A stretch of 64,000 bases of DNA, from positions 744,001 through 808,000 of the forward strand of contig OZ014423.1 in the NCBI GenBank assembly GCA_963965975.1, read 5' to 3'. The notes below the pieces were generated by a model. That model did not search any database and was not told where the DNA came from. It saw nothing but the letters and a program-made list of their open reading frames with translations. A program made the position numbers and the translations under genes. The stretch comes from Xestospongia bergquistia. Its lineage: Eukaryota; Porifera; Demospongiae; Haplosclerida; Petrosiidae. Every line of letters starts with the position of its first letter. The first letter of the stretch is position 1. Shown one piece after another: positions 1 to 64,000 of this stretch.

Positions 1-1315
1 ATTTCAATACAGCAAAAATGTTGTCTATCCTTTCTCTGGATTCTAAAGTTATTCTCCACATATATGGTGAGACAGAACACTCTGTTATGAGAGCTGAGAA
101 ACGGCTAAGAGCTATTATTGACACTCAATTTATCAGTGAAGATGTTATTGATGAGAAAATTGTTGGTCTTTCAGATTTTACAACTCGTGAGTTGGAGTCT
201 CTTGCTAAAGAGCATAATGTTGATATTGACATTGATCGACATCCTAGTATATATACAATTAAACTTCATGGCTGTCAGCAAGATGTTCTTCTTGTCAAAG
301 ACAAAGTTCGTGATGCAATGTCTGCTTTAACTCAAGAGGAGTCAAAAAAAGTTGCTGCTGACGTTGTCTACAAGACTATCCGATGGAAAAGAATGCTTTC
401 AACTGAAGAGGAAGAAGAATATGGTGAAGATTTGAATTTTGAAATAGAGCAAGCTTACCAGAAGAAAGATGGTGTCTTCAAATGTGAAGAGGATGATTTT
501 TATATTGACTTCACTAAAATGGAAGAGAAAGACACAGTGACAGATAAAGTTGTAAAAGTAAAACGTATGGATTTGATACAAGGTAAGTTCATTTATGTTA
601 GTACCTTATATAGTAATTTATCTGCTCACAGCTGCTGCAGAAGATAAACCCAAAGACTGGGATCCAATGCCAACTGATGCAAAAGGAAAAGAAAAACATG
701 TACATCTTGTACCTCTTGCAGCTGGTAGTCCTGAGTATAATAGCGTAGAGAGTCAATTTAACAAGACAATGGTTAAAGGAAGCAATTATAGTCAGATTGT
801 TAGTATCCAACGCTTACAAAATCCTGTTCTCTATCAGCAGTATATGGTGAGGAAGAAAGAGATGGATAAACACAATCCTCCAGGTCATCAAAATGAACGA
901 TGGTTGTTTCATGGAACAAGTCCTGACACATTAGATAAAATTAACACTCAAGGTTTTAACCGTAGCTTTGCTGGAAAGAATGGTATGTTCAATGATGTGT
1001 TGTTAGTTAATTATATATCATTTATTTATAGCAACAGCTTATGGTAAAGGTGTTTATTTTGCTGTTAATTCAAATTATTCACATGGATATGCATCTCTTG
1101 ATGGCAATGGATATCGCTACATGTATCTGACACGTGTACTGACTGGAGAATATACTGTTGGAAATGGCTCAATGGTTGTTCCTCCACCAAAGAATGCTCA
1201 GATAAACCAACATGTTCTTTTTGATTCTACAGTTAATAATGCAGCTAATCCTGCCATTTTTGTGGTCTACACTGATGCTCAAAATTATCCTGCTTATGTT
1301 ATTACTTATCAATAA
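1..1315 (+). CDS. PARP14-like mono-ADP-ribosyltransferase, copy A (5' end outside window)
   Basis: This is the C-terminal part of a PARP14-type ADP-ribosyltransferase. Exons are about 1-582, 641-982 and 1032-1315, with GT/AG borders in the same places as copy B downstream. Residues encoded before position 300 resemble the KH-like repeat of PARP14. Next comes a WWE-like segment (VVYKTIRWKRML, then IEQAY, then DFTKMEEK), then the catalytic fold with LFHGTSPDTL, GKGVYFA and NPAIFVVY. The catalytic triad reads His-Tyr-Ile; the third position, Glu in poly-ADP-ribosylating enzymes, is Ile. By family knowledge this predicts mono-ADP-ribosylation. Macro domains would lie left of the window. The protein is very similar to copy B, so the two are tandem paralogues. 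The reading frame is open at base 1, so no start can be assigned. Confidence 0.85.
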
Positions 1316-1438
1316 GAAAGAACTAAGTGCAAAACATTAATTGTGTGATGTTGATTTCTTGTTTGTTTAGTAATTTTTTTAGTACATTTAGAGCTCAATA
1401 CAAATACTTAAAATGATCAGTTGGTGTTCAAAAACAAA

Positions 1439-1800
1439 TTATTTACAAGCAAGACATTTTGGAGCATTAGAACAGGAGGTAAGTTTCATTAGTTCACTTC
1501 CTTCAATAGTAAATGATGTAGTCAAGGCTTTGATTTCTCCAACACCCATAGTCTTCCCAGGTAGAGAGAGCTCCACCCACACTGATGGTATATTTACCTG
1601 GGAAAATACATCTATCAACATCTTCATCTACTAGAGACATTATGTAAGAATTGAGTTTGAAAGTCACTTCTTGTTTATCTGAGGGTTTTAAGTTAATATG
1701 AGAGTATCCAACTAGTTGAATTTTGGGAAAGAAAGGTTTGTCTTCAATAGTAGGAGGAGATAAATATACTTGTATGACCTCATCTCCGGGTCTGGTACCA
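1439..1800 (-). pseudogene. 3'-terminal fragment of the GH3 beta-xylosidase gene
   Basis: The minus strand encodes a decayed copy of the C-terminal fibronectin-III-like part of the xylosidase at 14,346-16,736. Shared strings include TGTRPGDEVIQVYLSPPT, FPKIQLVGYS and LTSCSNAPKC, and the copy ends at the same place. It differs by substitutions and a small insertion near SVWVELSLPGK. It has no N-terminal catalytic part, no start and no signal peptide. Its position just 3' of PARP copy A repeats the arrangement of the complete PARP and xylosidase genes at 14.2-14.7 kb, so it arrived as part of a segmental duplication that included both gene tails. At about 1,800 it stops abruptly and PARP-derived sequence begins. 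Confidence 0.85.
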
Positions 1801-1803
1801 GTG

Positions 1804-2442
1804 TTAGACTGGAATCCAATGCCAACAGATGCAAAAGGAAAAGAGAGGCGTTTCCATCTTGTCACTCTTACAGCTGGTAGTTCTGAGTATAATAATGTAG
1901 AGAGTCAATTCAATAGCTAATCAAATTGTTAGTAACCAACAGTTACAAAAGCCTGTTCTCTATCAGCAGTATATGATGAGGAAGAAAGGATGGATAAACA
2001 CAATCCTCCTGGTCACCAAAATGAACTGTGGCTATTTCATTGAACAAGTCCTGACACATTAGATAAAATTAACACTCAGGGTTTTAATTGTAGCTTTGCA
2101 GGAAAAAATGGTATGTTCAATAATGTGTTGTTAGTTAATTATATATGATTTATTATAGCAACAGTTTATGGTAAAGGTATTTATTTTACTGTTAATTCAA
2201 ATTATTCACATGGATATGCATCTCCTGATGGTAATCGATATCGCCACATATATCTGACATGTGTACTGACTGGAGAGTATACAGTTGGAAATGGCTCAAT
2301 GGTTGTTCCTCCACCCAATAATACTCAAATAGACCGACATGTTCTTTTTGATTCTACAGTTAATAATGTAGCTAATCCTACAATCTTTGTGGTCTACAAT
2401 GACTCTCAGAATTATCCTGCTTATATTATTACTTATAAATAA
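1804..2442 (+). pseudogene. Dead PARP catalytic-domain copy
   Basis: This is a third copy of the catalytic exons of the PARP14-like genes, starting abruptly at the WNPMPTDAKGKE segment and running to a stop aligned with those of copies A and B. It is clearly broken. The frame is lost near FNS (about 1,918), and the Gly codon of the HGTS motif has become TGA near 2,041. The exon borders near 2,110 and 2,160 are still recognisable, as are YGKGIYF, WSYTVGNGSM-like and IFVVYNDSQNYPAY strings. No WWE or macro region precedes it. The copy is joined directly to the antisense xylosidase fragment. Confidence 0.85.
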
Positions 2443-3123
2443 GGATTTTGAGTACAAAACTATAGTGTGGTTTTTTTGTTGTTATTTTAGTAGATGTTTT
2501 GCTAAACTTGATGCAAAACTTGTAAAGGTAAATTACAAGAAAGAACCAGCAATCAATCAGCCATGAAATACTTGTGTGATCATGAGTAAAATGACTCAAG
2601 TTTTGTGTGGTATATCAACTTGAACAGATGTGAATGTATGCATGAAATATTGCTATGGAGCTGGGATCCAAAATTGGTACTTGCAAAAATTAACTGCATG
2701 ACAAGTGCAAAGGAGGGTTTTGAAGTCATCAAATAAAATTAAATTTGCAAGTGCAGGAAGAGATAGGTGCACAATATAATTTACAGATTAAATATTTCCA
2801 AATACAAGTAAATATATAAGGATCAAAGTCTAATCCCATGCCATTATATATATACTTAGTTTTAATTCAATGCATACTAACTGCTTCATTAATTTTAGTT
2901 AAAACTACTGTCAGATATTAAGATTATAGTTATTATTGTGGGTTTTAAATTTATGAATAAAATTAACAAAATTCCTTAACTCTAAAGGGCTTTAAATATG
3001 TTTTATAGTCATAAATCAACTCGATTATTAAAAAAATAACACAGTGACTATTTGTCTGGCAGAAACTCCATATATATTTTGCTGTGGTAGTTAAAGTTTA
3101 GGGTTTAGGGGTGATGATCAGTG

Positions 3124-3171
<48 letters not shown>

Positions 3172-3595
3172 GCACACAATAAAACATGGACTTCCTAGGT
3201 TTTTTTCAACAATGCTAGAATAAAGCTAGCTACAGTATACTGTTAGTACCAATTTACTCATGGGCAGGTCAGTAGCAGCCACAGTATAGTTTTAATTCTT
3301 CTCATTTATATCTATATCTATATATGCATATATCTATATTATGCACAATTAACATGTTGCAGACAATTTGCAATAGGTTGTTTCATAATTTAGAAATATT
3401 GCGATCAGTACAGGGTATATGTAGCTATCCAGGGCAACAGCAGTGGACAAAAATTTAGAAGCAGCCATATTTGACCTTTGTCATCAAATAGTATCACGAG
3501 ATTTGGGCCGGGGTCGGGCTTAGTATTACAAGATTATATACACTTCGCAGCTATCCCACTTTTCAGAGAAGACATTCAACTTTTACGTGCCGGGA
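2443..3595. other. Intergenic region with no gene seen
   Basis: AT-rich sequence lies between the dead PARP copy and the start of PARP copy B. It holds a TA dinucleotide run (3,124-3,166) and other low-complexity stretches near 3,300-3,340. No ORF, RNA gene or recognisable mobile element was seen. The last 100 bp presumably hold the promoter of copy B, but no clear element could be assigned. Confidence 0.5.
3124..3166. repeat. (TA)n microsatellite
   Basis: An uninterrupted TA dinucleotide run of about 43 bp in the intergenic region. Confidence 0.95.
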
Positions 3596-14233
<10,638 letters not shown>

Positions 14234-14345
14234 AAACTGCTTTGTTTTGAATACAAACTTTTGAACTTTTGTGTGATGCTGATTTTGATAGTTTATAATT
14301 TATTACAAAAGTAACAAAACTGAATGTATTTTAAAATGAAATAAA

Positions 14346-16736
14346 TTAACTACAAGCAAAACATTTTGGAGCATTAGAACAGGAGGTAAGTTTCATTGGC
14401 CCACTTCCTTCAATAGTAAATGATGTAGTCAAGGCTTTGATTTCTCCAACACCAGTAGTCTTCCCTGGCAGAGCTCCACCCACACTGATGGTATATTTAC
14501 CTGGGAAAATATATCTATCACCATCTTCATCTACTATAGACATCATGTAAGAATTGACTTCAAAAGTCACTTCTTGTTTATCTGAGAGTTTTAAGTTAGT
14601 ACGAGAGTATCCAACTAGTTGAATTTTGGGAAAGAAAGGTTTGCCTTCAATAGTAGGAGGAGATAAATACACTTGTATGACTTCATCTCCAGGTCTGGTA
14701 CCAGTATTTTGTATCATTATCATGACATTGATTTTATCACACTGTGAAATACTTGTGTGAGATAGACTGAGTGAAGAGTATTCAAATGTTGTATACGATA
14801 AACCAAATCCAAATGGAACCTCAGGAACATTAGTATAGTATCGATAAGTACGTCCAGGAGGTGTGTTCATGGTGTAGTCTGTAGGATCAGGTACTTCCTT
14901 ACTACTGGTATAAGTTGTTACAGGCATACGTCCAGCTGGATTATAGTCACCAAATAGAACGTTGCCAACAGCCGTACCACCTTCAGCACCTGGATAAAAT
15001 ACCTCAACAACAGCAGGTACATTATCATTAGAATAAATACTGCCTAAACTTAATGGTCCTCCATTGACAAGTACCAAAATTACATGGGAATTAACTTCAG
15101 CTATGGCATCAACTAGGGCTCCTTGACACCCAGGTAAAGCTAGAACATCAGGTTCTACATCACCTTCACAAGGATGAGCTGTTCGATCATGACCTTCACC
15201 TTCCAAGCTGCCATCCAAACCCATCACCATGACAACATAATCAGCTTTCTTGGCAGCATCAATAGCACTTTGAAAACCAGATTTATCAGGACATTTAGTG
15301 GAGCTACATCCAGCTACAATAGTGGTATTAACACCAGTTGATGATAACTGTGCTGTAATACCATCTGCTATACTAACTATATGATCTGGGATACCTTCAT
15401 AGTTAGACAGTAGAGTATTTGTAGCCTCAGCATTAGGACCTATTATAGCAAATAGCTGGCCTTTTGCCATATTATTTACATTAAATGGTAATTCACTGTC
15501 CTTGTTCTTTAAAAGCACAATTGATTGTTGCGCAGCATTTAAATTGAGTTGGTGGTTATCTTTAGTGTTCAAGTAACTGGAATCATATTTTTGATAACTA
15601 ACTTTATCAATGGGATCAAAGTCACCTAGACGAATACGTAGATAGAAACTACGCCACACAGAGGCAGCAATAGTATCTTTGGCAACTAGACCATCAGTAA
15701 GTGTTTTCAATAGGTTGTCTGAATATATGTCATCATGTCCAAGATCTAAGTCTGTTGTAGCATTCATACATACTGCAGCTGCTTCTTCAGCTGTCTTCAC
15801 ATAGTGATGTGTAAGGTATACTTGAGCTACACCGCCATTATCAGAAATGACAGAAATATTAGGAGCCTCAAACTGTTTTCTTAGAACATCAATAAGAATA
15901 AATTTGTTAGCAGCATCTGGAGCACCACCAGAATAATTAACTGCACTGTATGCTGGCATTATTTGTGGAGTTCCAGCTGCATAAACTTGTGATTTAAAAG
16001 CTTCTACATATGTATCATAGAAGTCATGTAAAGTAGCGTTAGCAACAAACTGAGATCGAATATTATCTGGTCCACTATGTACAACATAGTGTTTAGCGCA
16101 AGCAGCCACTTTAAAGTACTTAGGATCATTTCCTAAGAGACCAATTGAGTACCCCACTCCTTGTACAGAAAGATGATAAGGATCTTCACTGAAGGTCTCC
16201 TGTAATCTACCCCATCTGGGATCTCGTACAAGATTGACGTTTGGAGAGAAACAATTCAGACCAGCTGCTTCAGTACTGGAACCATTGTTATTTGCTAGCA
16301 TTATATTGTGCAATGCTCTACCTTCGTTAGCTGTAACCACACCCACTTGAGTGACTAAATCAACATTAAAGGTAGCCCCTAGGCCAATTGGAGCTGGAAA
16401 GACAGTCCATTTCAGATCACTTGTCCAATGGCCACCAGATTTTGACCACCCATGAAGACAGTTTGATCTCCAGTTGTAATCTTTAATACCAAGACGAGAG
16501 ATGGCAGGAGCTATAGAAGATGTCTGAGCAACCATTTCTTCAACAGTTAAACGAGACACCAAGTCTGATGCTCGATCTTCAGGACTCATATTGAAATTAC
16601 AGAAGGGGTATGAAGCATATAGCTGACTCTGGCAATCTACAGATGGAGTAGTACCCATATCTTCGCCATGAACCTTATCTAGTATGTATCCTTGAGTGAG
16701 GGATAAGAGAAACAAGAAAGATAACTCGAGAGCCAT
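14346..16736 (-). CDS. Secreted GH3 beta-xylosidase/beta-glucosidase-like enzyme, plant type, intronless
   Basis: A 796-residue protein read from a single exon. It starts with a hydrophobic signal peptide (MALELSFLFLLSLTQG), so secretion or lysosomal entry is expected. The N-terminal GH3 barrel shows LHGWS, SPNVNLVRDPRWGR, TFSEDPY, CAKHYVVHSGPD and the nucleophile Asp in VISDNGG (about residue 299). The GH3 C-terminal domain shows QQSIVLLKN, IGPNA, YPGAEGG and PFGFGLSYTTF, followed by a fibronectin-III-like domain (RPGDEVIQVYL). Order and length match plant and bacterial beta-xylosidases; those normally hydrolyse xylo-oligosaccharides or related aryl or alkyl glycosides. Exact substrate cannot be read from sequence. 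It is the longest single-exon gene in an otherwise intron-rich window, and its 3' end is duplicated at 1,439-1,800. It is divergent from FIGNL1 and convergent with PARP copy B. Confidence 0.93.
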   Translation of the reverse strand: MALELSFLFLLSLTQGYILDKVHGEDMGTTPSVDCQSQLYASYPFCNFNMSPEDRASDLVSRLTVEEMVAQTSSIAPAISRLGIKDYNWRSNCLHGWSKSGGHWTSDLKWTVFPAPIGLGATFNVDLVTQVGVVTANEGRALHNIMLANNNGSSTEAAGLNCFSPNVNLVRDPRWGRLQETFSEDPYHLSVQGVGYSIGLLGNDPKYFKVAACAKHYVVHSGPDNIRSQFVANATLHDFYDTYVEAFKSQVYAAGTPQIMPAYSAVNYSGGAPDAANKFILIDVLRKQFEAPNISVISDNGGVAQVYLTHHYVKTAEEAAAVCMNATTDLDLGHDDIYSDNLLKTLTDGLVAKDTIAASVWRSFYLRIRLGDFDPIDKVSYQKYDSSYLNTKDNHQLNLNAAQQSIVLLKNKDSELPFNVNNMAKGQLFAIIGPNAEATNTLLSNYEGIPDHIVSIADGITAQLSSTGVNTTIVAGCSSTKCPDKSGFQSAIDAAKKADYVVMVMGLDGSLEGEGHDRTAHPCEGDVEPDVLALPGCQGALVDAIAEVNSHVILVLVNGGPLSLGSIYSNDNVPAVVEVFYPGAEGGTAVGNVLFGDYNPAGRMPVTTYTSSKEVPDPTDYTMNTPPGRTYRYYTNVPEVPFGFGLSYTTFEYSSLSLSHTSISQCDKINVMIMIQNTGTRPGDEVIQVYLSPPTIEGKPFFPKIQLVGYSRTNLKLSDKQEVTFEVNSYMMSIVDEDGDRYIFPGKYTISVGGALPGKTTGVGEIKALTTSFTIEGSGPMKLTSCSNAPKCFACS

Positions 16737-16831
16737 CTTAACCAGAGCTAAAGTTATGTAGTCACGTGGGATATTTTACGTGAACGGAAAATCTGTACGC
16801 ATGCGCAGTTATATTTGCCGGGAAATCAAAA
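16737..16831. promoter_or_regulatory. Divergent promoter between the xylosidase and FIGNL1
   Basis: Only 95 bp separate the two start codons. The interval holds an E-box (cacgtg, 16,763-16,768) and an NRF1-like palindromic core (cgcatgcgca, about 16,798-16,807). Function is inferred from position and motif resemblance only. Confidence 0.6.
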
Positions 16832-24955
<8,124 letters not shown>

Positions 24956-26097
24956 CTATATTAAATAGTTGTGTTAAATGTTAAGATGTAAACAGGACAA
25001 TTAATAGATTATGTAATATGCTTACTAATATATCAGTACCATTAAAATGGTCTTGTTCTGATTACCGCCTCTTTGAAGGCAGGAAATTGATTTTTTAAAA
25101 ATTGAGTTATCACATTGTGGATAATAAAATAATTCAAGTACCAGTATAACCTGGTATAACCAGTCCTGGAAACTGGTATAGTATGTGAAGACAAAGACCT
25201 ATGGAATGCATAAATTGATATAGTTATGTAATAGCTTTTAATGTGTAGTATATTTTGTGTAAGTATACAACATAACTTTATGGGTTTGAAAAAATAACAC
25301 TGTCTGTCTGTGTGGCAGTCACATGCAGATGCCTGACTAAAGGGAGGTACCAACAGCTAGTGTGTGTAACCAGTATGAATGGCATCTCTATTAATATTCA
25401 TTATTTTAAAGAAAAAAGCTACAATAGGTATGAGCTGGTATAATCGGCTGACTATATATTGCACATACTTATACCATATGTTGGTCATTTAGTAATTGTT
25501 TGTAAAGATGTCTTTGGGAAAAAGGTGAGTGACAAGTTAGCGCTGATATATATTTATATGTGTGTATAAGATAAAGATTATAGAACTATGACATACACAC
25601 TGACAGCTGTGGTCGTCTAATGTGGTTTTGATCTTAACAAACACTTAACAGTATTCCTTGTAAGTAGTGGCGGTCTCTTCTTAGCCAAGATCTCATGTTC
25701 CAATGTTTTCATGAGAAATATTTCAACTATTCATTTAAATCTTCATATTATAGTTATTTGTAGTAAATATTGCTACTTCTCTAATGAGTTAAGATTTGCT
25801 TTTGATAAATATATTGGTAGGAGTACTTAGTAGATGTTATTACATACAATGCTTACTGTGTGCAGTAATAGCATTCCTTTAACTAATGAATTGTATTTGA
25901 AGAAATTCATTTAATGCTCACAAGTATTTATTTGATTTCATATAAATTTGTTTTAACAAAACAATGCTCACACAAACAAATAATAAAATAACTCATTAGA
26001 ATTAATTATATCAATAATATAATTTATTAGAATAAATTGATACACACTTGCTAATTTTGTGCCTTAAAAATTTAAGTTATTTTAGTTGGGAAGAGAA
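24956..26097. other. Intergenic region between FIGNL1 and NMRAL1 copy 2
   Basis: Both flanking genes end here (convergent 3' ends). No coding sequence with family resemblance and no RNA gene was seen. Confidence 0.5.
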
Positions 26098-26976
26098 TTA
26101 AAATGGGAGATTGTCTTTGTTTGTTTCAAGGTAATTTCGAAATGTTTTGACTTTTGGATTCAAACGTTTGGTGAGGGCTATATCTCTGTCTGGATTTCCA
26201 AAGTCATAGAAATGAAACATATTGGCAATATCATCTGCTCCTGGAAAACCAAGTTTAGCATAATCTTCATAAGACAACTTATGGAGTTGGACAGTAACTC
26301 CAGTGACTTCTTTAATATGCTCTACAATCTGGTCAAAGGTGAGTTTATCTCCAGATAACCCTATCTTCTTACCAATGAATTCTTCAGGCTGAGAAAACAT
26401 CGCTGCTACAACAGGTCCCAAGTCTTCAACACTAACTCCATCCATTGGTCCTTCCATACATGTGATGATGATATATGATCCATCATCTTGTTTTTTAGGG
26501 AATAAAGTGATGATGCTTTCATAATAAGCTGCTAAACGTATTGATGTGTATGGTATTGCAATATTCTCCAAGTATTTCTCAATATCTCCTTTACCATCAA
26601 AATGAGGACAATCGCGTCCAGTGATCTCTTTAACTGATTCCAGTCCACTGAAAATGAGATGCTTTATGCCTTCTTTCTTGCAGGCATCACCTACAAGCTT
26701 GCCTTGTTTTATTTCTCTCTCTTTATCGAAAATTTCCCAGTAGTTCGTGACAAGATAAACTCCATATGCGTCAGCAATGGCTGTCTCTATGCTTGCTTGA
26801 TCATCCAAATTTCCTTTAACTATCTCCACACCTTGACTTTTTAGAGCCTTGGCTTTATCTCCATCTGGATTTCTTGTAACTCCACGTATTTTGTATCCCC
26901 CACGTGCAAGTAATCCACGAACAACTGAACCTCCTTGTTGCCCTGTAGCTCCAAAGACAGTGATAAGTTTGGACAT
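26098..26976 (-). CDS. NMRAL1: NmrA-like family NAD(P)-binding protein, copy 2
   Basis: A 292-residue single-exon paralogue of copy 1, with the same Rossmann start (ITVFGATGQQGG), TNYWEIFDKEREIKQGK, HFDGKGDIEKYL, and the NMRAL1 C-terminal signature GFPGADDIANMFHFYD. The segment around residues 150-165 differs most (YYESIITLFPKKQDDGS against YFESLISSNQKQDDGS), and so does the C-terminal 20. I chose the Met at 26,976 because it aligns with copy 1 and with the family start. The frame stays open for another 78 codons to a Met at 27,210; that stretch has no family resemblance and is probably 5' leader. An NADP(H)-sensing cytosolic role is inferred from the family. Confidence 0.92.
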   Translation of the reverse strand: MSKLITVFGATGQQGGSVVRGLLARGGYKIRGVTRNPDGDKAKALKSQGVEIVKGNLDDQASIETAIADAYGVYLVTNYWEIFDKEREIKQGKLVGDACKKEGIKHLIFSGLESVKEITGRDCPHFDGKGDIEKYLENIAIPYTSIRLAAYYESIITLFPKKQDDGSYIIITCMEGPMDGVSVEDLGPVVAAMFSQPEEFIGKKIGLSGDKLTFDQIVEHIKEVTGVTVQLHKLSYEDYAKLGFPGADDIANMFHFYDFGNPDRDIALTKRLNPKVKTFRNYLETNKDNLPF

Positions 26977-29381
26977 CCTCTTTTTTGCTATGTTTTTGCA
27001 GATAAAAGCATTAAATTTTGCAGTTTTTTGCAAAGATTCAATCTTTTTATACCTGGTGTTGCTCCAACGCGACTGCAATAAACCAGCCACACCCCTACGA
27101 GTACGCTTCTGACTCGATACGTCACTTGTCATGCTTAGGACCATGATGGACCCATAAAAAATATCCCATTCACAAGAAGGAATTAAAATAATTGTATTTA
27201 ATTTTGCCACTACAGTACAAACATTTACTTTGTTAGACTTCGCTGGGACTTATTCAATCTTAGGTTTAAAGTGCAAAGTATAGCATCTTATGTAATATTG
27301 TAGATATACATATTGGCATAATTAGACTAAAAGCCAGTCATGACAGTGTACGTCACTGATCATGGATAACATGTTATGCTTCTGTGTTTAAAAACAATAG
27401 TTAATTTTTAATAATTATTGATATTATTATGATAATTATGTTAGACCATGTAGCAAGGTAGGTGGATGAATGGATGGTGCAGTGTAAATGATAATTTGCA
27501 GGTGCCTTGTCTGTCACTTGACTTCAAAGAGCTCTTTTACAAAAGACAGTTTTTATTGTATTATTAACACATGAATTATAGCCAGAAACTTTCATATGAG
27601 AAACTTGAAATCACCTATCTTAGCTCTTAGCACTTCTAAGACACATTCAGCCCCGCCTATTTATCAATGCAACACACACTAATATTAATGTATTGTGTAT
27701 TTAAAACTATTCACTTCATATAATTAATAGAATTATGAAAATATAGTTTTATTAATGGTTTCTGTCAATACTAACTCATTGTCAATTAGGTTCTAATCAT
27801 GGTAAATAGATGACAACCACACATCAACTTCAGTAGTGTTTGTTTCAGGCCCTTTAGGGGAGAAAATTCCCCCTCCCTAAAACATGCACATAATTATAGT
27901 AGTTATTACTTAACAGTTCTTAACAGTTACCTCTCAACAGAAATATTCCCCCCTCAACTAACCACATCACCAAAAATGACAAGTCTAAAATAAACACTGA
28001 AATTCAGAGATTATGCAGAATTTTTAATAGATTGTCAAATGAACCAACCTGTGTATGATTGAGTTTGTGCTGTTGTGGTATTTTATTTACTATTAGTGAT
28101 TCCATATCAAAGGTACAGATTATGTAACAACTTGTAACATTACATAACAGAGTGTGTTATGCATACATACATCAACTTTGAACTCAAGCTGATACATAAA
28201 CCAATCCCAGAATTGTTAATGGTGTATATGCTGCTAGATTTAACACTGTTCCATGTACTGGATGTAAATACTTCTGTTAAATGAAAATTGAGGTTATTGT
28301 CCATTTTCGTATGTCATCTTCCTTCTGTTATTATGTAAATTGCATGATAGGAGTGACTATTGTGCCAAGTTAATAAATTTATTCATAAATTATTAAATTT
28401 AAAAAATCCCCATACTCATGTTTGCACCTAATAATACAAAAAGAGACCTGTTGTCTGTCAATTAGGACTGCACTATGTAGAAATCATCCCTGATATGTGT
28501 ATGTTGTAATAATACTGACAAAATGCCATGGGTTTGCCATTATTAATAGCTACAACTATAACTGATTTGTTGAGTGAACAGATCAACTCTAATTCATATC
28601 TTTTAACAATGTAACTGTAACTATAACTGATTTGTTGAGTGAACAGATCAACTCTAATTCATATCTTTTAACAATGTAAGTCTTAATTTATTGTGGTTAA
28701 TTGTGAAAGAACCAAATTCTGGTGCTGAGGTGAGATGAGCTACACCCATTGGAGAATTTGTGGTTACAAAGTTTTTTTCTACTCTTCAAAGATCCTCCCA
28801 ATGTGTTTAAAATATACTTTATTAACCAGTGTATGGCTGAAATCAACTGACCACAACACAAATTTTCATTGTATGAACTAAGGAAGAACTGTACTGCGGG
28901 TATCCCATGAAGTGTTCGACAGATATAGACATCTTCATTAACATAATGTACTTACGTACATAATTATAGTATTTAAAATTATCAACTGTTCTTAATAAAA
29001 CTATCAATAATCAAGAACATTTTATGCTAAAATGTATGATGTGAAGAAAACATACAATGTGACTTGTTATAAGTATGGTTTCCATCATTAATTGTGATTT
29101 ACACTTTTTAAATCTTTTAATCACACTATTACCACCATATGCACAATCAGACACCACAAATTATATTATTCATAAGATGGTCAACAATCAAGAGGCTTAG
29201 AGCTCAAGTGAAGGACTTTGTAATTGCTCACCAGCTATCACTCAAGAGTTCTTTAGTCTGGGTTCAGTTATGTGAAGAATAAATTACAGATACTCTCTGG
29301 ATTAAAGAAATAATATTAAAGTCAGTATAATTATAATTATGTGTATATAGTATTGCAAGATCTTGCTGCTTCTTGACAGAA
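26977..29381. other. Intergenic region between NMRAL1 copy 2 and the forkhead gene
   Basis: 2.4 kb of AT-rich sequence flanked by two divergent gene starts, so it should carry both promoters. It contains a 65-bp tandem duplication (28,554-28,679). No RNA gene or protein-coding exon was recognised. Confidence 0.5.
28554..28679. repeat. Tandem duplication, 65-bp period
   Basis: A 61-bp block beginning aactataactgatttgttg occurs twice with no visible difference at a spacing of 65 bp. It lies about 700 bp upstream of the forkhead gene. Exact identity implies a recent event. Confidence 0.9.
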
Positions 29382-30677
29382 ATGGCCAGACTGCCAAGCT
29401 GCTCAGAGTCACCTGTTACAAGTAATGAACAATCTAGTATATATAGATCTACAATATCATTACAAGTACAACGATGTCCTGTACATCAGCGGTTAGTGAT
29501 ACCACCAGGTGTTGAGATATCCAGAAGTCCTACATATCTTCCTCATACTTTTAGTGAGCCATTTTATCGAGAGACTATACCAAGACCACCTCATGGTTTG
29601 CTACCACCTCCCTATCATGAGATTGCGGGACATCACAGATCAAATATTCAATCACGTTTACATCATCCTATGCATCTTTCATCAGCTCCTTCATACCTAT
29701 CCCTGCGTTATCGGTCTGCTGATTTAATTAGACCACATTTGCAGACCACATTACATCATCAAACTCCTATGAGTATGGCAGCACATATAGCATCACAACA
29801 ACCTCCACCAAGTCCTCCATTTTACCATCACAATTGTCCAATTTTTCCTTTTTCTTCTCCTGGATCATTACCAAGACCAATTTTGCAACCACCGCAACTC
29901 CAAAAAGACTACACTTTGCATTGCAATCTTCCAGCACCTCCACGCAGTCTCATTTTTGAAAGCTGCAAACACTTACCAAAATGGTGGACAGATCCAGAAG
30001 AAAGTTTAGATATTACACAAAGTCTTGTAAAAGATGAGACCAGTCAATCAAAAATGCAACCACCTGAACTCATTGAAATATTTCAACATGAAGGCCCTTC
30101 ATTTCCTGAACATTATGATTTCTTTAGTCTCCTTGAGGAGGAACCTGAATTTTTTGACTTGCCATTATCGAGTGAGAAGCCACCTTACTCATACAGTGCC
30201 TTGGCAGCAATAGCCATTATGTCTACTCCTCATAAAATGGCTACTCTCTCGGAGATTTACTCCTTTATCTCAACAACATTCCCCTTCTATGAAAAATCGA
30301 AACGAGCATGGAAGAACGCCATCCGCAACACTTTGTGTACCAGTGAGTGCTTCAAAGAAGCGCCATTTGCTCCTCCTGAAGATAAAACTGGCAAAGGTGT
30401 ATACTGGATTTTAGACCCTTTCTCAAAAACCAGTTTTTTAAAGGGGAGTTTTCAAACTCAAAAGCAACAAAGACCTAAATGTGTACGAAAGAAGAAAGAA
30501 TACTCTACTACTACAGCTCTAAGTATTGATAGTATGTTGCTAATGTATGCAACTGATACTATTCCTAATCCTAATACTAGTATTGTAGAGCTCATTCCGA
30601 CTATTCCAAGAACACAAGAAAAGGTTGTTCACTTCATTAGACAACCTTCTCAATTTACACTTGAGCGTCTCCAATAA
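29382..30677 (+). CDS. Divergent forkhead-box transcription factor
   Basis: A 431-residue single-exon protein starting at ATG 29,382. The first 260 residues are rich in Pro, His and Ser with no recognised domain. A forkhead domain follows at about residues 268-360: EKPPYSYSALAAIAIMS, then LSEIYSFISTTFPFYEKS, then the recognition helix, then GKGVYWILDP. It is a DNA-binding regulator expected in the nucleus; a KCVRKKKE basic tail after the domain could aid import. The oddity is helix 3. Most Fox proteins carry WQNSIRHNLSLNKCF, while this one has WKNAIRNTLCTSECF, so the His that contacts DNA bases is replaced by Asn. The class (FoxA to FoxS) cannot be assigned by eye. The lack of introns and the long divergent N-terminus fit a lineage-specific forkhead gene. 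Confidence 0.85.
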   Translation: MARLPSCSESPVTSNEQSSIYRSTISLQVQRCPVHQRLVIPPGVEISRSPTYLPHTFSEPFYRETIPRPPHGLLPPPYHEIAGHHRSNIQSRLHHPMHLSSAPSYLSLRYRSADLIRPHLQTTLHHQTPMSMAAHIASQQPPPSPPFYHHNCPIFPFSSPGSLPRPILQPPQLQKDYTLHCNLPAPPRSLIFESCKHLPKWWTDPEESLDITQSLVKDETSQSKMQPPELIEIFQHEGPSFPEHYDFFSLLEEEPEFFDLPLSSEKPPYSYSALAAIAIMSTPHKMATLSEIYSFISTTFPFYEKSKRAWKNAIRNTLCTSECFKEAPFAPPEDKTGKGVYWILDPFSKTSFLKGSFQTQKQQRPKCVRKKKEYSTTTALSIDSMLLMYATDTIPNPNTSIVELIPTIPRTQEKVVHFIRQPSQFTLERLQ

Positions 30678-30858
30678 ACTCAGTCAATTTTTCTCAACAG
30701 GAAATATTTCAAAATAACACCTTTCCTTCAAATGGTTTTATCATATACAATACCATATATCACTTCATTTATATAATATTTAATTTGTCTCTCTGTCTAT
30801 ATTTATTCTCTTCACTACAAATTAATGGTATTTGAATGTAAATTTGCTATGAATATAA

Positions 30859-33800
30859 TTAATCAGTACCACAGTCTGACAGAGTATTAATGGTATGAGT
30901 TTCAGTCTTTGAAACAACAGTATGGGTCTTAGGATTTTGTTTTGGATTTGAATCTTCCTTTTCCCATCCACCAAATAATTGAGCCATCTTCTCAAAGTCT
31001 TCTTTAGATTTGTTATCACTTTTATTAGGTTCATTTCTTTGGAATCCTTCCATATATTTTGACCTTAGTCATGTAATGGAATCATAATAATATAATAATC
31101 TCTCTCTTACCTACTGTTGACTGGAATACCTAATTTCCAACATATATCACGTACAAATGTCAGTGGTAGAAAGTAACCATTTTGGATCATTAAATCAAGA
31201 ATCTCCTAAAATAGTAAAACAGTAATAAAATGAAGTCTTTCTCTTGTAGTGACTTACAGAGACCTTGGTAGTATCTCCATATCCATAGTGTGCTTTAAGT
31301 AACGAAGTCAAAGATAAAAATCTTTAGAAATAATTAAATTATTACTATTATTTATTAAGTCACATGACTTACGTTGGTTTGTACTTATATTTCATAAACA
31401 TTTTATAATATTCCCTGTGTATAGAGCGGAGGTCATATTTTTGTCATGTGATCTCTCAGGGACTCACCATGCTTCATCTAATTCACCATTTAATGTTAAC
31501 AGTTTAATAGTTGTTGATATAACAAGAGGAGTTGGTCTGTGTTCAAAAATAGTTCCTCACAACAACAGTGTATTTTATCACTCACGGTATTTGTAAATAT
31601 TCCAATTTTCGCCATACATCTCTCACAGCCTTTATATAATCATTGTAATGCTATAGAAACAAACCTAGTCTTGTCATGTCTCAATTCAATATCTTACCAT
31701 TGGGTCAATGGGTCTATTAAAAGCTCCCATTAATCTGTTGAACAGTACAGGATCTTGTGTTAATACTCTCAGTTTTAGGAGACCTAGAGGTTTTCTAATT
31801 AAGAGATGGTACAATAATTTTATAGCTGACTGTTCCATAGTTCTAATGCAATATCAGGTGCATCATTTACTTCACATTGTTTGAATATCAATGCATATAA
31901 CCATTCTTTTGGTATGTATATCTGAGAAATATTGAAATAACCTTCCAATAATTAGGACTTACAGAAGGAACCAATTTATTATACTCTTGCTTCAAGAGGC
32001 TTATATCAGAGCTTGTTGACATTGTTGCTAAATAATGATTACTGATACAATGAGAGAGAATCAATTGTGATGAAATTTTCATTCAAAACTCACAGAAAAA
32101 AACTTAGTGAGTCAACAAGATACCAGTTATCATTCATAGCTAGTGTTTTTAGACGAATGGCCAAGTCATGATCACGTAAGAGTCTTGCCTACAAGACAGA
32201 GTGGAGGAGACAAATTATTAAAAATATCTTCAATTTCTTACACAACTCATTGCTGTAGAGAAAAAATAAACTATAAAAAATGACAATAACAATTAACGTC
32301 AATGATTTAAGGGTTTCCTCACTATCCAAAGGGTCCTTCACTGTTAAAATATCAGGATTCTGTTCAATATAGTCGGTAATTTCATATAGTACGCTACCAT
32401 CAACTTAGAATACGATATTGTTACTATGGTAACTAAACTTGTATCTTACCATGTAACATGAAAGCTTGTAATAGTCTTAGAAATGTAGTCAGTGTTGGTT
32501 CTATGAGAAGAAAGGATCACACACTATAAAAATGACAAGTGTTTACCTAATCCTAAGTGGTTCATCTCTCGTATAGTTTCCAGGGCAAGTTGCTGGGAAC
32601 TAGTACCTGTACTACGTGCTATTTGTAGCAGCAAGTTGATAGTTGCTATGGTAACAATAATGCAGTAACATTGTAATTGGTTATAAAGACTCACTAATAT
32701 CAGGTTGCACAATGGGAGACTTAGTCATTTCAACAACAATGTCCTACAGAGAGAAAATGAAGGACAGTGCAGTCAGCAAGATGAGAAACAAACTTTAGCT
32801 TTCTTCCATAGCTTTGGTTCTTGAAGATCAGTAAGAACTTGTAAGAGACAATTGTATGTTAACAAGTTCACTAATAATGATCCACCATTAAAAGAACTTG
32901 CTACTATTACTTACATTGATGACCTTTCTCTCTTGCCTCAGTAAACATTGTAAAAGCACGATCATACTCTTTGAACTACATGATACAAATGACCAATAAT
33001 ATCAGACCCAACAAATACCTTTACAAGACCCTGTATTAATACTCCATATGTGCCACCATCTTTTTGAGTCATTTCTGCAAAGAACTTTTCAGCATTATTC
33101 TCACGACTAAACAAAACAATAATTAACTAATTAATTAATGAGACAACAACATTACTTACCTCCACACTCGATGAGGCTCAGGAGAAACCTTTCTTATCTT
33201 CAAAGAATTGGCTCTAACTTCTATTTTAGATTCTATAACATACAAATAAATCAAATAGTTAATACTTAATAGTTAATTAACTAGTAGTCATTCATACCAT
33301 CTTGTTTGAGGTTGGTGTCATCTGTTGTACTATCCCTTTCATTATCAGCAGCTGCATCAGCAAGGTCTTCATGTTCAGCCAATATATCATTGTCTTCTAA
33401 GTCAGTCTCTAAACTAGTCTCTTCTCCTATAGATGTAAGAACTGATAACAATATTATCTGCAGCTGCTAACCATTAGCAATTGATTTCTTCATGGATCTT
33501 GTTGGTTTGTTTACCCACGGATTACCTAGTCCATAATAACATAAAAGAGATAACAGTCCATTTTCCACTTCTAATGATATTTTCTCTCCTAATAATCATT
33601 TGTAATTAATCAGCGATAAACTGTTTTCAACCAACCTTTATCTTTTAATGTTTTGTACATTTTCATAGCTCTACCTGTTCTCCTCAACTCAATAAGATCT
33701 ATTTTAAAACTGATACAATCATATCCTATAAATTATATTGTGTATACATTTTAATGTTTCTTCATTACATCCTTTCATATGAATTACTTTTGGTCTCAAG

Positions 33801-34502
33801 TCCTAAACATTACATACAAAACAAGTCAAACCACTTTCCATAGCTAGTCAAACCAGTTTTTATAACAGGACTCACCGGTACTGGTTGATATGCTGGAAAC
33901 AGTTTGGGATAATGATGAATTACATGCATAGCAGCTTTGTAACCAGCTTCTTTAGCCATCAAAAATTCCAACTAATTAAAATAACAAGAGCTTATTGAAT
34001 TTCAAATTATATACCATCTGTCTTCGATTTCTGGGTGCTAGAGGATCAGCTAGACTTCTCTCCATAACAAAGGGATCTTTTAACTAAAATATCAAACAAG
34101 AAAACTAACATAATTCATGATTATTATGTGATACAATTGATAATGTCATGTGGTTGTCATGTGATTGCCTACTGGTGAGACAGTTGATGCTAGAGCCTTC
34201 AATACAGCATGAGGATCCCTAGTATAAAATAATTAATAATTAATTATGGTTGTATGTACCTTGTCTTTGGTACAAGTGGTATCCGTGACTCAGTAGTATC
34301 TATAAATAATTTAATATTTATTTATTTTAACTGATTTAATATATATACCTTCATTTTCTGGGTTTGTGGCATTACTTTGAAGAGCTGTCCAGGTGCTGGA
34401 AATATAACTGATACGAACAATATCTATAAAGCAAAACAACTGACAATGGTACCTTCTAGAAAATGTTGTCAAACGAGACAATACTCTCCAATTGTTGTAC
34501 AT
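30859..34502 (-). CDS. PTCD3: PTCD3-like mitochondrial ribosomal small-subunit protein mS39
   Basis: A many-exon gene on the minus strand. The first exon (from 34,502) encodes MYNNWRVLSRLTTFSR, a plausible mitochondrial presequence. Following short exons read DTTESRIPLVPKT, DPHAVLKALASTVSPV (about 34,180-34,222), LKDPFVMERSLADPLAPR (about 34,020-34,085) and LEFLMAKEAGYKAAMHVIHHYPKLFP (about 33,880-33,970). These match in order the N-terminal region of PTCD3, a pentatricopeptide-repeat protein of the mitochondrial 28S subunit. The last exon ends DFEKMAQLFGGWEKED, then THTINTLSDCGTD. About 18 short exons are separated by introns of 50-150 bp. I did not verify every junction. Helical repeats typical of PPR proteins are expected in the middle but were not counted. 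Confidence 0.8.
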
Positions 34503-34663
34503 GCTGTCTTTGCGATATAATTAAAAATTTAAGTGTCACGCCCACTTTTAAATTGGCATTCACACCCACGTAATTTTTATAAAATAAAAGTTAAAAAATG
34601 AATTTCTTTATGTAAAAAAAGTTAAAACAACATTGCTGATCAGTTTAATGAATTAGACAAATG

Positions 34664-35661
34664 TTAAAGACAAGGATTACGATTATAATAACCGCGATAA
34701 TAATGATTATCACGACAATATAATCCAATAGTGAGTCCAATCACTAGTACTGTTACAATACCAGTATATATTAAATTGAGAATGCTGAGTACAGCAGCCA
34801 CATATCCCTGGAACTTAGTAGCTGAATATTTTCCTTCTTTCTTAGCATTATAGGCCTTTTTCATGGAAAAAAATCAATAAAAAATTTTAATAGATATCAT
34901 AAAGCATTGTAACAGTCTCCCATATCTACACATGCATTTTTGCTGTCCTTCCTGTCAGTTCATTCTTCATCAATAAATTCTCTTGTAGCTATGTTAATAA
35001 CCAATCATAGTGGATGTAAGTGTTATGCTTTAACGAGGACAGGAAATGGATTTGTTAATATATGATCAGAAATTACATTATTACATCTATTGATAGTAAT
35101 ACAAAGAGTATTGTATTAGCAAATAAATGTTGGAATTAGTAAATTCAATGCTGGCTTGATTGGTCACATAGCACTCATAATAGTGCATTGTTTAACTCAA
35201 GTTAAATAACTATGACCAGATGTATTATTAAAATATTATAATTTCACTTACCCATACAGCATAGAGTAAGGCAGGAATACCAAATATCAAAGATGTGAGA
35301 TTTAACATAGCACACCCTAAGGTAACAACTGTAGTAAGGACTAAATTATGATTTGGAAGAAGACGACGATCAATTGGTTGGGGGGCCACCTGAGTCTAGA
35401 TACAAAATAAATTATTAAAATTACATATAATATACATTTATTTACTGGTTGTGGCATAAACACCATTCCTCCTTGTGGTCCAGCTACATACCGTACTGGT
35501 ACAGGTTGTGGTACTGCCATCATCATAGGCTGCTGACCAGCAGGAATCATAGGCTGACTAGCAGGAACTATAGGCTGACCAGGGACCGCCACTGACATTG
35601 GCTGACCGGAAGAAATTGGTTGACCAGAAGTGGAAAATTGGGTTTGACTTGTCCCAGACAT
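34664..35661 (-). CDS. CD225/dispanin-like small membrane protein 1
   Basis: A three-exon gene: 35446-35661, 35252-35395 and 34664-34855, 216+144+192 nt, 183 residues. Exon 1 encodes a Pro/Gln/Met-rich cytosolic N-terminus (SSGQPMSVAV; GQQPMMMAVPQPVPVRY). Exon 2 encodes a conserved TQVAPQPIDRRLLP strip and hydrophobic helix 1 (LVLTTVVTLGCAMLNLTSLIF, which includes a Cys that could be acylated). The intron falls right after it, and exon 3 encodes AYNAKKEGKYSATKFQG and helix 2. The pattern of Pro-rich tail, helix, short basic loop with GxY, then helix resembles the CD225 (dispanin/IFITM) family, but the match is by eye. Exons 2 and 3 are nearly identical to those at 42,523-43,120. It is the leftmost member of the local cluster. 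Confidence 0.75.
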
Positions 35662-36238
35662 AAGTGTCTCTTCTGCAATAAAAAACAAGTTGACGTTGTG
35701 AGAGTTCCCCCGCGGACATTATTCATTGTATGACCTTATTAGGTAACGTACTGCCCTCCCTCAAGTGAATAATAAATCACGTCCCCCTTGTCATGGGAAT
35801 GTTTCGGTAATTACTTCGCTAATTTCTGTGTATAGTTTACTATGGAATGTAGACAAATTTGTCAACGGGAATTGTCACATCAGCAGATGATATTGACAGT
35901 ATTATACTAATATGTATAAAAATCAGAGGTAATTTCACTCAATTTAATGAATATTGTCCTAGAGTTCAGTAGTGAATAATGTCCAGGTTCTGGAGGAAAG
36001 ACGAATTATGATAGGACATTGGTGTGCAAGGGGATGTGCTGCAGTATGGAATTAGTTCTTATAATTTTATGACAAAAGACTTTTTGACTTTTATGATGTA
36101 GATTAAACTACGTAAATTAAATTATAATACATTTTAAGAATTATAGATTTGCTGAAGACAAAGTTAAACAATTCTGGCACTATACCATAACATTAAACAT
36201 CAACATCAATGAGATACATAATCACTTCCACTCTAACT

Positions 36239-36345
36239 ACCTATCCATCTGTTCAGCCAGTAATATAGCTAATGACAGTACATAGTTCATCAAATCCTAA
36301 ATTGAGATTACCTCCAGAGTTTCAACGACGAATTATACTACTATT
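36239..36345 (+). pseudogene. Decayed exon 2 of a CD225-like gene (copy of the 40,551 gene)
   Basis: About 100 bp align with exon 2 of the gene at 40,551-41,308, including an exact match of acctccagagtttcaac (the PPEFQ codons). The frame is then lost and the helix-coding part is gone. It lies between CD225-like genes 1 and 2, where a rightward gene would be expected from the layout of the next block. Confidence 0.7.
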
Positions 36346-36732
36346 ACATTTAGATTTTAAAAAACATTGAAAGTATTTAAAGCATTTTCTCTATGTCTTA
36401 TTGAGGAGGACTGTATGGTGTGGCATTAGTGCCAAAAATAACTTTCATTTAAATATCATGACAGAATGCACCTTCTTCACCTTAATGGTAAGCATCTTTA
36501 CAAAAAGAGGGAAATGAAAAGTTTTTTAGTTAATAGCTTACTCTATCCTTGCACCTTTTTTTACAGTAACCATCCTCATAATGATCATATCCTTTTCATA
36601 ACCACATTCTTTTAATGCAAGTTGCACTGATACTACACCACAGACATCTGAGAGGGGGTCTAATGGTGTCCCCGGAGACAATCAAATTATTCGTGTCCTG
36701 GGGGAACAAACTTGCAGCGACAATCATCGACA

Positions 36733-38192
36733 ATGGCCAACGAAGCTCCTCCATCTTATCACGAAATTCATGGCACACCTGGTACCTCTACAACACAGCG
36801 AAGTACTGGAGTAGTAAGTCAAGGACAATCTGGTCTATCATCGACTTCACAACAAGGATCTAATACTACTCGACAAGGACCTATAGCTAGTACAGTATCG
36901 GTAGCTACTCCACAAGGACCTGGTATGATACCAGTGGCTACTGCACAAGGACCTGGTATGATACCAGTGGCTACTCCACAAGGACCTGGTATTGTACCAG
37001 CGGCTACTCCACAAGGACCTCGTATGATACCAGCGGCTAGTCCACAAGGACCTCATATGATACCAGTGGCTACTGCACAAGGACCTGGTATGATTCCAGT
37101 GGCTACTGCACAAGGACCTGGTATGATACCAGTGGCTACTCCACAAGGACCTGGTATTGTACCAGCAGCTACTCCACAAGGACCTCATATGGTACCAATG
37201 GCTACTCCACAAGGACCTGGTATGATGACAATGCCTGGTCAACCAATGACCTATGTGAGTAGTAACTTATCTCCAGACTTGGATGGCTATTAATAGAAGT
37301 CCATTGGGACAGTCTGAGATTAACAAATATCTTTATACTGATCCCTACCGCTAAACATTAAACCTTAAGTATGTGTCTCGAGGTTCAGACTGTCCCACTG
37401 GACTTCTACAGTGTAGCCTAGTATATTCATTATATTGTACACTCAATTGTTAAAATGAAATTGGTAATTAACTTGGCCATCACTTAATGATGACTTGTGG
37501 TTAGTGACCACTCCCTTACAAACAATTAATTAGTACAGTAGTACTGCCTGTACTAGAAGTATGATAGTCTCATTCCCAGACTCTCTGACATTTGGGCACT
37601 CAAATATTAGGAGTCTGAGAATGAGACTAGATTATTTACAACACTATTGATATGCATTTTAAAATATTAATTATACTATTTTTTTCTGTTTTAGATGCAA
37701 CCATATTATCCCAATATGATGCCATATCCCTACATTCCTGCTCCTACTCTTCCTCCTGAGTTTGTCCCTAATGATTACCTGATAATGACAATAATTTTGA
37801 CAATTGCTTTTGGTTTCTTTCAAATAACTTCACTAATGTTTTTTATTCCAGCTCTGGTAGGATCAATGATGGTAAGTTAGTTTAAATAATAATTTTTTGT
37901 ATACTTGTATAATTAATATCAATATTAATTTAATAAATATACTGCTTATTAATAATTTAGTCTCTTATTTTAATTAACAGATTTGGTTTATTAGCTTTTT
38001 TGTTGTTGTCTTTATTAATATTTTTAATAGGCTATTCAGAAGAAGAACAATGGCATTCAATTTTACGTTGAAGCAAAACGATTTGGATATGCAGCTCTGA
38101 TTTTAGATGTTGTTGGAATTGTGTGGGTCATTTTAACTGCTATTAGTATCATTATTGGTATAATGGTACCAGTTTATACATCTAATTATTAA
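36733..38192 (+). CDS. CD225/dispanin-like membrane protein 2 with an 11-residue repeat tail
   Basis: A three-exon gene: 36733-37254, 37695-37871 and 38031-38192, 861 nt, 286 residues. Exon 1 encodes MANEAPPSYHEIHG (a PPxY-like motif that could bind WW domains), then a Ser/Thr/Gln-rich stretch and ten 11-residue repeats of the type VATPQGPGMIP. Exon 2 encodes LPPEFVPNDYLIMT and helix 1 ending FFIPALVGSMM. Exon 3 encodes AIQKKNNGIQFYVEAKRFGYAALIL and helix 2. The intron position between helix 1 and the loop is the same as in the other cluster members, showing common descent. The repeats are collagen-like in composition but do not have the Gly-X-Y period. Two foldback repeats lie in intron 1. 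Confidence 0.75.
36901..37230 (+). repeat. Coding 33-bp minisatellite, ten units
   Basis: Ten in-frame 33-bp units inside exon 1 encode variants of VATPQGPGMIP. Units 6-8 repeat the order of units 1-3 (GMIP, GMIP, GIVP endings), which suggests that blocks of several units were duplicated together. An antisense open frame over the same region is a by-product of the repeat. Confidence 0.9.
37294..37408. repeat. Foldback repeat, 24-bp arms
   Basis: Arms 37,294-37,317 and 37,385-37,408 are inverted complements with 23 of 24 matches around a 67-bp centre. It begins right after the stop-containing start of intron 1 of CD225-like gene 2. Size and shape are those of a MITE-like element. Confidence 0.8.
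37565..37629. repeat. Foldback repeat, 20-bp arms
   Basis: Arms at 37,565-37,584 and 37,610-37,629 are inverted complements with 18 of 20 matches (core gtctcatt). This is a second foldback in the same 440-bp intron. Confidence 0.75.
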
Positions 38193-38288
38193 CTGTTAAT
38201 ATAGATTTTACATTTAAAAAATGATGATATTTTTTTAATCATTATCAACAACTCATCATAAACATTATCTTGTGTTGTAATGTATTTT

Positions 38289-38426
38289 GAGTCCTGTTAG
38301 AAAATGTTATACTTTAATGTGAATTATATATATATATATTACTAAAATCTAGACCCTATATCTTAAACTTTGGAACCCAAAGTGTATTAATTTCACATTA
38401 AAGTATTGCTTTTTCTAAGAGGACTC
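38289..38426. mobile_element. Putative 138-bp MITE
   Basis: Terminal inverted repeats of about 35 bp at 38,289-38,323 and 38,392-38,426 (outer ends gagtcct and aggactc) match at most positions around an AT-rich centre. No clear target-site duplication was seen, and no coding capacity. It lies about 100 bp past the stop of CD225-like gene 2. Confidence 0.65.
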
Positions 38427-39476
38427 GCTGTTTTTTATATTCATAACTTTCAAAATTAGTTTTGTTGCTGATAAGATCACTCATCTGACTCGTGTTATTT
38501 GTGGTCTTCCAAACTTGGAAATCAATATGTAAACAACTAGTTTACTTAAGGGTTTGTAATACTATAGTCTTTTAATAAATTAAGGACAAGCTGGTTTTGT
38601 ATCATCCCCAGCTGTTAGGATTCAAATTAATACTAATATAATTACAATGACTTAATTTGCAGATCTGGCAGTTATTTAATAATAATCATTGCATGTATCA
38701 TTTGACAAAACACATTCTAAGAATGTCATATTCCATATAAGGATAAGAGGAATGTCACTTCCCCTATAGGGATTGGAGTATATATGATACAGTCCATGAT
38801 TACTCTATTCGCATTCTTAATTTGTTTAACAGGCACCAACACTTGACTTCATGTCTGGCAGAAAGATTCCAGCTGTTTTGTTAATATTACCAAGAGCCAT
38901 ATTTCATAAGACAAGTAATCTGGATAGTGTTGAACTCAGTAATATTATACATATCATATACAGGGGTGGAGACAGCTACTGAAAAGTGGGGGGCAAGTGC
39001 TTAGTGAAGAATCAGATAGATGTAAATGAAAATCTTATTTAAAAAAATTAACTAAAAATTACCAAAGTGAGGAGTGCAATTCGTCATGCATACTTGTGTA
39101 TCACACAGTCAAAAATCAAACAGTAAGGGGACAGAGTTCCCCTTAGTTCTCCACCACTGATATATTATTATTAATAAGATTTTGGAGGACCTGGTAGACT
39201 CTTCCTGCTACAATTGTAACAGTCCATGGAGGGAAATATTTCATTTTTAGGTAATAATGAACCAATAATTTATAATTAATTTATTACGTATATATCTCCC
39301 TAACCATTAGTAGCCTTAATTGTAAGTAATTTCTGTTTAATGTCTGTTATGTTATTAAGAAATAAAAAAAGAACAGAATAAATATAACATTAAACTCATA
39401 AGTAACAACTTGCCAATGAAACATTTTCTTATAAAAAATAAAAAAAACTGATGAAGTTGATGAAGCATATATGTAC
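38427..39476. other. Gap between convergent CD225-like genes 2 and 3
   Basis: AT-rich sequence with no coding exon, RNA gene or remnant that I could match to the cluster. Confidence 0.5.
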
Positions 39477-40447
39477 TTAACAACCGTAACTTTTAGAACG
39501 ACAATGCAATCCAAGACTAAGTCCAATTAGGAACACTGTTATAAAACCAGTGTAAGCAATATTGAGAATACTAAGTACAACAGCCAAATATCCTTGTAAC
39601 TTAGCAGTGGAATATCTTCCTTCTTTCTTAGCATTGTAGGCCTGTGTGATGAAATATGACATGTATGGTAAAAAGGTAACATAAGATGTACTGTAGTATC
39701 TATAATAACTATTAGGAAAAAATGGGCTTTTTATATTTGGACTCTGTTGTAAACGAGACAAGGTTTGCAAAAGCTATAATTAAAGGAGGAATAGCTTCCA
39801 TCCATACTAGTACTCATAGTTAAAATGAAATGACTTTGTGTGCATCAATGTCAGCAGTTAGTTATTATAATAAAATACAACAATAGAAAATATTAATAAT
39901 GAAAATGGACACAGACATCATGTATATCATGTAGTGTATATGGTCCAAACTAATCTTTGAACTGCTATAAGTACACATGATACACAAACAATGATAAACA
40001 AGTAATTAGTTTGAAGTTCACTTAAAGTATGCTATTAAGTAATTTTACTTACCAATACAGAACATAATAATGCAGGAATACCAAATATCAAAGATGAGAT
40101 ATTTAACATAGCACATCCCAGAGTAACAAGTGTAGTTATAACTAAATTATGACTTGGAAGAAGACGACGATCAATTGGTTGGGCCACCTGAGTCTAGATA
40201 CAAAACAAATTATTACACATAATATACATTCATTTACTGGTTGTGGCATGTACACCATTCCTCCTTGTGGTCCAGCTACATACCGTACTGGTACAGGTTG
40301 TGGTGCTGCCATCATCATAGGCTGCTGACCAGCAGGAATCATAGGCCGACCGGAGGCCGCCACTGACATTGGCTGACCTGAAGACATTGATTGACTAAGA
40401 GTACTAACTGGTCCAGTCGAAGATTGGGTTTGACCTATTCCTGACAT
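39477..40447 (-). CDS. CD225/dispanin-like small membrane protein 3
   Basis: A three-exon gene: 40238-40447, 40053-40193 and 39477-39641, 516 nt, 171 residues. It is the same type as genes 1 and 5, with a Pro/Gln/Met-rich N-terminus (SSGQPMSVAA; QQPMMMAAPQPVPVRY), the strip TQVAQPIDRRLLP, helix 1 (VITTLVTLGCAMLNISSLIF), the loop AYNAKKEGRYSTAKLQGY, helix 2 and a short tail HCRSKSYGC. Splice sites fall at the same codons as in genes 1 and 5. Helix 2 and the tail have diverged more than between genes 1 and 5. Its start codon is only 103 bp from that of gene 4. Confidence 0.75.
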
Positions 40448-40550
40448 AATTCAAAAATCTTTGGGTGTGGTCTGACAGAGTAATTTCTTAATTAATTAAA
40501 AGACGCCTATCTCTTCTCTATGTATCAACGTACAGTCCACATAAATAGAC
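40448..40550. promoter_or_regulatory. Divergent promoter of CD225-like genes 3 and 4
   Basis: 103 bp separate the two ATGs, so both genes must be driven from this interval or from within each other's leader. No specific factor site was assigned. Confidence 0.55.
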
Positions 40551-41308
40551 ATGGCAGATAACGAGAAAGAGGCAATACCTCCCGAATATCCCACTTCTTC
40601 AACACAGGTAAACCTAATTAAGTAAAGCGAGTCTTTTAATCTAATACTTTATCATTGACATTAGCCACAACAATTGGCTTCTGCTACACCAACCTATCAT
40701 CCACAAGTTCAACCATCAATGATAGTCTATGAACCTCTAGAGATACCTCCAGAGTTTCAACCACCAGACTACCTACCTCTCGCAATAATCGTTGGTATTA
40801 TCTGTGCCTTCTTTAATATAACATCTTTATTCCTGTCCTTCCCAGCCTTGATCTTTTCAGTCATGGTAAATTAAACGTAGAATATTTGTAATGTGTCTGG
40901 TTTCAACTTACTGTATATGTTTTAATCACAATTATTAACATAATAGTGGTAAACACTATAGGAACATTGTCTTGTAGCTAGACACGTACAAGTTTCAATC
41001 ACATAACATTCCTAACAGAATGATATCAATAATGCTTCATTCTGAATATGTATACACATATACAGATAAATTAAATTAATATAGAATTTCTACTTGTTCA
41101 TAATAGTTATAATAATAATTTTCTCATTCTTTATTAGGCAGTCAATTATAAGAGCAAGAGGCAATATGTCATTGCAAAGAGAATGGGAATGGCTGCACTA
41201 ATTTTCATTCTTTTGACTGTTCTATGGGACGTTGCATGGGCCATTACTATTATGGCTCTCATTACTTGGTTCTGGTGGTTTGTATTTGTACCTAGTCTAG
41301 AATATTAA
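40551..41308 (+). CDS. CD225/dispanin-like small membrane protein 4
   Basis: A three-exon gene: 40551-40607, 40665-40865 and 41138-41308, 429 nt, 142 residues. It has a short acidic start (MADNEKEAIPPEYPTSS, with PPEY), then LEIPPEFQPPDYLPLAIIVG and helix 1 ending SFPALIFSVM. Exon 3 encodes AVNYKSKRQYVIAKRMGMAALIF and a Trp-rich second helix (WDVAWAITIMALITWFWWFVF). It is closest to gene 2 in the PPEF-DYL segment but lacks the repeat tail. Intron positions are shared with the whole cluster. Membrane location is inferred from the two hydrophobic stretches; function is unknown. Confidence 0.75.
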
Positions 41309-41631
41309 GAAGCCATATAATATGTATTTTGTTTTATTCTGTTTTTATGTTTCAAAACAGCTGCAGTCAAAAATGTTTTTTTAAAATGCAAACAAATGCA
41401 CTTTATAGTTGAATTGAGTGATGCTCCATATTTTGTTGCATACAGTAATTATTGTTGATTATAATTGTTAATGGATTTTCCTCCATGTGACCATACATGT
41501 ACTAAATATGGTAACATGCTGATGTAATTATGTTACTATATTTAGGGTTTAGTAATAAATATAATCAAGGATATGGATTCTAGGACCTGCAACGTTAACA
41601 GATGAGTGCTGTTGTTATTATTACTTATGAA

Positions 41632-41745
41632 ACATTTTTATGTTGAAGCAAAAAGATTTAGGCAAGCAGCTTTGATATTGGATGTTGTTGGAGTAATGTG
41701 GTTTATATTAATTGTTAATTATTGTTATTATTGTTAGCATAATGA
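41632..41745 (+). pseudogene. Decayed exon 3 of a CD225-like gene (copy of gene 2)
   Basis: About 110 bp align closely with exon 3 of the gene at 36,733-38,192. The readable part is FYVEAKRFRQAALILDVVGVMWFIL, then a stop. No exons 1 or 2 of this type were found between it and gene 4. It occupies the place where a gene-2-like gene would be expected. Confidence 0.8.
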
Positions 41746-42522
41746 TGTAATTCTTTTATGGTGCAATGAGAAACTAATTATCACATTATTGAAATCATTT
41801 TAACAATTCATCAGTGTAATATTTTGTTTGAATATCATTAGTATGAATGGAATTTGCACATGCCATTACAGAAAATTATTATTGATTTAGTACATTTGCT
41901 TTGTGTAACCTGATCCTATCTGATATCATATTATTGTCTTCATGTCTATTTATAGCAGTCAATTTTGTTTATAGACTGTCTCTGGTAGTAAACTGAAGAC
42001 TATAATAATACACTTAGCTTACCAGCAGATAAAAACAACATTAAATTATTATAACAAACATAACTATACTAATGATACCTTGCTCCATAAAAGTTAACAA
42101 TTAATTATGTTATATATGATGCTTTGGATCATTACTATAATCACTGATAATATACATCATTTCATGATACATGAATGAAATATCTCACTAATCAAATTAA
42201 TGACAATATTGTTATGTCAGCAATGGCCATCATATGAACTTTCTGCTAAACACTCACACTACTTTTGAAATTAAACAAAAAATGCAGTAGAACAATGACA
42301 ATGATTTTAGACGTTTTAGTATTTATATTTGTCTATTTTAACATGGTTTTCAATTATTATTAAATTATATGCAATGAAAATATTCTAGCATGTCTTGTTC
42401 CTTACTTATAAATACTTCACTTGGTCCTCAGGGATGCAGAATAAAATAAAAACAGTATTTTGTTGAAGTACCTTTATAAAAATTATATAATTAATACTGA
42501 AGAAATTTGCCAAATGTTAATG
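41746..42522. other. Gap between decayed exon and CD225-like gene 5
   Basis: AT-rich, no coding or structural feature recognised. Confidence 0.5.
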
Positions 42523-43377
42523 TTAACGACAACGATTACGGGAATACCTCCTATAATCATCATCACAATATAATCCAATAGTGAGTCCAATCACTAGTAC
42601 TGTTACAATACCAGTATATATTAAATTGAGAATGCTGAGTACAGCAGCCACATATCCCTGGAACTTAGTAGATGAATATTTTCCTTCTTTCTTAGCATTA
42701 TAGGCCTGTGTGATAAGAATATATTAGATATACTTAATAAATCATATAGCAGTCATATAATAGAAGTAAATTTGGTTGTTGTGTATCTCAGAAGTGAGTG
42801 GGCATATTAATTTTATACACAATATATCTTTAAATACAGTCAGATATTAAAATAGAACTAAAGAAATGATAATGGAGACAGAGATATACTTAATGTCTGT
42901 GTTTTGCCAAACAGATTTTTACATTACATTGCCAACTATGGCCACATGTATTATAAACTATTGTAATTTCACTTACCCATACAGCATAGAGTAAGGCAGG
43001 AATACCAAATATCAAAGATGTGAGATTTAATATAGCACATCCCATAGTAACAACTGTAGTAAGGACTAAATTATGACTTGGAAGAAGACGACGATCAATT
43101 GGTTGGGAGGCTACCTGAGTCTAGATACAAAATAAATCATTAAAATTACATATAATATACATTCATTTACTGGTTGTGGCATAAACACCATTCCTCCTTG
43201 TGGTCCAGCTACATACCGTACTGGTACAGGTTGTGGTACTGCCATCATCACAGGCTGCTGATCATTAGAAGACACAGCTGCAGGCTGACCAGGTGACGCT
43301 ATTGATATCGGCTGATGTGAAGACACCGGTCGATCAGAAGTCCTTACTGGTCTAGTTGAAGGGTGTTGTTGACCCAT
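42523..43377 (-). CDS. CD225/dispanin-like small membrane protein 5
   Basis: A three-exon gene: 43171-43377, 42977-43120 and 42523-42705, 534 nt, 177 residues. Exons 2 and 3 are nearly identical to those of gene 1 (TQVASQPIDRRLLP; VLTTVVTMGCAILNLTSLIF; AYNAKKEGKYSSTKFQGY), including intron-border sequence. The N-terminal exon has diverged (MGQQHPSTRPVRTSDRPVSS) but keeps the final PVPVRYVAGPQGG block. Strong similarity in the helix exons combined with a diverged first exon suggests recent duplication or gene conversion limited to the 3' part. The C-terminus is basic (RRYSRNRCR). Confidence 0.75.
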
Positions 43378-43489
43378 CTTCTTAGCTACACTTTCACTTC
43401 CCCGATCGAAATTATTAACGGAGTATAAAGCGGCTTCACTCGTAAGATTAACGATTATGATGTTATTATGCTAATACTCAGCCAGACAG

Positions 43490-44160
43490 TAAGCCAATTA
43501 GGGGAATCTAGTCTATCAACTTAACACAACAAGTGTCTACCAATGACTACTCTACAAAGATTATATTACCAATTGCTATTCCACAAGGACATGCATAACA
43601 AGATGATAGGATAGAGCGAGGCCAGTTAAAAAATGACCTATTAGTTTACAATGTGGCTCTCCTGCCTTTAACAAACAATATACTTCAATATAAAATTATA
43701 TATTTCTGTTCCAAGGTTTAGAGTTTGGAGTCTAGAGTATAGCATCATATTGAAGTAAAATGCTGTCAGTAGAATAGCTACATTGGTTAGTTTAAGAACT
43801 ATAATACAGGTTACTAATAATTTTGTAATAAAAATAATAATGGTAAGAATTTGTTTATCTTGGGTTCTTTTCAATTTACTTTATTGATATTTATTAGCCC
43901 AGCTTTGATAACTTTACTGATAGTAAATTTATTATAATTATATAGTAATTAGTATATATTATGACAATTTTGATAATGATTTGTAATTAATCCACTAACC
44001 ATTCATAATTACTTTTAGTTCCATTAATCATTTTCATAGAGTATTGTTTAATGAGCTGTTTAGAAGAAGAGATATCAATCTAATGAAGTTCATTTTTGGC
44101 TCAAGAAAGAATATTCATTGGTTAAGCAACTTTAATGTCATGTACTAGAGTTGGTATAGG
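43490..44160 (+). pseudogene. Decayed copy of CD225-like gene 2
   Basis: Three segments align in order with gene 2. 43,490-43,605 matches the start of exon 1, including one repeat unit (ttaccaattgctattccacaagg). 43,889-43,925 matches the end of exon 2 and its donor region. 44,048-44,150 matches exon 3 at roughly 60%. Stops and indels break all frames. It is oriented head-to-head with gene 5, just as gene 4 is with gene 3. Confidence 0.7.
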
Positions 44161-44686
44161 CAATGTTTTCATGAATCTGGGGTTATGACATAAATTATAC
44201 AGCTGCTTATGAATGACTCATTAATTTAAAAATATAAATTAATTTTTATAACTTGTAGTTTATCAGCAGAATGTATATAGCCTGTTTGTTATCCATGAGA
44301 TCTGTTTTGAGCACGTATAGTAGTCTTTACTGAAGTTGGTTTAAGTGTAAGCAAAGAGCTATCAGACAAGTATTGTTGCTATTTAACTGTTGTCTTCAAT
44401 CATGTACTAATATTATTACTATGTGGAGTATTTTAAACAATGCATTGTTTGTAATGGTAGCAAGTTAAGGTTATAAAAGTTAATAATATTATAACAATAC
44501 TGTGATTATGACCATTTATTAGACAATCTCTGACCACATGTTTACGTATATTATAGACAGGCTGGCTTCATATCTACTGCTCCCACATTTTTATATAAAC
44601 AATATTTAATAAAATACACCAGTTAATTAGACACTAAGCTGGCCTCTGTTGACTTTATATGAATGTAATAGAATTAGCTGAGTGTA

Positions 44687-44963
44687 CTATCTTTCCCATC
44701 GAGTTTTGCCTTGGTCAGCATATTTGTGGGATGGTTTTGTATGATCATGTGACAAATTAAGAAAGAGTAAGAATGTTAAACATCCAGTGAGACATGCTGC
44801 TCCAAATATCATCACTTTTTTGTTCTAGACAATAAGAAGAAAGCTTCATCAAATGTATAATGTACTATTTTGTACTTACCGGTTTAGCAAATAGTTCAAA
44901 ATTGACAACTCTAAATGCTGTAGTTGTTCTACTATTTCTAATACCTTTTCCAGGATCAGCCAT
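44687..44963 (-). CDS. SMIM8: Small integral membrane protein 8
   Basis: A two-exon gene: 44880-44963 and 44687-44824, 222 nt, 73 residues. The conserved core RTTTAFRVVNFELFAKPNKK matches the SMIM8 signature (RTTT-FR-VN-ELF-KPN-), directly followed by one transmembrane helix (VMIFGAACLTGCLTFLLFLN). The C-terminus is short and charged. SMIM8 is a conserved single-pass protein of unknown function. Somewhat shorter than vertebrate SMIM8 because of a short N-terminus. It is too small to stand out as an ORF because the intron splits it. It shares a 134-bp promoter with the polymerase gene. Confidence 0.85.
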
Positions 44964-45097
44964 AATAATTCGGTATACTTCTGTAAAATCATCCAGTAAA
45001 CGCGTTGTGAGCATTTACGGAAGTATACGGAAACGTTCTGAAATTTGTACTGAAATGAAATGGGAACCAAACTACTCCGTATATGTCTCCTATTTAG
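44964..45097. promoter_or_regulatory. Divergent promoter of SMIM8 and the family-X polymerase, with a foldback
   Basis: 134 bp separate the ATGs. Two 19-bp segments (44,969-44,987 and 45,014-45,032; core gtatactt) are inverted complements at 17 of 19 positions. Such a palindromic arrangement around a divergent promoter could hold two copies of one factor site in opposite orientation; this is inference. Confidence 0.55.
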
Positions 45098-47582
45098 ATG
45101 GCCCAAGGAAAGAAAAGGGAGAGGGAGGAGTGGGATCACGAACTAGATGATCACGTGAGCAAGAAAGCTCAGTTGGAGGACGAAGCCAAGTACACTTTAT
45201 ATATTATTAAAACTAAAATATCTGCAGGACATCTTAACCATTTAAAGACGTTATCTTTAAAAAATGGATTCATTGTTTCTGAAACATATAAGTTAGTATT
45301 ATGGTCATAATGTTTTCAATATTCCTTTATTGCCATAGTAACAGTGTGACACATGTGGTTACAGCACTTCCAACCTTAGAGCGCGTTAAGGATGTTTTAA
45401 AGAGGTTAGGAAGATTTGTAATTAATTATTGAACTACTTCATTTTCTGAAAAATAGTTCTTGTTTGGATCATGTGGAGATAGTCACTCTAGAATGTTAGT
45501 AATAACATGTAAATATTATAGCAAATATCAAGAGTATATAGTCTCGTCTTGGTAATGTTTGTTAGGGCTTACTGCTAGCTTCATTGAGGGTAAACCAGTT
45601 CAAGTAACAGAACGATATCGACTTACAAGAACAAGGTGATGATCATGTGATAACCACATGACATAAATATTTTATATGCAACAGCACTGAAAATGAAGGG
45701 GTTTCAACAAAGACATCAATTCAGAATAAACCCTCAATGTCTGAAGTAGTAAATATAACAACAGGAGATACCAATATGTTGTGTTCATTTACTAGGTGAC
45801 TAAATATGAATGTCAAAGGCCTACTTTATTGACACACTCTAATCCTCATATCACTGTAAGCTAGAGATAGAGAGATCTAATGTTCTTCTCCTTTTATATA
45901 CAGGAAGCACTTGAACTGTTAGAAAAATATTATCAATATATTGACCATAAACAAAATGACACAAGAGCACTTGCATTTAGACACGCTTCTTGTACAATCA
46001 AAGCTTTATCAAGGTAACATTGTAATGAGACAACTATGTATTAGAACACTTTGCAGACAAGTGAAGAGAATTGAAGAAGTTGCTGACTTACATAGAATAG
46101 GAAAGCATTCTAGGAGAGTGATTGAGGTTAGATGGAACTTGTAGACAGATGAAAAGATGGATTGATGAACAGACATACTTTGTAGGAGATTATTATAAAA
46201 GGAGAATCAAAAGAAGTCAAAGAGATACAATGTAGTGAATGGTTCCAATGTATGGAGGTAAAGTACATTATGTTTTATGCTTTACTTGTTATATCTTTAG
46301 TTATTTACTATGGTTTATGGGTGTGGTCCAGCTACTGCTGATAAATGGTACAGACAAGGATTCCGTACTATTGATGATTTAAGAGAATGTAATGATCTTA
46401 CACTCACAGAGACACAAAGACTAGGTAAGGTTTCTAATGAAGTATGAACAATTGTTAATATAAATATTTATTAGGATTGTTGTATTATGAAGATATTTCT
46501 AAACCAATACATGTAGTATCAATACATACATAAATCTGAAGTAGCAAAGATCACTGACTTCATACAACAAGAGGTAAGTAGTAGTATCTATCTATCTATT
46601 ACAAATCTTTTGTTGCTCTAGGTAAGAGAATGCTGTCCTGGAGTCACTGTTGAAGCAGTAGGAGGATATAGAAGGTACTGAAATTAAACATGATATTAAC
46701 ACATTCTTAATGCAATCTTAATGTGTTCTTGTACTTAATTTTAACACCTTACTGATGCAATGATATTTTACTACAGAGGTAAATCACACAGCCACGATGT
46801 TGACCTGTTGTTATCACATGAGAGCTCTACAGTTACTAGTACACTTCTTGAGACACTCCTCTCTCATTTTAAGACTAAAGTAAGTCATCTAGTTGTCAGC
46901 TTTAGTGAGCACATTGGAATCATGTATCACAGAATCTTTTAGTTCATGCTGATGTGAATGCTGGACAAAATTACTTGGCAAACATTGTAAGTACACACGA
47001 GAACTCTGTTCTTCCAAGCAGCAGCTCTGAAGGACATCAAAGGTGATAGTTATAGAGTGAAGTTATGACTTATGACTCAATAGATAGCATTTATAGAATA
47101 TGAGATTTTAATTCAATATTATCTGATATCTTTCAGGAGAGTAAAGTTTGACCATCTTGATAAAGCATTTTGTATCATGAAATTGCAACTGAAAGATGAT
47201 GACAACAAAAAACAAGAAAATCCATTGACAATTATCAGACGAGTTGATCTCATTGTGACACCTCCTGAACAATATCCCTTTGCCCTTCTCAGCTGGACTG
47301 GCTCAAAGGTACCAATCACTCAACACGTTGTTAAATGCCTTATTGGAATTGTTTAGCAATTTAATCGCTCATTGCGAAGGTATTCTGTAAGAGAGTGTCA
47401 AAAGACAGTCACTGCTCATGGAATATTTGATATAATTGAAGTCAGTGAGAATTGGTAGTTTTGTGCCCTATAAGTTAATGTGTTCTTTTTTGTAGAGAAA
47501 ATTTTTACCAGCCAAAACAGAAAAAGATATATTTGATATTTTAAAACTAAATTATTTGGATCCCTATGAGCGCAACTGCTAG
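45098..47582 (+). CDS. Family-X DNA polymerase (Pol mu/TdT-like), possibly frameshifted
   Basis: A spliced gene of the Pol mu/TdT/Pol lambda group, which fills gaps in DNA double-strand break end joining in the nucleus. N-terminal exons encode a BRCT domain (SLKNGFIVSETYK, SVTHVVTALPTLERV, LTASFIEGKPVQVTERY). The 8-kDa-like part follows (ALELLEKYYQYIDHKQND, then RALAFRHASCTIKALS), then the fingers HhH motif (YGCGPATADKWYRQGF), the catalytic GGYRRGK and HDVDLLL with the metal-binding Asp pair, RRVDLIVTPPEQYPFALLSWTGSK with the third Asp, and the C-terminal FDILKLNYLDPYERN. BRCT plus this C-terminus points to Pol mu or TdT rather than Pol beta. Oddity: in the exon at about 46,474-46,572 a 19-bp segment after SKPIH shifts the frame into a stop before SEVAKITDF. 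No GT-AG intron removes it cleanly. Confidence 0.85.
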
Positions 47583-47735
47583 TCAGGTTTTAAACTCATA
47601 GTATAATTTTTTAGCAACTCAAAACTCTATAATAATATAATAAAAATGAATTTTTAATAGAAGGGAATTTTAAAATGTATATAATTTTTTCTAGCTCTTC
47701 AATAATATTAGCAGTTTGGATTATGTTATATCTTC

Positions 47736-48972
47736 TTACTTTTTGCTTCTCTTCTTCTGTTTAACCAAAGCACGCGACACAAACTCAGAAGATGTTGCAG
47801 CACTTTGAACAACACCATAATTTAACTCTGGTGTATTTTGTTCCATCTCTTCAAACATAGCTACCGTCATATCTGACATATTTTGAGCTTTGGCATATGA
47901 AGAAGCTACACCACTTTGTTTCTGGGTACGAGTCTCACTGCGTTGCATATAAAAATGACTGATCATATGATACACTATTCCTTTGCCCCACTCAAATGAA
48001 ATGATAACTGGATCAGCACCATAGCGACGTTTGAGTTCATCAGAACGTACGAGCACTTTAACCTTCTTCTTGTCCAAAATTTCGATTGGATAGGATGATC
48101 CCTCTAACCACCAAACTGGGGCAGCGTCTTTCTCCTGATCAATAAAACCTTTAAGAATATCGTCTTCCTTATCAACTATCTCCACGGAAACGACCTCATC
48201 ACCTGATGCTCGACCATTGTACTTGACAGTATTAGGGAACCCCACCTCAAGGACATATTTCAAGGCCCAATCAGTTGTAATTAACATGCCACCTGACTCT
48301 ACAAAACCTGAAAGTTTACGAGCAACATCTGGAGGGAAACTAGAGGGACAGTTGACATAGACAGTTTGTTCAGGTTTGAGTTCCATTCGTTTAAGTTGTG
48401 CTGGAGTGACGTGGGCAAAAGGGACTCCGATAGCATTGAGAACTAAGTGGATATGATCGTAGGTTCCCTGGACGCATACAATGTCACTCTCAGCAACAGA
48501 ATCCAAGATGGCGACATCTTCTGGGTTCTCTCTTTCCATACGTTCACGTACAAGCTGTTTACTAATGTTGTAAGCGGCATTCATTTCTTTGGCTCCAGGA
48601 GCATTACTGGCAACGTTGGTAGCACCTAAACTGTTAGTCATCTGTTGAGGAGGTAGTAAATCTAATGGCCCTTGCTGGATTTGAAATTCTTCTTCGTAAG
48701 CATCTAATGAAGGCATTGGACTTAACTAGTGAGAGTGAGAGAGAAAGAAAGAGAGTGAATAAATAAAATATTAGGAACATGACCATGGATATGCCTGATA
48801 CTTTGCTAGCTTGCCCCCCCCACTTGTGGACCCAATGATATACCTCTGCAATGTTCTGCTGTTCTTGAAGTGGAGGAGGCTGAAGAGCTTCTTCAAACGA
48901 CTGAGGATTCTCTGTATCAGAGCCATGACTCAACTGACGACCAAACAGCACTTTCTTTACCCAACTGGCCAT
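47736..48972 (-). CDS. Unrecognised protein with a possible glutamine-amidotransferase-like fold
   Basis: A two-exon gene: 48844-48972 and 47736-48725, 372 residues; the junction (NIAE then LSPMPSLDAY) keeps frame. I do not recognise the family. The N-terminal 90 residues are Gln/Pro-rich and probably unstructured. From about residue 115 an alternating strand-helix pattern (DIVCVQGTYDHIHLVLNAIG, VPFAHVTP, QTVYVNCPS, FVESGGMLITTDWAL) resembles the class-I glutamine-amidotransferase-like fold used to build a ligand pocket, but no catalytic Cys-His pair stands out. The C-terminus is basic (KQKKRSKK). No signal peptide or membrane segment is visible. It ends 153 bp from the stop of the polymerase gene (convergent). 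Confidence 0.75.
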
Positions 48973-49037
48973 TTTTGACACACTGTGGAATGTAATAACC
49001 CTACTTGCAAGGAGCCACACCCTTCAAGAATTTATTA

Positions 49038-50609
49038 TTAAGTATTAGTATCGCAAGTTAATATATCTTTAAACAGTATAAACTCTACATCGTAACTGTT
49101 CTCAACTCCCCATCGATATTTCTCTGACATTCCATTATTCCATCGCACCTGGACGTAATTGTCTTCAATTTTTCGAGTGATTGTACCTATTGAGCCTATA
49201 GGAACAAGTTGATCTCCATAGACCCAATCAGGCCCTTTGCGAACTTTGATATAGTCTATATTACCTTGATCTACACAGAAAGAATGTGTTTTAATATCAA
49301 TATCACCAAATTTTAAAAGGACTTGATGGGCTCCTCCACACACCGGAGAGAAGCGAATGTGGCCTTGAAAAGGTGATGTCCAATCTATGGCTGTAATAGT
49401 TAACATACGATCACTGGCTTTACCATATTTTATGACTATATCTGCTTCTAGAGGGATCAACAACATCTCTAGATCAATTTCTGGATTTGAAATGGAAAAT
49501 GTTGCATCAAATACTTTTCCAGGTTGTACTTTAGGTGGAATCTTAACTGTGAATACAAAACTATCATATATGTTTACAATAGCAGGTAAGGCACTTTTCA
49601 ATGCTTTTGAAATTTCCTGAGGTTCTGCAGATTGACAAAAAAGTGGAATTTGTGAAGCTATTTCTTTTATAGTTTCTTTGTCCATTGGTAAATCAGTAAT
49701 TGTTTGAAATCGTTCACATAATTGAGAGGTGAGAGAAAGATAAACATTTCGATGACACTGAGAAATCTTGTTCTTAAAATCAATGGCAGTTTGTATACTA
49801 GCAAGATCAAATTCTTTGCCATTTCTTGCAGCCCATAATTGTTTTTTAATCTTTGTATCAGCTTCATCAATTTAGTGTACAAGGAGGTCTTTTTGATGAT
49901 TTACTTCATCAATAAAACGTTTGGCGTCAGTTTCAATTGATGCTTTTAGAGTTTCGAAATGCTTCTCAAGACTAACTTCAAACTTTTCCAAACTTTGCAA
50001 ACGGTATTTATAATGACATAATTTTTGAACTGAGGTTCCATATGACACAGAAAGCATTTGCTGTTCATGTTCATAAGCTTCATTAAGGTCCTTTGAAATA
50101 TCATGATCTCGATGGTCAAACACAATGCAATAAGCACATAGCAAAGCATGGCAACTTAAACAATAGAACATAAGAGGGTGTAAGTTGTGTTCAGTACATA
50201 ATAGAGTCTTATGAAAGGATTCATTGTTTTCGTTGATAGGTGTTATATGGTGTTGTTGAAAGGGAATAAGGGTTTTATGGAGATCAACACACTTTGAACA
50301 CAAGACAGATTGACATTCATTGCATTGTGAAATGGCAGCATTTTTTTCTATACAGAGTTGGCACTTCTTATCCACTGCTTTACTAGAGCAAGGGATAGTC
50401 AAATCATTAGGAAAGTCATCAGGACCATTAATAGAGGGAATCCTATGACTAGTCCTACAAACAGGACAACTTATTGTGGAGTTTTTAACTGGGCATCTTT
50501 GAAGACACTTGAGACAAAATGTGTGCAAACAAGGTAACAGTTTAGGATTTTCATAAGTGTCAAGACAGGCTGGACAACTAGAAGAAGAGGCATCATCACC
50601 AGCAGCCAT
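49038..50609 (-). pseudogene. TRIM-like RING/B-box protein with filamin and MIB/HERC2 domains, one in-frame stop
   Basis: A single exon from ATG 50,609 to the stop at 49,038, 523 codons including one internal TAA at 49,872-49,874; the frame is the same on both sides. The N-terminal half has a C3HC4 RING (SCPACLDTYENPKLLPCLHTFC, then CPVCR), B-box 1 (CQLCIEKNAAISQCNECQ), B-box 2 (CTEHNLHPLMFYCLSCHALLC) and a coiled coil up to HQKDLLVH. After the stop come the rest of the coil, a filamin-like Ig repeat (KVQPGKVFDATFSISN, then CGGAHQVLLKFGDIDI) and a MIB/HERC2-type domain (RKGPDWVYGDQL, then VQVRWNNGMSEKYRWG). RING/B-box proteins are E3 ubiquitin ligases. Classed as pseudogene because of the stop, but everything else is intact, so a null allele, sequence error or readthrough is equally possible. 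Confidence 0.8.
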
Positions 50610-50667
50610 CGTTATAAGGTTTTGATAAGTCATATGACAGTCCATCTGGCGAGGCCAGTCCTCAAAT

Positions 50668-50825
50668 TTTACTTAGGTCCATTTTTGCATGCAAAATTTG
50701 GACCTAGGTCCAATTTATGCAAGCAAAATTTTGTCTTAATTTGGACCTATACGGCAAAATTTGTTCCCAGAGTTAGGTCTACTTTAGGCAGCAAGATTTG
50801 GTCCTATATAGGTCCAATTTGATCT
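50668..50825. repeat. Degenerate array of ggacctaggtcc-type palindromic motifs
   Basis: About six copies of aggtcc or ggacct in alternating orientation, each followed or preceded by AT-rich aattt, occur in 160 bp. One copy forms the 16-bp perfect palindrome ttggacctaggtccaa (about 50,697-50,712). It lies within 220 bp upstream of the RING/B-box gene start. Confidence 0.7.
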
Positions 50826-51263
50826 GATTATAATAACATTTAGCATTTAATCTAAATAAAGACAGTACATGTTATGTAATTATAGGTTATATTATATAGG
50901 TAATGTTACAATTAATTAAGAGTTTTTTTTTTTTACACAAATGTCACATTTTCATGATATGTGACACTTATGTAGTACATGACATTGTAATATTGTAGTG
51001 TTAAGAGATAAAAAATATATTATTTTTTCTTATTATTTTTTTTCAAACTTGACCAGCAATAAATGAACAGCAATACATGTAAATGTATTTGCTGTTCATA
51101 AATAAATATAACACAAAAAACAATGTTATTAATTTCACTTTAAAGGACGGTATTTCTTTACAGGCTACCTAGACACTTAAAAATATGAAAAATGTAATTA
51201 ATAATTGCTTCTAAAAAATATAATAAAACTACATTAGTGGTCAGGTATTATGACTTATAATTT
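50826..51263. other. Intergenic region with no gene seen
   Basis: AT-rich sequence including poly-T and poly-A runs near 50,920-51,060, between the upstream side of the RING/B-box gene and the 3' end of the kinase gene. Confidence 0.5.
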
Positions 51264-52589
51264 TTATAACAGACTCTTTAAATGAGTTTTCCACATTTCA
51301 TCAAAATCCTCTTTCTTCACTTTTATAAGAGAGTGATATAATGTCCAATATTGTTGAATGATATCCAAAATGTACTCATTATTGGATTTTTGATGGTCAT
51401 ATTCACCTTTTAATGGAAATAAAATACAGTTACATGTTACATACATGTTATCTACATTGACTGACACATACCATTAATACATACTTGTACAATACGTCCT
51501 AATACAATGTAGTAGAGTAGATCCAGCTCATGTTTGGTAATAGGAAAGGCATTAAGGTAGCCTGATACCACAGGAGTGATAGATGTCAGAGGCTCCTTAT
51601 CTCTTGTTCCCATAGCTTCAACTAACAAGATACCCAACTCAAAGATGTGACAAGAATGGACACAATCTCCAAAATCAATTACTCCATTAACTCTTTCATC
51701 AATTACAATGATATTCATTAGGTTACCATCGTTATGTATGATACCTTGACTTAGAATAGGTAATTGCGAGAGAACATGAGTCTCAAAATCTTCAATACAT
51801 CTTTGGCAAATTTCTTGTTTCTTAGGATCTTTTAAACTCGGTAGATACTGATGAAGACAAGCAAAATGTTTAAGATCGAATCTGTTATAGACCCTCTCTG
51901 TTATTGCTCTGTTCTGAAACTTCTAAAAATACAAGATATACAGTTCAATATGCTAACATAGAACGACTGACCTGTAGTTTGTTGTTCATTGAACCAAAAT
52001 AATGACCAATATTGAAGAGGAGTTTGTTTGATATGGGGACATTCACTGCTACTTCACCTGGTACATAGTGTAATACCATTAGACAGTAGTGATGTTTTTT
52101 AACAGTTGAATTTTGTTGTAAAGATCTTTGAAGGTGTACATATCCTTGGTCATCAGTAGTAAACAAAAGAGTCTGTCCTCTTGTAAAGTGACTCAGTTGT
52201 ACTACAACATCCTCATCTAGTACCAAAACACTGTGATTATTAACTGCCCTCACGGGAAAAGAGCAGTTATAGCCGCAAACATAAAGATACTTCATCATTT
52301 CTCCTATACCTTGAATTAATTCTACATTTGATGAATCGTCCCAGTTAAATACTTTAAGGACGAATTCATTATTAGATGTGTGAAACAGTTCTTTCTCTGA
52401 AGCTGAACGAACAGCAGTAGCATCATCGACATTCTCAACAGTAAGTAAACCTTCGAAATAATAGTTTCTGTCTCCCCAACTATTGAGCTCTTTAATGGAG
52501 GAAGAATTTACTTCTTCAAAATGATAAAAATGATTGAGAAGATGAGTTACACTATCAGGAGAAAAGCGATCAGGTTTAACAACAGCCAT
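51264..52589 (-). CDS. HYKK: Hydroxylysine kinase-like (aminoglycoside-phosphotransferase fold)
   Basis: A three-exon gene: 51972-52589, 51472-51922 and 51264-51406, 1,212 nt, 403 residues; the lengths give a continuous frame. Exon 1 encodes the N-lobe (KPDRFSPDSVTHLLNHFY; LNSWGDRNYYFEG; EFVLKVFNW with the ATP-site Lys). Exon 2 holds the catalytic loop IIHNDGNLMNIIV (HxDxxxxN) and the metal-binding GVIDFGDCVHS. These, with the spacing, match HYKK/AGPHD1, which phosphorylates 5-hydroxy-L-lysine with GTP in lysine breakdown. Length agrees with the family (about 370-400). Substrate is inferred from the family. Confidence 0.85.
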
Positions 52590-52703
52590 GTAGTAATGTA
52601 TAGACACTCCCGTAATAGTACTGTTCTATTTTTAGTAGAAAGTATACTATTTTTAGTAACAAAAACATAGTACGTTATAAAATATCAGAAATAATAAAAT
52701 CTA

Positions 52704-55284
52704 TCAGTCCATTCTTTTATATTCTCCTGTATCCAGATCTTTAGCCATAAGAAGACCAGGTGGAGCATTAGGTACAGCATGCTTGAGCCACATTCTTTTG
52801 ATCACAGAGTCCTGAATGAGAGAGAGACAACCTGAATCATATAAAAGATCATAAAACAGACAGATTGGTGAAGACATTACTTTAAGATACATACAATGTG
52901 AATCAACCAAATTTGTCAAACTAAAGCAGTAATTATTGCAGTGATCAAGGAAATTGGAAGGGACAATACAAATACAATATCAGTAACAGAATGGACCTGG
53001 CAAGCAGTCAAGCTATAACTTATTTTAGACAAACTAACAAACATTGAGGCAGCACAAAATAAAGATAGAAGTTGAAATCACCATTATGATTACCGAGAGA
53101 TAATTGAGAGCTTGTTTAGTGATTTTTGTACAACCAGATACGTACAATTCCTCCATATGTGGACAATTATTAGCGAGTGCTAATATACATTTGTCAGTTA
53201 AATTATGTATCCCAGCTAAAGCCAACATTACTAGTTTATTGCAACATTTTGCCAATTCACAAATGCTCAGGTCAGTAAGTTGACAATTTCTAACACTACA
53301 ATGTGTTAAATGAGGACAGTTGTGAGCTAATGTCATAATAACATCATCTGTGATATCTTTTAGACCAGCCAACAAAAGTGTCTCTAAATTGTAGCAATTT
53401 GTGACTACAAACTCAACTACAAGTGGAGAAATCTACCAGAAATAAAAGAGTAATGGAGAGAGACATATAACATTTGTCTACATGTTTTGAGCCTGAAAAA
53501 GCCACTTGTCGAAAATTTGGGGCACGGACTGGATCTTGAAACAAAGGACTCAAATCAGTACCAGTCAACTCACGCACGTTTCTCATTCCCAGAAACTCAA
53601 GACATCTGGTTTGAAAAAGGAAATTTAATCCTCCACCCACATATATAATTACCATACTTTAAATACTTTGATATCAATTTACAAGAAACATCAGTGAGAG
53701 ATGGACAACCAGAAATATCAAGTTCAATTAATATATCTCCAAGTCCAGAACAAATCTGTAGAACAAGAAGCTATACTTCAAAGAACATACAATTACAGCT
53801 GCTTATAATGGAATGTTAATATATTAATTGATGCATAATAGTAACTGATCCATTAATATATATGGAGGACAATTAGCTGACTTCTTCCAATTGTTTGTCA
53901 GTGATAGAGACTCCAGCTAAAAAGAGGTGAGTGAGATGCTCACATGATGCTAGAAATTCAACAGTAAAATCTCCAAATGTATTAGCCATCAAATCTAGCG
54001 ATAGGAGTCTTTCTTTGGCCTTTAATGTCGAGATAAGGGTATCAATAATTAATGGAGAAATCTTATAGCAGAATGAAATACTCAGTGATTCCAAGACACA
54101 GTTTTCAGCCATCTGCATAGAGGTCATATAATTTGCATACACGAGAACTACTTTACCTGCACAAGTCCTGAACCATCAAGTTTTACACAGCCATCAAAAG
54201 TAACTCTAAAAATAATTAAGATCAAGTCCACTACTCTCACATATAATACTGATACACAGGCAATATGACATAGGGCTCACTTTTTTAGTTTGTGACAATA
54301 TCTTGATAAGGATAATGTTGACTCACTAGTTATTTGAGCATTCTCTGAACAATTAAGTTCTTCCTAACAAAATTAAATACAAATATAAAGATCACTCTCC
54401 CCATTTCTATACCAGAATGGGTCCCAGACTTTCAGCTACAGCTATTATTGCAGTATCAGTTAGTTTGTGCATTTCTGATATGTCAAGGATCTTTACATTT
54501 GGACATTTCTGTATCAAATCTATAAAACCTTTATCTCTGACGAGACTACAACCATTTAAAACTAGTTCTTTTATAGACTTTGATCCTAGTCTTCTAAAAC
54601 CTTCGCCTGTAATATGTTTTAGATTTGACATTTTGAAATATTCTACTTTTAGAAATAGCGTTAACTTTGAGAGGGCTTCTAATCCTTTGTCTAAAAGAAA
54701 TGGACAAAGAAACAAAGCAAGACATTTAAACATATATTATATTTATATTAGCTGTTATAAGTACAATAGCTTGGTGTAGCTACTGCCATTCCTTACTAAA
54801 TTCTACATACAACAAACATATAGTTTAACTAATTTCTGTGCTACAAATGAATCAACAGAGCAATTTATGAATGCTTAGATAATACAAACCTGTAATAGAA
54901 GGACAGGCATTTATTGTCAGAGAGAGAGGTTGACAATGACACAGACCAAGTAGTTCCATTGTTTGGTCATTGATTTGATCAGAATGACTAAAATTAATAC
55001 GTTTCAAGTTATCAGAGAAGAGATGATAGGAGATGGTGGGAAGAAGTTCTGATGTAAAGAGATCTGAGACGAGAAAACAACAGTAATAATTATTGAAGTC
55101 ATATCTTTCCATTAACTACTTATAATAAGTAAGGATTTCACTGGTTAGACGTACTGTGCCAACACATTCTTTCCAGTAGCATCTCCTTGTGTCTACGACT
55201 GATTCGAGAAGTTAGGTGACTTGTGAAGGAAGTGAGATTCCTTGCAATGAGAAAAAGACACAACTCTTCTAATGTTTTTACCAT
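52704..55284 (-). CDS. AMN1/FBXL-like leucine-rich-repeat protein
   Basis: A spliced gene with about ten short exons. The first (from ATG 55,284) reads MVKTLEELCLFLIARNLTSF, then RRHKEMLLERMCW, which resembles the N-terminus of AMN1-type proteins. Later exons carry LRR units of the Cys-containing F-box/AMN1 kind: LKRINFSHSDQINDQTMELL, KSIKELVLNGCSLVRDKGF, CPNVKILDISEMHKLTDTAI, CVLESLSISFCYKISPLIID, CEHLTHLFLAGVSITDKQL, CPHLTHCSVRNCQLTDLSI, CPHMEELYVSGCTKITKQAL. The last exon ends LMAKDLDTGEYKRMD. No clear F-box was seen, so substrate adaptor function is only a guess. Several junctions were not verified. Confidence 0.75.
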
Positions 55285-55376
55285 AGTTTACCACTGAGAG
55301 GAAGAAGGTGGAGCTAGTTCATTGAGGAGTTTTGACACTTCCTTTTTTTACGGAGATATAGTTCCAGTTTGAAGGT
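55285..55376. promoter_or_regulatory. Divergent promoter of the LRR and KLHL genes
   Basis: 92 bp separate the two start codons, so the genes share one short promoter interval. No specific site was assigned. Confidence 0.55.
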
Positions 55377-57369
55377 ATGGAAGGCGAGCTAGAAGAGGAG
55401 ACAAGTGAAGACAACGTTTTTATAGAAGAGAATCATGATACTAGATGTTTCCATGAAATGGCACAACTGTGGTATAATAAGAAATTCTGTGACGCTCATT
55501 TGATGGTTGTGGATACGTTTGGTACAACCACAGCTGGTGTATTAGCTCATCGTATTGTGTTAGCTTCAGTTATACCGTATTTTAAAGCCATTTTTGAAGA
55601 AGCAAATGGGAGCGAGGTCACATTACAAGACCATAAAGTTGTGTCTGTAAAAACGCTTGTAGAATACGCCTACACTGGTAAAGTAACTGTCACCTATGAA
55701 ACTGCAAAAGATATCCTTATCTCTGCTGAAAAGTTTGGTTTGACAGACATTGTTAATTTTTGTGCGCAATTTATCGGCCGACATTTATCACCAGAAAATT
55801 GTTTAGGAATACGTGAATTTGCTTCTCAACAAGCATTACACGATCTTCATGATTTAGCAAAGGCATATGCTATTCAAAATTTCTCAGCTGTTTCAAAAGG
55901 TCAAGAGTTCATTCATCTGTCAGAAAAGAAAGTGGAAGAGTTGATTCGAAGCGATGACATACATGTAGATATTGAAGAAGATGTCTATCATGCTTTGACA
56001 TTATGGATATTTCATGATGAAGAAGCGAGACAACAACATGCAGACGTACTATATAACCATGTCAGGTTTCCTTTAATGTCAGAAAAGTTTCTGAATGAGG
56101 TTGCATCTACCAATGAATATCTTAAGACACCAAAAGGTCGTTCGTATATCAAAGATGCTTATGAATACCGCAAAAACCCTGGCATGATTATCTTTTCAGA
56201 TCCAAAAAAGACTCAACCTCGAAGAGCTATACAAGGAGTCATATGTATAGTGGGTGGAGTCAATGATAGTAGCCTCAATGATGTCGCTCTTTTTAACCCT
56301 CATGACAATGAATGGAAAGAAGGTCCTAAAATGCGTCATCGTCGCTCAAGACTTGGTGTGGCCTTACTTCAAGGAGAGCTATACGCAGTGGGTGGATATG
56401 ATCTTGGATACTCTTTAGCAACTTGTGAGAAGTATTGTCCTGGGGAAAACTCATGGAGAGAAATTTCTAGTCTCGATACACCAAGACGTAGTTTAGCTTT
56501 AGTTGCTGTGGGTAACAAACTGTTTGCTCTAGGAGGTTACACTGGATCGGTGTACTTGAAATCAGTAGAGATCTATAATCCCACTACAGATGAATGGTCA
56601 CCAGGACCACCAATGTTGGAACCAAGGAGTGAGTTGTCAGCTGTATATTTAGATGAACGGGTCTATGCCATTGGTGGTAATAATTCTAGTGGCAATTTAA
56701 ATAGTGTGGAACGATTTGATGTTCTTAATAGAAGGTGGGAGTTGGTAGCTCCTATGATTGCACCAAAAACTGGAGCAGGTAAATAGTGATAGATTTTTTT
56801 TCTGTCAGCTATTTGTTTGTCATTCACTTTACCCTACCTCTGTCTCTGTTTGTCTTTGTCTGTCTCTGTTTGTCTTTGTTTGTCTCTCTCTCTCTCTCTC
56901 ATTTTTCTAATATTCGACATTACTTCTCTGCATAACTGCTTTTCTATTTATAGCTGCATCAATCCTTGGCGATGAGATCTTTATCAGTGGAGGTAAAGGA
57001 GAACATGAAGTCTATAATATGGCAGAGTCTTACGATCCTGAGACAAATTTATGGGAACCTATCTCTAGTCGAATGAACGAGCCTCGAGTGGGACTAGGTA
57101 AGTAGTAACACAATATATACCCTCCTCTTAGAGATTCACTACAACATTGCTGGTATTGAAACAATTGAGCATTTTTATCTTCCCTAGCTTTGGTGTCTCT
57201 GGGGAATATGATTTACGTAATGGGAGGTTCCAATGGATCCGAGTATCTCAGTTCAGTTGAATACTATGATCCCAGTAAATTAAGATGGTTGGAGTCGACA
57301 TCGTTACCATTTCCACGATTTTCAGCAGCAGCTGTGACAATTTCCAGGAGAGAATTAGTGGAAAATTGA
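55377..57369 (+). CDS. Kelch-like BTB-BACK-kelch protein
   Basis: A three-exon gene: 55377-56778, 56954-57097 and 57188-57369, 1,728 nt, 575 residues. KLHL proteins are substrate adaptors for CUL3 ubiquitin ligases. The BTB domain covers about residues 25-135 (FCDAHLMV, AHRIVLASVIPYFKAIF, EYAYTGKVTV). BACK follows (SPENCLGIREFASQQALHDL; DVEEDVYHALTLWI-like). Then come six kelch repeats (ICIVGGVND, LYAVGGYDLG, LFALGGYTGS, VYAIGGNNSS, IFISGGKGEH, IYVMGGSNGS). Length and order are standard for the family. The specific KLHL member cannot be named by eye. Confidence 0.92.
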
Positions 57370-58374
57370 ATTAATTGTTCCTTTAGATATAAAGTTGAAT
57401 TTGTAGTTCCTTTTTAGTCTAAATAATTATTTGCTGTTTTTATTGTTGTCGATTTTACGCTATTTCGTTTTTATCACTTTTTGGATAAAGTATAGTTTAA
57501 TTAATTTATTAAGTATAATAATACAAATTATCCATTGTGTATTAAACTACTGTAAAGAAGTTTATGAGAATTGTGAAATGAGCTAGCTATAGTTAGTGTT
57601 GCAGTAGTTTTATCATCTTCAATAAGATTTATGAGACCTTAATAAGTTTATTACTTGTTAATTGGTCACCAATTTTGATTCACAAGTGGTCTGCAAAAAA
57701 TGTGTAACAATATAAAGAGAAGGTAAGTTAAGCTCTGTTGGACACCATTATTTTGTGGACCGGTGTTTACTCCATCATGAGCTCTGAGGTGGTTATCAGC
57801 CGACTTGTAAGAGTTTATGAGTATCCTTTTGGGCAGACTAAGATATAGCTGGTAGTCTCCCTTAAAATGAGAAGACAAACTGTGAAGATCATGTCCAAAT
57901 AGTAACACAACCACTTAGTTTACATAAACTTGTTCACTGTTAGTTTAGTTTATACACACATTTACAAAAATATCATACAATGTTTCAGTTCCAATAAATC
58001 ATCAAAACAGAAACTAGCTACTAGCTAGGGATCCTGGATACTAAGTGGGAGGTCCCATTGGATGAGTTGACCTAGGTCGTTTGGCTCAACACAATTCTTT
58101 CAAAGGCAAACACATTTTAGCAAATAAAATTTCATAAATAGCATAGATAATATATTGTTTTGCCATCTTATTAGATGTAGCTACCATCCACACATAATCA
58201 ACTATCTTTATCTATACTTCAATTAGCTGTTGGTATTAAGATATTGATAATTTTACATTAAACAAAAATCAATAAACTTGTTATGTTATCAACTGAAAAA
58301 TATTTTAAAATAACATTTTAATATTAAACTGAGTATTGTTATTGTTCAAATCAATGCACAAATATTTGTTATTC
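57370..58374. other. Gap between convergent KLHL and SNRNP200 genes
   Basis: About 1 kb of AT-rich sequence; presumably 3' UTRs of both genes. A short minus-strand ORF at 57,666-57,914 has no family resemblance. Nothing else seen. Confidence 0.5.
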
Positions 58375-63836
<5,462 letters not shown>

Positions 63837-64000
63837 CTAGAGGGCAGATAATAGTGAATACTATTGAGGTAATGTCTACATACTAGTACATAATACTGGT
63901 ATATTATACTACAATATTGGAAAATAGCAGCTAAATCAAGTGCAAGTTATTTGTAATGATATGAGGAGAATGAAGTTGAACATATCAACTTTGTTTTGAG

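Follow-up and report, generated by a model that had tools for sequence, protein, structure and literature searches.

How did five genes for similar two-helix proteins, interspersed with three gene remnants, come to lie side by side on contig OZ014423.1 of the sponge Xestospongia bergquistia, and what might their products do? The human antiviral IFITM proteins belong to the CD225/dispanin family, whose best-studied members are antiviral and synaptic proteins of vertebrates. Within the window (the whole 64,000-nucleotide stretch analyzed, whose numbering is used throughout), we read the locus, with a probability of roughly 0.7, as a tandem cluster of divergent CD225/dispanin genes shaped by block duplication, piecemeal loss and gene conversion, with a probable role in membrane traffic and fusion. 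The cluster shows the birth, death and homogenization of dispanin genes. Its five intact three-exon genes and three remnants are of left, PPEFQ and QGP types, and follow one another as left, PPEFQ, QGP in block A, left, PPEFQ, QGP in block B, and left, QGP in block C:

34664..35661, minus strand: gene 1, left type, block A; exons 35661-35446, 35395-35252, 34855-34664; 183 aa; CD225 E 1.3e-5, 25.7 bits
36218..36342, plus strand: remnant 1, PPEFQ type; helix-1 exon fragment with an in-frame stop
36733..38192, plus strand: gene 2, QGP type, block A; exons 36733-37254, 37695-37871, 38031-38192; 286 aa; CD225 E 0.0016, 19.0 bits
39477..40447, minus strand: gene 3, left type, block B; exons 40447-40238, 40193-40053, 39641-39477; 171 aa; CD225 E 3.4e-4, 21.1 bits
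40448..40550, no strand: 103-bp gap between the head-to-head start codons of genes 3 and 4 (gene models)
40551..41308, plus strand: gene 4, PPEFQ type, block B; exons 40551-40607, 40665-40865, 41138-41308; 142 aa; CD225 E 9e-6, 26.2 bits
41633..41736, plus strand: remnant 2, QGP type; helix-2 exon only
42523..43377, minus strand: gene 5, left type, block C; exons 43377-43171, 43120-42977, 42705-42523; 177 aa; CD225 E 4.6e-5, 23.9 bits
43488..44070, plus strand: remnant 3, QGP type; colinear with gene 2, beginning in exon 1 and reaching the start of exon 3; many stops

All five spliced gene models have open reading frames, and their 10 introns are uniformly GT-AG and phase 0; the positions in the original prediction (34,664; 39,477; 42,523; 36,733; 40,551) proved exact. 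The second acceptor of gene 1 (ATGAAAAAG) differs from those of genes 3 and 5 (CATCACACAG / TTATCACACAG). The identical intron positions claimed for the genes hold for the inter-helix intron, which falls in the same alignment column and in phase 0 in 5/5 genes, but not for the other intron, because a proline common to the three types stands at exon-2 residue 13-14 in the left type, 25 in the QGP type and 33 in the PPEFQ type. Judging from the gene models, the gap between genes 3 and 4 is probably a promoter common to both; a scan of 40,440-40,560 for sigma-70 promoters and terminators found none, its models being bacterial and uninformative for animal promoters, and an Rfam scan of the whole window gave no matches at gathering scores.

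In the encoded proteins a Pro/Gln-rich tail is followed by a helix-1 segment, which a short loop connects to helix 2; two hydrophobic regions were found in all five by hydropathy (overlapping segments merged; topology predicted). In the HMM search, CD225 (PF04505) is the best Pfam family for every protein (E 9e-6 to 1.6e-3; 66 of 68 profile positions covered), yet none reaches the curated cut-off of 27.1 bits (19.0-26.2 bits). Comparison by hhalign of the five window domains with five CD225 domains from the same genome, four of which were scanned against CD225 (38.8-88.2 bits), gave a probability of 97.7 and E 1.9e-12 for this one profile pair, over 55 columns that take in helix 1 and the loop and leave helix 2 outside. 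Genes of the same genome also form a graded series up to canonical CD225 (88.2, 61.3, 43.9, 38.8, 26.4 and 20.4 bits; six of six scanned). The layout is likewise that of the family, whose members (IFITM, PRRT2, TUSC5/TRARG1, SynDIG) are described with two helices, an N-terminal Pro-rich tail, a conserved splice site between the helices and, in some dispanins, an extra N-terminal exon, as here (PMC3282796). The split into helix-1 and helix-2 exons recurs, by eye, in CD225 genes of the same genome on C12 and C3, which score up to 88 bits to CD225.

Some 6-8 extra residues are present in the cluster proteins relative to CD225 (72-74 residues cover 66 profile positions). The loop has A-x6-A in genes 2, 3 and 4, with T for the first A in genes 1 and 5, and G-D in none of the five, where GK, GR, GK, GI and RQ stand instead; G-D and A-x6-A together are described as the most conserved dispanin pattern, in an account whose available text does not state G-D as a condition of membership (PMC3282796). 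A helix-1 double cysteine is absent from all five genes; genes 1, 3, 4 and 5 have one helix-1 cysteine and gene 2 has none, while gene 3 carries a second, separate cysteine at the end of exon 2. Dispanin helix-1 cysteines are reported to vary, with C-F-C in one subfamily (PMC3282796). Of the same-genome relatives, those on C12 carry the double cysteine and those on C3 the GD loop, neither of which the cluster genes have.

Convergence of a new two-helix membrane family on a dispanin-like layout, an option that the original prediction had kept, would fit the scores under the Pfam cut-off, the missing GD motif and double cysteine, and the lack of a solved relative by sequence: the window profile had no matches among solved structures (hmmsearch), where the canonical same-genome CD225 profile matches PRRT1, and gene 1 had two chance matches only (phmmer, best E 0.41). 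Such a family is nevertheless very improbable and also unneeded, given that CD225 ranks best for all five proteins, that the profile pair scores as it does, that the genes share the dispanin splice site, and that same-genome genes grade up to canonical CD225. On sequence evidence the cluster is a divergent branch of the known CD225/dispanin family, and a membership first proposed by pattern is now backed by Pfam ranking, profile-profile comparison and the published splice site.

Comparison with control stretches showed that each remnant fits the type claimed for it better than the other right-facing type, with extents that need qualification, remnant 1 being part of a helix-1 exon and remnant 2 a helix-2 exon only. 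Remnant 2 aligns by blastn to gene 2 exon 3 (38058-38160; 78% over 104 columns, E 1.4e-16), and among helix-2 exons compared as DNA the QGP exon (gene 2 exon 3) scores 58, reached by 0/180 controls, against 143/180 for PPEFQ; by eye, its acceptor is absent and its frame broken. Remnant 3 matches gene 2 exon 1 at 43,488-43,593 (67%, E 5.5e-5) and exon 2/intron 2 at 43,814-44,070 (61%, E 2.8e-9), in the order of gene 2, and as DNA its scores to gene 2 exons 1 and 2 are each reached by 0/180 controls; its exon-3 part is indistinct from background (18/180 controls reach the same score). Helix-1 exons assign it to QGP both as protein (0/694 controls, PPEFQ 101/694) and as DNA (0/180, PPEFQ 6/180), and a PPEFQ assignment was rejected on the protein comparison.

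The weakest of the three type assignments is that of remnant 1 (36,239 in the original prediction). The score of gene 4 exon 2 here is reached by 0/180 control stretches as DNA and, as protein, is 49 against a maximum of 46 in 694 overlapping controls, but the score with whole gene 4 as query is reached by 9/86 controls, 14/86 reverse-strand controls and 6/300 shuffles. A helix-2 match was not found, and whereas remnants 2 and 3 align to gene 2, remnant 1 has no blastn match to gene 4 at E 0.05. As protein, the PPEFQ helix-1 exon (0/694 controls) is favored over the QGP one (45/694), and a QGP assignment was rejected on this comparison.

Gene models and remnant typing together confirm the predicted pattern of left, PPEFQ and QGP types three times over, with the third block lacking PPEFQ. 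For three left, two PPEFQ and three QGP elements, 3 of the 560 possible orders form a threefold left-PPEFQ-QGP series minus one PPEFQ (arithmetic; orientation ignored), and all left types lie on one strand and all other types on the opposite one. In a self-comparison of 32-47 kb, the spacers gave no colinear match between blocks outside genes and remnants at E 0.05, so the term block rests on order and orientation. No PPEFQ trace was seen in block C, where 110 bp separate the start codon of gene 5 from the beginning of the match in remnant 3, and the loss of this member is read from that absence. Spacers that do not align and a PPEFQ trace that is not seen would suit a history of gene-by-gene tandem duplications and inversions in which the order arose by chance, without block duplication; so few orders fit the series, and the strands are so consistently divided, that we consider this history fairly unlikely. 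We infer that a three-gene unit was duplicated as a block and that its copies were then lost piecemeal. The three types seem to predate the block, since gene 4 groups with a gene at a distance of 1.35 Mb (support 98/98) and the left type tends towards an intronless gene from a different contig (83/81, under the tree tool's star).

The left-type genes 1, 3 and 5 are mosaics of one another, a feature newly described here, with two homogenized tracts in gene 1:

35205..35550, minus strand: end of exon 1, intron 1, exon 2 and start of intron 2; common to genes 3 and 5, with differing extents
34727..34850, minus strand: second tract, in exon 3; identical or near-identical to gene 5

Across the three left-gene pairs intron 1 is 93-96% identical, and the nearest relative of gene 1 switches within exon 1, between 35513 and 35526 (MaxChi 52.8, 0/10,000 permutations). 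Sliding windows over the exon 3 tract are 59/60, 60/60 and 60/60 identical to gene 5, and dS over the first 31 codons of the exon is 0 between genes 1 and 5 and 0.485 between genes 1 and 3. In the left-type genes the identical exon stretches adjoin a diverged second intron, which in genes 1 and 5 is 56% identical with 139 gap columns and has no blastn match in its middle. This pattern looks like gene conversion superimposed on duplication and loss, which would have kept the membrane domain of the left-type genes alike; similarity among left genes that look converted therefore gives no age for the blocks.

Block duplication and reciprocal loss, as originally predicted, is the best reading of the layout and yet incomplete. 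Taken alone, with left-gene similarity as the mark of recent duplication, it accommodates the left-PPEFQ-QGP order, the different dead members of the blocks and the single gapped blastn alignment of genes 1 and 3 (1001 columns, 68%) that spans both introns, but not identical exon 3 stretches beside so diverged an intron in genes 1 and 5, nor a change of nearest relative inside exon 1, and is quite unlikely; left-type similarity as a sign of recent block duplication was rejected on the divergence of intron 2. Nucleotide-level purifying selection on a regulatory or splicing element, in place of gene conversion, could account for the likeness of all three pairs at the end of exon 1 and in intron 1; in exon 3, however, genes 1 and 5 are identical at sites that are free to vary, since gene 3 differs there, and we regard this explanation as improbable. 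Vertebrate IFITM genes are similarly described with pseudogenes, birth-and-death evolution and, in some species, gene conversion (PMC3499546).

The likeliest role of the proteins, by analogy, would be regulation of membrane traffic and fusion. Like IFITM3 and PRRT2, they would most probably be located in endosomal or plasma membranes, associate via the CD225 region and modulate fusion and trafficking; an antiviral function is possible as well. The tail of gene 2 carries PPSYHEI and about ten copies of an 11-residue repeat (a 33-bp tandem DNA array, 36904-37226, 9.8 copies), and PPSYHEI, in gene 2 only, overlaps PPxY and YxxPhi on one tyrosine as does PPNYEML of IFITM3, which binds NEDD4 and AP-2 (PMC13344045). 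By that likeness PPSYHEI would be bound by a NEDD4-like ubiquitin ligase through PPxY and by the AP-2 adaptor through YxxPhi, and so set protein level and endocytosis, as PPNYEML does for IFITM3. PPxYxxPhi, a short motif seen by eye before the test, arose in 13/20,000 shuffles of the first 60 residues of gene 2, and PPxY alone in 1,331/20,000 shuffles of the whole of gene 2 exon 1. The gene 4 tail has PPxY, as PPEY, without the YxxPhi half (PPxY in 3,439/20,000 shuffles of this longer tail), and left-type tails show neither motif by eye; since the tails differ, the three types would be expected to differ in where they reside and how fast they turn over. Should the gene 2 tail act as that of IFITM3 does, regulation of dispanin amount and endocytosis would either predate vertebrates or have been invented twice. 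Unlike IFITM3, the cluster genes have three exons instead of two and different loop residues, and gene 2 has its long repeat tail. An R-SNARE-like CD225 with a central arginine and a conserved loop glycine has been described, part of the human family lacking the arginine (PMC11730294); judged by eye relative to IFITM3, the left type and gene 2 seem to have no arginine at the corresponding place.

Genome-wide, about 49 CD225 loci were found, many in arrays. To our knowledge, no interferon is known in the source animal. An unlikely reading is that these loci and the divergent clusters form a large, fast-evolving arsenal for IFITM-like membrane defense or symbiont control, which would evolve by duplication, death and gene conversion like vertebrate IFITM genes and bear an IFITM3-style ubiquitin/endocytosis switch, ancestral or independently arisen, in one tail; if true, such a system would operate in an animal without known interferon. 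A literature search found no report of CD225 expansion in sponges or other invertebrates among the matches listed, which is not proof of absence. A survey of one subfamily, Dispanin C, reported poor retention across metazoans, only half of the 26 species having a member (PMC7653359). The intronless gene to which the left type leans (L038, contig C9, 1.2202-1.2207 Mb; 41% identity) lacks the inter-helix intron and is probably a retrocopy. PPxY also occurs in four open frames beside the CD225 genes on C12 and C3.

The cluster comprises five genes and three remnants. The window in which it lies is C13:744001-808000, from a genome of 146.46 Mb (21 contigs):

34664..35661, minus strand, gene 1, left type
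36218..36342, plus strand, remnant 1, candidate PPEFQ type
36733..38192, plus strand, gene 2, QGP type
39477..40447, minus strand, gene 3, left type
40551..41308, plus strand, gene 4, PPEFQ type
41633..41736, plus strand, remnant 2, QGP type
42523..43377, minus strand, gene 5, left type
43488..44070, plus strand, remnant 3, QGP type

Each gene has three exons and splices cleanly, with GT-AG boundaries and phase 0 in 10 of 10 introns; the Pro/Gln-rich tail, which is short in gene 4, comes from exon 1, helix 1 from exon 2, and the loop with helix 2 from exon 3. The original prediction of five three-exon genes with remnants and identical intron positions holds for the gene set and for the between-helices intron, which occupies one common alignment column in all five, but not for the tail intron, whose phase is common to the types and whose position differs: a type-shared proline is exon 2 residue 13-14 in the left type, 25 in the QGP type and 33 in the PPEFQ type. 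The second acceptor is AAAAAG in gene 1 versus CACACAG in genes 3 and 5, so gene 1 splicing merits a check. A 33-bp minisatellite (36904-37226, 9.8 copies) encodes the 11-residue QGP repeat in gene 2; its unit is partly self-complementary, and the opposite strand is likewise open (36850-37266). Imperfect inverted repeats inside or after gene 2 (37294-37408, 37565-37629 and 38289-38426, the last with 42-nt arms, 83% complementary) are possibly small non-autonomous transposons.

In the blastn self-comparison, remnant 2 matched gene 2 exon 3 (78%, E 1.4e-16), remnant 3 matched gene 2 in two colinear pieces (E 5.5e-5 and 2.8e-9), and remnant 1 had no match. At the DNA level, gene 4 exons 1-2 scored higher against remnant 1 than against all 86 control windows, 86 reverse-strand windows and 300 shuffles; with whole gene 4 as query, the score was matched by 9/86 controls, 14/86 reverse-strand windows and 6/300 shuffles. 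Gene 4 exon 2 alone scored 24, equalled in 0/180 controls; with two other queries from C13, a related exon (2.14 Mb) and a fragment (2.13 Mb), the scores were equalled in 7/180 and 72/180. One frame of remnant 1 reads TTYPSVQPVI*...LPPEFQ, aligned with TPTYHPQVQPSMI...IPPEFQ of gene 4, and its protein score of 49 (control maximum 46) was reached in none of 694 overlapping windows on both strands. These comparisons make it very likely that remnant 1 is a real gene remnant. The comparisons place it with the PPEFQ type, the QGP query being equalled in 45/694 protein controls. Remnants 2 and 3 are of QGP type, with the PPEFQ query equalled in 143/180 DNA controls for the former, and in 6/180 DNA and 101/694 protein controls for the latter, whose exon-3 part is at background level (18/180 controls reach its score).

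Placed in order, the members form block A (left, minus; PPEFQ, plus, dead; QGP, plus), block B (left, minus; PPEFQ, plus; QGP, plus, dead) and block C (left, minus; QGP, plus, dead). By arithmetic, a threefold series minus one PPEFQ member fits 3 of 560 possible orders. Genes 3 and 4 stand head to head with starts 103 bp apart, as do gene 5 and remnant 3 at 110 bp, which leaves too little space for a PPEFQ member. Spacers between blocks gave no colinear match at E 0.05 in the self-comparison; therefore, either the blocks are old or their spacers have been replaced.

The left-type genes are mosaics. Identities for pairs 1-5/1-3/3-5 are 79/90/77% in exon 1, 96/93/93% in intron 1, 94/88/89% in exon 2, 56/46/52% in intron 2 (67-160 gap columns) and 89/70/71% in exon 3. 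With blastn, genes 1 and 3 form a single gapped alignment (68% over 1001 columns), and genes 1 and 5 have no match in mid-intron 2. Exon 1 has 33 sites where gene 1 matches gene 3 and 11 where it matches gene 5; exon 3 has 4 and 42, respectively. The best switch of the nearest relative of gene 1 falls at 35,513-35,526 (chi-square 52.8; 33:8 before, 7:59 after) and was reached in 0 of 10,000 permutations, which take sites as independent. At the start of exon 3 (31 codons), genes 1 and 5 have a dS of 0, and each of them has a dS of 0.485 against gene 3. Recent duplication of whole left genes would have kept intron 2 alike, but intron 2 has diverged. The likeness at the end of exon 1 and in intron 1 may possibly reflect nucleotide-level constraint. 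A homogenised left tract has three matches in all in the genome, with no fourth copy. Exchange of exon-sized tracts among the left genes (gene conversion) is the simplest account. Block duplication with reciprocal loss, as originally proposed, is partly supported and fits the order with differing dead members; gene conversion is a probable addition to it. Vertebrate IFITM genes are described as duplicating and forming pseudogenes, with gene conversion in some species (PMC3499546), so the cluster behaves like a known kind.

CD225 (dispanin, PF04505) is the top Pfam family for all five genes (E 1.3e-5, 0.0016, 3.4e-4, 9e-6 and 4.6e-5 for genes 1 to 5), each matching 66 of 68 profile positions at 0.9-8.1 bits below the curated cut-off. 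Elsewhere in the genome, a graded series of CD225 domains runs from 88.2 and 61.3 bits (C12) through 43.9 and 38.8 (C3) and 26.4 (C13:6.09 Mb) to 20.4 (C9). The 55-column match between a profile of the five window domains and one of five C12/C3 domains (probability 97.7, E 1.9e-12) covers helix 1 and the loop, with helix 2 outside. Against solved structures, the canonical same-genome set matched PRRT1 (E 3.7e-20) and the window profile had no match; the loop motif A-x6-A occurs in three of the five genes, and the dispanin G-D and double cysteine in none. The family assignment, earlier made by pattern only, is now supported by the Pfam ranking and profile match; the genes appear to be divergent dispanins, and the suggested new two-helix family is unneeded.

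In a tree of 13 rows (short domains, long branches, 5 of 10 inner branches open), from which only two joins are used, gene 4 groups with the C13:2.14 Mb gene (98/98) rather than with gene 2, and the left type with an intronless C9 gene (83/81, unstarred); these joins suggest that the types predate the block. Genome-wide, PF04505 has at least 53 matches at E 0.001 (about 49 loci) and at least 82 at E 0.05 (about 77 loci), locus numbers being approximate, as matches within 900 bp were merged, which may fuse neighbours or split a gene, and are mostly single-exon, some possibly pseudogenes. Genes 1-5 are missing from these lists because they match exon by exon. Arrays occur on C1 (1.63-1.84 and 3.53-3.67 Mb), C12, C3 and C4, with a single locus on C7. 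The two C1 regions (3.527-3.670 and 1.629-1.839 Mb) hold 15 matches each at E 0.001; equal score, frame length and stops in the pairs 3,599,241 (plus)/3,614,536 (minus) and 3,606,052/3,620,744 (both minus) suggest recent segment duplications, one inverted. The C9 gene (1.2202-1.2207 Mb; 2184-2732 of stretch L038), a 183-aa open frame, is probably a retrocopy, later duplicated, because it lacks the between-helices intron that dispanins keep; a partial second copy adjoins it (L038:3049-3426). Elsewhere in the genome, the tail of gene 2 is matched weakly and at just three places (23-31% identity, E 0.001-0.004).

The proteins have a tail, two hydrophobic regions and a loop. IFITM3 and PRRT2 associate in membranes and tune fusion and traffic (PMC11730294), and by analogy the window proteins would be mutually associating membrane proteins with such roles. 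In IFITM3, PPNYEML joins NEDD4-binding PPxY and AP-2-binding YxxPhi on a single tyrosine (PMC13344045); in gene 2, PPSYHEI at residues 6-12 is a candidate for such a joint motif. It was noticed before its shuffle test, in which a motif of this kind arose in 13/20,000 shuffles of the first 60 residues and, within the first 30 residues, in 46/20,000 of whole exon 1. The gene 4 tail has PPEY, which lacks the sorting half (PPxY in 355/20,000 shuffles for exon 1 and 3,439/20,000 for the longer tail); gene 4 also has PPDY where helix 1 begins. By eye, PPxY also occurs, as a candidate tail motif, in four open frames adjoining C12/C3 CD225 exons. With differing tail motifs, the types may differ in turnover and address.

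Open frames around the cluster are animal-type (PARP14-like macro/WWE/PARP, forkhead, NmrA-like, RING/B-box and Kelch-BTB; 10 frames scanned, one without match). The stretches 3-1312, 2149-2439 and 8479-14230 hold frames of a PARP14-like gene (macro, macro plus WWE, PARP) and, upstream, further PARP pieces, among them 577-1044 (scanned) and 2149-2439 (by eye). They suggest another tandem family, some of whose copies may be dead. A hAT transposase dimerisation domain lies at 4186-4641 (minus, E 1.5e-14), and adjoining frames within 4186-6154 (minus) resemble further pieces by eye. Two NmrA-like frames at 22194-23129 and 26101-27249 (minus; the second domain-scanned) are near-alike by eye.
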